Shown here: in pieces, positions 1 through 64,000 of the stretch
How positions within the stretch are numbered: the first letter of the stretch is position 1
How the letters are laid out: every line of letters starts with the position of its first letter
DNA from: Bordetella ansorpii
Lineage (GTDB): Bacteria > Pseudomonadota > Gammaproteobacteria > Burkholderiales > Burkholderiaceae_B
Length of the DNA stretch: 64,000 bases
Reading direction: 5' to 3'
Assembly: GCF_900078705.1 (NCBI RefSeq)
Contig: NZ_FKIF01000001.1
Location: 496,001 to 560,000 of the forward strand
Translations under genes and position numbers: made by a program
The notes under the pieces: generated by a model
Databases searched by the model: none
What the model was told of the DNA's origin: nothing
What the model saw: the letters and a program-made list of their open reading frames with translations, nothing else

Positions 1-1
1 G

Positions 2-799
2 TTGCGGCGCACATTGCAACTGGTGCAGGTGCAGTTCGGCGCGGGCAGCGTGTCGCTGCTGGACGTGCGCGACGCACAGCAGAACCTGCAGGCGCAACTG
101 GCCGCGCAAAGCCAGCTGGAGCAACAGCGCGTGCAGGCGCGCAACGCCATCACGGTGTTGCTGGGCGGCCAGGCCTGGCCGCGGGCCGACGAACCCACGC
201 GGCTGGACGGCGCGGCCACGCCGGCGCCGCGCCCGGGCCTGCCCGCCGGATTGCTGGGCCGCCGGCCCGACCTGCGCGCCGCAGAGCTGCGCCTGCGCGA
301 AGCCCTGGCGAACATCGACGCCACCGCGCGCAGCTACTATCCGGCCCTGACGCTGACGGGCAGCGCCGGCACCAGCAGCACGTCGTTGTCGAACCTGCTG
401 GCCAATCCCGTGGCGGCCCTGGGCGCGGGCCTGGCCTTGCCGTTCCTGAATGTGCCGCGCATGCGGCTGGACAACGACATCGCCCGCACCGGGTACGAGA
501 TTGCCGCCAACACATTCCGCGGCACGCTGTATTCGGCATTGAAGGACGTCGACGATGCCCTGAGCGCGCGCGCCCGGCTGGCGGAACAGCGCGAGGCGAC
601 CGAGCGCTCGTTCGAGGCGGCGCAGGATGTCGAGCGCATGTATGGCGTGCGCTATCGCGTGGGAGCGGCCACGCTGCGCACGTGGCTGGATGCGCAGCAG
701 ACGCTGCGCGAGGCGGAACTGTCGCTGGCGCAGGTACGCCAGAATCAGCGGCTGAACGACGTGACGCTGTTCCTGGCGCTGGGCGGCGATCCGGGCTGA
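2..799 (+). CDS. RND efflux outer-membrane factor, C-terminal part (NodT/CmeC-like)
   Basis: The window opens inside this gene, so only the last 265 codons are present and no start can be given. It encodes the second half of a TolC-type outer-membrane channel of the NodT family, which connects an inner-membrane pump and a periplasmic adaptor to the cell surface. The family signature GLPAGLLGRRPDLRAAE followed by a helix and a YYPALTLTG strand is clear at about residues 80-120. The two long heptad-rich stretches on either side are the coiled-coil helices of the periplasmic barrel. The stop at 797-799 is intact. The pump and adaptor genes presumably lie upstream, outside the window. Confidence 0.9.
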   Translation: MRRTLQLVQVQFGAGSVSLLDVRDAQQNLQAQLAAQSQLEQQRVQARNAITVLLGGQAWPRADEPTRLDGAATPAPRPGLPAGLLGRRPDLRAAELRLREALANIDATARSYYPALTLTGSAGTSSTSLSNLLANPVAALGAGLALPFLNVPRMRLDNDIARTGYEIAANTFRGTLYSALKDVDDALSARARLAEQREATERSFEAAQDVERMYGVRYRVGAATLRTWLDAQQTLREAELSLAQVRQNQRLNDVTLFLALGGDPG

Positions 800-827
800 G
801 CCCGGCTGACGGCCAGGCTCGCGAACG

Positions 828-1376
828 TCAGAAGCCGGCCGTGCGCGGCGCCGGGCAGGCGCCCACGCCGCATTGCAGGACGGCTCCGGCCATGCCGGAC
901 AGCACCGCGGCCAGGAACAGCCCCATGATGATCATGCCGGGCAGGCCCACGGGACGCTTGAGCGCGTTGTCGCCCCACTTGCGGTCGACGATCAGCATCA
1001 GCAGCGAAAACAGGATCAACGCCAGGAAGCCCGCCGCCGACCAGGTCGGCCAGCGCAGGCCCAGCAGCGTGTCGGTGGAGACGGCGGCGCCGGGCACGAC
1101 CTGCATCAGCACCTGTTGCGCGGCCAGGGCGAACCCCGCCAGCGAGGACAGGATGACCATGGAGTAGTGCATCGGCGACGGGCCCAGACGCACGTTCAGC
1201 AGCAGCCCCATGCCCGCCAGCACCAGCGCGCCGCGCTGCAGCAGGCAGAGCGGGCACGACGGCCCGGGGTGGATCACCTGCCAGGCCAGTGTGAGGATGA
1301 GCGCGCAGGACAGCAGCAGCAGCGCCAGCGAACTGCCCAGGCGCGAGCGGCCGCCCGCATTGTGTACGAAAAGCAT
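828..1376 (-). CDS. dsbB: Atypical DsbB-like disulfide oxidoreductase
   Basis: This is a 182-residue inner-membrane protein of the DsbB family, which passes electrons from periplasmic thiol oxidases to quinone. The redox motif CPLC lies at Cys41/Cys44, exactly where the first pair sits in classical DsbB, and is followed by the typical LLQR. The usual second cysteine pair in the loop between helices 3 and 4 is missing; that loop contains no cysteine. Instead there is an extra hydrophobic helix and a C-terminal CGVGAC (Cys169/Cys174). The ATG at 1376 has an AGGAGG ribosome-binding site 8 bases upstream; longer in-frame starts lack this. It lies 10 bp downstream of the DUF5993-like micro-protein gene, so the two form an operon. 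Confidence 0.85.
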   Translation of the reverse strand: MLFVHNAGGRSRLGSSLALLLLSCALILTLAWQVIHPGPSCPLCLLQRGALVLAGMGLLLNVRLGPSPMHYSMVILSSLAGFALAAQQVLMQVVPGAAVSTDTLLGLRWPTWSAAGFLALILFSLLMLIVDRKWGDNALKRPVGLPGMIIMGLFLAAVLSGMAGAVLQCGVGACPAPRTAGF

Positions 1377-1386
1377 GCGCGGCCTC

Positions 1387-1545
1387 CTACAGCACGAACG
1401 GCAGCCGTGCCGCCAGGTAGGGATAAGCCGCGACCCCGAACAGGATGAACGTCGCCACCCAAAGCAGGAAACAGGCGGGCCGTCTGCCCAGCAAGCCGTA
1501 CCACCCGGCCGCCGCGCCAACCACGAACGGCAACATCAAACCCAT
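1387..1545 (-). CDS. DUF5993-like small membrane protein
   Basis: This short gene (52 residues) encodes two hydrophobic segments, about residues 3-18 and 24-45, separated by a Gly-Arg-Arg turn. The N-terminal MGLMLPFVVGAAAGW and the overall shape resemble DUF5993 micro-proteins, which are commonly found beside dsbB-like genes; no function is established for them. The ATG at 1545 is preceded by CGGAG at a good distance; a second in-frame ATG at 1536 is possible. The gene ends 10 bp before the dsbB start, so the products are probably made together, and the protein may be a membrane partner of the oxidoreductase (inference). Confidence 0.6.
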   Translation of the reverse strand: MGLMLPFVVGAAAGWYGLLGRRPACFLLWVATFILFGVAAYPYLAARLPFVL

Positions 1546-1741
1546 TTCTCACTCCGTAGACACCTCACGGGACGGAAGTATAGGTAACAACTGGAAATCA
1601 AAGCAACGCGCGGGAAATGAATTTCCTGTGAATGCGGGTATCTACCCGCCCGGCGGGGCGTCCGACAGGAAGCTGCCGCCAGAAACACAAGGGCGCCGAC
1701 ATCGGCGCCCCGGGCTCGTGGCGATCAGGCCGTCGAGGCCA

Positions 1742-2623
1742 TCAGGCCATCAGGCGGTCCAGCGCTTCGCGATACTTGGCAGCGGTTTTCTCCAGCACTT
1801 CGGCCGGCAGGCGCGGCGCGGGCGGGGTCTTGTCCCAGGTCTGGGTCTCGAGCCAGTCGCGCACGAACTGCTTGTCGAACGACGGGGGGCTGATGCCCAC
1901 GCGATAGCCGTCGGCGGGCCAGAAACGCGACGAATCGGGCGTCAGCACCTCGTCCATCAGGTACAGCGCACCGTCGTCGTCCAGGCCGAATTCGAACTTG
2001 GTGTCGGCGATGATGATGCCCTTGGTGGCCGCGAAGGCGGCCGCCTCGCCATACAGGCGCAGCGTGACGTCGCGGATGCGCTCGGCCATCTCCTGGCCCA
2101 CTTCGGCCACGACGTGGGCGAAATCGACGTTCTCGTCGTGCATGCCGAACTCGGCCTTGGCGGCCGGCGTGAAGATGGGCTCGGGCAGCTTGTCGGCCTG
2201 TTGCAGGCCGGCGGGCAGCGCGATGCCGCACACCGAGCCGGTGGCCTGGTAGTCCTTCCAACCCGAACCGATGAGATACCCCCGCGCCACGGCTTCGACC
2301 AGCACGGGCTTCAGGCGCTTGACCACCACGGCGCGGCCGCGCACCTGATCGATTTCGTCGGGCGCCACCACGTCTTCGGCGGCCACGCCGGTGGAGTGGT
2401 TGGGCAGCACGTGCGCCAGCTTCTTCAGCCAGAACTCGGTCAGTTCCGTCAGCACCTGGCCCTTGCCGGGGATGGGATCGTCGAGAATGACGTCGAACGC
2501 CGAGATACGGTCGGACGCGACGATCAGCAACTTGTCGTCGCCCACGGCGTACATGTCGCGCACCTTGCCGCGACCCAGCAGCGGCAAGGACTTGATGTTG
2601 GATTCGTGCAGAGCGGAGATCAC
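1742..2623 (-). CDS. purC: Phosphoribosylaminoimidazole-succinocarboxamide synthase
   Basis: PurC (293 residues) joins aspartate to CAIR with ATP to form SAICAR in purine biosynthesis. The N-terminal [13 protein letters not shown], the [11 protein letters not shown] block and the [15 protein letters not shown] segment are diagnostic of the family. Length is normal for betaproteobacteria. The start chosen is GTG at 2623 (V-ISALHES), because the residues that align with other PurC proteins begin there; sequence further upstream is not conserved and the Shine-Dalgarno is weak. It lies downstream of fba on the same strand, but a terminator-like hairpin lies between them, so purC probably has its own promoter. 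Confidence 0.96.
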
Positions 2624-2927
2624 GGATGGGGCCTGGCAGAAAAGACGATTCCCGCTCGGGAGGCCCGCAGCGGGAGTCAGGAGGAATCGGGAATGGGCGC
2701 GGGGCGGTGGCGCCGGTTCGCGCAAAACGCATAGGTTACTGCAAACCCGGGCCTCCCGTACGAAGTCGCGCGCAGGCTCGCCGGACGATGCCGAGGGCTT
2801 CCGGGCGCGCGCCAGCCTCTGGACCGCGGCGCGGCTCATCGCCGCCGGAACACCCCGAAAAAAGCAAAAAAGCTCCTTGCGGAGCCTTTCCGGGACATGA
2901 GGGCCGCCCGCAGCGGCCCGTCACGCC
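2624..2927. other. fba-purC intergenic region
   Basis: These 304 bp contain no gene that I can support. They hold the fba terminator (2859-2885) and, closer to fba, a second GC hairpin at 2901-2919 (GGGCCGC / GCGGCCC). I could not identify a convincing purC promoter or a PurR-type operator. Confidence 0.6.
2859..2885 (-). terminator. Intrinsic terminator after fba
   Basis: Read on the minus strand there is a GCTCC-GCAA-GGAGC hairpin followed at once by TTTTTTGCTTTTTT. It lies 43 bp beyond the fba stop codon and is a standard Rho-independent terminator. Confidence 0.8.
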
Positions 2928-3992
2928 TTACTGGACGACCTGCTCCAGCTTGCCCGCGGCGTAGCGCTGGGCCATTTCATCCAGCGGGACCGCCTTGATC
3001 TTGCTGGCGTTGCCGGCGGTGCCGAATTCCTGGTAGCGGGCCACGCAGACGGCGCGGGCAGCGGCGCGGGCGGGCTTCAGGTATTCGCGCGGATCGAACT
3101 TCGAGGGGTTCTCGCCCATGAAGCGGCGGATCGCGCCGGTCATGGCCAGGCGGATGTCGGTGTCGATGTTGATCTTGCGCACGCCGAACTTGATGGCTTC
3201 CTGGATTTCCTCGACGGGCACGCCGTAGGTTTCCTTCATGTCGCCGCCGAACTCGCGGATCTCGGCCAGCAGTTCCTGCGGTACGCTGGAGCTGCCGTGC
3301 ATCACCAGGTGGGTGTTGGGCAGGCGGGCGTGGATTTCCTTGATGCGCGAGATCGACAGGATGTCGCCGGTGGGCTTGCGCGTGAACTTGTAGGCGCCGT
3401 GGCTGGTGCCGATGGCGATGGCCAGCGCGTCGAGCTGCGTGCGGCGCACGAAGTCGGCGGCCTGCTCGGGATCGGTCAGCAACTGGTCCATGGTGAGCTT
3501 GCCGTCGGCGCCGTGGCCGTCTTCCTTGTCGCCTTCCATGGTTTCCAGCGAGCCCAGGCAGCCCAGTTCGCCTTCGACCGTGACGCCGACCTTGTGGGCC
3601 ATGTCGACGACCTTGCGGGTGACGTCGACGTTGTAGTCGTAGTCGGCGATGCTCTTGCCGTCTTCCTTCAGCGAGCCGTCCATCATCACGCTGGAGAAGC
3701 CCAGGTCGATGGCACCCTGACAGACCTTGGGCGACTGGCCGTGATCCTGGTGCATGACGACCGGGATGTGCGGGTAGGACTCGACGGCGGCCTGGATCAG
3801 GTACTTCAGGAAGCCTTCGCCCGCGTATTTGCGCGCGCCGGCCGAGGCCTGCATGATCACCGGGCTGTCGGTCTCGGCAGCGGCTTCCATGATGGCCTGG
3901 ACCTGCTCCAGGTTGTTGACGTTGAAGGCGGGGATGCCGTAACCGTGCTCGGCCGCGTGGTCGAGCAACTGGCGCATGGAAACGAGGGCCAT
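2928..3992 (-). CDS. fba: Fructose-bisphosphate aldolase, class II (Calvin-cycle subtype)
   Basis: This 354-residue zinc aldolase splits or forms fructose-1,6-bisphosphate in glycolysis and gluconeogenesis. The zinc-ligand region [10 protein letters not shown], the HGSSSVP phosphate-binding segment and the C-terminal [10 protein letters not shown] motif are all present. The start at 3992 ([10 protein letters not shown]) has a GGAG ribosome-binding site just upstream. In related bacteria fba usually stands close to gap, pgk and purC. Here it is next to purC, but pgk lies 24 kb away on the same strand. Confidence 0.97.
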
Positions 3993-4129
3993 GGAGGACT
4001 CCTGGAAGCTTGGTGTTATCGGATTGAATTCATGCTGAACAGCGGGATTTTACGGGAATGCGGCGAGGGTCTTGTGAGGATCCGTTGCAAGACCTGGCGG
4101 GGCGGTTCGGGACAGGCGGACGGACGCGC

Positions 4130-6190
4130 TCAGAGGCGTCCCACGCTGGTCTCGAACTGCTCGGGCGGCATGGGCTTGCCCAGCAGGAAGCCTTGCAGCG
4201 AATCGCAACCCAGATCGGTCAGGAACGATTGCTGTTCGGCGGTCTCGACGCCCTCGGCCGCCACCTTCAACTTGAGCTTCTGCCCCAGCGCCACGATGGC
4301 GGACACCACGGCGGCGTCTTCCGTATCGCCCTGCAACTGGCGCACGAAACCGCGCCCGATCTTCAGTTCCGTGGCGGGCAGGCGCTTGAGGTACAGCAGG
4401 CTGGAATAGCCGCTGCCGAAATCGTCGATGGAAATGCGCACGCCCAGGTCGACCAGGCGGCGCAGCAGCGCCAGTGTGATCTCGGCGTCGCGCATGGCCG
4501 TGGACTCGGTGATCTCCAGGATCAGGCTGCGCGGCGGCAGCGAATGGCGCTCCAGGGCCTGCTGCACCAGGTCATACAGGCCTTCATGCACGAACTGCGC
4601 GGTGGACAGGTTGACCGACATGGTCCAGCCCTGGTGGCCGGCCTGATGCCACAGATGCAACTGGCGGCAGGCCTCGTCCAGCACCCATTCCCCGATGGAT
4701 ACGATCAGCCGCGAGCGCTCGGCCAGCGGAATGAAGCGGTCGGGCGGGATGAGGCCCTTCTCGGGATGCAGCCAGCGGATCAGCGCCTCGGCGCCCATGA
4801 TCTCGCCGTCGGGCCGGAACTTGGGCTGGTAGTGCAGCACCAGTTGCTTGCGCGCGCGCGCCTGGCGCAGGTCCTGCAGCATGCGCAACTGTTCCTGCGC
4901 ATTGCTGTTCATGGAGGGTTCGAAATAGCTGAAGCGCGCCCGGCCCATGCGCTTGGCGTGGTACATGGCGGCATCGGCGTTGCGCATCAGCGTGCGGGCG
5001 CTGTCGCCATTGGCGGGATACAGGGCGATGCCGCAACTGGCGGAGACAGCCACGCGGTGGCCCATCACGGTGACGGGCCGCGACAGCACCTTGATCAGCC
5101 GCGACGCCACGGACGCCGCATCATTGGGCTCGGTCACCTCGCTGAGCACGACGAACTCGTCGCCGCCCAGCCGGGCCGCCGTGTCCGCGCCGCGCAGTTG
5201 GCGGCGGATGCGGCCGGCCAGTTCCACCAGCAGGGCATCGCCGGTATGGTGTCCGTAGGCATCGTTGACCGACTTGAACCCGTCCAGGTCGAGGAACAGC
5301 AGCGCGAAGGTGCCGTTGGCGCGGCGCGCGGTCTCGATGGCCTGCTTGACCTGCTGTTCGAGCAGGATGCGGTTGGGCAGCTTGGTCAGGTTGTCGTGCA
5401 GGGCCAGCCGCAGCAGTTCTTCGTTGGCGCCCGCCAGCGACCGGGCCAGCACGGCCGTGCGCGACTCGAGCCGGGCATCCAGCACGGCCACCACCAGCGC
5501 CATGGCGAAAATGCACGAGGTGACCACCGCCACCGCCGCCGCCAGCCATTGCGCCGACAGCCCATCGACCGCCGCCAGGCAGACGCTGCCGGCCGGGAAC
5601 ATGGCCGCGGCCATGCCGGTGTAGTGCATGCCGCACACCGCGGCCGCCATGACGGACGCCGCGGCCAGCCGGTACCGCAGCTTCTGCCGGGCCTGGCGCC
5701 GCACCCAATGGGCCATCCACAGCGCCAGCGCCGAACAGCCGATGGAAATGGCCGCGGCGGCGGCCAGGCGCGAGGGCAGGTAGATGATGCCGGGTGACAT
5801 GCGCATCGCGGCCATGCCCATGAAATGCATGCCCAGCACCGCGCCGCCCATCAGCAGCGCGCCCAGCGCCAGCATGCCCGCCGTCAAGTGCGGCCGGCCG
5901 GCGAAGTGCAAGGCGAGCAAGGCCCCGGCCACCGAGATCAGCAGCGAGACCGCCGTCATGGTGACGTCGTAGCCGATGGGAATGGGCAGGCTGAAGGCCA
6001 GCATGCCGATGAAATGCATGGACCAGATGCCCAGGCCGAGCACGAACCCGCTGCCCGCCAGCCAATAGCGGCCCGCGGCGCCCTGGGCACTGTCGATACG
6101 GCTTGCCAGTTCGAACGAAGTCAAAGAGGCGAAGACCGCGACCAATATGGACACGGCCACCGTTGCCAATTCGTAGCTGCCGTTCAACAT
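4130..6190 (-). CDS. MHYT-GGDEF-EAL cyclic-di-GMP enzyme
   Basis: This 686-residue protein has an N-terminal seven-helix MHYT sensor (about residues 1-235) with three metal-binding-type motifs: SMHFIGM near residue 57, then GMHFMGM and [13 protein letters not shown] domain follows (about 275-435, intact [10 protein letters not shown]) and then an EAL domain (about 450-680). The EAL signature, the [10 protein letters not shown] loop, AEGVET and the late QGFLLGKP are present, so a phosphodiesterase is plausible. The usual LKID motif reads LKIG, a substitution at a normally conserved Asp. Such proteins make and break cyclic-di-GMP in response to a membrane signal (family knowledge); which activity dominates cannot be read from the sequence. 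Start ATG 6190 opens directly into the first membrane helix. Confidence 0.93.
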
Positions 6191-6447
6191 CGTTCCGACA
6201 TCCCGCCTGTATCCGACTCTAGGAATCGGTTCTGGGTCGTCAATCTGCAGACGGAATGCGTTGAGGCGATGGCATCCGTGAGCAGTCGGTCCCCGGCAAG
6301 ATTGGGGCCGGGGCGGTCTTGCCAAGGCTCCGTTATGGTAGCCATATGTAAAAAAAGCGGAACAATTGTAGCCGCGGTTGCCGGGAAAGGGGAACCGTTA
6401 CAGCCGGCAGGTATATATTGAAGAACCCTTGCCACTTCGGGACTGCC

Positions 6448-6855
6448 ATGCTTCACGGTTCTTGCCTATGCGGCCGCATCGCATACACGGTGAACGGCCC
6501 TCTTTCCGATGCGTTGAATTGCCATTGCGGCATGTGCCGCAAGGCGCACGGCGCGGCCTTCCGGTCTCGCGCCACGGTACTGGCCAAGGATTTCGCCTGG
6601 ACCCAGGGCGAGAACCAGATCACCTGGTACGCCTCGTCGCCCGGCAATTATCGCGGGTTCTGCAGCGCTTGCGGTACCCCGCTGCTGAGCCGCTTCGACC
6701 AGATGCCCGATGTGTATGGCCTGCCTCTGGGCGCCCTGGATGACGATCCCGGCATCAAGCCCGAACGCCACGTACACGTCGACAGCAAGGCACCCTGGCA
6801 CGACATCGCCGACGACCTGCCCCGGCACCCTCAGGGGCAGGACACCGGATACTAG
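6448..6855 (+). CDS. GFA-family zinc protein (Mss4-like)
   Basis: This 135-residue protein belongs to the GFA family, named after glutathione-dependent formaldehyde-activating enzyme. The zinc-binding pattern is complete: GSCLCGRIAY at the N-terminus, CHCGMCRK next, and FCSACGTPL in the middle. The start ATG 6448 (MLHGSCLCG) is where family similarity begins; an upstream in-frame TTG would add ten unrelated residues. Most members have no proven substrate, so formaldehyde detoxification should not be assumed. The gene stands alone, between a divergent cyclic-di-GMP gene and the iteron region. Confidence 0.85.
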   Translation: MLHGSCLCGRIAYTVNGPLSDALNCHCGMCRKAHGAAFRSRATVLAKDFAWTQGENQITWYASSPGNYRGFCSACGTPLLSRFDQMPDVYGLPLGALDDDPGIKPERHVHVDSKAPWHDIADDLPRHPQGQDTGY

Positions 6856-7340
6856 CAAAAACCCTTGTAATAAGTTATAGTTATTTTCTGCCCGAGTAAT
6901 TTTTGCCATTGATGTTGGCAACAGCGGTTGGCAACAGCGGTTGGCAACAGCGGTTGGCAACAAGTTGGCAACAAACAGCGGGTTGGCAACGGCGGGCTGG
7001 CGAACCCGAGGCAGGCCCAAGGCAAACCCGCAGTACCGCGCAGTATCGAATTTCTTGTCTCTTGCATGTCCGCCGCCGGCGCTGCCCGGCTCCGTTCAAC
7101 AAGAAAAACACGCTTCTTCCGGCGGCCTGCCCCGCACAGGCAAACCGTCGCGACCAAGCCGCGCCTCTGGCGCACACTGCCCTCGCGGCCAGCGTACCCG
7201 TCCCTATCCCTATCCAGGGCCATGACCCGTACCCGAGCCGGTTCGCCACGCTTATGCGTCCGCGGCCGGTCCACCGCTTGGACATCCGGCATCCGTGCCG
7301 CGTTCGCGCGGCGCCTGCGCATCACAATCAAGGAGTCATC
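6856..7340. other. Intergenic region carrying iterons, upstream of infA
   Basis: This 485-bp stretch has no supportable gene. Its left end is AT-rich (about 6860-6905). It then carries the GTTGGCAAC iteron array (6914-6990), followed by about 350 bp of ordinary GC-rich DNA leading to infA. Short open frames here encode only low-complexity or arginine-rich peptides. Confidence 0.6.
6914..6990. repeat. Six-copy array of the palindromic 9-mer GTTGGCAAC
   Basis: The 9-mer GTTGGCAAC is itself an inverted repeat (GTTG-G-CAAC). It starts at 6914, 6927, 6940, 6953, 6964 and 6982. The first four copies form a perfect 13-bp tandem repeat (GTTGGCAACAGCG); the last two are spaced by 11 and 18 bp. Its function is unknown. 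Confidence 0.9.
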
Positions 7341-7607
7341 ATGGCGAAAGAAGAACTGATCGAACTGGACGGCATCGTCGACGAAGTGCTGCCCGACAGC
7401 CGCTACCGCGTCAAGCTGGACAATGGTATCGAAGTGGGCGCCTATGCCTCCGGCCGCATCCGCAAGCACCGCATCCGCATCCTGGCGGGCGACCGCGTCA
7501 CGCTCGAGATGTCGCCCTATGACCTGACCAAGGGCCGCATCAACTTCCGCCACAAGGACGAACGCGGCCCCGCACCGGGCTCCCGTCCCCAGCAGTATCG
7601 TCGCTGA
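7341..7607 (+). CDS. infA: Translation initiation factor IF-1 (extended copy)
   Basis: IF-1 binds the ribosomal A site during initiation. The OB-fold core is well conserved ([41 protein letters not shown]). The protein has 88 residues against about 72 for the standard factor; the extra 17 or so at the C-terminus are basic and Gly/Pro-rich. The start is set by AGGAG 8 bases before ATG 7341. The gene stands alone rather than in a ribosomal-protein operon. Related genera often carry a second infA in the ribosomal cluster, so this may be an auxiliary copy (inference). Confidence 0.93.
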
Positions 7608-7622
7608 TCCATCGAGGGCGGG

Positions 7623-7628
7623 GTAAAA
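7623..7628 (+). promoter_or_regulatory. Possible -10 element
   Basis: TAAAAT (5 of 6 to the consensus) lies 65 bp before the next start codon. No good -35 is visible at the right distance, so this is a weak call. Confidence 0.3.
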
Positions 7629-7692
7629 TCCGCGCCGGCCGCGGCCGTAGTGCCTTACGTCCGGCGTCCACCCCGCCTTCCTTAGATTGGCC

Positions 7693-7980
7693 ATGTCAGA
7701 AAACAGCAGCGACGCACTCCGGCAGGCGGCAGACCGCCTGCAAAAGGCCCGCCGCGCCTTCGAGCGCGGCGAAAAAGGCCTGCTCATGCTGCGCCGCTCG
7801 CGCACGGCGTTCATCAACAGCCTGCGCAACACGGGCCTGACCTACTCGCAGGCCCGCGTGAAATACGACAACTGCATCGACGAGCAGCAGCGCATCCACC
7901 TGCAGGAAAAGCACCAGTTGCAATACGCCGAAAGGGCGTACGCCTCGCTGTGCCAGCAGTTGCAGAAAGCCGACGCCTGA
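7693..7980 (+). CDS. Small helical protein of unknown function
   Basis: I do not recognise this 95-residue protein. It is highly charged, with no cysteine pair, signal peptide or membrane segment apparent. It reads as two or three amphipathic helices (residues 5-40 and 55-93) that could form a coiled coil. A conserved-looking TGLTYSQARVKYDN sits between them. ATG 7693 is used; an in-frame TTG two codons upstream is less likely. It converges on the M23 peptidase gene with an 18-bp gap. Codon use is like its neighbours. Confidence 0.6.
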   Translation: MSENSSDALRQAADRLQKARRAFERGEKGLLMLRRSRTAFINSLRNTGLTYSQARVKYDNCIDEQQRIHLQEKHQLQYAERAYASLCQQLQKADA

Positions 7981-7998
7981 CGCCGGCTTGGCGCCATA

Positions 7999-8880
7999 TC
8001 AGGGCTTGAACGCCCCGATGAAGATGGCCGGATCGACGCGCACGTTGTTCAGGCTGACGTTCCAGTGCAGATGCGGACCGGTGGCGCGGCCGGTGGCCCC
8101 CACCTTGCCGACCGGCGCACCGCGCGCCAGCTCATCGCCCACCTTCACGTCGATGGCCGACAGATGGCAGAACATGCTGATCATGCCCTGCCCATGGTCG
8201 ACGAACACCGTCTTGCCGTTGAAGAAATAATCTCCCACCAGCACCACGCGACCGGCCGCGGGCGCCCTGATCGGCGTGCCCGCCGGCACCGCGAAGTCCA
8301 GGCCCGAGTGCGGATTGCGCGCTTCGCCGTTGAAGAAACGGCGCAGCCCGAAGGGACTGGACAGGCGGCCGCCCGCCACCGGGCGATCGAGCACCACATT
8401 GCTGGGCGTGACGTCGGCACGGTAGACGGCATAGGCCGAGGTCTGCTCGTCCAGCTCGCGCTCGATGCGCTTGAGGTCATCGGGGTTGGGCGAGACCTGG
8501 CGCTTGTTCTTCAGCGTGATGTGCTGCGCCACGTATTCCTTGCTGCCCACCGAGAACGGCACGTCGCGCGCGCCGGCGGCGTCGCGCACCTGCAACGCCG
8601 CCTTGCCGGGCGTGGCACTGAGCGGAATGCCGACGATGGCGATCCACTGCCTGCCTTCCTCGCGCACCACCAGCACCCGGTGCCCGCCGAAGCTGGCCTG
8701 CGGCGCCTGCGCGCCCTCGCCCAGCGAGATCACCGCCACGCCGCCGGGCACCGGCGCGTTCAGCTTGCGGCTGATGTAGCTCTGGGCCTGCGCCGTGGCC
8801 GCGGCGGCCAGCGCCACCAAACCGAATGCCGCGGCCCGCAGGCCGCGCAGCATGGCCGCACGCGTGCTCGCCCCGTCCAT
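7999..8880 (-). CDS. Secreted M23 (LytM-type) peptidase
   Basis: This 293-residue envelope protein has an N-terminal signal sequence (about residues 1-32, ending AQA) and a C-terminal peptidase M23 domain (about 185-290). The zinc motifs are present: HSGLDFAVPAGTPI gives HxxxD and GPHLHWNVS gives HxH. Such enzymes cut peptidoglycan cross-bridges, or, when degenerate, activate amidases; the zinc ligands here look intact. The ATG at 8880 overlaps the stop of the upstream lipoprotein gene by one base, which implies translational coupling. An internal ATG at 8853 would also leave a usable signal peptide. Confidence 0.88.
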   Translation of the reverse strand: MDGASTRAAMLRGLRAAAFGLVALAAAATAQAQSYISRKLNAPVPGGVAVISLGEGAQAPQASFGGHRVLVVREEGRQWIAIVGIPLSATPGKAALQVRDAAGARDVPFSVGSKEYVAQHITLKNKRQVSPNPDDLKRIERELDEQTSAYAVYRADVTPSNVVLDRPVAGGRLSSPFGLRRFFNGEARNPHSGLDFAVPAGTPIRAPAAGRVVLVGDYFFNGKTVFVDHGQGMISMFCHLSAIDVKVGDELARGAPVGKVGATGRATGPHLHWNVSLNNVRVDPAIFIGAFKP

Positions 8881-9218
8881 CACATGCACAGGTTGGCCGC
8901 TTCGATCATCGACTGGCCGCGCGCGGGCAGCCGGGTCGACATCTTGATGTCGGTCTTGCCGCGGTAAGAGATCACCGACAGCACGCCCTCGACGCTGATG
9001 CTGCTGCTGCCCGCCACGCGAAAGCCGTCCTGGATCGGCGTGGTTTCCACGGAGAAGCCCTGGCCTTTCCAGGCTTCGGCCACGCATTCGCTGTAGTCCT
9101 TGGCGGTACGCGGGGTGCTGCCGAAGAAAGTGGGATCGAGGCTGCTGACGGAGTCGACGCTGGCGCAGCCGGCAACGGCCAGGCCCAGCGCCAACATGGC
9201 GGCGATACGGATTCTCAT
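8880..9218 (-). CDS. Small lipoprotein of unknown function
   Basis: This 112-residue protein starts with a lipoprotein signal peptide; the lipobox LAVAGC puts the lipidated Cys at residue 18. The mature part is about 95 residues, mostly predicted beta, with no family I can name. It is the first gene of a two-gene unit with the M23 peptidase, so a role in wall turnover or anchoring is possible, but that is context only. Confidence 0.65.
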   Translation of the reverse strand: MRIRIAAMLALGLAVAGCASVDSVSSLDPTFFGSTPRTAKDYSECVAEAWKGQGFSVETTPIQDGFRVAGSSSISVEGVLSVISYRGKTDIKMSTRLPARGQSMIEAANLCM

Positions 9219-9297
9219 GGGTAGGAAACGTCTCTGTAAAAGTGCGGACCACTATAGCGCAACGCGCGGCAGGCCCACGGCAGCGGCCCCGCCGCCC

Positions 9298-9930
9298 TCA
9301 AGACGCGGGCGGTCGCTGCGCGGACTTCGGCCGGAAGGCGCGCACCACCTCGGGCCGCGTCTCGGCGTAGGGACCGCCGATGAGATCGATGCAGTACGGC
9401 ACCGCCGCGAAGATGCCCGGCACGAGCACCCCGCCGTCGGCGCCGCGCAAGCCTTCCAGCGTCTCGCGGATAGCCTTGGGCTGCCCCGGCAGATTGATGA
9501 TCAGCGCCGCGTGATCGGCCGTCTCGCGGATCACGGCCACCTGCCGCGACAGGATGGCGGTCGGCACGAAACGCAGGCTGATCTGCCGCATCTGTTCGCC
9601 GAAACCCGGCATCTCGCGCGTGGCGACGGCCAGCGTGGCCTCGGGCGTGACGTCGCGGCGCGCCGGCCCGGTGCCGCCCGTGGTCAGCACGAGGTCGCAA
9701 CCGCACACGTCCACCAGATCGGCCAAGGCGGCGCTGATGCCGGCCGCCTCGTCGGGGATCAGCCGCTCGACGCCCTGCCATGGCGAAGCCAGGGCACCGT
9801 CCAGCCATTCGCGCAGGGCAGGCAGGCCCTGGTCCTGATAGACGCCGGTGGAAGCACGGTCGGAAACGGAAACCAGGCCGACGAGCAATTCGTCGGGATG
9901 GCGGCGGACTAGGCGCGAAGCGTCGGTCAT
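9298..9930 (-). CDS. mog: Molybdopterin adenylyltransferase
   Basis: Mog adenylates molybdopterin before molybdate insertion. The 210-residue protein shows GLVSVSDRASTGVYQDQG at the N-terminus, the TTGGTGPARRDVTPEAT nucleotide/pterin site and INLPGQPKAIRE, all in the standard order. Start ATG 9930 (MTDASRL) leaves a short N-terminal extension of about 15 residues before the domain. Its product would supply molybdenum cofactor to enzymes such as the nitrate reductase encoded at 49-52 kb, although mog is not in that operon. Confidence 0.92.
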   Translation of the reverse strand: MTDASRLVRRHPDELLVGLVSVSDRASTGVYQDQGLPALREWLDGALASPWQGVERLIPDEAAGISAALADLVDVCGCDLVLTTGGTGPARRDVTPEATLAVATREMPGFGEQMRQISLRFVPTAILSRQVAVIRETADHAALIINLPGQPKAIRETLEGLRGADGGVLVPGIFAAVPYCIDLIGGPYAETRPEVVRAFRPKSAQRPPAS

Positions 9931-10074
9931 GGCGGCGTGTGAAAGAGGCGGACAGGGGAGGCGTGCGAGGCCATGCGCGGGAAGATGGCAGCAAAGGCAA
10001 GCGCCCGCGCAGGCACGGTTAACCACTGAATGCTACCTCATGATGACGTCGCTTTTGACCCTCCAGACAGGTCG

Positions 10075-10092
10075 GTGTCATTTAGCTTTCAT
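10075..10092 (+). promoter_or_regulatory. Pho box upstream of phoX copy 1
   Basis: GTGTCAT-TTAG-CTTTCAT matches the PhoB direct-repeat consensus (two CTGTCAT-like heptamers 11 bp apart) at 6 of 7 in each half. It lies 152 bp before the phoX start, in a region that is strikingly AT-rich for this genome (about 10020-10220). A similar box precedes the second phoX gene. Confidence 0.65.
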
Positions 10093-10243
10093 CTTTCCGT
10101 CTCATCATTCCGTGAGTTTTCATTTCCCTATCTGTCTTCGCAGCACCGATTTTTGTTTTTTCCTTTCGTTTTGCTCTTCTCCGGTCGCCCGCTCACGCCG
10201 GCGACATCTTTTTTTAAGCTCCCTACAGCCATCGGACCAGACC

Positions 10244-12217
10244 ATGACCGACCAGACCCAACTCTCCCGCCGCCGCGCCCTCAAGTTCCTGTCGGGCGCT
10301 CCCCTGCTGCCGCTGGGCACCGCCATGGGCTCCTCCGTTCTGCTGGCCGCCTGTGGCGGCAGCGACGACGATGACGACGATACGTCCAACAACCCCGGCA
10401 CGCCCGGGCAGCCCACGCCGGCGCCCGGCGCCCAGTTCGTGTCGGCCCGCTTCGTGCCGATGGCCGCCCCGTCGACCGCCGCCGACATGGCCACCACCCT
10501 GGTCAAGTCCGCCATGGAAGTCACGTACGACGACGGCACCACCGTGACGTACCAACTGGGCTACAACACCTTCTTCAATACCGGCGACATGGTGCCCGAC
10601 GGCAACGGCGGCACGATCCTGGCCGGCGGTTACTACGACATCAATAACAACCCCATCATCGACCGCTCGACGTCGACGCAGCGACAGTTCTTTTCCGGCT
10701 GTCCCGACGGCACGTCGCTGTTGAAACTGGACAACCCCACGGTTGCTGGCGTCACCGGCAACACCGTGTTCGCCGTCGTGCAGTTCGAATACACCGACTT
10801 CGACCTGGCCGGCAACAGCGTCTATGGCCGCTTGCCCTCGCCCTACGCCGTGCTGACCCTGGACCAGAATCCGGAGACCGGCGAACTGAAGCTGGTGAAG
10901 TACTACAACGTCGACACTTCTGCCGCCAACGGCATCTGGATTCCGTGCGGTGCCAGCCTGTCGCCCTGGAATACCCACCTGTCCAGCGAAGAGTACGAGC
11001 CCGACGCCTCGGCCGCCACGAATGCCCAACTGACCGCCTTCGGCAACAACCTGTATGCCAACTCGGGCGCCCGTGCGCGCGCCTACAACTACGGCCACAT
11101 GCCCGAAGTCACCGTCCACCCGGACGGCACGGGCACGGTCGTCAAGCACTACTGCATGGGCCGCATCTCGCACGAACTGGTGCAGGTCATGCCTGACCAG
11201 CGTACCGTGCTGATGGGTGATGACGCCACCAACGGCGGCCTGTTCATGTTCATCGCCGACCGCGAGAAGGACCTGTCGTCGGGCACGCTGTATGTCGCCC
11301 AGTACACGCTGACCGGCAACACTGGCGCTGGCGCCGGCACCCTGAAGTGGGTCAACCTGGGCCACGCCACCAGCGAAGAAATTCGCGGTCTGGCTGGCAG
11401 CCTGGAATTCGCCGACATCATGGAGAAATCCGTCACGGCTGCCGCAGGCTTCACGCAGATCAAGTACAACGGCGCAACCGAGTACGTGCGCGTGATCCCG
11501 GGCATGGAAAAGGCTGCCGCGTTCCTGGAAACACACCGCTACGCCGCGCTGGTCGGCGGCACGATGTGGCTGACCAAGAACGAAGGCACCACGGTCAACA
11601 TCAAGGACAAGGTGCTGTATTCGGCTCTGGCCAACATCCGTGACTCCATGCTCACCGGCAACGCCGCCAACCCGGGCACGGGCGTCGGCGTCACCACCCG
11701 CATCAATGCGGGCGGCGTCATGGCCAGCACGATGGGCGGCGGCCAGGCCGACACCGATGCCGTGGCCATCAACAGCGACTGGGTGCCGCACACCTACACG
11801 ACGCTGTTCGTGGGCCGCGACATCTCGGCCGACTCGCTGGGCAACACCTGCGACCCCGAACTCCCCGCCAGCCCCGACAACCTGAAGTTCTCGGAAAAGC
11901 TGCGCACCCTGTTCGTCGGCGAAGACAGCGGCAACCACGTCAACAACTTCCTGTGGGCCTACAACGTCGACACCAAGGAGTTCGCGCGCCTGCTGTCGAC
12001 GCCGGCCGGCGCCGAATCCACCGGCCTGCACGCCGTGGACGAACTGAACGGCTTCACGTACATCATGAGCAACTTCCAGCACGCCGGCGACTTCCTGGGC
12101 ACCATGCCCGCCGGCCTGGTGAGCGAAATCGAACCCCTGATCGATGCCGCCTACAAGGACAAGTTCTCGGCCTCCGTCGGCTACATCACCGGCCTGACCA
12201 TGAGCGAAAAGAAGTAA
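10244..12217 (+). CDS. phoX: PhoX-type alkaline phosphatase, Tat-exported lipoprotein
   Basis: This 657-residue protein belongs to the PhoX/DUF839 family, calcium- and iron-dependent phosphatases that release phosphate from organic esters outside the cytoplasm. The N-terminus carries a twin-arginine motif (SRRRALKFL) followed by a lipobox (LLAAC at residues 34-38) and an Asp-rich linker, so it is probably a Tat-exported lipoprotein. Family blocks such as CGASLSPWNTHLSSEEYEPD, GRISHELVQVMPD and GEDSGNHVNNFLWAYN are clear. ATG 10244 starts exactly at the Tat signal. The 313-bp region upstream contains a Pho box. It is paralogous to the next gene. Confidence 0.93.
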   Translation: MTDQTQLSRRRALKFLSGAPLLPLGTAMGSSVLLAACGGSDDDDDDTSNNPGTPGQPTPAPGAQFVSARFVPMAAPSTAADMATTLVKSAMEVTYDDGTTVTYQLGYNTFFNTGDMVPDGNGGTILAGGYYDINNNPIIDRSTSTQRQFFSGCPDGTSLLKLDNPTVAGVTGNTVFAVVQFEYTDFDLAGNSVYGRLPSPYAVLTLDQNPETGELKLVKYYNVDTSAANGIWIPCGASLSPWNTHLSSEEYEPDASAATNAQLTAFGNNLYANSGARARAYNYGHMPEVTVHPDGTGTVVKHYCMGRISHELVQVMPDQRTVLMGDDATNGGLFMFIADREKDLSSGTLYVAQYTLTGNTGAGAGTLKWVNLGHATSEEIRGLAGSLEFADIMEKSVTAAAGFTQIKYNGATEYVRVIPGMEKAAAFLETHRYAALVGGTMWLTKNEGTTVNIKDKVLYSALANIRDSMLTGNAANPGTGVGVTTRINAGGVMASTMGGGQADTDAVAINSDWVPHTYTTLFVGRDISADSLGNTCDPELPASPDNLKFSEKLRTLFVGEDSGNHVNNFLWAYNVDTKEFARLLSTPAGAESTGLHAVDELNGFTYIMSNFQHAGDFLGTMPAGLVSEIEPLIDAAYKDKFSASVGYITGLTMSEKK

Positions 12218-12275
12218 GGCAATAACCCCCGGCCGTCCCCGGACGGCCCGCCTCACGGCTACGGCGCGAACCGCC

Positions 12276-12331
12276 GCGCATCGACCGGTCTCCTCTCCTC
12301 CAGGTCGATGCGCGATGTGTTCGCGCTTTTT
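12276..12331 (+). terminator. Hairpins and T-tract after phoX copy 1
   Basis: An 11-bp inverted repeat (GCGCATCGACC at 12276-12286, its complement at 12303-12313) overlaps a second small hairpin (CGCGA-TGTGT-TCGCG, 12311-12325) that is followed by CTTTTT. The second hairpin with its T-run is a plausible terminator, immediately before the Pho box of the next gene. Confidence 0.5.
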
Positions 12332-12332
12332 C

Positions 12333-12350
12333 ATGTCATTTTGCTTTCAC
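12333..12350 (+). promoter_or_regulatory. Pho box upstream of phoX copy 2
   Basis: ATGTCAT-TTTG-CTTTCAC matches the PhoB consensus at 6 of 7 in each heptamer with the standard 4-bp spacer. It lies 89 bp before the start of the second phoX. Its likeness to the box at 10075 supports both. Confidence 0.65.
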
Positions 12351-12438
12351 GTCGCAGGCCGAACATGGCGTAGCCTGCCGGGTCGTGCGCATGGTGGGCC
12401 AGCGATCCGCCCCCATTCTTTCGCAATCGGACTTCGAC

Positions 12439-14361
12439 ATGCCTGAGACGACCTCTTCCTCGCGCCGCCGCGCCCTGAAACTGCTGGCCGGCGCGCCGCT
12501 CCTGCCCGTGGGCGCCTTCGGCGCCGCCCCCGCCTGGGCTGCCCCGAAAGGCGCCACCCTCACCTCCGCCCGCTTCGTCCCCATGGCCGCCCCGACGCTG
12601 GCCAAGCCCGAGGAAATGGCCACTACGCTGGTCAGGTCCGCCCTGGAAATCGCGTACAGCGACGGCAGCAAGCAAACCTACCAGTTGGGCTACGAGTCCT
12701 TCTTCACCACCGGCGACCAGGTGCCCGACGGCCATGGCGGCCAGACGCTGGCCGGCGGCTACTACGACATCCACAACAAGCCCATCATGGACACCTCGGG
12801 CCCCACGCCGCGCCAGTTCTATTCGGACTGCCCGGATGGCTCGTCGCTGATCCGGCTGGCGCGCCCGGCCGTGAAAGGCGTGAAAGGCAACACCGTGTTC
12901 GCGGTGGTGCAGTTCGAATACACCACCCGCAACCTGAAGGGCGACGAGATGTACGGCCGCCTGCCCTCGCCCATCGCCGTGCTGACGCTGGACCAGGACC
13001 CGAAAACCGGCGCCCTGACGTTGGTCAAATACCACAACGTGGACACCTCCAAGGTCAAGGGCCTGTGGATCACCTGTGGCGCCAGCCTGTCGCCGTGGAA
13101 CACCCACCTGTCCAGCGAAGAGTACGAACCCGATGGCGCCAAACCCGGCAGCGCCCAGTTGAAGGCGTTCGGCGCCAACCTCTACGGCACGGCGGACCAC
13201 GCGGCCAATCCCTACGACTACGGCCACCTGCCCGAAGTCACCGTGCATCCCGACGGCACCGGCAGCATCGAGAAGCACTACTGCCTGGGCCGCATCTCGC
13301 ACGAGCTGATCCAGGTCATGCCCGACCAGCGCACCGCGCTGATGGGCGACGACGCCACCAATGGCGGCCTGTTCATGTTCGTGGCGGACAAGGCGGCCGA
13401 TCTTTCAGCCGGCACGCTGTACGTGGCCCGCTACACGCAGACTTCGTCGCAGGGCGTGGGCGCCGGCACGATGCAGTGGATCCGGCTGGGCCACGCCACC
13501 AGCGACGAGATCCGCGCGCTGGCCGCGAAGCTGACCATCGGCGACATCATGGACGTCGCCATCCAGGACCCGAACGACGCCAGCTACACGGCGATCCACT
13601 ACAACGGCCAGCCGAACTGGATCCGCATCAAGCCCAACATGGAGAAGGCAGCAGCCTTTCTCGAAACGCACCGCTACGCCGCCTGCGTGGGCGCCAGCAT
13701 GGCGCTGACCAAGAACGAAGGCACCACCGTCAACATCAAGGACAAGATCGCCTATTCGGCGCTGGCCAACGTGGTCGACTCGATGGTCAAGGGCGGGCGC
13801 GGCTGGTATGAAGGCAGCGGCATCGCGCTGGACCGGAAACTGCAGGCCGGCGGCATCCTGGCGCACAAAATGCAGGGCGGCCAGAAGGACACCAAGGGCC
13901 AGCCGATCCGCAGCGACTGGGTGCCCACGGTCTCGTCCACCCTGCTGACGGGCAAGGACATTGCCGCCGACGAACTGGGCAACACCGCCCACCCGGACCA
14001 CATCGCCAGCCCCGACAACCTGAAGTTCTCGGAAAAGCTGCGCACCCTGTTCATCGGCGAGGACAGCGGCAACCACGTCAACAACTTCCTGTGGGCCTAC
14101 AACGTCGACACCAAGGAACTGTCGCGCATCCTGTCGACGCCGGCCGGCGCCGAATCCACCGGCCTGCACGCCGTGGACGAGATCAACGGCTGGACCTACA
14201 TCATGAGCAACTTCCAGCACGCCGGCGACTGGGACAAGAAGGGCTTCCACGACAAGGTCAAGGACAAGCTCGACCCACTGGTGAAGGCCAACTACAAGGA
14301 CCGCTACGGCGCCAGCGTCGGGTACATCACGGGGGTGGACCTGCGCGCCAGAGGGACCTGA
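12439..14361 (+). CDS. phoX: PhoX-type alkaline phosphatase, Tat-secreted paralogue
   Basis: This 640-residue paralogue of the preceding gene is collinear with it over nearly the whole length. Near-identical blocks include CGASLSPWNTHLSSEEYEPD and GEDSGNHVNNFLWAYN. The N-terminus has the same Tat motif (SRRRALKLL) but ends in a signal-peptidase-I-type site (AWA-AP) instead of a lipobox, so this form should be released into the periplasm. ATG 12439 is placed by the Tat signal. It has its own Pho box, so the pair are probably two PhoB-controlled units. It converges on cbpA with 17 bp between stops. Confidence 0.93.
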   Translation: MPETTSSSRRRALKLLAGAPLLPVGAFGAAPAWAAPKGATLTSARFVPMAAPTLAKPEEMATTLVRSALEIAYSDGSKQTYQLGYESFFTTGDQVPDGHGGQTLAGGYYDIHNKPIMDTSGPTPRQFYSDCPDGSSLIRLARPAVKGVKGNTVFAVVQFEYTTRNLKGDEMYGRLPSPIAVLTLDQDPKTGALTLVKYHNVDTSKVKGLWITCGASLSPWNTHLSSEEYEPDGAKPGSAQLKAFGANLYGTADHAANPYDYGHLPEVTVHPDGTGSIEKHYCLGRISHELIQVMPDQRTALMGDDATNGGLFMFVADKAADLSAGTLYVARYTQTSSQGVGAGTMQWIRLGHATSDEIRALAAKLTIGDIMDVAIQDPNDASYTAIHYNGQPNWIRIKPNMEKAAAFLETHRYAACVGASMALTKNEGTTVNIKDKIAYSALANVVDSMVKGGRGWYEGSGIALDRKLQAGGILAHKMQGGQKDTKGQPIRSDWVPTVSSTLLTGKDIAADELGNTAHPDHIASPDNLKFSEKLRTLFIGEDSGNHVNNFLWAYNVDTKELSRILSTPAGAESTGLHAVDEINGWTYIMSNFQHAGDWDKKGFHDKVKDKLDPLVKANYKDRYGASVGYITGVDLRARGT

Positions 14362-14378
14362 TTCGGCTTCTACAGGCC

Positions 14379-15296
14379 CTAGGCCGTACCGAACGCGGCG
14401 CGGCGAGGATCGAAAGGCAGGTCGCGCGCCATCTGTTCATACAGCTCGCGCGCGCGTTCGCTGTCGGCTGGCGGCAGGACCACCTCGAGCGACAGATACA
14501 GATCGCCGGCGGGCTTGCCGGGCAGGCCGCGTCCCTTCAGGCGCAGCTTGCGGCCGGCATTGGAACCGGGCGGCACCGTGATCTCGACCGCGCCGCCGGG
14601 CGTGGGCACCCGCACCGACGCGCCCAGCGCGGCCTCCCAGGGGGTGACAGGCACGGTCATGTGCAGATCGCGCCCCTCGGCGCGGTACAGCCGGTGCGGC
14701 CGGAAACGTACCTCTAGCAGCAGGTCGCCATTGCCCGCGCCGCCCATGCCGGGCATGCCCTGCCCGGCCAGGCGGATCTGCTGGCCTTCACGCACGCCGG
14801 GCGGGATGCGTACGCTGAGCGTGCGGGTACGGATCTGCTGCCGTCCCTGGGCATCGGCCTCGACGGCGCGCAGGCTGACTTCGCGCGTGGCGCCGTGCAG
14901 GGCGTCGTCCAGATCGACGTCGATGACGGCATGGTGGTCCTCGCCACGCGCCCGGAACGCGCGCGAGCCGGCCTGGCCCGCGCCGAACAACGACGAGAAG
15001 AATTCGCTGAATTCATCCGCGCCGCCTTGCTCGCCGCGAAAGGCGAAGTCGCGCTCCCAACCGGGCGGCGGCTGGCGATGGCCGCCGTCCAGCACCTGGT
15101 CGTAGGCGGCGCGCTTCTCGGCGTCGCCCAGCACTTCATTGGCTTCGTTGATGTCGCGCATGCGCGCGTCGGCGTCGGGCTCCTTGCTGACGTCGGGATG
15201 ATATTTGCGGGCAAGCTTGCGGTAGGCGCGCCGGATGTCTTCGTTGGAAGCCGTGCGCGCCACGCCGAGGATGCCGTAGTAGTCCTTGAACTCCAT
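14379..15296 (-). CDS. cbpA: DnaJ-like curved-DNA-binding co-chaperone
   Basis: This 305-residue protein has an N-terminal J domain (about residues 1-70, DYYGILGV ... HPDVS) with the HPD triad that stimulates Hsp70 ATPase. A Gly/Phe-rich linker and a DnaJ C-terminal substrate-binding region (about 120-300) follow. It lacks the cysteine-rich zinc finger of true DnaJ, which makes it CbpA-type. ATG 15296 (MEFKDYYG) opens the J domain directly. No cbpM-like modulator gene follows; the next gene on this side is the convergent phoX. Confidence 0.9.
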   Translation of the reverse strand: MEFKDYYGILGVARTASNEDIRRAYRKLARKYHPDVSKEPDADARMRDINEANEVLGDAEKRAAYDQVLDGGHRQPPPGWERDFAFRGEQGGADEFSEFFSSLFGAGQAGSRAFRARGEDHHAVIDVDLDDALHGATREVSLRAVEADAQGRQQIRTRTLSVRIPPGVREGQQIRLAGQGMPGMGGAGNGDLLLEVRFRPHRLYRAEGRDLHMTVPVTPWEAALGASVRVPTPGGAVEITVPPGSNAGRKLRLKGRGLPGKPAGDLYLSLEVVLPPADSERARELYEQMARDLPFDPRRAAFGTA

Positions 15297-15505
15297 GAAC
15301 GGCTCGCTTTCAGAAAGTGGGGGGAGGCACGCGGGCGACGGACGCGGCGGCATCCCGGGGATGGATTGCAGATGGGGGCGGGCCAGCGGATATTCAATGC
15401 CGCGCCGGTCGGCTCTTCTATACTGCTGCGGCATGAAGCCGCCACGCATCCCGAAGGAAACCGTGCCCGGCCCCTCCCGTTTCCCGCCATCCCCCCACCC
15501 GCGCC

Positions 15506-15991
15506 ATGCCGGACATCATCGACGTCGATTTCGCCAACCCCGACCACGCGCGCGACCTGATCGCGCTGCTGAACGAGTACGCCAGCGGCGACATGGGCAG
15601 TGGCGAAACCCTGCCCGCACGGGCTTGCCGCGAGTTGCCGGCGGCCCTGGCGGCGCGGCCCTGGGCGCACGCGCTGCTGGCCTACGCCGATGGCAAACCC
15701 GCGGGCCTGGCCGTCTACTTCGAAGGCTTCTCCACCTTCGCCTGCCGGCCGCTGGTGAATTTGCACGATTTCATGGTGTCCGCGCCTTTTCGCGGCCAGG
15801 GCATCGCCCGGCAATTGCTCGATGCCCTCGACGCCTCGGCCCGCCGGCTGGGCTGTTGCAAGATCACGCTCGAGGTGCTCGAAGGCAACCTCCCCGCCCA
15901 GGCGCTGTACCGCAAGATGGGCTACGAGGCCTATCAATTGCAGGATGCCAACGGCCGGGCCGTCTTCTGGCACAAGAAACTGGCCGACTGA
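15506..15991 (+). CDS. GNAT N-acetyltransferase
   Basis: This 161-residue GCN5-related acetyltransferase has the acetyl-CoA-binding motif A in the form FRGQGIARQLLDAL (about residues 94-107), with the preceding beta strand LHDFMVSA. The C-terminal motif NLPAQALYRKMGYEAYQL is typical of the fold. The substrate cannot be inferred. It starts a run of four short same-strand genes (GNAT, DinB-like, cupin, glutathione transferase) with gaps of 10, 24 and 146 bp, probably transcribed together at least through the cupin. Confidence 0.88.
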   Translation: MPDIIDVDFANPDHARDLIALLNEYASGDMGSGETLPARACRELPAALAARPWAHALLAYADGKPAGLAVYFEGFSTFACRPLVNLHDFMVSAPFRGQGIARQLLDALDASARRLGCCKITLEVLEGNLPAQALYRKMGYEAYQLQDANGRAVFWHKKLAD

Positions 15992-16001
15992 GCGCACCGC
16001 C

Positions 16002-16292
16002 ATGCCCGACTGCCGCGACATCCGCCTGATGGCCGGCTACAGCGCCTGGATGAACGGGCAACTGTGCGCGGCCGCCGCCCAGCTGTCCGAGGCCGAACTG
16101 GACCACGTGCCGCGCTACGCCAACCGGCTGGGCATCGTGTCCGAACGCCATTTCGGCAGCCTGCTGCTGCATTTCTTCAATCACCAGACGCACCATCGCG
16201 GCCAGGCCTCCACGCTGCTGACGCAAGCCGGCGTGGACACCGGCGTGACCGGCCTGCTGGTGCGCATTCCCGACACCTCGCGGCCCGACTGA
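16002..16292 (+). CDS. Internally shortened DinB-family protein
   Basis: DinB/YfiT-like proteins are four-helix metalloproteins, usually about 160-170 residues. This one has only 96. The beginning (MAGYSAWMNGQL...LSEAEL) matches the normal first helix. After about residue 35 the sequence jumps to what is normally the last third of the family, YANRLGI then LLLHFFNHQTHHRGQASTLLTQAG. Roughly 70 residues are missing, including the region that usually holds the first metal-ligand His. The frame is open and starts 10 bp after the GNAT gene. It may be a remnant or a reduced functional form; I cannot tell which. Confidence 0.7.
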   Translation: MPDCRDIRLMAGYSAWMNGQLCAAAAQLSEAELDHVPRYANRLGIVSERHFGSLLLHFFNHQTHHRGQASTLLTQAGVDTGVTGLLVRIPDTSRPD

Positions 16293-16316
16293 CGCGCCGC
16301 CCCCCAGGAGCAAGCC

Positions 16317-16646
16317 ATGCAGATGCAGGACATTCCCTTCGGCACCACCGACTGGTCCGAAATCCCCGCCACCGAACACCCCGGCGATACCGGCCGGGCC
16401 TACTGGCGCACCCGCCAGTTCGGGTCGATCCGCGCGCGGATGGTGGAATACACGCCCGGCTACCTGGCGGACCACTGGTGCACCAAGGGCCACATCCTGC
16501 TCTGCCTGGAAGGCGAACTGCACACCGAACTGGAAGACGGCCGCACCTTCGTGCTGCGCCCCGGCATGAGCTACCAGGTGGCCGACGGCGCGGAACCGCA
16601 CCGCTCCAGCACCCGCACAGGCGCGAAACTCTTCATCGTGGACTGA
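16317..16646 (+). CDS. DHCW-type cupin
   Basis: This 109-residue single-domain cupin shows the family-defining segment ADHWCTKGHILLCLEGEL (residues about 51-68), followed by a turn and LRPGMSYQVADGAEPH. It would form one beta barrel; the His and Glu residues could bind a metal. No enzymatic role is known for this subgroup. ATG 16317 has GGAG 7 bases upstream (CCAGGAGCAAGCC). It is co-directional with the DinB-like gene, 24 bp downstream of it. Confidence 0.82.
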   Translation: MQMQDIPFGTTDWSEIPATEHPGDTGRAYWRTRQFGSIRARMVEYTPGYLADHWCTKGHILLCLEGELHTELEDGRTFVLRPGMSYQVADGAEPHRSSTRTGAKLFIVD

Positions 16647-16792
16647 CCGGCCGTCTGGGCGCCCCTGGTCCCGCCCGCGTGTCGTTCCCGCGACACCACG
16701 CGGGCGCCCCGCCGCGCCGCCCGGCAATTGCTGGTACCCTTGCCGGAGCGTGGGGGGACTGCCCGCCTTCGCGGCATTGCCGGAGATGCTTC

Positions 16793-17434
16793 GTGGTTGC
16801 CCCCCTCACCCTTTACGTCGACGCCGCCTTTCTCAGCCCCTACGCCATGTCGGCCTTCGTGGCGCTGACCGAGAAAGGCCTGCCCATGCAGTTGCGTCCC
16901 GTCGACCTGGGCTGTGGCGAGCAACGCATGCGGCCCTACCTGGCGCGCTCGCTCACCGGCCGAGTGCCGGCGCTGACGCACGAAGAGTTCCATCTGGCGG
17001 AATCGTGTGCCATCTCGCAGTACCTGGAGGAAGCCTTTCCCGCCCCCAGGTATCCGGCCCTGTATCCTCCCGATCTGCGCAGCCGCGCGCAGGCCCGGCA
17101 AATGCAGGCCTGGCTGCGCTCGGACCTGCAGGCGCTGCGCGCCGACCGTCCCACCGAAGCCGTCTTCGAACACCCCACGCACGCCCCGCTCAGCGATGCC
17201 GGCCACGCCGCGGCGGCCAGGCTGGTGCGGGTCGCACAGGCCCTGCTGGCGCACGGCGGACCAAACCTGTTCGGCGACTGGTGCATCGCGGACACCGATC
17301 TGGCGATGATGCTGCAGCGCCTGGCACGCAACGGCGACGAATTGCCCGCCGAACTGCGCAGCTATGCCGACGCGCAATGGCAACGCGCCTCCATCCAGCT
17401 CTGGGTGCGGCACCACGCCCACGCCCGCGGCTGA
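16793..17434 (+). CDS. yfcF: Glutathione transferase, YfcF type
   Basis: This 213-residue protein aligns closely, from memory, with E. coli YfcF, a glutathione transferase with peroxidase activity. Shared blocks are SPYAMSAFVALTEKGL near the N-terminus (glutathione site), AESCAISQYLEEAF, QAWLRSDLQALRADRPTEAVF, and LFGDWCIADTDLAMM in the helical C-terminal domain. The start is GTG 16793, with GGAG 7 bases upstream; no ATG fits the conserved N-terminus. It probably contributes to oxidative-stress resistance (inference from the family). Confidence 0.9.
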   Translation: MVAPLTLYVDAAFLSPYAMSAFVALTEKGLPMQLRPVDLGCGEQRMRPYLARSLTGRVPALTHEEFHLAESCAISQYLEEAFPAPRYPALYPPDLRSRAQARQMQAWLRSDLQALRADRPTEAVFEHPTHAPLSDAGHAAAARLVRVAQALLAHGGPNLFGDWCIADTDLAMMLQRLARNGDELPAELRSYADAQWQRASIQLWVRHHAHARG

Positions 17435-17485
17435 TCCCCCGCCGAATCGGTCTGATTCCCATTCTGCCGGGCCGCTATCCGCGTC

Positions 17486-17491
17486 TATAAT
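17486..17491 (+). promoter_or_regulatory. Perfect -10 hexamer before the diguanylate cyclase
   Basis: TATAAT lies 115 bp before the cyclase start in otherwise GC-rich DNA. The -35 candidate (TTCTGC, 18 bp upstream) is poor, so an activator may be needed. Confidence 0.45.
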
Positions 17492-17606
17492 CCGCGGAAG
17501 TCATCGTAGAACAACAACGGGATTACCACGGCGTTCCTCACCAGATGCGCTCCGATGTCCGCCACCAGGCATTCCCCCACCCCTCGCGCGTGACGACGAG
17601 GTCCGC

Positions 17607-19145
17607 GTGCCGGTCTTGACCAGCAAAGCCTGGGCAAGCTTCGTGCGCGGCAGTTACCCATCGCGGGCGCTCGCGCTGGGCCTGACGTTCCTGGCGGTCG
17701 TCCCCATCCTTAGGCAACTGGACGCCCCCGGGTGGCAATGGCTGCTCTACGCGGCGCACGCCTTCGCGTGGCCCTACGCCGCCTGGCGCCTGTCGGCTCA
17801 CACGGACCAGCCCACGGCAGCCAACCGCCGCAACCTGCTGATCGACCATTTCGCGGCCGGCTGCTGGGCAGCGGGCATCGCCTTCAACGCCCTGCTCAGC
17901 ATCGCGATGCTGGCGCTGCTGCTGATGGACAGCATGATCGCGGGCGGCTGGCGGCAGTTCCTGCGTGGCATCGGCGCCCACCTCGCGGGCGTCGTCATCG
18001 GCCTGCTGGCGTTCGGCATCGACTGGCGGCCCGTCCCGACCCCGGAAGAGATCTTGGCCTGCCTGCCCCTGCTGCTGATCTACCCGGCCGTGGCCGGGCG
18101 CATCGCCTATCTGGCGCTGAACGAGCTGCGCGAGCAGCGCGAAGACCTGTCGCAACTGAGCCTGCACGACGCCCTGTCCGGCCTGCACAACCGACGGCAC
18201 ATGGATGCGGTCATCCAATCCGAATTCCAGCGCTACCGCCGCCACGCCGAACCGGCTGCCCTGGTGCTGATCGACTTCGACCATTTCAAGCGCATCAACG
18301 ACGACCTGGGGCACCCGGTGGGCGACAAGGCCATCCGCCAGTTCGCCAAGCGCCTGCAGCTCAGCCTGCGCAGCTCGGACACCCCCGGCCGATACGGCGG
18401 TGAAGAATTCGTGGTGCTGATGCCGCACACGTCGGCCCGCAACGCCGGCCTGTTCATGCGCCGCCTGCAGCAGAGCATCCGTGACGAGCCCCTGATCGAT
18501 GAACGGCCGGTGACCATCAGCATCGGCATCTCTGCCCTGTCGCCCGAACTCGAGAGCCACGGCGCCTGGCTGAAACAGGCCGATGCCATGCTCTATCGCG
18601 CCAAGGACCAGGGCCGCAACTGCGTGGTGATCGCGGGCGAGGACGCGCCCGAGCCGCAGTTGCCCGAGCCGCCGCGCGGCGCGTCTCAACCGCTGCTGCC
18701 GCTGGAACGGCGGCTGATGGTCGGGCTGGAACTGGGCAATATCGCGGCCGCCATCTTCGATCCTTCAGACCGCATGGCGTGGGCCAACGAAGCCTTCCGC
18801 CGACTGTACTGCGTGCCGCCCAAGGCGCGCACCTTCGCCGACATCATCCACCACTGCCATCGGCTGCGCTGCGGCCCGCGCATCGAGACGCAAAGCCTGC
18901 GCACCTGGCTGTCCATCGCCGATACGCAGCGCCGCCGCCAGCCGCACCGCAGTTTCCTGCAGCCCATGCACGACGGCAACGTGTACCGCGTGGAAGAAAC
19001 CCTGATGGCAAACGGCTGGCTGCTGAACCTGTGGCTGCCCCACCACCGCGAAGGCGCGCCCTCAGAAGAGCTGCATGCGGTTGTTGGCGGTGTCGCCCCA
19101 CTGGTCGCGGATCGCCAGCAGCTCGGGCAGGCACTCCACGAATAG
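17607..19145 (+). CDS. MASE2-GGDEF diguanylate cyclase with C-terminal PAS-like domain
   Basis: This 512-residue membrane protein makes cyclic-di-GMP. An N-terminal MASE2-like sensor with several helices (about residues 10-175) precedes a GGDEF domain (about 185-350). The active site reads RYGGEEFVVLMP near residue 264, and an inhibitory I-site RSSD stands exactly five residues before it, so product inhibition is expected. After an acidic/Pro linker comes a PAS-like region (about 370-470), an unusual position for a sensor domain. The start is taken as GTG 17607 with GACGAGG upstream; a TTG at 17616 is an alternative. The last 28 codons lie antisense to the convergent HD-GYP gene. Confidence 0.85.
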   Translation: MPVLTSKAWASFVRGSYPSRALALGLTFLAVVPILRQLDAPGWQWLLYAAHAFAWPYAAWRLSAHTDQPTAANRRNLLIDHFAAGCWAAGIAFNALLSIAMLALLLMDSMIAGGWRQFLRGIGAHLAGVVIGLLAFGIDWRPVPTPEEILACLPLLLIYPAVAGRIAYLALNELREQREDLSQLSLHDALSGLHNRRHMDAVIQSEFQRYRRHAEPAALVLIDFDHFKRINDDLGHPVGDKAIRQFAKRLQLSLRSSDTPGRYGGEEFVVLMPHTSARNAGLFMRRLQQSIRDEPLIDERPVTISIGISALSPELESHGAWLKQADAMLYRAKDQGRNCVVIAGEDAPEPQLPEPPRGASQPLLPLERRLMVGLELGNIAAAIFDPSDRMAWANEAFRRLYCVPPKARTFADIIHHCHRLRCGPRIETQSLRTWLSIADTQRRRQPHRSFLQPMHDGNVYRVEETLMANGWLLNLWLPHHREGAPSEELHAVVGGVAPLVADRQQLGQALHE

Positions 19146-20077
19146 CGGCACCAGTTCGGGATCGAAGTGGGTCCCGCTGGCCTGGACGATGTAGTCCACC
19201 GCCTCGTCCACCGGCCAGGCGGACTTGTACGGCCGTTCGCTGGTCAGCGCGTCGAACACGTCCACCAGCGCCACGATGCGCGCCACGTGGGGAATCTGCT
19301 CGCCCTTCAGTCCGCGTGGATAGCCGGTGCCGTCCCATTTCTCGTGGTGGCCTTCGGCGATGATGCGCGCCATGCGCAGCAGGCCCGAACGGTGGTCGCC
19401 GATGATCTTGCCGCCGATGATGGGATGGCGGCGCATCACCGCCCATTCTTCGTCGGTCAGCTTGCCGGGCTTCTTCAGGATCGCGTCGGGGATGCCGATC
19501 TTGCCGATGTCGTGCATCGGCGAGGCGTGCAGGACCTCTTCGGCAGCGGTCTGCGAGTAACCCGCCGCCAGCGCCAGCACCTTGGCATAGTGGCTCATGC
19601 GGATGACGTGCAGGCCGGTCTCGTTGTCCTTGTACTCGGCCGCCGCACCCAGGCGCTGGATGATCTGCAGGCGCGTGTCGCGCAGGGCCTGCACCTGCAC
19701 CAGCGACAGGTGGTTGCGCACGCGCGCGCGGACGATGGCCGGGCTGAACGGCTTGGTGATGTAGTCCACCGCGCCCATGTCGAAGCCGTACTGCTCGTCC
19801 ATCGAACTGGCCAGCGCGGTGATGAAGATGATCGGCGTGGTCTGCAGGGCCTCGTCCTGCTTCAGCGCGGCGCAGACCTCGTAACCCGATATGTCCGGCA
19901 TCATGATGTCCAGCAGGATCAGGTCGGGGTGCTCCATGCGGGCCAGTTCGATGCCCTTGCGGCCATCGCGCGCGAAGAACAGGCGGTAGTCGTCCTGCAG
20001 CGTGTGCCTCAGCACCTGGAGGTTGGTGGGCTCATCGTCCACCAGCAGCAAGGTGGGACGGGGGTCGATAGGCTTTT

Positions 20078-20081
<4 letters not shown>
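19062..20081 (-). CDS. HD-GYP response regulator (RpfG type)
   Basis: This 339-residue protein has an N-terminal receiver domain (residues 10-125, phospho-acceptor in DLILLDIMMPD near residue 59) and an HD-GYP phosphodiesterase domain (about 150-335). HDIGKIGIPD supplies the metal-binding HD, and EGHHEKWDGTGYPRGL supplies the GYP motif. It should hydrolyse cyclic-di-GMP when phosphorylated. Its ATG overlaps the stop of the kinase gene (ATGA), which gives a coupled two-component pair. The 3' end overlaps the convergent diguanylate cyclase by 84 bp. Confidence 0.93.
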
Positions 20082-23053
<2,972 letters not shown>

Positions 23054-23230
23054 GTCTTGCCTTTCCCGCCTGGCCGGTCCGGCCGCCAGTGTTGCAAAAA
23101 ACATCCTGAGCAGGAACTGGCTGCCGAAGACGTGCTTCCGGCACTTCTTGCTCATTCATAGCAGCAATGTCGTGACTACCCGGCTACGTGGTTTATCGGC
23201 CGTTTGCCAAGGTTCTTTAGGGTCGGCGCG

Positions 23231-23242
23231 GACAAATTTGTC
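23231..23242. repeat. Perfect 12-bp palindrome GACAAATTTGTC
   Basis: This perfect palindrome stands out from the GC-rich background between the divergent kinase and hydrolase genes. It could be an operator; the binding factor is unknown. The rest of the 347-bp gap (23054-23400) holds a promoter candidate at 23294-23322 and no gene. Confidence 0.4.
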
Positions 23243-23293
23243 TAGACCACCAAAGTGCGCAAACCTTGGACAAGACCTGTCATATTCCTGTTG

Positions 23294-23322
23294 TTGCACC
23301 GCAACATGCAATGCGGTGTAAT
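23294..23322 (+). promoter_or_regulatory. Promoter candidate for the DUF3141 gene with overlapping dyad
   Basis: TTGCAC and TGTAAT (5 of 6 to the -10 consensus) are separated by 17 bp. The -35 lies inside the dyad GTTGC-ACC-GCAAC, and a TGCAATGC follows in the spacer. TGC/GCA dyads over promoters are the kind of site used by the PHA repressor PhaR in related bacteria, so PhaR control is possible (inference). Confidence 0.4.
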
Positions 23323-23400
23323 GGAGGATAGACCGGCCGCTCGCCACGAGCGGCGCCGGCTCGACCAGCGGGCCGGAAGACCCCGTCCGAGGAGATGGCC

Positions 23401-26016
23401 ATGGCAGCATCCGCCGCCGATCAGTTCAACAAGCTGTTCCACAACCTGCCCAACAACCCCTGGACCGCCGCGTACGAATACTCGGTGGACGCCTGGCAAC
23501 GCGGCGTGCTGTACACCGACGTCATGCGCCAGCGCGGCAACCAGTACCACCGGCACATTGCCAAGCGCGCGCCCAACGTGCTGAGCATGAAGTCCGAACT
23601 GATCATGGACGGCCGGGAACTCGAACGCCCGGTCAACTATGGCCTGCTGCGCATCGTGCCGCCCGAGGGCACCGAGGCCGATCCGCGCAAGCGTCCCTTC
23701 CTGGTGGTCGACCCGCGGGCCGGCCACGGCCCCGGCATCGGCGGCTTCAAGCCCGAAAGCGAGATCGGCGTGGCCGTGCGCGCGGGCCACCCCTGCTATT
23801 TCGCCAGCTTCCTGCCGCACCCCATGCCCACGCAAACGGTCGAGGACGTGATGCGCGCCGAGGCCCGCTTCATGGAAGAGATCATCGCGCGCCATCCCGA
23901 AGCCGAAGGCAAGCCGGTCGCCGTGGGCAACTGCCAGGCCGGCTGGCAGATCATGATGACCGCCGCCATGCGGCCCGAACTGTTCGGCCCCATCGTCATC
24001 GCCGGCGCCCCGCTGTCGTACTGGGCGGGCTGGCGCGGCATGAATCCCATGCGCTACGCCGGCGGGCTGCTGGGCGGCAGTTGGCTCACCGCGATGACCA
24101 GCGACCTGGGCGCGGGCAAGTTCGACGGCGCCTGGCTGGTGCAGAACTTCGAGAACCTGCATCCCGCCAACACGCTGTGGAGCAAGCAGTACAACCTGTA
24201 CGAAAAGGTCGATACCGAGGCCTCCCGCTACCTGGGCTTCGAGAAATGGTGGGGCGGCCACGTCTACCTGAACGGCCCTGAAATCCAGTACATCGTCGAC
24301 AACCTGTTCGTGGGCAACCGCCTGGCCACCGGCGGCCTGGTCACGTCCGACGGCATCCGCATCGACCTGCGCAACATCCGCTCGCCGATCATCGTGTTCT
24401 GCTCGCGAGGCGACAACATCACCCCGCCGCCACAGGCGCTGGGCTGGATCCCCGACCTGTACCAGAACGACCAGGAAGTGCGCGCGCACGGCCAGACCAT
24501 CGTGTACGCCGTGCATGAAAGCATCGGCCACCTGGGCATCTTCGTATCGGGCAGCGTGGCCCGCAAGGAACACCAGGAATTCACCAGCAACATCGACATG
24601 ATCGACGTGCTGCCCCCGGGCCTCTACGAAGCCGAGATCGTCGACAAGACGCCCGAAACCATCAACGCGGATCTCGTGCAGGGCGACTACGTGCTGTCGT
24701 TCGAGGGCCGCCGCATGGACGACGTGCTGGCCATCGTGAAACCGCAACCGGAAGACGACCGCCGCTTCGCCGCGGTGGCGCGCATCTCCGACATCAACCT
24801 GGGCCTGTACCGCACCTTCGTGCAGCCCTGGGTGCATGCCACGGTCACGCCCCAATCCGCCGAATGGATGCAGCGCATGCATCCCCTGCGCCTGCCGTAC
24901 GAGATGATTTCCGACCGCAACCCGCTGGTGGCGCCCGTGGCGCAGATCGCCGAGCAGGTGCGCGAGAACCGCCAGCAGGTCGCGCCCGACAATCCCTTCC
25001 TGATGGCCCAGCAGATGGTGTCCAAGGCCATCGAGACCAGCCTGGACATGTACCAGGAAATACGCGACTGGGCCCAGGAAGCGCTGTTCATGAACATCTA
25101 CGGCTCGCCGCTGGTGCAGGACTGGGCGGGCCTGGGCGCCAAGGAGCGCCGCGAGTCGCCGCGCCGCCATCCGGGCGTATCGCCCGAGCACCGTGACTTC
25201 ATGGCCAACCGGAACGCGGAGCTGCGTTCGCTGGTGCCTGTCGGCGGGCTGCGCGAAGCGGCCATCCGCATGCTGCTGTACGTGACCAGTGCCGAGGGCG
25301 GCATCGACGAGCGCAGCTTCGCCGGCATCCGCCGCATGCGCGCCGAGAAAGACCACATCCTGTCGCTGCAGCAGTTCAAGGACGTGGTGCGCGACCAAGC
25401 CATGGTGATGCGCCTGGACGCCAAGGCGGCGCTGCACGCCATGCCGACGCTGCTGCAAGGCTCCAGCGCCGAGGAAATCCGCAACGCCCTGGCCGACATG
25501 AAGGAAGTGCTCGAGGCCGCGCAGCCGCTCAATGCGCGTGCGCAGGAAAGCCTGCGCGAGATGGAGCAGTTGTTCGAGGACGCGGCCCGCCGCGCCGGAG
25601 ACGACCGCAAACGCGGCAATGGCGCGGCCGCCAAGGCCCACGACGACGACGCCCAGGCGGCCGAAATGCTGCCGGCCAGGACGGCGCCCGCCGCGGAATC
25701 CAAGGCCGTGGCCCAGGCGTCCGCCACCCTGCCGTTGCAAGGCATCGACGAGGAAACGGCGCCCGCCGCGCCGCGCAAACGTGCCAGCGCGCCTCGCAAG
25801 GCGGCCGCCAAGCGTGCGGCGGCCGCGCCCGCCGCCCCCCAGGCACCCGCGGCGAAGACGGCGACCGCCAGCAGGAAGACCGCGGCAAAGGCGGCGCCCG
25901 GGAAGACGGCGAGCGCCAGGACTCGCGCCACGGCCCGCCCGCCCGCCGCCAAGACCGCTGCCAAGACCGCCACGAGGACGCCTCGCGCTCGCGGCGCATC
26001 CCGCGCCAAGGCCTGA
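23401..26016 (+). CDS. DUF3141 PHA-synthase-like hydrolase with H1-like tail
   Basis: This 871-residue protein resembles DUF3141 proteins, alpha/beta hydrolases related to polyhydroxyalkanoate synthase. The triad is readable: nucleophile Cys178 in GNCQAGWQ, Asp338 in SRGDNITPP, and His377 in SIGHLGIF. The central and C-terminal part (about 400-730) is family-specific and largely helical. The last 85 or so residues are almost entirely Ala, Lys, Arg, Pro and Thr with repeated AAK/KTA units, like bacterial histone-H1 or AlgP tails and PHA-granule DNA-binding phasins. ATG 23401 is correctly spaced from GAGGAG; the ATG at 23395 lies directly on it. A PHA-related role is likely but not proven. Confidence 0.82.
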   Translation: MAASAADQFNKLFHNLPNNPWTAAYEYSVDAWQRGVLYTDVMRQRGNQYHRHIAKRAPNVLSMKSELIMDGRELERPVNYGLLRIVPPEGTEADPRKRPFLVVDPRAGHGPGIGGFKPESEIGVAVRAGHPCYFASFLPHPMPTQTVEDVMRAEARFMEEIIARHPEAEGKPVAVGNCQAGWQIMMTAAMRPELFGPIVIAGAPLSYWAGWRGMNPMRYAGGLLGGSWLTAMTSDLGAGKFDGAWLVQNFENLHPANTLWSKQYNLYEKVDTEASRYLGFEKWWGGHVYLNGPEIQYIVDNLFVGNRLATGGLVTSDGIRIDLRNIRSPIIVFCSRGDNITPPPQALGWIPDLYQNDQEVRAHGQTIVYAVHESIGHLGIFVSGSVARKEHQEFTSNIDMIDVLPPGLYEAEIVDKTPETINADLVQGDYVLSFEGRRMDDVLAIVKPQPEDDRRFAAVARISDINLGLYRTFVQPWVHATVTPQSAEWMQRMHPLRLPYEMISDRNPLVAPVAQIAEQVRENRQQVAPDNPFLMAQQMVSKAIETSLDMYQEIRDWAQEALFMNIYGSPLVQDWAGLGAKERRESPRRHPGVSPEHRDFMANRNAELRSLVPVGGLREAAIRMLLYVTSAEGGIDERSFAGIRRMRAEKDHILSLQQFKDVVRDQAMVMRLDAKAALHAMPTLLQGSSAEEIRNALADMKEVLEAAQPLNARAQESLREMEQLFEDAARRAGDDRKRGNGAAAKAHDDDAQAAEMLPARTAPAAESKAVAQASATLPLQGIDEETAPAAPRKRASAPRKAAAKRAAAAPAAPQAPAAKTATASRKTAAKAAPGKTASARTRATARPPAAKTAAKTATRTPRARGASRAKA

Positions 26017-26034
26017 TTTCCGGGCACTCCCGCC

Positions 26035-26076
26035 AAACGCCCCGCATCGGCCCGGTCCGGTGCGGGGCGTTTGCTT
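26035..26076 (+). terminator. Intrinsic terminator after the DUF3141 gene
   Basis: A 12-bp perfect stem (AAACGCCCCGCA at 26035-26046, complement at 26061-26072) is followed by GCTTT. It begins 18 bp after the stop codon. The A/T-rich ends make it workable in both directions. Confidence 0.85.
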
Positions 26077-26281
26077 TACTACTGGCTACATTATCCACAA
26101 ATAAATACGCAATCTGGAAAATTTCCCACCCACTCCACCACTGGTGGAAAGATATTTTCCCATTCAAGGGTTTATCCTAGGTTCGCAGAGGCGCACTATG
26201 TCTTCACCGCGAAACAAAACCAACCACGACGGAATCCTCCGCCGGTTTCGCTCCCTCGACCGAATACCAGGAGATGTAATC

Positions 26282-26653
26282 ATGAAGACCCTTGCCGCTG
26301 CCCTGATGATGTCCGCCGGCCTGATGAGCGCCAGCGCTTTTGCGGGTTCGAACGTCGAACCCAACGACACGCCCTTCCAAGGCGTCTACGGCGCCCAGCA
26401 CGACGCCGGCAGCCTCAGCCGTGCCCAAGTCGAGGCAGACCTGGCCCAAGCCAGGACCAATGGCCTGGTCGCCAACGTCGAACCCAACGACCTGCCTTTC
26501 CAGGCCGCCTATTCGGACGCCGCCTCGACCCAGTTGAGCCGCGCCGACGCCCGGGCACCGGTCGTCGGCATGACGTCGAATGTCGAACCGAATGACACGC
26601 CGTTCGTGGCGCAGTCCACCGCCGCCCGCAACGACATGCTGGCCGCCGAATAA
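26282..26653 (+). CDS. Small secreted protein with three NVEPND repeats
   Basis: This 123-residue protein has a clear signal peptide (residues 1-21, ASAFA-G). The mature part carries NVEPND(T/L)PF three times, starting at residues 24, 65 and 100. The first two copies are each followed by a Gln-rich or Tyr-containing stretch and an LSRA(Q/D) helix start. I cannot place it in a named family with confidence; the SRAQVEADL segment recalls DUF4148 proteins of related genera. ATG 26282 has AGGAG 8 bases upstream; an in-frame ATG at 26198 would bury the signal peptide. It has its own strong terminator, so it is a single-gene unit. Confidence 0.75.
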   Translation: MKTLAAALMMSAGLMSASAFAGSNVEPNDTPFQGVYGAQHDAGSLSRAQVEADLAQARTNGLVANVEPNDLPFQAAYSDAASTQLSRADARAPVVGMTSNVEPNDTPFVAQSTAARNDMLAAE

Positions 26654-26747
26654 GACCGGCGATCCCTTCCCTTCGCCGGGACCGTTTCACCGCTGGACCC
26701 CCGACGTACCCGCCGGACACGACGCCGCGGCGGGTACGGACTTGCGA

Positions 26748-26783
26748 TGCCTGGCCCTTTCCATGAGGGCCAGGCATTTTTTT
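26748..26783 (+). terminator. Strong intrinsic terminator after the NVEPND gene
   Basis: An 11-bp perfect stem (TGCCTGGCCCT / AGGGCCAGGCA) with a 7-base loop is followed by seven Ts. It lies 95 bp beyond the stop codon. Confidence 0.92.
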
Positions 26784-26996
26784 GCCTGCCCCCCGGCAGC
26801 GCCGCTATTTTCAGCACTGAAAGTAAAGTGTAAGAGCCTTGAAGTTTTCGATTTTCTGTAATAGAAATTGGGGAAACTCCAGGTTTCCGCGATTGCGGAA
26901 TCCAGCCTGCGGCCTCGCGCCGCGGCAAACTGCAGGATTGCCGTCCCAGGGCGACCCTCCCCTGTTTTCATTTTCGTCGAAGACTCAGGCTCGCCT

Positions 26997-28124
26997 ATGG
27001 TCATCCACAGCGCCTCGAACGGGCTGCGCAGTCGCGCGCTGGCCGCCAAGGGTGCCCTCAAGCGTGCCGCCCGGCACGCCGAACGCACCGCCAAGAACAA
27101 GCTGCTGAGCATCCTTTCCAAGGGCAAGCCTGGCCCGGATGAACAGACGGTCGCGGCATTGGGCGACATCAGGCGGATCATCGTCATCCGCCCCAACTAC
27201 CGGATCGGCAACGCAGTGCTCAGCACCGCCATCATCGATCCGCTGCAACGGAAGTATCCGGGCGCGACGATCGATTTCCTGGCCACCGACAAGACGGCGG
27301 GGCTGTTCCGCAACCTGCCCGTGGGCAAGGTGTCCACGCTGTCGCGCTCGGCCATCTCCCGTCCCTGGCGACTGGTCAGCCTGGCGCGCACGCTGCGCGC
27401 CAGCCGCTACGACCTGGCGGTGCAGCTGGAAGACGGTTCGCTGACGGGACTGGTCATCTCCAGGCTGGTCGGCGCCCGTTATGTCATCGGCAAGCCCCGC
27501 GGCTCGGCGTGTTGGTACGACGTCAACATCCGCGAGGACGTGAACCACGCCTATGACACGGCTTCCGTGTTCTCGAAGGCGCTGGGCGTCGCCTGCCTGC
27601 CACGGCCGCAACTGGTATTCAGTCCGGAAGAAGAGGCCCGCGCCATCGCCACGCTCGAATCGCTGGGCGTCCCTTCACGCCAGGGCCACCTCGCTCCGTT
27701 CGTGGCGCTGTTCGTCGGCGGACATGCCGACAAGGTCTGCCCCGCCGATTTCTGGACCGAGCTGTGCCGCGGCCTGAATCACCTGCGCCACCCTTTCGTC
27801 GTGTTCGTGGGGCCGGAAGAATCCGCCATCGTGCCCGCTCTGGAACAGACGGTGGCCACCCTCTCGCACGGCCGGCTCTGCCCGCCCCGTCCGCTGCGTG
27901 AATTCGCGGCGATGCTGGGCCAGGCCAGCTCGATCATCACGCCCGATTCGGGCCCGATGCACATCGCGGCCGCCATGCAGGTGCCCATCGTCGCCATGGC
28001 GCGTTCGCAGCGCTCCAAGGCCTTCATCCCCGCCTACGACGACACGCGCATCGTCTGGAACCTGGAGGTGCACAGCGCGCTGCAAGCCGTACAGGAGCTG
28101 ATGCCCTCCCAGGCCCAGGCCTGA
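26997..28124 (+). CDS. GT9-family glycosyltransferase (heptosyltransferase-like)
   Basis: This 375-residue protein belongs to glycosyltransferase family 9, which includes the LPS core heptosyltransferases WaaC, WaaF and WaaQ. The N-terminal Rossmann start IIVIRPNYRIGNAVLSTAII, the mid-domain PFVALFVGGHADK and the C-terminal ITPDSGPMHIAAAMQVPIVAM are the family hallmarks. About 55 basic residues precede the catalytic fold. ATG 26997 is favoured; an earlier in-frame TTG adds non-conserved sequence. The acceptor sugar is unknown. It stands alone, convergent with pgk. The 212 bp upstream are AT-richer than average but show no clear promoter. Confidence 0.87.
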   Translation: MVIHSASNGLRSRALAAKGALKRAARHAERTAKNKLLSILSKGKPGPDEQTVAALGDIRRIIVIRPNYRIGNAVLSTAIIDPLQRKYPGATIDFLATDKTAGLFRNLPVGKVSTLSRSAISRPWRLVSLARTLRASRYDLAVQLEDGSLTGLVISRLVGARYVIGKPRGSACWYDVNIREDVNHAYDTASVFSKALGVACLPRPQLVFSPEEEARAIATLESLGVPSRQGHLAPFVALFVGGHADKVCPADFWTELCRGLNHLRHPFVVFVGPEESAIVPALEQTVATLSHGRLCPPRPLREFAAMLGQASSIITPDSGPMHIAAAMQVPIVAMARSQRSKAFIPAYDDTRIVWNLEVHSALQAVQELMPSQAQA

Positions 28125-28238
28125 TCCCCCGGCGGCAAGGGAGCGCCGCTCCCCGACCGCAGCCCCCGCCCCCGCGCGCACGGGCCAGTTGCCGAAGGCC
28201 GCTCCTTGCGGCCTGGCGCTACCCGCAGCGCCAGCGCG

Positions 28239-29432
28239 CTACGCCGCGCGCTCCTGCAGCACCTGCACGGCGGGCAGGGTCTTGCCCTCCAGGAACTCAA
28301 GGAAAGCACCGCCGCCGGTCGAGATGTAGCCGACCTGCTCGCCGATGCCATATTTGGCGATGGCGGCCAGGGTGTCGCCACCGCCGGCGATCGAGAAGCC
28401 CGGCGCGTCGGCGATGGCGCGCGCCACGATTTCCGTGCCGTTGGCGAACTGGTCGAATTCGAACACGCCCACCGGGCCGTTCCACACGATGGTGCCGGCC
28501 TGCTTCAGCACCTCGGCCAGTTGGGCGGCGGTCTTCGGACCGATATCCAGAATCATGTCGTCGCCGGCCACGTCGGCAGCCGCCTTGGTGGTGGCTTCGG
28601 CATCGGCGCCGAAGGCCTTGGCGCACACGACGTCCACCGGAATCGGCACGGCCGCGCCGCGCTTGGCCATCAGGTCGATCACCGCGCGGGCCTGTTCGAT
28701 CTGGTCGGGTTCGGCCAGCGACTTGCCGATGGGCAGGCCGGCGGCCAGCATGAAGGTGTTGGCAATGCCGCCGCCCACCACCAATTGGTCGACCTTGCCG
28801 GCCAGCGATTGCAGGATCGACAGCTTGGTCGACACCTTGGAGCCGCCGACGATGGCCACCAGCGGACGCTTGGGTTCGTTCAGGGCGCGGCCCAGCGCAT
28901 CCAGCTCGGCTTCCAGCAGCGGGCCGGCGCACGCCACGGGCGCGAAGCGCGCAATGCCGTGGGTGGTGGCTTCGGCGCGGTGCGCGGTGCCGAACGCATC
29001 ATTGACATAGACGTCGCACAGGGCGGCCATCTTGCGCGACAGGGCTTCGTCGTTCTTCTTCTCGCCGACGTTGACGCGGCAGTTTTCCAGCAGCACGACC
29101 TGGCCGGGCGCAACCTCGACGCCGTCGACCCAGTCCTGCACCAGCTTCACGGGCGAGCCCAGCACTTGCGCCAGGCGCTCGGCCACGGAGGCCAGCGAAT
29201 CCTCCTTGCCCAGGGTGCCCTCGGTGGGACGGCCCAGGTGCGAGGTGACCATGACGGCCGCGCCGGCATCCAGCGCCAGGCGAATGCCGGGCACGGACGC
29301 GCGGATACGCGTGTCTTCGGTGATGTTGCCGGCGTCATCGAACGGCACGTTCAGATCGGCGCGGATGAACACGCGCTTGCCGGACAGTTGGCCGGCCTTC
29401 GCCAGCGCGGACAGCGTATTGACTTTGGACAT
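28239..29432 (-). CDS. pgk: Phosphoglycerate kinase
   Basis: Pgk (397 residues) transfers the acyl phosphate of 1,3-bisphosphoglycerate to ADP. The N-terminal [11 protein letters not shown], the SHLGRPTEG loop, the [14 protein letters not shown] hinge region and the C-terminal [13 protein letters not shown] nucleotide-binding loop are complete. Start ATG 29432 gives the usual length. It follows gap on the same strand but is separated from it by 687 bp carrying two large palindromes, so co-transcription with gap is uncertain. Confidence 0.98.
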
Positions 29433-29598
29433 AGACGATTCTCTCTAGTTATTTGAAATCCGGGCGCGCTTCCGCGCTTTTCTTGCTGACCCACATTCTT
29501 CCGCAGTTGCCGGGGGATGAGGGTCTGTTCTTGTGATCGAGTGTTTGGGTTCTTAACGTGCGCTTGCGGGGGGTATCGATGATTTGAGTTCTTGAGAC

Positions 29599-29663
29599 GT
29601 CTGTGTCCGTCCTCAGGGCTCGCGCCGGCCAAGTCGTCACGAGCCCTGAGGACAGACACAGAC
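29599..29663. repeat. 24-bp inverted repeat with 17-bp loop
   Basis: The arms at 29599-29622 and 29640-29663 are complementary at 23 of 24 positions. The single mismatch is C:A if transcribed rightwards but G:U if transcribed leftwards, so the leftward (pgk-sense) RNA hairpin is fully paired. There is no T-run on either side, so it is not a standard terminator. The arms end in TGTCTGTCC-type sequence, as in REP-like palindromes mobilised by RAYT transposases (inference). Confidence 0.85.
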
Positions 29664-29761
29664 TGCAATTGCCTAAATACACCGGCCCCACTACAGCCAC
29701 AGGCCATCGCCATACCGACGATCCCGGCATGCTCCGCGGTCACGGCATGCCGCTGTCGTGA

Positions 29762-29893
29762 GTCCCCGGGCCTTGCCAGTGGGCCGCACCGGCCAATTGG
29801 AGGGAGGGAAGCCGCGCAGCGGCCGAGGGCACCTGGTGGCGCGCCCGAGCCGACCGGCTTGGCCGGTGCGGCCCACCGGCAAGGCCCGGGGAC
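29762..29893. repeat. 35-bp inverted repeat with 62-bp centre
   Basis: The arms at 29762-29796 and 29859-29893 match at 34 of 35 positions. Weaker mirrored similarity continues about 25 bp outside both arms (CACGGCAT ... on each side). The centre holds a smaller GCCGC-GCA-GCGGC hairpin. The whole looks like one palindromic element of 130-180 bp, not the ends of an insertion sequence, as there is no coding capacity inside. Confidence 0.88.
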
Positions 29894-30044
29894 GCCTCAA
29901 GAACAGAGAATGCCGTGCCATCGCGACCGACAGCGGCAAGAACGACACCGCCAGACATGCGCAAAAAACACTTAAACGAAAGGGCAGCCCCCCTCCCGCA
30001 TGAAGCGGAGAACGGACCTGCCCTAAATCGAATCCAAGTAAATA

Positions 30045-30092
30045 AGCCCCCACGCCGCGCCTTCGGCTTGCTGCCCCCGAGGGGGCTTTTTT
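30045..30092 (+). repeat. Terminator-like repeat element, copy A
   Basis: It combines the 15-mer CGCCGCGCCTTCGGC (30053-30067) with a GCCCCCGAGGGGGC hairpin and TTTTTT. A diverged copy with the identical 15-mer occurs at 56126-56169. Being palindromic, the hairpin may end gap transcription from the other strand, though its T-run serves the plus strand. Confidence 0.6.
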
Positions 30093-30119
30093 ACCTTGGG
30101 GCGGCCCGGCGGCAAAAGA

Positions 30120-33183
<3,064 letters not shown>

Positions 33184-33471
33184 TCGGCGGGCTCTTGGAT
33201 CGAAGCGGTTGGACGCCGCGGCGGGCGCCGGCGCCACGGCCGGCGCGGCCGCGGGACGCACGGCATTGCGGCCCTGGATTGCGCCAGGCGCGGGCCTGGA
33301 AAACTCAAGATTTTAACACCCGGCCGGGGCCGGCCCCGCCGGGCCGCGGACAGGCCGCAGACCGCCCCTGGCGGGGCCTGTTGGGCGAGCCCGCGCTCGC
33401 CCTCGGGCACAACCGCCCCGCGGCAAAATGGTAGGCTAGCCGCCACTGGCCCACCCCCACCCCTTTGCCCG

Positions 33472-34203
33472 ATGTCCCTGCCCCGCTTCTATTGCGAACT
33501 GCCGCTGGTTTCCGGCGCCCTGCTGCCCCTGCCCGAGGCGCTGGCCCACCACGCCGTGCGCGTGCTGCGGGTGCGCGACGGCCAGGACATCGTGCTGTTC
33601 GACGGCCAGGGCGGCGAATACCCCGCCGTGCTGAAGGTGCAAGGCCGCGCGGTGCACGCCCAATTGGGAGAACACCGCGCGCACGAGGCCGAACTGGCCG
33701 GCGCGATCACGCTGGTGCAGGGCCTGCCCAGCGGCGACAAGATGGATTGGGTGGTCGAAAAGGCCGTGGAGCTGGGCGCCGTGCGCGTGGCGCCGATCAG
33801 CGCGCAGCGCAGCGTGGTGCAGTTGTCCGGCGCCCGCGCCGACAAGCGCCTGGCGCACTGGCGCCGCATTGCCCAGTCGGCCGCCGAACAATGCGGCCGA
33901 AACCGGCTGATGCAGGTCGACGCGCCCTGCACGCTGGCGCAGTGGCTGCGTGAAGCGCCTCAGGGCCCGCGCCTGCTGTGCCATCCCGAAGCCGAACTGT
34001 CGCTGGCGCAGGTGCTGGCGCAGGACCCCGCGCCCCGGCGCATCAGCTTGCTGGTGGGCCCGGAAGGCGGCTGGTCGGATACGGAGTTGCAGGCCGCCCG
34101 GCAGGCCGGCACGACGGCGGTGCGATTCGGCCCGCGCGTGCTGCGCACGGAAACCGCCGGCCTGGCCTTGATGGCCGCTGCCAGCGCCTTGCTCGACTGG
34201 TGA
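33472..34203 (+). CDS. rsmE: 16S rRNA m3U1498 methyltransferase
   Basis: This 243-residue SPOUT-class methyltransferase modifies U1498 of 16S rRNA. The N-terminal PUA-like part (MSLPRFYCE ... HHAVRVLRVRDG) and the knotted C-terminal domain with LLVGPEGGWSDTE and LGPRVLRTETA-type sequence (FGPRVLRTETAGLA) are diagnostic. ATG 33472 begins at the conserved N-terminus. A 14-bp sequence is repeated in tandem shortly after the stop. Confidence 0.95.
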   Translation: MSLPRFYCELPLVSGALLPLPEALAHHAVRVLRVRDGQDIVLFDGQGGEYPAVLKVQGRAVHAQLGEHRAHEAELAGAITLVQGLPSGDKMDWVVEKAVELGAVRVAPISAQRSVVQLSGARADKRLAHWRRIAQSAAEQCGRNRLMQVDAPCTLAQWLREAPQGPRLLCHPEAELSLAQVLAQDPAPRRISLLVGPEGGWSDTELQAARQAGTTAVRFGPRVLRTETAGLALMAAASALLDW

Positions 34204-34258
34204 GCCGCGGTTCGGCGCAGGCGGAGCGTCCCTGGCGGACGGCGCCGTTCCCGCACGC

Positions 34259-34291
34259 CGTCCCTTACAGGGCGTCCCTTACAGGGCGTCC
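34259..34291. repeat. Short 14-bp tandem repeat
   Basis: CGTCCCTTACAGGG occurs twice in tandem (34259-34272, 34273-34286) and begins a third time (CGTCC). It lies between the convergent rsmE and barstar genes. Confidence 0.7.
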
Positions 34292-34349
34292 GCAATGACT
34301 GGAAACAAGAGAAAGGCGCGCGGCCGATAGACGCGCGGCGCCCGCCGGT

Positions 34350-34814
34350 TCAAGCCTCGCCGTAAGGCGCGGCGGCAATCCCCGGTTCGGGGTCGGGATG
34401 GCGGCCGGCATGTTCGACCACGTAGCAGAACACGCGACCGTTCTCGGTGGCGAACTGCGCGGCGTCGGCGCATACGCCCTCGATGCTGGCGGCGTCTTCC
34501 ATCAACGCGGGATCGCCCGAATGCAGCCGGTACAGCCACAGCACCACGCCTTCCTTGTGGTCGAGCACGGTGTCGCACAGGCAGTCATACAGGGCATCGA
34601 GATTGCCGCCGAAATACTCAGGGAAATCCACGGCCTTGGCCACGGCGCGCAACACGGCGGAGCGGCTGCGGGCACGGTCGCAGTCAGCCACCATCAAGGT
34701 CATGCCGAGTTCTTGCGTTGCATCGACCATGGCCTGCTTCTCGCCGCCATCATGGTCGATGGCGCCGCCACGTTTCAACTGGCGCTGCAGCGTTGCTTGG
34801 CCGTTACGCGTCAT
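34350..34814 (-). CDS. Barstar-family ribonuclease inhibitor
   Basis: This 154-residue protein carries a barstar domain (about residues 40-125): VDFPEYFGGNLDALYDCLCD is the hallmark helix-loop-helix that plugs the barnase active site, and VVLWLYRL is the following strand. About 40 extra residues precede it. No barnase-like ribonuclease is encoded nearby. The ATG at 34814 overlaps the patatin stop (ATGA), so it is translationally coupled as the last gene of a maeB-patatin-barstar run. It could inhibit an own or a foreign ribonuclease; the target is unknown. Confidence 0.85.
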   Translation of the reverse strand: MTRNGQATLQRQLKRGGAIDHDGGEKQAMVDATQELGMTLMVADCDRARSRSAVLRAVAKAVDFPEYFGGNLDALYDCLCDTVLDHKEGVVLWLYRLHSGDPALMEDAASIEGVCADAAQFATENGRVFCYVVEHAGRHPDPEPGIAAAPYGEA

Positions 34815-36049
34815 GCCCGGGCCTCCTGGAAAAACCTGGTGACTTCATCAATACGCCGCATCGTATCGGCATAACCCAGTTCGATCAATCGCCGTGTGTA
34901 TCCGGCTTCGAACAGCAGATACGACATGAGAGCACCGCCCCCCGGGCGGTCCGGGTCGGACGATACACCGAGTACGCGAAAAAGGGTACGGGCCTCGGAC
35001 GGAAGGTCCTGCAGGTGCTCCAACGCCAGTTGGTCCAGCGAGCGGCTGGGCGTCAGCGTCAGGACGTCCACGCGCCGGGTGGCCGCGCCCTCGGGCAGGT
35101 CGGCATGCTCGAGCAGCGCGTTGGTGCGCTCCAGGCGCTCGACGTCCACCGCCAGGCTGTCCAGGAAGATGCTGGACATGGCATGGCCCGCCACCTGCGC
35201 CAGCGAGGGATAGGGCGGGTCTTGATGGCGTTCCTCGGGATGGGTGTCGTCGCGGTAGCCGGTGCCGACGACCAGCACCCGGTCGGCGCCCAGGTGGATG
35301 GCCGGGCTGATGGGCGCCAGTTGCCGCATCGAGCCGTCGCCGCACCACTCCACCTGGCCCTGCACCCGCACGGCGCGCGCCGGGAACACGAACGGAATGG
35401 CCGACGAGGCCAGCAGATGATCGACCGTGATCGGCGTGGGCACCGCGCGGCGCAGGAAGCGGTGCCAGGGATCGATGGGCCGGCCCGCCTGGTAGAAGGT
35501 CAGGTGCTCGCCGCTGGTATAGCCGGAGGCCGTGACGGCCAGCGCCGACACGAAGCCATGCGACAGGTTGGCCTGCAAGCGGTGGAAATTGACCGTGCGC
35601 GCCAGCAATTCGGCCAGCGGCGAGTTGTCCAGCAGCGAACGCGGACGCTTGTCGTTCCTGCCCGCCAGCATCCAGCCCAGCGACAGCAGCCCCAGCCAGC
35701 GCACGCCGGTGCGCGCCAGGCTGGACGCATCGGCACGGTAGACCATCGAGGTCTGCAGCGATTCCCACAGCTTGCGCATGCGGGCCACCGCCCGATGCGG
35801 GGTATGGGCGCGGCAGGCCAGCGCCGCGGCGTTGATGGCGCCGGCCGAGGTGCCGCAGATGATGGGGAAAGGGTTGACGAAGCCGGCGCGGCCATCGGGA
35901 TCGAGGATCTCGAGCACTGCGGCCAGCACGCCGACCTGGTAGGCGGCACGCGCGCCGCCGCCCGTCAGCACCAGTCCGGTTGGCCGGACCCGCGGCCGGT
36001 TCAGGGCCGGCTGCCCGGGCCCCGTGGACTCAACGCGGGGTATTCGCAT
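34811..36049 (-). CDS. Patatin-like phospholipase
   Basis: This 412-residue protein is a patatin-family lipid acyl hydrolase. The oxyanion motif LVLTGGGARAAYQVGV (about residues 26-41), the nucleophile elbow CGTSAGAIN (GxSxG) and the catalytic-dyad Asp in CGDGSMRQ (DG motif) are all present, so it should be active. No signal peptide is seen. The start at 36049 overlaps the maeB coding end by 20 bp; the catalytic fold begins some 25 residues later, so a later start is possible. It is coupled to the barstar gene downstream. Confidence 0.9.
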   Translation of the reverse strand: MRIPRVESTGPGQPALNRPRVRPTGLVLTGGGARAAYQVGVLAAVLEILDPDGRAGFVNPFPIICGTSAGAINAAALACRAHTPHRAVARMRKLWESLQTSMVYRADASSLARTGVRWLGLLSLGWMLAGRNDKRPRSLLDNSPLAELLARTVNFHRLQANLSHGFVSALAVTASGYTSGEHLTFYQAGRPIDPWHRFLRRAVPTPITVDHLLASSAIPFVFPARAVRVQGQVEWCGDGSMRQLAPISPAIHLGADRVLVVGTGYRDDTHPEERHQDPPYPSLAQVAGHAMSSIFLDSLAVDVERLERTNALLEHADLPEGAATRRVDVLTLTPSRSLDQLALEHLQDLPSEARTLFRVLGVSSDPDRPGGGALMSYLLFEAGYTRRLIELGYADTMRRIDEVTRFFQEARA

Positions 36050-38318
36050 CCACCACCGACAACGCGGTCATGTTGATGATGCGGCGCACCGTGGCGCTGG
36101 ATGTCAGGATGCTGACCGGCGCGTTGGCGCCCAGCAGGAACGGGCCCACGGCCACGTTGCCGCCCGCGGCGGTCTTCAGCAGGTTGTACGCGATGTTGCC
36201 CGAGTCCACGTTCGGGCAGACCAGCAGATTGGCCTCGCCCTTGAGCGTGGACGACGGCAGCAGGCGCATGCGCAGCGCCTCGTCCAGCGCGCAGTCGCCG
36301 TGCATCTCGCCGTCGATCTCCAGTTCGGGCGCGGTATCGCGCACGCGTTCGAGCACTTCGCGCATCTTGGCGCCGGACGCCCAGTTGCCGGTGCCGAAAT
36401 TCGAGCGCGACAGCAGCGCCACCTTGGGCGCCAGGTTCAGGCGGCGCATTTCCTCGGCGGCGGCCACGGTGAATTCCGCGATCTGTTCGGCGGTCGGGTC
36501 GTCGTTGACGTGCGTGTCCACCAGCGCCACCGTGCGCTCGTCCAGCAGCAGGATGTTCATGGCGGCGTAGGTCTTGGCGCCCGGACGCTTGCCGATCACT
36601 TCGTCGATGAAGCGCAGGTGATCATGGTATGCGCCCACCGCGCCGCAGATCATGCCGTCGGCGTCGCCCACGCGCACCATCATCGCGCCGATCAGCGTCA
36701 GGCGGCGGCGCATTTCCACGCGCGCCATTTCCTTGGTGATGCCGCGGCGGCACATCAGCTCCCAGTACGTCGTCCAGTACTGGTGGAAGCGCTCGTCGTA
36801 CTCGGGGTTGGTGACTTCCACGTCCTTGCCCAACTGCAGGCGCAGGCCGTACTTCTCGATGCGCGCGGAGAGCACGGCGGGCCGGCCCACCAGGATGGGC
36901 CGGGCCAGGCCTTCGTCCACCACGGCCTGCACGGCGCGCAGCACGCGCTCGTCCTCGCCCTCGGTGAACACGATGCGCGACTTGGCGCCCTCGCGCACCA
37001 TGCGCTTGGCCGCGCCGAACAGCGGCTTCATGAACGCGCCGGAGTGATACACGAACTGCTGCAGCTGTTCGACGTAGGCATCCAGGTCGGCCAGCGGGCG
37101 CGTGGCCACGCCGCCGTCCATGGCCGCCTTGGCCACCGCCGGCGCGATGCGCACGATCAGGCGCGGGTCGAACGGCTTGGGAATCAGGTAATCGCGGCCG
37201 AACGAGATGTCGTAGGTGCCGTAGGCGGCCGCCACCACTTCGTTCTGCTCTTCCTGCGCCAGCTTGGCGATGGCGAGCACCGCCGCCATCTCCATCTCGC
37301 GCGTGATGGTGGTCGCGCCCACGTCCAGCGCGCCACGGAAGATGTACGGAAAGCACAGCACGTTGTTGACCTGGTTCGGATAGTCCGAACGGCCCGTGGC
37401 CATCACCACGTCGTCGCGCACCGCGTGCGCCACTTCCGGCAGGATCTCCGGCGTCGGGTTGGCCAGCGCCAGGATCAGGGGGTTGGCGGCCATCGTGGCC
37501 ACCATTTCCGGCTTGAGCACCCCGCCCGCCGACAGGCCCAGGAACACGTCCGCGCCGGCAATCACTTCCGCCAGCTTGCGCGCCCCGGTGGGCTTGGCGT
37601 AGCGCGCCTTGTCCGGGTCCATCAGCGTCGTGCGGCCTTCGTAGACCACGCCCTCGATGTCCGTCACCCAGATGTTCTCCAGCGGCAGGCCCAGGTCCAC
37701 CATCAGGTCCAGGCAGGCCAGCGCCGCCGCGCCCGCGCCCGAGGTGACCACCTTGACCTGCCCGATGTCCTTGCCCACGACCTTCAGGCCGTTGATGAAC
37801 GCCGCACTGACCGTGATGGCCGTGCCGTGCTGGTCGTCGTGAAAGACCGGGATCCTCATGCGCTCGCGCAGCTTGCGCTCGACCGTGAAGCACTCCGGCG
37901 CCTTGATGTCTTCCAGGTTGATGCCGCCGAACGTGGGCTCCAGGCCCGCGATGATGTCGACCAGCTTGTCCGGATCCGTCTCGTTGATCTCGATGTCGAA
38001 CACGTCGATGCCGGCGAACTTCTTGAACAGCACCGCCTTGCCTTCCATCACCGGCTTGGACGCCAGCGCCCCGATGTTGCCCAGGCCCAGCACCGCCGTG
38101 CCATTGGTGATCACGCCCACCAGGTTGCCCCGGCCGGTGTAGCGGAATACGTTGGCCGCATCGTCGACGATCTCTTCACAGGCCGCCGCCACGCCGGGCG
38201 AGTAGGCCAGCGCCAGGTCGCGCTGGTTGGAGAGTTGCTTGGTGGGTGTGACCGAGATCTTTCCCGGGCGGCCGTGCTCGTGGTATTCGAGAGCGGCCTT
38301 GCGAAAGTTGGCATCCAT
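36030..38318 (-). CDS. maeB: NADP-dependent malic enzyme with phosphotransacetylase-like domain
   Basis: MaeB (762 residues) decarboxylates malate to pyruvate with NADP. The N-terminal malic-enzyme part (about 1-430) has [28 protein letters not shown] and a [13 protein letters not shown] nucleotide fold. The C-terminal part (about 435-762) is a phosphotransacetylase-like regulatory domain, as in E. coli MaeB. ATG 38318 ([13 protein letters not shown]) is where conservation begins. The 299 bp upstream (38319-38617) contain no gene and no promoter I could fix. Confidence 0.96.
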
Positions 38319-38617
38319 GTGGGGCTGGCGATGTCCGACAAGGTTGAAGGGAGCAATGCGGCGACTCTTGCCTCGTGTCCGCGCGCGGCGAGGGCCGGCA
38401 GCCGCGGGGATCCGCAAGGCCGGCGCCAGGATCCGCCAGGCCGGCACGGGAAGAGGCGCGCCCTGGATGTGGGCGCGCGGGAATCTCGCGCTATCTTACT
38501 CTCGCCTTTGACGAGGCTTGCGATGTTGCAATGCACCGCGGCGCAACCGCCCTCGCCCAGCGCGTCTTGCGCCACTCACGCTGCCCCATCCAGGCGGGAC
38601 CTCGCGGGCGGCGCCCC

Positions 38618-39541
38618 TCAGGACCCGCCATACAGGCCCGCGGGATCGAAGCATTGGCCGATGCGGATATCGAGCCGCCGCGCGGCCGATGACCGCAGAG
38701 AGGCCTCCTCGCCCGCCACGGCGCCCCCTTCGGCCGAGGCCCCCATCCCGGCCGATTCAGAGGCCGACGCCGCAGCCCGTGACAAGGCCATCCCGACCGC
38801 GGGCACGAGCATGGCCCCCTCGACCCATCCCAGCGTGCCTCCATGGCCCAGCAGCAGATGCGCCAGATTGACGCCATGGGGATCCCTGGGCCTCAAGGCA
38901 TCCAGCCTGTAGCGGCCAGGCCACTGCGCCGCCGCCAGGCAGGTCGCCGCATCCGCCTGGCCCGCCAAATGGAACAGCGCCGGAATCAGCCGTTGCGCCG
39001 TGGCCGTGCGCAACGGCCGCAGGTCGTCCTGGCCGAACGGCCCCAGGGTTTCGGCGCTGCCGTCGGCCAGCAGCACGTCCAGCTCGCGCACGCCGCTGGC
39101 GGCGGTCTGGCCGATGGGCCAGGCGCCCTGCCGGGCCAGCCACAGCGCCAGCGTCTGGTCCGGCGGTGCGCCGGCGAATTGGGTCAGGCCGGCCTGCGCC
39201 AGATCCCCCGCCAGGCAGCCGGGGCCGGCACGCCAGCCCGGTCCAGCCTGAGCCAGGACATTCAGTCCGGAAGGATCCACCACCAGCAACGGCGGATCGG
39301 CCTCGTGTTCGGCGCGCAGGGCCGGTGGCGTGCCCGCCAGCGCGAGCACCGCCCCGTATTCGGCGCACAGCGCGCGGGCCTGGCGCACGTCGGCCGCATC
39401 GCGCGCCGTCAGGTGCGCCCGGCGCGGGCCGGTGTCCTGCAACGCGCCCCGCGCCACGCGCGACAGCCGCGCGCGCAGTTCGTCCCAGGCCGTGCGGACC
39501 GGCCGTCGTCCAAGCAGGAACGCGCGCCGCGATGACTGCAT
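38618..39541 (-). CDS. FAD-binding (PCMH-type) domain protein, GlcE-like
   Basis: This 307-residue protein resembles the FAD-binding half of oxidases such as the glycolate oxidase subunit GlcE. It has a degenerate first FAD strand (LTARDAADVRQARALCAEYGAVLALAG) and a better conserved second segment, GQTAASGVRELDVLLADGSAETLGPFG. The usual glycine-rich PRGGGT loop is not recognisable, so FAD binding or activity may be lost. The C-terminal 50 residues are Ala/Ser-rich. It is divergent from the aminotransferase gene with only 33 bp between starts. Confidence 0.55.
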   Translation of the reverse strand: MQSSRRAFLLGRRPVRTAWDELRARLSRVARGALQDTGPRRAHLTARDAADVRQARALCAEYGAVLALAGTPPALRAEHEADPPLLVVDPSGLNVLAQAGPGWRAGPGCLAGDLAQAGLTQFAGAPPDQTLALWLARQGAWPIGQTAASGVRELDVLLADGSAETLGPFGQDDLRPLRTATAQRLIPALFHLAGQADAATCLAAAQWPGRYRLDALRPRDPHGVNLAHLLLGHGGTLGWVEGAMLVPAVGMALSRAAASASESAGMGASAEGGAVAGEEASLRSSAARRLDIRIGQCFDPAGLYGGS

Positions 39542-39544
39542 GAC

Positions 39545-39550
39545 TACAAT
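39545..39550 (+). promoter_or_regulatory. Possible -10 for the aminotransferase gene
   Basis: TACAAT lies 25 bp before ATG 39575, in the 33-bp spacer between divergent starts. No good -35 precedes it. Confidence 0.3.
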
Positions 39551-39574
39551 CCTTTTTTCGCCGAGAACCCTTCC

Positions 39575-40729
39575 ATGCCACGCCTCGCCTCACGCACCCA
39601 AGACTTCCTGACGTTCCACGTCGTCGAGTTGTTCAAAGAAGCCCAGGCCCTGATGGCCGCCGGACGCGACATCGTCAGCCTGGGCATCGGCGAGCCGGAT
39701 TTCACCGCCCCGCCCCAAGTGGTGGAAGCCCTGCAGCGCGCCGCGGCGTCGGGACACAGCGGCTACACCGCGCCGGCCGGATTGATGCCGCTGCGCGAGG
39801 CCATCGCCGCATTCTACGCAAGCGAGTTCGGCGCGGCGGTACATCCCTCGCGCGTCATCGTCACGGCGGGCGCCTCGGGCGCGCTGGCCCTGGCCTGCGC
39901 CGCGCTGGTCAACCCGGGCGCCGAAGTGCTGATGCCCGATCCCTCGTATCCCGCCAACAGCAATTTCGTGCTGTCCGCGGGCGGCCGTCCACGGCTGATT
40001 CCCAGCAGCGCGGCCGGGCGCTTCCAGTTGTCGGCCGCGGACGTGCGCGCGCATTGGGGCCCGGCCACGCAGGGCGTGCTGGTGGCCTCGCCCAGCAACC
40101 CCACCGGCACCTCCATCGCGCCGGCGGAACTGGCCGAGCTGCTGGCCGCGGTGCGCGAGCGCAACGGCTACGCCATCGTCGACGAAATCTACCTGGGCCT
40201 GTCCTACGAGGGCCAGCCGCGCTCCGCGCTGACCCTCGACGACGACGTCATCGTCATCAACAGCTTCTCGAAGTACTTCCACATGACCGGCTGGCGCCTG
40301 GGCTGGATGATCGTGCCGCAGGCCATCGCCGACACGGTCGAGAAAATGGCGGCCAGCCTGGCGATCTGCGCACCCACGCTGGCGCAGCATGCCGCCCTGG
40401 CCTGCTTCGCGCCGGCCACGCTGAAGATCTACGAACAGCGCCGCGAGGCCTTCCGCCAGCGGCGCGACTACCTGCTGCCCGAATTCGAGCGGATGGGCCT
40501 GCCGGTGCCCGTGCGCCCGGACGGCGCGTTCTATATCTACGCCGACCTGAGCACGCTGGGCGTGGACAGCACCGCGTTCTCGAAGCGCCTGTTGCACGAG
40601 GCCGGCGTGGCCGCGGTGCCCGGGGTGGACTTCGGCCCGGCGCACGGCGCGCACACGATGCGGTTCTCGTACGCCACCGGGCTCGATCGCCTGCGGGAGG
40701 CGGTCGCGCGCATCGGGCGCGTGCTGTAG
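39575..40729 (+). CDS. PLP-dependent class I/II aminotransferase
   Basis: This 384-residue fold-type I aminotransferase shows GIGEPDFTAPPQVVEAL near the N-terminus, SPSNPTGTSI, the Schiff-base lysine at residue 233 in NSFSKYFHMTGWRLGW, and PDGAFYIYADL near the C-terminus. This matches the aspartate/aromatic/alanine group of class I enzymes. The exact amino acid cannot be deduced. ATG 39575 gives the conserved start with about 15 residues before the first helix. Confidence 0.92.
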   Translation: MPRLASRTQDFLTFHVVELFKEAQALMAAGRDIVSLGIGEPDFTAPPQVVEALQRAAASGHSGYTAPAGLMPLREAIAAFYASEFGAAVHPSRVIVTAGASGALALACAALVNPGAEVLMPDPSYPANSNFVLSAGGRPRLIPSSAAGRFQLSAADVRAHWGPATQGVLVASPSNPTGTSIAPAELAELLAAVRERNGYAIVDEIYLGLSYEGQPRSALTLDDDVIVINSFSKYFHMTGWRLGWMIVPQAIADTVEKMAASLAICAPTLAQHAALACFAPATLKIYEQRREAFRQRRDYLLPEFERMGLPVPVRPDGAFYIYADLSTLGVDSTAFSKRLLHEAGVAAVPGVDFGPAHGAHTMRFSYATGLDRLREAVARIGRVL

Positions 40730-40782
40730 GGCACACGCCCGATGGGCAACGATTCAGGCAGAGGACGGCAAGCGGCCCTGTA

Positions 40783-41634
40783 TCAATCGCGCGCCAGCGC
40801 GATGCCCGAGGCCAGCGCCAGGCGGCGGCGCTCGGCCTGCACCTTGGCGCCGTAGCCGTTGTCATCCAGGCCGGACGCGCCGACATAGCACGCCAGGCCG
40901 GCGGACACCGAGCCGCGGCGATCGATACAGTCGCGCAGGATCGTGGTGCCGACATGGATGTTGGCCACCGGATCCAGCGCGGTGCCCTTGCGGCCGGCAT
41001 CGGCCAGGGCGTCGAACTTGTCCTGGTGCACGCGCGTCATGACCTGCATCAGGCCCTGCGCGCCCACCGCGCTTTCGGCGAAGGGGTTGTAGCGCGATTC
41101 GATGGCGATCACGGCCAGCAGCAGCAGCGGATCGATGCGCTGCTCGCGGCCGACGCGATACGCCGTATTCACCAGCACACCGGTCGCGTCGTACGCCACC
41201 TTGTACTTGCGCGAGATATAGTTGCGCAACGCTTCCACCTGGGCGCCGGACGTGCCGGCCGGGGCGTTGCGCTTGGCGGCCGCGGACTTGCCCGCGGCGG
41301 TTTTGTCGCTGCCCAGCGGGCCCAGCAGGCCGGTGGCGTTGCTGGCGGGCGCGGCGGGTACCGCCATGGCGACGGCGGTTGCGGCTTCGAGCCCCGTTTC
41401 GGGGTTCAGGTCAGACTCCAGAGCGATCTGCGCGGATGTAGGAGCCAGGGCGGTCAGCAAGGCTTTGTGCACCTGCAATGCCTGGTCTCGAAGACCGGGC
41501 AACGCGAATCCCATGCTGACCGTGACGATGACCGCGATGCCCAGATATACAGAGCAGATGCGCAGCCATTCGGCCAGTTGGCGGTGCACTCCTTGGGCCA
41601 GCCGGCGGACGGCGGCCACTGACGCATCGGGCAT
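40783..41634 (-). CDS. Membrane-anchored lytic transglycosylase
   Basis: This 283-residue protein has a single N-terminal membrane helix (about residues 27-48) and an Ala-rich linker with many Pro and Lys residues. A C-terminal SLT domain (about 145-275) follows. The catalytic Glu stands in [12 protein letters not shown], followed by [17 protein letters not shown] is in the usual late position. It should cleave glycan strands of peptidoglycan to 1,6-anhydromuropeptides in the periplasm. It is divergent from ubiD across 87 bp. Confidence 0.9.
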
Positions 41635-41721
41635 GACGACCTCCTGCGTAAAGAAGTGAAGAGGTGGATGTTAACCTCTCATCATAGACACATATGTAAC
41701 CAAATTACCGGGGCCCCCGCA

Positions 41722-43266
41722 GTGAAGTACCGAGACCTCCGAGATTTCATCGACCAGCTCGACCGCCGTGGCGAACTCAAGCGCATCGCCGCGCCCGTTT
41801 CCACGAAGCTCGAAATGACCGAGATCGCCGACCGCGTGCTGCGCGCCGGCGGCCCCGCGCTGCTGTTCGAGAACGCACGGCACGGCGAGGCGCCGGCCGG
41901 CATGCCGGTGCTGGCCAACCTGTTCGGCACGCCGCGCCGCGTGGCCTGGGGCATGGGCGCCGAGGACGTCGGCGCGCTGCGCGAGACCGGTGAACTGCTG
42001 GCTTCGCTGCGCGAGCCCGAACCGCCGCGCGGCCTGCGCGACGCCTTCGCCAAGGTATCCATGCTGAAAGCCGCGCTGTGGGACATGGCGCCCAAGCGCG
42101 TGCGCAGCCCGGCCTCGCAGGAAATCGTCTGGGAAGGCAACGACGTCGACCTGTCGCGCCTGCCCATCCAGACCTGCTGGCCCGGCGACGTGGCCCCGCT
42201 GCTGGCCTGGGGACTGGTGATCACGCGCGGCCCCAATGCGCGCCGCCAGAACCTGGGCATCTATCGCCAACAGCCCATCGCGCGCAACAAGCTGATCATG
42301 CGCTGGCTCTCGCATCGCGGCGGCGCGCTCGACTTCCGCGACCACGCGCAGGCGCATCCCGGCACGCCCTTCCCGGTGGCGGTGGCGCTGGGCGCCGATC
42401 CGGCCACCATCCTGGGCGCCGTCACGCCCGTGCCCGACACGCTGTCCGAATACCAGTTCGCCGGCCTGCTGCGCGGTTCGCGCACAGAGGTGGCCCAGGC
42501 GCTGGGCAGCGAACTGTCGGTGCCGGCCTGGGCCGAGATCGTGCTGGAAGGCCATCTGCTGCCCGCCGGCGATCCGCGCGCGGGGGCGCCCACCGTGCCC
42601 GACGGCGTGAATCCGCCGCCCGACACCGGCTACGAGATGGCGCTGGAAGGTCCCTACGGCGACCACACCGGCTACTACAACGAGCAGGACTGGTTCCCGG
42701 TGTTCACGGTGGAGCGCATCACCATGCGGCGCAACCCCGTCTACCACTCCACCTACACCGGCAAGCCGCCGGACGAGCCCGCCGTGCTGGGCGTGGCGCT
42801 GAACGAAGTGTTCGTGCCGCTGCTGCGCCGCCAGTTGCCCGAGATCGTCGACTTCTACCTGCCGCCCGAAGGCTGCAGCTACCGCCTGGCGGTGGTGTCG
42901 ATCCGCAAGCAGTACGCGGGCCATGCCAAGCGCGTGATGTTCGGACTGTGGAGCATCCTGCGCCAGTTCATGTACACCAAGTTCATCGTGGTGGTGGACG
43001 AGGACATCGATCCACGCGACTGGAAGGAAGTGGTCTGGGCCATGACCACCCGCATGGACCCGGTGCGCGACACGGTGCTGGTGGACCGCACGCCCATCGA
43101 CTACCTCGATTTCGCTTCGCCCGTGTCGGGGTTGGGCGGCAAGATGGGCCTGGACGCCACCAACAAGTGGCCCGGTGAAACCGACCGCGAATGGGGTACG
43201 CCGATCCGCATGGACGACGACGTGAAGAAACGCGTGGACGCGATGTGGGGCGACCTGGGGCTGTAG
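41722..43266 (+). CDS. ubiD: UbiD-family decarboxylase
   Basis: This 514-residue protein matches 4-hydroxy-3-polyprenylbenzoate decarboxylase, which acts in ubiquinone synthesis with a prenylated FMN cofactor. N-terminal [45 protein letters not shown] and [13 protein letters not shown] are characteristic. The start is taken as GTG 41722 (V-KYRDLRDF), where conservation begins; no Shine-Dalgarno is obvious. The partner flavin prenyltransferase UbiX is not in the window. Confidence 0.95.
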
Positions 43267-43300
43267 GCAACACCGGCAGCCGTCACGGCGCGGGTAAAGA

Positions 43301-43370
43301 AGCCCTTTCTCGGCACCGCCCCCGAAGGCCGGTGCTCGGGGGGGGGCGGTTCGGATCGAGCGGCTTTTTT
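43301..43370 (+). terminator. Terminator region after ubiD
   Basis: A stem ACCGCCCCC (43315-43323) / GGGGGCGGT (43342-43350), enclosed by AGCC/GGCT, is followed by TTTTTT (43365-43370). It sits between the convergent ubiD and the yqjK-like gene. Confidence 0.55.
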
Positions 43371-43797
43371 ACTTGGCGTGCCGCGCGGGGTGCCGCGCGG
43401 CGGCGGGAGCGTGGGCCTGGCCGGCCTCGTCATCCTGCTTCGAGGCGCGCCAAGCCTTGAACAGCTGCCAGCCGGCCAGGCCGGCGCCGGCCACCTTCAG
43501 CAGGCCACGGCGCTTGCCGCCGCCCAGCAGGACCGACGACAGCGTGGAACTGACGATGGGATAGCGCCGGGCCAGCGACACGGCCTGCCAGAGCATGGAC
43601 GCGCCGGTCTTGGCGCCGCCGCCGCTCACCAGGCCCGCCAGGCTGGAAGGCAGCAGGCCGCGGATGAGATTGGACGGCGCCAGGTCATGGCCGGTTTCAA
43701 TGAGGCGCTGGGCCAGGGTTTCTCGTTCGAGGGCCGCACGGGCGCGCAGCATCTCGATGCGCACCTGGCGTTCGACGGCGGGAGTGATGCGGGCCAT
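43369..43797 (-). CDS. YqjK-like protein
   Basis: This 142-residue protein is the last gene of a three-gene unit like E. coli yqjD-yqjE-yqjK. The N-terminal helix (MARITPAVERQVRIEMLRARAALERE) is charged. A Gly-rich stretch, a weakly hydrophobic segment around residues 95-112 (LLKVAGAGLAGWQLFKAW) and a basic Ala/His-rich tail follow. No function is known for the family. ATG 43797 lies 3 bp after the stop of the upstream gene. The assignment rests mainly on gene order. Confidence 0.55.
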   Translation of the reverse strand: MARITPAVERQVRIEMLRARAALERETLAQRLIETGHDLAPSNLIRGLLPSSLAGLVSGGGAKTGASMLWQAVSLARRYPIVSSTLSSVLLGGGKRRGLLKVAGAGLAGWQLFKAWRASKQDDEAGQAHAPAAARHPARHAK

Positions 43798-43800
43798 GGC

Positions 43801-44220
43801 TCAGCGCTCCTGCGCGCGGCCGTGGCCGGGCGCGTCGTAATCATCGTCGTCGACCCGCACGCGCTCGAGCATCGCCACGTCCTGCTGCAACGCATCGAGC
43901 GTGGCCGCGAAAGGCGAAGGGTCATGCACCAGCAGGCGGCGCACGGTCATCAGCAGCCCCACGCCGATCAGGGCGTAGACGCCGGCCAGGCAACCCAGCG
44001 CCATGTAGCGCTGCTCGGTGGGCCATACGGCCACGGCGATGGCGATGGTGACCACCAGCACCGCGAGCGTCAGGAACAGCAAGGCGCCGAAGGCCATGAC
44101 CAGAAGCTTGACCAGGCGCGACTTTTCCTCGGCCGCTTCGAGGCCGAACAATTCGAGGCGCGTGCGCAGCAGTCCGACCAGACTGGACGCCACGCCGATG
44201 ACGGATCTACGCAGATTCAT
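43801..44220 (-). CDS. YqjE-like (holin superfamily III-type) membrane protein
   Basis: This 139-residue protein has two strongly hydrophobic helices, about residues 38-62 and 72-93. A short charged N-terminal region with LLRTRLELFGLEAAEEKSRL precedes them and an acidic C-terminal tail follows. This is the pattern of YqjE-like proteins, often labelled 'phage holin family' although they are not phage genes. ATG 44220 is used; an in-frame GTG at 44241 would add seven residues. Confidence 0.75.
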   Translation of the reverse strand: MNLRRSVIGVASSLVGLLRTRLELFGLEAAEEKSRLVKLLVMAFGALLFLTLAVLVVTIAIAVAVWPTEQRYMALGCLAGVYALIGVGLLMTVRRLLVHDPSPFAATLDALQQDVAMLERVRVDDDDYDAPGHGRAQER

Positions 44221-44276
44221 GTAGGGACCCGGGGCGGACACGCGGCCGGCGCAACCGGCCGTGCATCCAGGCCGGC

Positions 44277-44600
44277 TCAGCGGCGGCTGATCAGCAAGCC
44301 AATCAGCAGGCCGGTCACGCCCGCGATGGAAATGGCTTGCCAGGGATTGTCGTGCACGTAGTCATCGGTGGCGCGCGCCGCGCGGCGGCCCCGTTCCAGC
44401 ACGGCGTCTTGCGCGTCGTACAGCGCTTCACGGGTGCGCTTGAGCGAAACCATGGCGCGGTCGCGCAGTTCGGCGGCCTTGTCGCCGGTGGTGCCGGCGG
44501 CTTCGCGCAGCAGATTCTCGGCGTCGTTCAGGCTGGTCTTCACGCTGTCGATCAGCTTTTCTTTCTCTTTAGCGACTTCGTCGGATCTTCTCGAATTCAT
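44277..44600 (-). CDS. DUF883 (ElaB/YqjD-like) membrane-anchored protein
   Basis: This 107-residue protein is highly helical and charged through about residue 78. It ends in a short hydrophobic anchor (ISIAGVTGLLIGLLISRR) preceded by VHDNPWQAI, the family signature of ElaB/YqjD/DUF883. E. coli YqjD tethers stationary-phase ribosomes to the membrane; the same is possible here. ATG 44600 has AGGAG 7 bases upstream. It is the first gene of the yqjDEK-like operon. Confidence 0.88.
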   Translation of the reverse strand: MNSRRSDEVAKEKEKLIDSVKTSLNDAENLLREAAGTTGDKAAELRDRAMVSLKRTREALYDAQDAVLERGRRAARATDDYVHDNPWQAISIAGVTGLLIGLLISRR

Positions 44601-44690
44601 GCTGGGCTCCTCGGTAAGAGTCAAAGGGCAGGTCGATCATACCAGCGACCCGCGCAAAAGCAGGGACAGTCTTGCTACGGCATGCAACCG

Positions 44691-45422
44691 CTACTTCATT
44701 TGCGTAATCTCGACCGTGGATTTCACGTTGCCCGGCTGCTCGATATCCTGGCGCATCACCATGTCGACCTTCGGGCAGAACCAGTCGGTGACGGTGGTGT
44801 TCAAGCCCGGAATCGGCAGGGTCAGGCCCTTGAAGGTGGCCATGGTCGGATCGGTGTCGCGCGTATAGGTGATGGGCCAGCACGAATAGCGGCCCACCGG
44901 GGTATCCAGGTTCTGGCGCTTGCCCACGCGCTTCTCGCCGATGCGCACGGTGGTGCTGGGACGCCCCCCCACCGGAGCGTCGCGGCCGATGTTCAGCCGG
45001 TAATTGGCGCCCGGCAGGCGCTGGCCCTCGCCCGTGACGCTAGCGTAGGCGAACAGGCCGAGCATGCGCAGGTCGAACTGGCCCTCTTCCTGCGGCTGTC
45101 CGCCGGCCTTGTCGTAGCGCACGAACGTGGCCTGGCCGTTCCTGACCGTCATCAGGTAATCCAGCTTGGACTTGCCGGGCGGCAGGCCCGCGTAGCCGAA
45201 CGATGCCGTGCCGGTGATGCGCGCGCGGCACTGGTTGCCGCTTTGCCTGGCGACCTCGGCAAAGGCCAGGTCGGCGCCCAGCGCGATATTGCCCTTGCCG
45301 GTCAGTTGCACCTGCCCGCCGTCGCGCATGAACGGCGCATCGCACACGCCAGCCTGCGCGGCGCCGGATACCGCGGCCAGCGCGGCGGCCACCGGCAGGA
45401 AAGAATGCAAACCCTTTTTCAT
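44691..45422 (-). CDS. Secreted protein of unknown function
   Basis: This 243-residue protein has a Sec signal peptide (residues 1-23, AQA-G). The mature part is predicted largely beta: TASFGYAGLPPGKSKLDYLMTV, then GRYSCWPITYTRDTD and a C-terminal GNVKSTVEITQMK. Its strand pattern recalls the DUF3108-like barrel, but I cannot assign it. Four cysteines in the mature region could form two disulfides. ATG 45422 is fixed by the signal peptide. It is divergent from the TRAP operon. Confidence 0.6.
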   Translation of the reverse strand: MKKGLHSFLPVAAALAAVSGAAQAGVCDAPFMRDGGQVQLTGKGNIALGADLAFAEVARQSGNQCRARITGTASFGYAGLPPGKSKLDYLMTVRNGQATFVRYDKAGGQPQEEGQFDLRMLGLFAYASVTGEGQRLPGANYRLNIGRDAPVGGRPSTTVRIGEKRVGKRQNLDTPVGRYSCWPITYTRDTDPTMATFKGLTLPIPGLNTTVTDWFCPKVDMVMRQDIEQPGNVKSTVEITQMK

Positions 45423-45687
45423 CGCCACAAAACCGCTCCTGCAATATATAGACGCACCCATGTGGTGGACGGCTGTTCCGATACTACACCGCAAGAATCG
45501 TGCGGGGCATTCCCGTATTGACCGGAAACAAGGGTTTTTACTCGGTTCGCTGCGAGCGCGTTTCTCTATATATTCCAGGCCACAACAAAATAGCCGTCCT
45601 TCGCCACCCTGAATGCCGGCGCAGTGTCCACCAAACACGTCGATACTCAAACGGGCTTACCCGAGCCAACCCAGGAGACTTGCCATC

Positions 45688-46782
45688 ATGCAGCGCCGTT
45701 CGTTCCTCAAGAAAGCCACCCTCGGAGCCGCAGCGGGCGGCGCCACCCTCGCCGCGCCGGCCATTGCCCAGGATACGCCGGCCATCGCGTGGCGACTGGC
45801 GTCCAGCTTCCCGCGCAGCGCCGACGCCATCTACTCGGGCGGGGAAAGCGTGGGCAAGTACGTCTCCGAGGCGACCAACGGCAAGTTCACCATCCGCACC
45901 TTTCCCGCCGGTGAGATCGTCCCCGCGCTGCAGGTCCTCGATGGCGTGCAGAACGGCACGGTCGAGGCCGGCCACAGCGCGTCCTACTATTACTACGGCA
46001 AAGACCCCGTCCTGAGCTTCGACGCCGCGGTGCCCTTCGGCCTGAACACGCGCCAGATGAACGCCTGGATGCGGCACGGCGAAGGGCTGTCGCTGATGCG
46101 CGAGGTGTTCAAGAGCTACAACATCGTCAACTTCCCCTGCGGCTACACCGGCACGCAGATGGGTGGCTGGTTCCGCAAGGAGATCAAGTCGGCCGACGAC
46201 CTCAAGGGGCTGAAGTTCCGCGTCAGCGCCTTCGCCGGCGCCGTCCTGTCGCGCCTGGGCGTGGTGCCGCAGCAGATCGCCGGCGGCGACATCTACCCCG
46301 CCCTGGAAAAGGGCACGATCGATGCGGCCGAATGGATCGGCCCGTACGACGACGAGAAGCTGGGCTTCAACAAAGTGGCGCCCCACTACTACTACCCCGG
46401 CTGGTGGGAGGGCACGCTCCAGGTGTCGCTCTACGTCAACCAGGAAGCCTACAACAAGCTTCCCAAGCACTACCAGGCCGTGCTGGCGCAGGCCTGCGCC
46501 GCCGCCACCAACGACATGATCGCCAAGTACGACGCCGAAAACCCGGCGGCGCTGCGCAGGCTGATCGCCGGCGGCGCGCAGCTCAAGTCCTTCCCCAAGC
46601 CGGTGCTGGACGCCTGCTATGCCGAGTCGGTCAAGCTCTATGACGAACTGAGCGGCAAGAGCCCGATGTTCAAGAAGGTCTACGAAAGCATGCGCGCCTT
46701 CCGCGACAACGAACTGCCGTGGTTCCGTGTCGCCGAAGGCAGCTACGACAGCTACATGGGCACGATCGGCCGCGGCAAGTAA
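45688..46782 (+). CDS. dctP: TRAP transporter substrate-binding protein (DctP/TakP type)
   Basis: This 364-residue periplasmic receptor belongs to the DctP family and most resembles alpha-keto-acid or hydroxy-acid binding TakP-like members. A Tat-type signal (QRRSFLKK ... PAIA-Q, residues 1-28) opens it. The conserved FRVSAFAGAVLSRLGVVPQQIAGGDIYPAL contains the region that usually binds the substrate carboxylate, and GTIDAAEWIGPYDD follows. ATG 45688 has AGGAG 10 bases upstream. It is the first gene of dctPQM. Confidence 0.93.
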   Translation: MQRRSFLKKATLGAAAGGATLAAPAIAQDTPAIAWRLASSFPRSADAIYSGGESVGKYVSEATNGKFTIRTFPAGEIVPALQVLDGVQNGTVEAGHSASYYYYGKDPVLSFDAAVPFGLNTRQMNAWMRHGEGLSLMREVFKSYNIVNFPCGYTGTQMGGWFRKEIKSADDLKGLKFRVSAFAGAVLSRLGVVPQQIAGGDIYPALEKGTIDAAEWIGPYDDEKLGFNKVAPHYYYPGWWEGTLQVSLYVNQEAYNKLPKHYQAVLAQACAAATNDMIAKYDAENPAALRRLIAGGAQLKSFPKPVLDACYAESVKLYDELSGKSPMFKKVYESMRAFRDNELPWFRVAEGSYDSYMGTIGRGK

Positions 46783-46878
46783 GAAAGCATCGCCGCAGCG
46801 TGCCGCCACCCCGTGGCGGCACGCGCCTTCCTGGCTCCTTCCCCACCCCCTCGTCCGTGTCACGGACTGGATCGCATC

Positions 46879-47508
46879 ATGAATGCCCTGCTCGCCCTCT
46901 CCCGTTTGATCGACGCGATCAACACGGCGGTGGGCCGCGCGGTGACGTGGCTGACCTTGATCGTCGTGCTCGTCAGCGCCGGCAATGCCGTCGTAAGAAA
47001 AGTCTTCAACACCAGTTCCAACGCGTGGCTGGAACTGCAGTGGTATCTGTTCGGCGCGCTGTTCCTGCTGGCGGCCGGCTATACGCTGCTGCGCAACGAA
47101 CACGTCCGCGTGGACGTGCTGGCCTCGCGCCTGCCACGCCGCACCCAGCTCTACATCGAGATCTTCGGCGTCGTCTTCTTCCTGATGCCGGCATGCCTGC
47201 TGATCCTCTGGCTATCGTGGCCGATGTTCATGGACTCGTATCTCACCAACGAGCAGTCCTCCAATCCCGGCGGGCTGGTGCGCTGGCCCGTCAAGCTGAT
47301 GATCCCCGTGGGCTTCGCCCTGCTGGTGCTTGCCGGCCTGTCGCACCTGATCAAGTGCGTGGGCTTCCTGATGGGGCGCTGCGCCGATCCGGGCGCGCGT
47401 GACGAAGGCGTCTCCGCCGAAGAGGCGCTGGCACAGGAAATCGCCGAGGAGGCCCGCGCGCGCGAAGCCCAGGCCGCCACCGCAGAAAGCGCAGGGAAAG
47501 GACGCTGA
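46879..47508 (+). CDS. dctQ: TRAP transporter small permease
   Basis: This 209-residue protein has the four membrane helices expected of DctQ (about 18-38, 50-72, 92-116, 137-160) and a charged Glu/Ala-rich C-terminal tail of about 35 residues that is longer than usual. ELQWYLFGALFLLAAGYTLLRNEHVRVD is typical of the family. It lies 96 bp after dctP and 2 bp before dctM. Confidence 0.92.
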   Translation: MNALLALSRLIDAINTAVGRAVTWLTLIVVLVSAGNAVVRKVFNTSSNAWLELQWYLFGALFLLAAGYTLLRNEHVRVDVLASRLPRRTQLYIEIFGVVFFLMPACLLILWLSWPMFMDSYLTNEQSSNPGGLVRWPVKLMIPVGFALLVLAGLSHLIKCVGFLMGRCADPGARDEGVSAEEALAQEIAEEARAREAQAATAESAGKGR

Positions 47509-47510
47509 CC

Positions 47511-49178
47511 ATGGAATTCTTCATCGCAAACATGGCGCCCATCATGTTCGCCACCCTGGTGGTGTTCCTGCTGCTGGGCTTCCCCGTCGCGTTCGCGCTG
47601 GCCGCCAACGGTATCCTGTTCGGCCTGATCGGCATGGAACTCGGGCTGCTGAACGCCGCGCTGTTCCAGGCGCTGCCGCAACGGGTCTTCGGGATCATCG
47701 CCAACGATACCCTGCTGGCCATTCCCTTCTTCACCTTCATGGGGCTGATCCTCGAACGCTCCGGCATGGCCGAAGACCTGCTGGAGACGATCGGCCAGCT
47801 CTTCGGCACCGTCCGCGGCGGGCTGGCCATCGCGGTCGTGTTCGTGGGCGCGATGCTCGCGGCCACCACGGGCGTGGTCTCGGCCTCGGTCATCTCCATG
47901 GGGTTGATCTCGCTGCCGATCATGCTGCGCTATGGCTACGACCGGCGCCTGGCCACGGGCATCATCGCGGCCTCGGGCACGCTGTCGCAGATCATCCCGC
48001 CCTCGCTGGTGCTGATCATCCTGGCCGACCAGTTGGGCCGCTCCATCGGCGACATGTACCGCGGCGCCATCCTGCCCGGTTTCCTGCTGGCGGGCTCCTA
48101 TGTGGTCTACGTCGTGGTGATGTCGTACCTGAAGCCGGGTTCGGCCCCGGCGCTGCCCGAGTCGGCGCGCGCCTTCAAGGAACCCAACGGCCGCCGCGGC
48201 GACCGCTCGCTGGGCGTGCTGATGGGGATCTCCGCGCTGTCGGCCTATCTGCTCACCGAGTTCATCGAATCGGAGGCCGCCCCCGTCGACGAGAAAATCG
48301 TCCTGTCCCTGCTGATCTGGGGCCTGACCGCGTTCATCATCGCCGGCACGAATCGACTGCTGAAGCTGGGGCTGCTTTCGAAGCTGGCCGAGCGCGTCAC
48401 CTTCGTGATGATTCCTCCGCTGTTCCTGATCTTTCTCGTGCTGGGCACGATCTTCATCGGCGTGGCCACCCCGACGGAAGGCGGCGCCATGGGCGCGGTG
48501 GGAGCGATCATCATGGCGCTGACGCGCGGCCGGCTGAGCCTGTCCCTGCTCAAGCAGGCCATGGACACCACGACCAAGCTGTCCACCTTCGTGGTGTTCA
48601 TCCTGGTGGGCTCCACGGTGTTCGGCCTGACCTTCCGCGGCGTGAACGGCGACCTGTGGGTGGAACACCTGCTGGTGGGCCTGCCGGGCGGCGAGATGGG
48701 CTTCCTGATCGCCGTCAGCATACTCACCTTCGTCCTGGCCTTCTTCCTGGATTTCTTCGAACTGGCCTTCATCATCGTCCCGCTGCTGGGGCCGGTGGCG
48801 GACAAGCTGGGCATCGACCTGATCTGGTTCGGAGTGCTGCTGGCCGTGAACATGCAGACCTCGTTCATGCACCCTCCCTTCGGCTTCGCGCTGTTCTACC
48901 TGCGTTCGGTCGCGCCCAAGAATCGCTATCGCGACCGGGTCACGGGCCAGACCATCGAGCCCGTGACCACCGGCCAGATCTATTGGGGTTCGGTGCCGTT
49001 CATCGCCATCCAGCTGACCATGGTGGCCGCGGTCCTGGCCTTCCCCGGCATCGTGATGCACTACAAGGGAGACGCGCCGGAAGTCGACGCCACCAAGATC
49101 AAGATCGAGGTGCCCACGAGCGACTACGGAGGCGGCGGCATCTACGGCGGCAACGATCCGGCCGCGGACTTCAAGTAG
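47511..49178 (+). CDS. dctM: TRAP transporter large permease
   Basis: This 555-residue protein is the 12-helix ion-coupled permease of the TRAP system. Family markers include PFFTFMGLILERSGMAEDLL, ASGTLSQIIPPSLVLIILADQ and TPTEGGAMGAVGAI. The long form, with an insertion of about 100 residues mid-protein (around 220-310), is typical of the TakM-like group. Its stop overlaps the convergent nasA gene by 8 bp. With dctP and dctQ it completes a sodium- or proton-driven carboxylate importer. Confidence 0.95.
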   Translation: MEFFIANMAPIMFATLVVFLLLGFPVAFALAANGILFGLIGMELGLLNAALFQALPQRVFGIIANDTLLAIPFFTFMGLILERSGMAEDLLETIGQLFGTVRGGLAIAVVFVGAMLAATTGVVSASVISMGLISLPIMLRYGYDRRLATGIIAASGTLSQIIPPSLVLIILADQLGRSIGDMYRGAILPGFLLAGSYVVYVVVMSYLKPGSAPALPESARAFKEPNGRRGDRSLGVLMGISALSAYLLTEFIESEAAPVDEKIVLSLLIWGLTAFIIAGTNRLLKLGLLSKLAERVTFVMIPPLFLIFLVLGTIFIGVATPTEGGAMGAVGAIIMALTRGRLSLSLLKQAMDTTTKLSTFVVFILVGSTVFGLTFRGVNGDLWVEHLLVGLPGGEMGFLIAVSILTFVLAFFLDFFELAFIIVPLLGPVADKLGIDLIWFGVLLAVNMQTSFMHPPFGFALFYLRSVAPKNRYRDRVTGQTIEPVTTGQIYWGSVPFIAIQLTMVAAVLAFPGIVMHYKGDAPEVDATKIKIEVPTSDYGGGGIYGGNDPAADFK

Positions 49179-51906
49179 CGAGGCCCGACGCCTGCGCGAG
49201 TACCGGGCGGCGGCGCCGCAGCATGTCCCGGATCTCGGGCACGCAAGAGCCGCAACCCGTGCCGCAGCCCAGTTGCGTCTTCAGCCCGGCCAGGTCGAGT
49301 CCGGCGGCGATGCCGGACTCGATCGCGGCATCGGTCACGCCCATGCAGGCACAGACCGTGCGCGCCCGCTTCGCCGCGCCGCCACGGCCCATCAGCAGAC
49401 GCGCCAGGCCGGCGGGCGCCTCGCCGCCATCTGCCCAGGCCAGCATGCCGGCCTGGGCGCGGGTATCGCCCGCCAGCAGGAATGCATCGGGCCGGCGCGC
49501 ATCGTCCAGGCCGGCGCGGCGCAGCACGCCACGCGCGGGATCGTCGAAAGCCGCCGCGGGCCGGTCCAGGCGCAGCGCCCGTGCCAGGGCATCCAGCACG
49601 TCGGCAGCCGGCGCCGCCTCGGCGGCCAGGCGCAGCCTCAGGCCGCCTCCGCCCAGCGCGGACGGCAACAGCACCGCATAGGGAAAGCGCGCCAGCCAGG
49701 GCGCCAACGCCTGCCGCAGCGCGGCCGCGTCACCCCGTAGCCAGGCCATCGCCTGCCAGGGCAACGGGGCCGCCGCCACATCCACCGCGCTGTGCTTCAA
49801 CTCGGGCTGGTGCGACACGGGATCGCACGCGGGAGGGGTCAGCGCGTTCACGCCATCGCCCGCCATGAAGCCGCTACCCCAGTGCATGGGCAGGAACGCG
49901 CGGCCGGGCTCCAGGCCCTCGTCCGCGCGGGCCGGCAGCACGACGGCGCCACGCCGCGAGCGCACGCGCACCAGCGCATCCTCGGCCAGCCCCAGGCCCG
50001 CCATCTCCTGGGGATGCAGCGAAATCCAGGGTTCCTCGACGTGCCGCACCAGCGTCGCGGACAGGCCGGTGCGCGCCATGGTGTGCCAGTGGTCGCGCAG
50101 GCGGCCCGTGGTCAGCCACAGGGGGAAATCGCCGTCGACGGGGTCGGCCACCGGCACATGGTCCACGTCGATGAAGCGCGCGCGTCCGTCCGGCGTCGGA
50201 AAGCGGCCGTCGGCGTACAGGCGCGCCGTGTCGTGGCCGCCGCGCACCGGCCATTGGCGCGGCCCCTGCTCCAGCGCCGCGTAGTCCACCGCGCTGTAGT
50301 CCAGGTCGCGCCCGGCGGTCAGGCCGGCGTGCTCGGCGAACACGGCGGCTTCATCGGCGTAGTCGAACAATGCCGCCTTGTGGGGCGCGATCCGCGCGGC
50401 CAGACGGCGCGCCACGCCGCATGCCAGCCGCCAATCGGGTTGCGCGCTACCCGGCGGCGCGATGGCCGCGCGCACGCGGCTGATGCGGCGCTCGGAATTC
50501 GTCACGCTGCCGTTCTTCTCCGGCCAGGTGGCCGCGGGCAGCACCAGATCGGCATAGGCCAGCGTCTCGGTGTTGGCGAAGGCCTCCTGCACGATGACGA
50601 ACTCGGCCGCCCGCAGGGCCTGCCGCACGCGCGCCTGGTCGGGCAGCGACTGCGCCGGGTTGGTGGCCGCGATCCACAGCACCTTCACGCGGCCTTCCAG
50701 CACGGCGTCGAACATGTGCAAGGCCGGCAGGCCCGGCGTATCCGGCAAGGCCGGCACGCCCCAGGCGGCGGCCACTTCCGCCCGGTGCGCCGCATCGGCC
50801 GGATCGCGATGGCCCGGCAGGATAGTCGCCATGCCGCCCGCCTCGCGGCCGCCCATGGCGTTGGGCTGGCCGGTCAGCGAGAATGGCCCGGCGCCCGGCC
50901 GCCCGATCTGGCCGGTGGCCAGGTGCAGATGGATCAGCGCCGCGTTCTTGGCCGTGCCGTTCGCGGATTGGTTCAGGCCCATGGTGTACATCGACAGCGC
51001 GGCGCCGGCCTGGCCGAACCAGCGCGCGGCCTGCTCGATATCGCTGGCCGGCACGCCGCACAAGGCCTGCGCCACCTGCGGGGGGTAGGCGCCGATGCGC
51101 GCCCGCAACGCATCGAACCCTTGCGTGTGCCGCGCGATGTAGCCGCGGTCGATCAGGTCCTCGCGCTCCATCACGTTCAGCATGGCGAGGAACAGGGCCA
51201 CGTCGCTGCCCGGCGCGATGGCCAGATGCAGATCGGCGATGCCGGCGGTATCGGTGCGGCGCGGATCGACCACCACGACCTTCATGTCCGGCCGCGCGGC
51301 TTTCGCGGCCTCCAGCCGGCGGAACAGCACCGGGTGCGCGTACGCCATGTTCGAGCCCGCGATCAGCACCAGGTCGGCGCTGTCCAGATCGTCGTAACAG
51401 GCTGGCGGCGCGTCCGCGCCCAGCGTCCTCTTGTAGCCCGACACCGCGCTGGACATGCACAGCCGGGAGTTCGTGTCGATGTTGTTGGTGCCGACCAGCG
51501 CGCGCGCCAGCTTGTTGAAGACGGCGTAGTCCTCGGTCAGCAACTGGCCGGACAGGTAGAAGCCCACGGCGTGCGGCCCGTGCCGCCGGATGGTCCCGGC
51601 CAGGCGCTCGGCCGCCAGCTCCAGCGCGTCGTCCAGCGCCAGGGGCGCGCGCGCCGCGTCGCGCCTCGGCCGCCACTCGGCCTCGCGCACCCGCGCGGCA
51701 TCGCGCCGCACGGTGTCGGCCAGCGTGCGGCCCTTGCTGCACAGCCTGCCCTGGTTCGACGGATGATCCGGGTCGCCGGTGACGGACAGGACCTGGTCGC
51801 CGCTGGCCTGCACGCGCACGCCGCAGCCAGTGCCGCAATAACAGCAGACGGACGAGACCGTATGCGCCCGGGCATCGGCATGCTTGATGGGAATCGCCGC
51901 GATCAT
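49171..51906 (-). CDS. nasA: Assimilatory nitrate reductase catalytic subunit with C-terminal BFD domain
   Basis: This 911-residue cytoplasmic molybdoenzyme reduces nitrate to nitrite. The N-terminal CCYCGTGCGVRV ... GRLCSKG binds a [4Fe-4S] cluster. The molybdopterin domains follow (TNNIDTNSRLCMSSAVSGYK, MGLNQSANGTAKN, ATWPEKNGSVTNSERRISR). The last 60 residues form a BFD-like [2Fe-2S] domain (VCACMGVTDAAIE ... CGTGCGSCVPEI), as in Klebsiella-type NasA. ATG 51906 overlaps the stop of the reductase gene upstream (ATGA). Mog, at 9.3 kb, would help make the cofactor. Confidence 0.95.
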   Translation of the reverse strand: MIAAIPIKHADARAHTVSSVCCYCGTGCGVRVQASGDQVLSVTGDPDHPSNQGRLCSKGRTLADTVRRDAARVREAEWRPRRDAARAPLALDDALELAAERLAGTIRRHGPHAVGFYLSGQLLTEDYAVFNKLARALVGTNNIDTNSRLCMSSAVSGYKRTLGADAPPACYDDLDSADLVLIAGSNMAYAHPVLFRRLEAAKAARPDMKVVVVDPRRTDTAGIADLHLAIAPGSDVALFLAMLNVMEREDLIDRGYIARHTQGFDALRARIGAYPPQVAQALCGVPASDIEQAARWFGQAGAALSMYTMGLNQSANGTAKNAALIHLHLATGQIGRPGAGPFSLTGQPNAMGGREAGGMATILPGHRDPADAAHRAEVAAAWGVPALPDTPGLPALHMFDAVLEGRVKVLWIAATNPAQSLPDQARVRQALRAAEFVIVQEAFANTETLAYADLVLPAATWPEKNGSVTNSERRISRVRAAIAPPGSAQPDWRLACGVARRLAARIAPHKAALFDYADEAAVFAEHAGLTAGRDLDYSAVDYAALEQGPRQWPVRGGHDTARLYADGRFPTPDGRARFIDVDHVPVADPVDGDFPLWLTTGRLRDHWHTMARTGLSATLVRHVEEPWISLHPQEMAGLGLAEDALVRVRSRRGAVVLPARADEGLEPGRAFLPMHWGSGFMAGDGVNALTPPACDPVSHQPELKHSAVDVAAAPLPWQAMAWLRGDAAALRQALAPWLARFPYAVLLPSALGGGGLRLRLAAEAAPAADVLDALARALRLDRPAAAFDDPARGVLRRAGLDDARRPDAFLLAGDTRAQAGMLAWADGGEAPAGLARLLMGRGGAAKRARTVCACMGVTDAAIESGIAAGLDLAGLKTQLGCGTGCGSCVPEIRDMLRRRRPVLAQASGLAT

Positions 51907-53129
51907 GCCGTGCAGGCCTCCCTGGCCTCGTCCTCGCCGAACATCAGCGCGTCCCGCAGGGCCTCGATGGAGTGGCCCTCGCGGATCAGCCGGAAGTACC
52001 ACGCGCCGTCCGCGGTATCGCCATACAGGCAGGCGCCCGCCAGCTTGCCGTCCTTCACCACCAGCTTTTTGTAGATGCCCGTGGTGTTGTCGTACAGGGT
52101 GATCAGTTCCGCACCGTCCCCGCCCGAGAAATCTCCCGCCGAAAACAGGTCGATGCCGGTGACCTTGAGCTTGGTCGACGTCACGCTGCCCGGATAGTGG
52201 CCGATGCCGTGCAGCGCCAGATGATTGGCGGCCACGCGCGCCTGCTCGAACAGCGGCGCCACCAGGCCATAGCAGGCGCCGCGATGGCTGGCGCATTCGC
52301 CGACGGCATAGATGCGCGGATCGTAGGTCTGCAGCGTGTCGCTGACGACCACGCCCCGGTGGACCCGCAGGCCGCAGTGCTCGGCCAGCTCGGTGTTGGG
52401 CCGCACGCCCGCCGCCATCACGACCAGGTCCGCGGGAATCTCCTGCCCATCGGCGAAACGCACGCCACGGACGTGGCCGCCGCCATCGTCCAGCAACGCC
52501 TCGGTCTGCTTCGCCAGCAGGAAGGTCAGGCCGCGAGCCTGCAGGCTTTGCTGCAGCAGCGCGGCCGCATGGCCATCCAGCTGGCGGTCCAGCAACGCGC
52601 TGCCCAGGTGCGCCACCGAGACCCGCATGCCGCGCATCGCCAGGCCGTTGGCGGCCTCCAGGCCCAGCAGGCCGCCGCCGATCACCACGGCGTCGCCACC
52701 CCGCGCCGCCGCCGCGATCATGCGCTGCACATCGCCGATGCCGCGAAAGCCGATCACGCCGCGCAGGTCGCGGCCGGGCACGGGCAGCACGAACGGATGC
52801 GAACCCGTGGCCAGCAGCAGCTTGTCGTACGGCGCCTGCGAGCCATCGGCGCCATGCACCACGCGGCGCGCGCGGTCGATGCGCACCGCGGGACAGTCCA
52901 GTTTCAGGTCGATGCCATGCTCGCGGTACCAGTCCAGATCGTTCAGCACGATGTCCTGGAAGGCCTGCTCGCCGGCCAGCACCGGCGACAGCAGGATGCG
53001 GTTGTAGTTGGGATGCGGCTCGGCGCCGAACACCGTGATGTCGTACAGATCGGGCGCCTGCTTCAGCAGTTCCTCCAGCGTGCGCACGCCGGCCATGCCG
53101 TTGCCGATCACCACCAGCCGTTGCTTCAT
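51903..53129 (-). CDS. FAD/NAD(P)H oxidoreductase, NirB-N-terminal-like (NasC-like)
   Basis: This 408-residue flavoprotein corresponds to the N-terminal FAD/NAD half of NirB. It shows VVIGNGMAGVRTLEELL for FAD, AVVIGGGLLGLEAANGL for NAD(P)H, and AVGECASHRGACYGLVAPL near the second FAD contact. It lacks the siroheme and iron-sulfur parts of nitrite reductase and any BFD domain. Placed directly before nasA and translationally coupled to it, it is best explained as the electron-donating subunit of nitrate reductase, as NasC is in Klebsiella. The BFD cluster is carried by NasA instead. Confidence 0.87.
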   Translation of the reverse strand: MKQRLVVIGNGMAGVRTLEELLKQAPDLYDITVFGAEPHPNYNRILLSPVLAGEQAFQDIVLNDLDWYREHGIDLKLDCPAVRIDRARRVVHGADGSQAPYDKLLLATGSHPFVLPVPGRDLRGVIGFRGIGDVQRMIAAAARGGDAVVIGGGLLGLEAANGLAMRGMRVSVAHLGSALLDRQLDGHAAALLQQSLQARGLTFLLAKQTEALLDDGGGHVRGVRFADGQEIPADLVVMAAGVRPNTELAEHCGLRVHRGVVVSDTLQTYDPRIYAVGECASHRGACYGLVAPLFEQARVAANHLALHGIGHYPGSVTSTKLKVTGIDLFSAGDFSGGDGAELITLYDNTTGIYKKLVVKDGKLAGACLYGDTADGAWYFRLIREGHSIEALRDALMFGEDEAREACTA

Positions 53130-53150
53130 CGCATTCCCCAGGTGCTGTGT

Positions 53151-53945
53151 TCAGGCATGCGCGGGATGCGCGTAGCGCCGGTACAGGAAATCCACCACGC
53201 CCGCGCGGCACGCCTGGTAGGCCGGATCGCCCGCCAGCGCCACGCGGTCGCGCGGACGCGGCAGGTCCACCGGCAGGATGTCGCCGATGGTGGCCGCGGG
53301 TCCGTTGGTCAGCATGACGATGCGGTCGGAAAGCAGCACGGCCTCGTCCACGTCATGCGTCACCATGACGACCGTGCTGCGCGTCTTGGCCACGATGCGC
53401 AGCAGTTCGTCCTGCAGGTGGGCGCGGGTCAGCGCATCCAGGGCGCCGAACGGTTCGTCCATCAGCAGCACACGCGGCTCGATGGCCAGCGCGCGCGCAA
53501 TGCCCACGCGCTGTTTCATGCCGCCGGAGATCTCGCGCGGCAGCTTGTCGCGCGCCGCCGTCAGCCCCACCAGATCCAGCGCGGCCTGCGCGCGCTCGTT
53601 CTGCCGCGCCCGGCTTTCGCGGCCGCCGAACACGCTTTCCACGGCCAGGTGGATGTTCTGGAAGCAGGTCAGCCACGGCAGCAGCGAATGGTTCTGGAAC
53701 ACCATCGCGCGGTCCGGGCCGGGCCCGGCGATCTCGCGCTCGGCGCACAGCAGCACGCCCGAGGTGGGCCGCGCCAGGCCGGCGATCAGGTTCAGCAGCG
53801 TCGATTTGCCGCAGCCCGAATGGCCGATCAGCGTGACGAACTCGCCGGTGTCGACGGTCAGGTCGATGTCGCGCAGCGCCACGAAGGGCTTGCCGCGCGC
53901 GGTGAAGACCTGGCCGACGTTCTCGATGCGCAGGGATTTGTGCAT
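53151..53945 (-). CDS. nrtD: Nitrate ABC transporter ATP-binding protein
   Basis: This 264-residue ABC ATPase has Walker [10 protein letters not shown], a signature in the form [15 protein letters not shown], Walker [13 protein letters not shown] and the H-loop VTHDVDEAV. It lacks the C-terminal NrtA-like domain that marks NrtC, so it is NrtD/TauB/SsuB-like. ATG 53945 is preceded by AGGAG at 8 bases and begins 4 bp after the permease stop. Confidence 0.92.
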
Positions 53946-53949
53946 GATG

Positions 53950-54804
53950 TCACTCCTCGTAGGCGAAGCGGCGCGCGATCCGCAGCAGCGCAAGCTCCAG
54001 CAGGAGCCCGACGATGCCGATCACGAAGATGGCGACCACGATGTGCTCCACCTTCAGGTTGTTCCATTCGTCCCACAGCCAGAAGCCGATGCCGGTGCCG
54101 CCCGTCAGCATCTCGGCGGCCACGATCACCAGCCAGGCCGTGCCGATGGACAGCCGCACGCCGGTCAGGATGTAGGGCAGGACCGCGGGCAGCAGCACGC
54201 GCGTCACCACCTTCCATTCGGACAGGTTCAGCACCCGCGCCACGTTCAGGTAGTCCTGCGGCACGCGCGACACGCCGGCCGCGGTGTTGATCACCATGGG
54301 CCAGATCGAACAGATGAAGATGGCCCAGATCGCCGCGGGATCGGCCGCCTTGAACAACAGCAGCCCCAGCGGCAGCCAGGCCAGCGGCGACACCGGCCGC
54401 AGCAGGCTGACGATGGGAGAAGCCATGGCGCCGGCCATCGCATAGCGGCCCATGATGAAGCCCGCGGGAATGCCCACCAGCGCGGCCAGGCCGAAACCCA
54501 GGCCCACGCGCCGCAGCGAGGCCAGCACGTTCCAGCCCACGCCCTTGTCATTGGGGCCGTTGTCGTAGAAGGGATCGGCGAACAGCTGCGCCGCCGCATG
54601 CCACGTCTTGCCCGGGGTGGGAATCTCGGGCACCAGCAGCGAGATGCACTGCCACATCAGCACGAACACCGCGAATCCGGCCAAGGCGCCGATCGCCCGG
54701 CGGGCGGCGGGTTCGTAGACTTCGCGCAGGAACGGCGTGCGCGCGGCGGCCGCCGCCGAGGGCAGCGACGGGGAGGGGGAAGACGTCATGACGGAAGTGG
54801 ACAT
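53950..54804 (-). CDS. nrtB: Nitrate ABC transporter permease
   Basis: This 284-residue permease has about six membrane helices. The EAA-type coupling loop ([22 protein letters not shown]) precedes [25 protein letters not shown], which is typical of nitrate/taurine/cyanate permeases. The N-terminal 25 residues are Ser/Ala-rich and cytoplasmic. It starts one base after the nrtA stop. Confidence 0.93.
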
Positions 54805-54805
54805 G

Positions 54806-56092
54806 TCAGGCCGCCTTGATCTTGAAACCGTCCGCGTACGCGACGGGGTTGCTGCCGTCCCACACCACGCCGTCGATCAGCGTGGACTTGCGGGTCTCGG
54901 ACGACGGCAGCGCCGCGCCCGCCGCCGCGGCGGCCTGCTTGTAGAGGTCGATGCGGTTCACCTGGCGCGCCACGGCCAGGTAGTCGGGATGCTCCTTCAT
55001 CAGTCCCCAGCGCTTGTGCTGCGTCAGGAACCACATGCCGTCGCTCAGGTAGGGGAAGCTGGCCTCGCCGTCGCCGTAGAAACGCATGGCGTGCGCGTCG
55101 TCCCACTTCTTGCCCGCGCCGTCCTCGTAGCGGCCCAGCATGCGGTCGACGATGCCCTGCGCCTCGGTGTTCACGTAGGCGCGCGCGGCGATGGTCTCGG
55201 CCGTCTTGCGGCGGTTCTCGGGCGAGGCGTCGATCCATTTGCCCGCTTCGAGAATGGCCGCGGTGACGGCGCGCGCGGTGTTGGGATTGCGCTGAACGAA
55301 ATCGGACGTCGTGCCCAACACCTTCTCGGGGTGATCGGTCCAGACCTGCTGCGTGGTGCAGGCCGTGAAGCCGATCTTGTCCATGATGGCGCGCGCGCCC
55401 CAGGGTTCGCCCACGCAGAAGCCGTCCATGTTGCCCACGCGCATGTTGGCCACCATCTGCGGCGGCGGCACGGTGATGGCGCGCGCGTCGCGGAACGGAT
55501 CGATGCCGTAGGAGGCCAGCCAGTAGTACAGCCACATCGCGTGCGTGCCGGTGGGAAAGGTCTGCGCGAAGGTGTAGTCGCGCTTTTCCTTCGCCATGAC
55601 CTTCGCCAGCGACTCGCCGTCGCGCGCGCCGGCCGCAAGCAGCTTGCTGGACAACGTGATGCCCTGGCCGTTCTGGTTCAGGCTCATCAGCACCGCCATG
55701 TCTTTCTTGGGGCCGCCCACGCCCAGGTGCAGCCCGTAGACCAGGCCGTACAGGACGTGCGCCATGTCCAGCTCGCCGTTGGCCAGCTTGTCGCGCACGG
55801 AGGCCCAGGACGCCTCCTTGCTCGGCACGATCTTCACGCCGTGTTTCTTGTCGAAGCCCATCACCGAGGCCATCACCACCGAGGCGCAATCGGTCAGCGG
55901 AATGAAGCCGATGCGCACTTCGGGCTGCTCGGGCGCGTCGCTGCCCGCGGCCCAGGCGCCGGCGCGCACCAACGGATCGACCAGGGTCAGCACACTTGCG
56001 CCCGCCGCGCCGGCCAGCCACCGGCGGCGTTGCGGATTGGCGGCCGGCGAACCGGCGGGGGACGGCTTGGCGGTGAGGCGAGAAACAGACAT
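54806..56092 (-). CDS. nrtA: Nitrate ABC transporter substrate-binding protein
   Basis: This 428-residue protein is a Tat-exported NrtA-type receptor. A PQRRRWLAGAAGASVLTLVDP signal lies at about residues 20-40, and the domain starts VRIGFIPLTDCASVVMA. The family blocks SWASVRDKLANGELDMAHVL, PPPQMVANMRVGNMDGFCVGEPW and YLSDGMWFLTQHKRWG are present. ATG 56092 has CGGAG 8 bases upstream. It is the first gene of the nrtA-nrtB-nrtD-reductase-nasA operon, which is preceded by a sigma-54 promoter and an attenuator. Confidence 0.94.
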   Translation of the reverse strand: MSVSRLTAKPSPAGSPAANPQRRRWLAGAAGASVLTLVDPLVRAGAWAAGSDAPEQPEVRIGFIPLTDCASVVMASVMGFDKKHGVKIVPSKEASWASVRDKLANGELDMAHVLYGLVYGLHLGVGGPKKDMAVLMSLNQNGQGITLSSKLLAAGARDGESLAKVMAKEKRDYTFAQTFPTGTHAMWLYYWLASYGIDPFRDARAITVPPPQMVANMRVGNMDGFCVGEPWGARAIMDKIGFTACTTQQVWTDHPEKVLGTTSDFVQRNPNTARAVTAAILEAGKWIDASPENRRKTAETIAARAYVNTEAQGIVDRMLGRYEDGAGKKWDDAHAMRFYGDGEASFPYLSDGMWFLTQHKRWGLMKEHPDYLAVARQVNRIDLYKQAAAAAGAALPSSETRKSTLIDGVVWDGSNPVAYADGFKIKAA

Positions 56093-56125
56093 CGTCGAGA
56101 CTCCGGAAATAATGCCGTGGAAAGT

Positions 56126-56169
56126 GCCCCGCGCCGCGCCTTCGGCCCGCCCTCCCGATAGGGGGCTTT
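56126..56169 (+). repeat. Terminator-like repeat element, copy B
   Basis: It shares the exact 15-mer CGCCGCGCCTTCGGC (56132-56146) with copy A at 30053, followed by an imperfect GCCCTCCCGATAGGGGGC hairpin and TTT. It lies in the untranslated leader of nrtA, between the attenuator and the start codon. Confidence 0.5.
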
Positions 56170-56190
56170 GCCTGGACGCTGCGCCTTGGC

Positions 56191-56246
56191 AAAAAAAAAG
56201 CGCCCCGCATATCCCGGGACCAGTTGCCCGGGATGTTGCGGAACGC
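56191..56246 (-). terminator. Leader terminator (attenuator) of the nitrate operon
   Basis: On the minus strand, a long stem (inner arms ATCCCGGG / CCCGGGAT with an 8-base loop, extended outward by GCGTTCCGCA pairing with TGCGGGGCGC through two G:U pairs) is followed directly by nine Ts. It lies between the promoter and the first gene, about 100 bp before nrtA, so it must be bypassed for expression. Confidence 0.85.
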
Positions 56247-56252
56247 CGTTGT

Positions 56253-56298
56253 TCCTGACTGCATTGCAAGAGCGGAGGGCTTTGGTGGCCGTCCAACC
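56253..56298 (-). promoter_or_regulatory. Leader RNA hairpins resembling ANTAR-protein targets
   Basis: Two hairpins precede the attenuator in the leader RNA. One (about 56278-56298) has UUGG / CCAA arms around loop ACGGCCA. The other (56253-56271) has UCUUGC paired to GCAGGA-type sequence with one bulged U, around hexaloop AAUGCA. Both loops have A at position 1 and G at position 4, the ANTAR target pattern used by NasR and NasT. The first hairpin may start at or just after the transcription start. Confidence 0.5.
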
Positions 56299-56304
56299 TC
56301 CTTC

Positions 56305-56321
56305 AAGCAATCGCTGTGCCA
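56305..56321 (-). promoter_or_regulatory. Sigma-54 (-24/-12) promoter of the nitrate operon
   Basis: On the minus strand TGGCACAGCGATTGCTT matches the sigma-54 consensus TGGCACG-N4-TTGCW at all but one fixed position, with exact GG-N10-GC spacing. The predicted transcription start is near 56295, giving a leader of about 200 bases before nrtA. Confidence 0.85.
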
Positions 56322-56408
56322 GCTTTGATCTCCTGGATTTTCCTTTTTGTATTCATGGACTTGCCAGGATGGCCCACTTACCCGCTGGCGCCAGGCCCGG
56401 GGTTGGGC

Positions 56409-56454
56409 GCACAGAAGCGGTGCGCAGCCCGATGCCATCGCACTGTTTTCGTGC
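56409..56454 (-). promoter_or_regulatory. Two NtrC-type enhancer sites
   Basis: GCAC-N7-GTGC occurs at 56409-56423 and again at 56440-56454, 31 bp (three helical turns) apart. This is the NtrC dyad pattern. They lie about 115-160 bp upstream of the predicted sigma-54 start, closely like the tandem sites at glnA. Confidence 0.7.
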
Positions 56455-56539
56455 CGCATCGCAACAATGCTGGTGCCAGCACCTGGCGCGGCCATAAGGA
56501 CTAATAACCCTAGGGAATATCAATCCAATAAATCAGACG

Positions 56540-56569
56540 TTGTAGGGATGTAGCCGGGCTTCCTATGAT
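56540..56569 (+). promoter_or_regulatory. Candidate cysG promoter
   Basis: TTGTAG and TATGAT (5 of 6) are spaced by 18 bp and end 47 bp before the cysG ATG. An AT-rich tract with CCCTAGGG (about 56498-56535) lies just upstream and could hold an activator site such as CysB; no site can be proven by eye. Confidence 0.4.
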
Positions 56570-56615
56570 CCCGGGTATCCTGCGGGCCATTGTGGTCCGC
56601 GCCTGGTTATTCCCG

Positions 56616-58019
56616 ATGAAGCTCTTTCCGATATTTGCCGACCTCAAAGGCCGGCGTGTGCTGGTGGTAGGCGGTGGCAGCGTGGCGGCCCGCAAGGTGC
56701 TGGCGCTGCAAGAGGCCGGCGCGGCCGTGCGCGTGGGCGCGCCCGGGCTCGAACCGGCGCTGGCGCGGCAGGCCGCCGAGGGCGGCATCGATCACGTGGC
56801 CGGCCATTTCGAACCTGCCTGGCTGGACGACGTCTGGCTGGTGGTGGCCGCCACCGACGACCGCGAGGTCAACGCCGCCGTCGAAGCGGCCGCCAATGCG
56901 CGCCGCATCTTCTGTAATGTGGTCGACGTGGCCGAGCTGTCATCGTTCCAGGTGCCCGCCATCGTCGACCGCTCGCCGCTGGTGCTGGCCATCTCGTCCT
57001 CCGGCGTGGCGCCCGTGCTGGCGCGCCGCCTGCGCGAGCGCCTGGAATCGCTGCTGGACCACACGCTGGGCCCGCTGGCCGAACTGGCCGCGCGCCATCG
57101 TCCGCGTATTCGCGCGGCCCTGCCCGACCTGGGCCGGCGCCGCCGCTTCTACGACTGGCTGCTGGATGGCCCGGTGGCTGGCTGGCTGCGCCAGCAACAG
57201 CCCGCGCAGGCCGAGGCCGAACTGACCGGGATGCTGGACCGCGGCTGGCCGCAGGAGGCCGGCAGCGTGGTGCTGGTGGGCGCCGGTCCCGGCGATCCCG
57301 GCCTGCTGACGCTCAAGGCGCTGCGCGCGCTGAACGAAGCCGACGTCATCCTTTACGACCGCCTGACCAGCGCCGACGTGCTGGCGCTGGCTCGGCGCGA
57401 TGCCGATCGCGTCTCCGTGGGCAAGCTGCCCGGCGAGAACCACGACGCCACGCAGGCCCGCATCCACGCGCTGATGGTGGAACATGCGCGGGCCGGCCGC
57501 CGCGTGGTGCGCCTGAAGGGCGGGGACGCCTTCATCTTCGGCCGCGGCGGCGAGGAACTCGAACATCTGCGCGAACACGGCGTGCGCTACGAAGTGGTGC
57601 CCGGCGTCACCGCCGCGCTGGCCTGCGCGGCCTATGCGGGCATCCCCCTGACGCACCGCGATCACGCGCAGTCGGTGCGCTTCGTCACGGCGCACTGCCG
57701 CCAGGACGAGGACACGCTGGACTGGGACGGCCTGGCGCGCGGCAGCCAGACACTGGCGTTCTACATGGGCGTGGGCCAGCTCGAATACCTGTCCGAGCGC
57801 CTGATCACGCACGGCCGCGCAGCCGAAACGCCCTTCGCACTGGTGGAAAACGGCAGCCGGCCCGAGCAGCGGGTGGTGACCGGCACGCTGGCCGACCTGG
57901 CCGCGCGCGCGCGCGCCCACGGCATCCATGCGCCCGCGTTGCTGATCGTGGGCGAGGTGGCCGCGCTGGGACCGAAGCTGCACTGGTTCGGCCAGTCGCT
58001 GGAGGCGCACGGCGAATGA
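56616..58019 (+). CDS. cysG: Siroheme synthase (trifunctional)
   Basis: This 467-residue CysG makes siroheme from uroporphyrinogen III. The N-terminal dehydrogenase/ferrochelatase domain (1-205) starts [21 protein letters not shown] and continues [11 protein letters not shown]. The C-terminal methyltransferase domain (about 215-460) has [33 protein letters not shown] and [25 protein letters not shown] 56616 matches the family start. Siroheme is the cofactor of assimilatory nitrite and sulfite reductases, which explains its position next to the nitrate operon; neither reductase is in the window. Confidence 0.96.
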
Positions 58020-58048
58020 CACGTTGATCGCGGCGCAGTGATGGACGG

Positions 58049-59110
58049 CTACGCCGCCGTCAACACCGCTCGCCCTACCACCTTGCCCTGGCGCAGCGAG
58101 GTCAACACGCTGTCGGCCTCGGCCATCGGATGCCGGGTGACGGGCACGGGCGCCACCTTGCCGCCGCGCACCAGGTCCATCAACTCGCGCAGTTCCGCCA
58201 GGTTGCCCACGTAGCTGCCGATGATCGACAGCGCCTTCATCGGAATCAGCGCGATGGGCCATGACGAGCCGCCGCCGAACAGGCCCACCACGATCAGCTT
58301 GCCGCCCTTGGTCAGGAAGTCGAACGCCAACCCCGTGGTGGAAGGCGCGCCGACCAGGTCGATGGCGCCGGACAACGGTTGCCCGCCCGCCGCCGCGATG
58401 ATCTGCCGCGCCGCATCCGGCGCCGCGCCATCGATGGCCGCCAAGGCCCCGGCATCCCGCGCAGCCTGGCGCTTGGCCGGATCGATGTCGACCACGATCG
58501 CGCCCGCGCCGCCCAGCGCCTCGATCAGCGTCAGGCACATCAGGCCCAGGCCGCCCGCGCCGAAGATGACGATGGGACGCTGCGTATACACCTCGGCGCC
58601 GATCTTCTTCAGCGCGGAATACGTGGTCAGGCCCGAGCAGGCGTAGGGCGCGATCAACGCGGGATCCAGGTCGCCGATGTCGATCAGGTAGCGGGGATGC
58701 GGCACCATGATGTATTCGGCGTAGCCGCCCGGCCGGTGCACGCCCAGGCAGGCCGGCGCCGAACAATGGTTCTCCAGGCCCGAGGCGCAGGCCGGGCACT
58801 TGCCGCAACCGATCCACGGATACACGAGATATCGACGTCCCTCGTCCAGGCCCTGGACCTGGGCGCCGACCGACACCACCTCGCCCACGGTCTCGTGGCC
58901 CAGCGTCAGCGGCAGCGTGACGCCCCGCTCCTTCAGCGACAGCGTGCGTCCCTGTCCCAGGTCGTAGCCGCCTTCCCACAAGTGGATGTCGCTATGGCAC
59001 ACGCCCGCGGCGCGCACCTTCAGCAGGACCTGGGTTCCCTGCGGCTGGGGCGTGGGCTGATCGAGCGCCTGCAGCGGTTCGCGGAAATTGACAACGCAAT
59101 AGCACTTCAT
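58049..59110 (-). CDS. Zinc-dependent alcohol dehydrogenase
   Basis: This 353-residue medium-chain dehydrogenase has the catalytic zinc ligands in GVCHSDIHLWEGG and GHETVGEV. The four structural-zinc cysteines are in CGKCPACASGLENHC, and a Rossmann motif reads VIFGAGGLGLMCLTLIEALGG. The Asp of VVDID indicates NAD preference. ATG 59110 has AGGAGG 7 bases upstream; the preceding in-frame TTG is not needed. It lies 15 bp after the stop of an orphan periplasmic binding protein gene, so the two form an operon. Confidence 0.92.
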   Translation of the reverse strand: MKCYCVVNFREPLQALDQPTPQPQGTQVLLKVRAAGVCHSDIHLWEGGYDLGQGRTLSLKERGVTLPLTLGHETVGEVVSVGAQVQGLDEGRRYLVYPWIGCGKCPACASGLENHCSAPACLGVHRPGGYAEYIMVPHPRYLIDIGDLDPALIAPYACSGLTTYSALKKIGAEVYTQRPIVIFGAGGLGLMCLTLIEALGGAGAIVVDIDPAKRQAARDAGALAAIDGAAPDAARQIIAAAGGQPLSGAIDLVGAPSTTGLAFDFLTKGGKLIVVGLFGGGSSWPIALIPMKALSIIGSYVGNLAELRELMDLVRGGKVAPVPVTRHPMAEADSVLTSLRQGKVVGRAVLTAA

Positions 59111-59125
59111 CAAAGCCTCCTGGTT

Positions 59126-60331
59126 CTACTTCTTGACCGACGGGCACTCGCTTTCCGCCAGCGACACGAACACTTTCTCGCCCGGCACGGTGGACAGGAT
59201 CCTGTAGAAGTCATTGGCGTACTTCGATTCGGCCGGCTTCTTCACCTCCACCAGGTACATATCCATGATGACGCGGCCATCCTCCGGGCGCACGCGGGCG
59301 TTCCTGACCAGCCGGGTCGTGATGGGCAGCTCGCGCATCTTGCGGTTGACCGCCGCGCCATCGAAGGTGCCCGCGGCCTGCGCGGCCTGCAGATAGTGCA
59401 CCGTGGCCACGTAGCTCAGCGCCTGCACGATGGACGGCGCACGCGTCGTGCCCACCTTCTGCTGCCAGCGGCGGGTCCAGGCGCGCGTGTCCTCGTCGGC
59501 GTCCCAGTAGAAGCCTGTGGGAAACGTCAAACCCTGCGCCACGTGCGGGCCCATGGCCTGCACGTCGTTGATGAAGGTCAGGAAGGTCATCAGGCGCTGC
59601 CTGCCGCCCGCCAGCCCGAACTCCTGCGCCTGCTTGATCAGGTTGACCAGGTCGCCGCCCGCGCTGGCCAGGCCCACCACGTCCGCGCCGGACGACTGGG
59701 CCTGCAGCAGGAACGAGGCAAAGTCCAGCGCGCCCAGCGGATGCCGCGTGCTGCCCAGCACCTTGCCCCCGGCCGACTGCACGAAGCGGGTCGCGTTGGC
59801 TTCCATCGACTTGCCGAACACGTAATCGGTGGTGATGAAGTACCAGTTCTTGCCGCCCTGGTCGACCACGCTGCGCACCACGGCATTGGCCAATGCGTAG
59901 GTATCGGGCGCCCATTGGGTGCTCAGTTCGCTGCATTGCTTGCCGCTGAAGTCGCCTGCGAAGCCGCCGCTGATCAGCGCGGCCCCACCCTTCTCGCGCG
60001 CCACGCCCTGCGCCGCCAGCCCGGCGGAACTGGCCCCGCCATCCACCACGGCCACCACGCCCTGCGTGTCGAACCAGCGCCGCACCAGCGACGAGGCCAC
60101 GTCGGCCTTGTTCTGGTTGTCGGCGCCGATGACCTCGACCGTCTTGCCCGCGACCTGGCCGTTGAAGTCCTCGACGGCCATGCGCACGGCCATCTCGGAC
60201 CCGAGTCCGCCCAGGTCGGCATAGATGCCGGATCGATCGTTGGATACGCCCAGGCGGACGACGTCCTGGGCCTGGGCGGCGCCCACGGCGAATGCCGCGG
60301 CCACGGCCGCCACTACAGCGGAAATGCGCAT
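59126..60331 (-). CDS. Periplasmic binding protein, branched-chain amino acid ABC type (orphan)
   Basis: This 401-residue protein has a Sec signal (residues 1-21, AQA-Q) and a two-lobed type I periplasmic-binding fold. Markers are VRLGVSNDRSGIYADLGG, VEVIGADNQNKADVASS, YFITTDYVFGKSMEANA and GADVVGLASAGGDLVNLIKQ. Such proteins feed LivHMGF-type importers, but no permease or ATPase gene is nearby. Its only operon partner is the alcohol dehydrogenase downstream, so it might instead deliver or sense an alcohol- or amide-like ligand (inference). Confidence 0.88.
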   Translation of the reverse strand: MRISAVVAAVAAAFAVGAAQAQDVVRLGVSNDRSGIYADLGGLGSEMAVRMAVEDFNGQVAGKTVEVIGADNQNKADVASSLVRRWFDTQGVVAVVDGGASSAGLAAQGVAREKGGAALISGGFAGDFSGKQCSELSTQWAPDTYALANAVVRSVVDQGGKNWYFITTDYVFGKSMEANATRFVQSAGGKVLGSTRHPLGALDFASFLLQAQSSGADVVGLASAGGDLVNLIKQAQEFGLAGGRQRLMTFLTFINDVQAMGPHVAQGLTFPTGFYWDADEDTRAWTRRWQQKVGTTRAPSIVQALSYVATVHYLQAAQAAGTFDGAAVNRKMRELPITTRLVRNARVRPEDGRVIMDMYLVEVKKPAESKYANDFYRILSTVPGEKVFVSLAESECPSVKK

Positions 60332-60420
60332 CTGCTTGTCTCCGGCGCGGCCTGAGGCCGCTTATTTTGATAGGCACAAATGCGAAGCATCGGGCAGCGG
60401 CGTGCAGCCGCCTGAAAGAA

Positions 60421-60438
60421 ATTTCCGGTACGGAAAAT
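60421..60438. repeat. Operator-like inverted repeat upstream of the binding-protein gene
   Basis: TTTCCG-GTA-CGGAAA (60422-60436) lies 90 bp before the start of the orphan binding protein, in AT-rich flanks. It could be a repressor or activator site; nothing else supports it. The 293-bp spacer 60332-60624 otherwise holds only the hairpin at 60475. Confidence 0.35.
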
Positions 60439-60474
60439 TCCTGCATTGACTGTAGGAGCGGGCGGGGACAAAGT

Positions 60475-60508
60475 CAACGGCCCGAGGCGGAATCGCCTCG
60501 GGCCGTTG
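60475..60508 (-). terminator. Perfect 15-bp hairpin after upp
   Basis: CAACGGCCCGAGGCG and its exact complement are separated by GAAT. It lies 117 bp beyond the upp stop. On the minus strand it is followed by ACTTTG, a poor T-tract, so it may act as an RNA-stabilising hairpin or a weak terminator. Confidence 0.6.
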
Positions 60509-60624
60509 AGCGCGTGCGCGGAAAGACGGGGGCGCCTGAAGTCCGCATCGCGGCGCGGCCTCGGTGCGTATGTCGGTGCGTAGTCGGTGCGTACGAGCGC
60601 GGGCGGCCGCCACGGCCGCGCGGC

Positions 60625-61263
60625 TCAATGGTTCTTCTGCTTGGTGCCGAAGATGCGGTCGCCCGCGTCGCCCAGGCCAGGGATGATGTAGCCGTCGTCG
60701 TTCAGGCGTTCGTCGATGGACGCCGTGTAGATGTTGACGTCGGGATGCCTGGCCAGCACCGCGTCGATGCCGACCGGCGCCGCCACCAGCACCAGCGCGC
60801 GGATCTCGCGGCAGCCGGCGCGCTTGAGCATGTCGATGGTGGCCAGCATGGAGCCGCCGGTGGCCAGCATGGGATCGACGATCAGCGCCAGGCGCTGGTC
60901 GAGCTCGCCCACCAGGCGCTCGACGTAGGTGTGCGCTTCGAGGGTCTCTTCGTTGCGGGCCACGCCCACGACGCTGACCTTGGCCCCGGGAATCAGGCTG
61001 AGCACGCCATCCAGCATGCCGATGCCGGCGCGCAGAATGGGGACGACGGTGACCTTCTTGCCGGCGATCTTCTCGACCTTGACGGTGCCGCACCAGCCTT
61101 CGACCTCGGCTTCGATCAGCGGCATGTCCTTGGACGCCTCGTAGGTCAGCAGCGCGCCGACTTCCTGCGACAGTTCGCGAAAGCTCTTGGTGCTCAGGTC
61201 GGCGCGCCGCATGATCCCCAGCTTGTGGCGAATCAGCGGATGACGAATTTCATGCACGGGCAT
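60625..61263 (-). CDS. upp: Uracil phosphoribosyltransferase
   Basis: Upp (212 residues) salvages uracil to UMP with PRPP. The N-terminal [16 protein letters not shown], the [12 protein letters not shown] block, the PRPP loop [13 protein letters not shown] and the C-terminal [13 protein letters not shown] uracil-binding motif are complete. ATG 61263 (MPVHEIRHP) has GGAG 9 bases upstream; the in-frame ATG at 61296 adds unconserved residues. Confidence 0.97.
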
Positions 61264-61776
61264 GACAGGGATCTCCAGGGAATACGAATACGGCATGCGC
61301 CGGCCAGCGTGCAGCCGGAATATCGTAGCTTGGTTTCCGGGCAGGATGGCCGCAGGTGTGGGCGCGGGGCGGGCGGGATGTTAACCCGTCTTGGTTCCCT
61401 GGCCTTGGCCTGTGTGTATTGGCGTTTGATGGGTTCTTGCGGCGTCATGCAACGGCCGCCATACAGCGGCATGCGGAGGGTGGCGCCCCTGCGCATGTTT
61501 TCCGATTCCCTTGCGCCCACGGCAAGCCCCTCTCCCCCTGGCTCACCACCACGAAACAGGCGGGATCGTCGACGGGCACGGCGGCTGGCAGAGCAACGGC
61601 TGACGCAATAGGTGAAAGGGGTTTGTATTGCGGACTGCCGTGGACTCGGAAAATCTTCGAGGCACGGCCGGTGGTGGATAGCGGCATCCGCCGCATGGCC
61701 CGGACCGCCCTCCAGAGGCGACGTCAGAACTCGAAATACTCCCGATCCAACAACCACCCAGGACCGCGCCAAAAGA
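61264..61776. other. Gene-free region between upp and dacB
   Basis: I see no credible gene in these 513 bp. The open frames on both strands are short, Arg/Pro-rich and match nothing I recognise. The first 100 bp should contain the upp promoter. No terminator, repeat or RNA gene could be identified, and dacB ends at 61777 without an obvious terminator. Confidence 0.55.
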
Positions 61777-63213
61777 TCAGTTCCGATCCACCAGCCACGC
61801 AATCAACGCATCATCGAACGCCCGCACCGCCCCCGCCTGCTCATGATTGACGATGCTGACGATGACGTACCGCTTGCCGTTGCTCCCCAACACGTAGCCG
61901 GCGATGGCTCGGACGTCGCGCAGGGAACCGGTCTTCAGATGCGCCATGCCCTCGGCATCCTTGCCGCGCAGGCGACGGCGCACCGTGCCGTCCACCCCCG
62001 AGATCGCCAGCGACGACATGTACTCGGGCATGTACGGCGAGGACCACGCCAGCGTCAGCAGCGAGGCCAGGCTTTCCGCCGACACCCGGGCCTCGCGGGC
62101 CAGGCCGGCGCCGTTGTCGATCACCAGCTCGGGCATCTTCAGGCCCTGCGCCGTCAGCAGCGCACGCGCCACCATGTCGCTGCTGGCCACCGTGGCCGGA
62201 CGCGCACCGCGCTCGGCGCCCAGCGTCAGCAGCAGCGTGCGCGCCATCACGTTGTTGCTGCGCTTGTTGATCGTGCGGATGATCTCGCCCAGCGGTTTCG
62301 ATTCGTTGGCCGTCAACAGCACCGCGTCGGCGGGTACGCGGCCGGCGCGCACCTGGCCCGTGAACTTGCCGCCCAGGTCCGTCCACAACTGGCGGAACAC
62401 CGCCTGGGCATATTCGGGCTGCGACAGCGCCAGACGGTACAGGCTGAATTCACCGCAGGAACCCGCGACCGTGCCCCCCACGCGCAGCGAGACACCCTGC
62501 TGGGTCATCACGGGATCGGTCGTCACCACCGGCGGGCCAGGGCAGCGCGCGTCGCTCCATTGCACCTTGCCCTCGATGCGCACGCCGGGCAGCGGCGGAT
62601 CGATGTAGGGCACCCAGCGGCGCGTGGCCGCATCGGGCACGAACAGCAGGCGCATCGCGCCGAAGCCCACCATCAGGGCGTCGGGGCTGGCGTTGTAGGC
62701 GCGGTCTGGCGCGCCGTCGAAGGCGCCGGGATCGATGGACACCTGGCCGAAGATGCTGCGGTCGATGACCAGGTCGCCGATCTGCCTCACCCCGCGCAAC
62801 CGCAGGTCGCGCAGCAGGTTCCACACGTCCTGCAGCATCAGTTGCGGATCGCCGCCGGCGCGCAGGTACAGCGGGCCGGGCAACACACCCTTGGCATCGG
62901 GGCGCATGCCCGGATCGGCCAGCAGTTCGGTGCGCCAGATGTAATTGGGGCCCAGTTCCGACAGCGCCGCCCAGGTGGTGACCAGCTTCATCACCGAAGC
63001 CGGGTTGCGCGGCGTGGTGGCGTTGATGCTCGCCAGGCGCGGGCCGCCGATCTCCTGCACGACCAGCGACAGCGAATCGTCGGGCAGGCCGCTCTTCTTC
63101 CAGATGGCCGCCAACTCGGGCGGCAGCGCCTGGGCATGCCCCTGTGCCGCCGCCAGCACCAGCCCGGCCGCCGCCAGCCATCGTTTCAGTATTCCCGCTC
63201 GCTTGACCGCCAT
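61777..63213 (-). CDS. dacB: D-alanyl-D-alanine carboxypeptidase/endopeptidase (PBP4)
   Basis: This 478-residue periplasmic PBP4-type enzyme trims or cleaves peptidoglycan peptides. A signal peptide (about residues 1-28, AQA) precedes the catalytic domain. The three penicillin-binding motifs are in order: SVMK (SxxK, in NPASVMKLVT near residue 75), SNN (in KRSNNVMART) and KTG (in HLKTGSLRD). The large inserted domain between the first two motifs is present. ATG 63213 (MAVKRAGILKRW) is set by the signal peptide. It is divergent from queA. Confidence 0.94.
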   Translation of the reverse strand: MAVKRAGILKRWLAAAGLVLAAAQGHAQALPPELAAIWKKSGLPDDSLSLVVQEIGGPRLASINATTPRNPASVMKLVTTWAALSELGPNYIWRTELLADPGMRPDAKGVLPGPLYLRAGGDPQLMLQDVWNLLRDLRLRGVRQIGDLVIDRSIFGQVSIDPGAFDGAPDRAYNASPDALMVGFGAMRLLFVPDAATRRWVPYIDPPLPGVRIEGKVQWSDARCPGPPVVTTDPVMTQQGVSLRVGGTVAGSCGEFSLYRLALSQPEYAQAVFRQLWTDLGGKFTGQVRAGRVPADAVLLTANESKPLGEIIRTINKRSNNVMARTLLLTLGAERGARPATVASSDMVARALLTAQGLKMPELVIDNGAGLAREARVSAESLASLLTLAWSSPYMPEYMSSLAISGVDGTVRRRLRGKDAEGMAHLKTGSLRDVRAIAGYVLGSNGKRYVIVSIVNHEQAGAVRAFDDALIAWLVDRN

Positions 63214-63370
63214 ACGCGCCACGCCGCCGTGTTCCAGAAAACCGTGAGCATACCGAATCAAGCTTGCGGCCAGCCCAAAGCCGGCCGTCGAAGGCGCCGG
63301 GTTCACCGGCGACCCGGCTCGCCACGCGCCGGGCTTCATCCGGGCGGCGGGCGGTGTTGCCGCGCCGTCA

Positions 63371-63376
63371 TACAAT
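63371..63376 (+). promoter_or_regulatory. Possible -10 for queA
   Basis: TACAAT (5 of 6) lies 22 bp before ATG 63398 and 55 bp before GTG 63431. No recognisable -35 stands at the right distance. Confidence 0.35.
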
Positions 63377-63430
63377 AGCGGGTTGTCCCGCGGCCCGATG
63401 CCGCGTCACTCTTTTTCGGCTGTCCCCCGC

Positions 63431-64000
63431 GTGTCCGCCCCGCTCACCCTCTCCGATTTCGACTACGAACTGCCGCCCGAGCTGATCGCGCAGCATCCCG
63501 CCGCCCAGCGCGGCGGCAGCCGCCTGCTGCACCTGGATGCCGCCAGCCAGCTGCACGACCGGCAGTTTCCCGACCTGGCCCACTTGCTGCGCGCGGGCGA
63601 CCTGCTGGTCTTCAACGACACCCGCGTCATCAAGGCGCGCCTGGCCGGCCACAAGGCCGGCAGCGGCGGCAAGGTCGAAGTGCTGGTCGAACGCCTGGTC
63701 GAACCCACCCGTGCCCTGGCCCACGTGCGCGCCAGCAAGTCGCCCGGTCCCGGCACCGTGCTGCGCCTGGCCGACGCGTTCGACGCCGAGGTGCTGGGCC
63801 GCGAGGGCGAACTGTTCGACCTGCGCTTTCCGGCGCCGGTGCTGGACCTGCTGGACGCGCACGGCGCCACGCCGCTGCCGCCCTACATCACGCACGCCGC
63901 CGAGGAAACCGACGACAGCCGCTACCAGACCGTCTACGCCCGCGAGCCGGGCGCGGTGGCCGCTCCCACCGCCGGCCTGCACTTCGACGAGCCCATGCTG
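63431..64000 (+). CDS. queA: tRNA preQ1(34) S-adenosylmethionine ribosyltransferase-isomerase, 5' part
   Basis: The first 190 codons of queA run off the right edge of the window. QueA transfers and rearranges the ribosyl group of SAM onto 7-deazaguanine in tRNA to make epoxyqueuosine. [46 protein letters not shown] and the last visible PTAGLHF are family hallmarks. The start is taken as GTG 63431, 10 residues before the conserved DYELP. An in-frame ATG at 63398 ([11 protein letters not shown]...) is an equally open alternative; neither has a clear Shine-Dalgarno. Confidence 0.95.

Follow-up and report, generated by a model that had tools for sequence, protein, structure and literature searches.

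The window, the whole 64-kb stretch of DNA analysed here, carries on its minus strand a nitrate assimilation operon preceded by a control region with promoter, leader hairpins and terminator (Table 1). The operon is headed by a frame with a possible start at 56092, as had been proposed. We take it to be nrtA on the basis of the original prediction and general knowledge of the family, and the following frame is presumably the nrtB-like permease, judging by its position and family. The oxidoreductase frame matched NirB only in part, below the cut-off of that model. The genome itself comprises 6.2 Mb in 10 contigs. An nrtA gene was found in three of 15 genomes of the genus, this one included, and the closest named relative among the matches listed was Bordetella genomosp. 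13 (genome G011), with an NrtA identity of 88%.

Divergent from the operon, cysG (sirohaem synthase, 56565-58019, plus strand) begins some 110 bp away from the outer NtrC-type dyad, at a place occupied by an ANTAR gene in many relatives. A terminator-like inverted repeat lies at the cysG start (56581-56601, plus strand). The NtrC sites could act in both directions, towards nrtA and towards cysG.

Table 1. Genes and regulatory features of the nrtA operon, in positions of the window.
Feature	Position	Strand	Basis or remark
NtrC-type dyad 1, GCAC-N7-GTGC	56440..56454	-	Exact match; centre at about −151 from the predicted start
NtrC-type dyad 2, GCAC-N7-GTGC	56409..56423	-	Exact match; centre at about −120; 31 bp from dyad 1
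Sigma-54 −24/−12 element, TGGCACAGCGATTGCT	56306..56321	-	Sole pattern match in the window
Predicted transcription start	56295	-	Placed 12 nt downstream of the −12 GC; from element geometry
5' hairpin at P1 position, GGA-C-GGC[CACCAAA]GCC-C-UCC	56274..56294	-	−7.7 kcal/mol; loop without A1/G4
Weak hairpin, CUUGC[AAUGCA]GUCAG	56255..56270	-	A1/G4 loop, closing C:G; +1.2 kcal/mol alone
P2 antiterminator hairpin, GGAAC[AACGGC]GUUCC	56240..56255	-	A1/G4 loop, C:G closing pair
Intrinsic terminator stem	56199..56247	-	Folds at −34.4 kcal/mol
Nine-T tract	56191..56199	-	Read from sequence
nrtA, nitrate ABC transporter binding protein (NMT1_2)	54806..56092	-	ORF; domain match
nrtB-like permease ORF	53950..54804	-	ORF list
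nrtC/D-like ATPase	53151..53948	-	ABC_tran domain
FAD/NAD oxidoreductase subunit similar to the N-terminal region of NirB	51903..53129	-	Pyr_redox_2, Rubredoxin_C

Both dyads described in the original prediction were recovered as exact matches. The pattern GCAC-N7-GTGC occurs five times in the window with 4.1 matches expected, so that a single dyad is uninformative; what counts is that two dyads stand here 31 bp apart and that this arrangement is conserved. For the latter, nrtA was searched in 250 genomes of the family and found in 78, of which 70 upstream regions were read (left out were G065, G076, G083, G106, G124, G158, G203 and G234). NtrC-like sites, scoring at least 8 out of 10 and lying between 50 and 260 bp upstream of the −12 box, were present in 64 of 67 regions, whereas 100 dinucleotide shuffles gave 6.0 on average and never more than 11. 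The dyad positions are occupied in this genome and in both same-genus relatives, where the spacing is 31 and 32 bp; among the other rows listed, four of nine showed a spacing of 32-33 bp. Upstream enhancer sites of the form GCAC-N7-GTGC are a feature of NtrC-dependent promoters; in this case they form a pair about three helical turns apart.

The −24/−12 element has its GG and GC 12 bp apart and combines the GG-N10-GC arrangement with the TGGCAC...TTGC of NtrC-dependent sigma-54 promoters. Its uniqueness in the window (0.10 matches expected) and its presence as a strong element (score of at least 19 out of 21.5) in 68 of the 70 nrtA upstream regions bear out the original assignment; for G233 and G045 no promoter was found in the stretch. 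A −24/−12 promoter was also located in 71 of 79 named loci scanned for a leader at a threshold of 18.5, an 80th locus being too short. The conserved 5' hairpin of the relatives starts approximately at the predicted transcription start. A scan for sigma-70 promoters gave one weak match, on the opposite strand. The ntrC gene that such a promoter presupposes was found in the genome (662.6 bits, cut-off 558.6).

Between promoter and nrtA, two small hairpins with A1/G4 loops had been described at 56253-56298, followed by a long GC stem and nine Ts. The stem and the T tract were found as described, and the hairpins had to be reassigned. The first (56294-56274) has the loop CACCAAA, without A1/G4, and the upper limit of 56298 falls before the predicted start. 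The second does have an A1/G4 loop and a closing C:G pair, but its stem is unstable on its own; it is a possible cryptic P1. The clear hexaloop of the leader, P2, had been overlooked as such and read only as part of the terminator. Its pattern is the sole match in the window when up to two mismatches are allowed (0.11 expected).

P2 resembles the antiterminator hairpins of ANTAR attenuators in its hexaloop with A1, G4 and a C:G closing pair, and in its overlap with an intrinsic terminator. The 5' arm of the terminator takes in the 3' arm of P2 together with some of its loop positions; the two structures share bases and are therefore deduced to be mutually exclusive. A stably folded P1 with an A1/G4 hexaloop is lacking in this leader, because the 5' loop is CACCAAA and the only other candidate seen is the weak hairpin. 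The 5' hairpin and P2 are separated by 18 nt (56273-56256). In the three genomes of the genus found with the operon, the P1 loop lacks A1/G4, which leaves P2 as the sole clear ANTAR hexaloop. No Rfam family reached its gathering score in a scan of the window, the one match having an E value of 5.9 and 14.1 bits where 50 were needed.

A run of at least five Ts, 70-160 nt behind the −12 box, was found in 51 of the 68 regions with a promoter and was missing at the expected distance in 17 (e.g. in g21 and g19), so the attenuator is not universal for the nrtA operon. The T run went together with the regulator: an ANTAR match was present in 49 of 51 genomes with the run versus 7 of 17 without it. 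In the other ten of these 17 genomes, which have no ANTAR match, nitrate attenuation may therefore be absent. At the named loci searched for ANTAR genes, a match was obtained for 44 of 45.

The folding of the leader was followed in an alignment (A1) of 46 of the 51 T-run leaders, with L058, L076, L091, L098 and L099 left out as odd. In P1 and P2 together 92.5% of the cells were paired; column shuffles gave 84.3% and slid controls 27-55%. Cells changed on both sides numbered 41, compared with 13.8 in shuffles. The number of further pair types (17 versus 17.4) was not above that of the shuffles in these two helices. Taken separately, P1 was paired in 88.0% of its cells, with changes on both sides in five of seven lower pairs, and P2 in 98.7%. 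The lower terminator stem was paired in 368 of 368 cells, and for four of its eight pairs a single cell had both partners changed (four cells in total). RNAalifold, unprompted, gave P1 and the terminator, with the loop positions of P2 paired inside the latter. All three same-genus leaders retain an intact P2, terminator stem and T tract. The conservation of dyads, −24/−12 box and terminator on which the original prediction depended was thus observed in relatives, and covariation was seen in P1, P2 and the terminator of the leader.

A single ANTAR match was obtained in the whole genome, located on another contig than the window, in line with the earlier remark that the window holds no nasT or nasR. 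The protein has a NIT domain (155.6 bits) and an ANTAR domain (67.6 bits), both above the Pfam cut-offs, and its best solved structure by sequence is Klebsiella NasR (4akk, E value of 1.5e-34). These matches identify it as a predicted NIT-ANTAR NasR homologue. The gene lies on contig C7, in the stretch C7:1086211-1092017, where it follows nirB in the same orientation; between the two come the tail of a nirD-like frame, then a nirC-like frame and cobA, all three named from a reading of the translations. Of the regulators that the original prediction had considered, a NasR homologue was recovered, and the ANTAR search of the genome gave no NasT-type gene. A shorter ANTAR protein adjoins nrtA in many relatives, some of which also have NasR. 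In this genome the trans factor is likely to be NasR rather than NasT/NasS, encoded away from the operon it would control.

The presence of a canonical P1 loop was compared with the class of regulator in 49 leaders, leaving out G026 and G054, which have no ANTAR match. The classes were set by hand, with 33 genomes encoding a NasT-type protein (11 of them also NasR) and 16 encoding NasR only; NasT was recognised by its ANTAR match, frame length and, mostly, linkage, the ANTAR gene being near nrtA in 30 genomes and elsewhere in G208, G126 and G107. A counterpart of P2 was present in all 49 leaders. Before P2, an A1/G4 hairpin with a stem of 4 bp or more was found in 30 of 33 NasT-encoding genomes versus 4 of 16 genomes with NasR only, and in 5-6% of shuffled sequences. 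The exceptions in the NasT class were G185, G240 and G221, the last with a stem of 3 bp only, and one of the NasR-only leaders counted as intact (G111) is doubtful, its hairpin using bases before the predicted start. Fisher's test gave 6.5e-6, a value that ignores the kinship of clade members. The case is not rested on it, since members of a clade do not count as independent: the 12 NasR-only leaders that lack a canonical P1 come from three genera (g1 and parts of g4 and g6), and owing to shared descent the effective sample is much smaller than it appears and independent losses are few. In g4, the loop is GCGCGC, GCAUGC or GCGUGC and is able to pair across itself; A1 is thought to prevent such a cross-loop pair, according to the EutV structure paper (PMC8934654). 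Genus labels stand for Achromobacter (g4), Verticiella (g12), Bordetella genomosp. 7 (g16) and Pigmentiphaga (g43).

A second leader was found before nirB. In the NasR-encoding genomes, all 28 readable regions out of 29 fetched had a −24/−12 promoter and a P2 of the form GGC[AANGGC]GCC, which by eye lies inside a terminator-like stem. The 29th region is that of the present genome, where a contig end leaves just the last part of the nirB leader visible. An A1/G4 hairpin of at least 3 bp preceded P2 in one of the 28 leaders, and an ACAANNY box stood 17-19 nt before P2 in 22 of them (by eye ACAANNYRNGC in most); examples are L205:13317-13406 (minus strand) and L206:3835-3925 (plus strand). Thirteen further regions added 12 leaders, G144 having no promoter. 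In the resulting 40, such a hairpin was present in seven and missing in 33, with 10.6% in shuffled sequence, and NtrC-like sites were found upstream in 35, compared with a shuffle mean of 3.4. An alignment (A2) of 31 of the 36 nirB leaders with standard P2 was used only to view conservation.

Among these leaders are six with standard P2 from genomes encoding NasT only. Five had no A1/G4 hairpin of at least 3 bp before P2, the sixth (G249) had one of 3 bp, and ACAA was seen by eye at the place of the box in all six. The nirB form is therefore not tied to NasR, and the idea that NasR alone caused the loss of the P1 loop was weakened, since a form that appears in NasT-only genomes as well does not follow from NasR. 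Two members of the Pigmentiphaga group, g43 (G126 and G107, leaders L249 and L250), carry canonical P1 and P2 hexaloops before nirB and are unlike most of the Achromobacter and Bordetella type. Within the present genome, a second place matching P2 (C6:17567) was set aside as being at chance level, the strict pattern having two places versus four in the backward control. A model of the leader (R1) found one leader in this genome; it was trained on nrtA leaders including this one and missed the nirB leaders of G001, G011, G212 and G089, so its result counts little against further leaders. Being downstream of nirB on the same strand, nasR may sit behind its own attenuator, and NasR would raise its own synthesis if the nirB-nasR cluster is one operon.

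The nasF operon of Klebsiella is transcribed under NtrC/sigma-54 promoter control. The leader described here resembles that of Klebsiella oxytoca nasF in preceding a nitrate assimilation operon, in its NIT-ANTAR regulator and in an A1/G4 P2 that overlaps the terminator (PMC7496416 and PMC3369931). It differs in that both hairpins of nasF are reported with A1/G4 hexaloops, whereas the P1 loop is without one here, and in the position of nasR, downstream of nirB on another contig. Klebsiella NasR selects two A1/G4 hairpins (PMC7496416). Two-tier control is shared with Pseudomonas NalA, the nirBD leader governed by NtrC/sigma-54 and NasT (PMC12830290); NasR takes the place of NasS/NasT in our case, and the nirB leader of the relatives is the likely counterpart of NalA. 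With the dual-hexaloop antiterminator of EutV it has in common a hexaloop hairpin that reaches into the terminator with its 3' arm, and in the published ANTAR mechanism P2 and terminator are alternative folds (PMC3369931). For EutV, P1 was needed in vivo and natural linkers measure 5-12 nt, with loss at 14 (PMC3369931, PMC8934654); here the P1 loop is degenerate and lies 18 nt from P2. The kind of two-tier control is thus already known, and the variation consists of one clear ANTAR hexaloop with a degenerate P1. Among the matches listed in a literature search whose scope took in few subscription journals, no title or opening of an abstract concerned this leader in Bordetella or Achromobacter.

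Taken together, we consider it very probable that the operon is initiated at an NtrC/sigma-54 promoter and then passes a NasR/ANTAR-controlled attenuator acting through P2. When nitrogen is short, phosphorylated NtrC at the two dyads would activate RNA polymerase-sigma-54 at 56321-56306, and the leader RNA would start near 56295. When nitrate is absent, the leader would fold into the terminator and transcription would end at the nine Ts. In the presence of nitrate or nitrite, NasR from its distant locus would bind the hexaloop of P2 and hold this hairpin, so that the terminator could not form and the nrtA operon would be transcribed; read-through by NasR follows the scheme of Klebsiella nasF (PMC7496416). 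If the 5' P1 hairpin has a part at all, it would probably be to give the RNA a folded 5' end or to recruit weakly. The proposal that initiation requires nitrogen limitation and read-through requires nitrate is thereby well supported by the conservation, the covariation, the ntrC gene and the NIT-ANTAR protein, and is changed in its assignment of the hairpins. Both regulators, NtrC and a NasR acting in trans from near the nitrite reductase genes, were assigned from sequence alone. Against this reading stand the position of nasR, unlinked to the nrtA operon, a P1 loop at odds with the two-hexaloop rule of the literature, the number of further pair types, which did not exceed its shuffles, and the 17 promoter-bearing regions with no T run at the expected distance.

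Either the weak AAUGCA hairpin acts as P1, or a single hexaloop suffices. In the former case NasR would bind the weak hairpin as a compact pair with P2, and the 5' hairpin would be irrelevant. The A1, the G4 and the closing C:G pair are all present, P2 follows immediately, and the loop is nearly identical (AUUGCA) in a second genome of the genus; the close spacing is allowed, since in the NasR SELEX both hairpins were contained in a random region of 30 nt (PMC7496416). Against it, the stem has +1.2 kcal/mol alone and overlaps P2 at its base, the closing pair is missing, by eye, in the third same-genus leader, and other NasR-only leaders show no A1/G4 hairpin between the 5' hairpin and P2 in a scan covering stems of at least 3 bp. 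We regard this pairing as rather unlikely. An attenuator decaying in this genus after the loss of NasT, with P1 eroded, control left mainly to NtrC and partially constitutive read-through, is more doubtful still. It would agree with the unlinked regulator gene and with P1 loops mostly lost where NasT is absent, but every same-genus leader still has its P2, its terminator stem and its T tract unimpaired, nasR is kept in the genome and the nirB leader retains the same P2-terminator design. That the terminator is a simple attenuator acting constitutively, or ends a transcript coming from upstream, in either case free of ANTAR control, seems very improbable: two of the 51 T-run leaders do come from genomes without an ANTAR match, but such a reading would account neither for the A1/G4 loop of P2 and its C:G closing pair, both conserved, nor for the canonical P1 loops seen in relatives, nor for the co-occurrence with ANTAR genes.

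That a single hexaloop suffices can be put in a wider form, which we advance tentatively and with somewhat less than even confidence. Working nitrate attenuators with one ANTAR hexaloop would exist; where NasS/NasT is given up for NasR, the P1 loop would decay while the P1 stem, P2 and the terminator stay, and the nirB leaders with the ACAA box would represent the settled single-hexaloop form. Published work bears on the part played by P1. Mutational analysis of EutV found both hexaloops necessary in vivo (PMC3369931), and in Paracoccus mutation of the first leader hairpin severely lowered activity while that of the second did not (PMC5424462). The EutV crystal study reported one dimer per hexaloop, with the minimal target cut down to a single one, and asked for the reason of P1; single sites were expected where no transcribing polymerase sets the time, P1 being kept as a recruiter in attenuators (PMC8934654). 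If the wider form is true, natural leaders would show recognition of P1 to be dispensable even during transcription, despite this recruiting role. Leaders with P2 and without the P1 loop form a natural comparison for the question why ANTAR systems need P1.

Leaders with more hairpins than two were also seen. At least two A1/G4 hairpins of at least 4 bp were present in 53 of the 71 promoter-bearing named loci and at least three in nine of the 71. The leaders with at least three in series (L110, L111, L137, L139, L145, L169, L172, L174 and L178) come from Cupriavidus, Variovorax, Rhodoferax and others.
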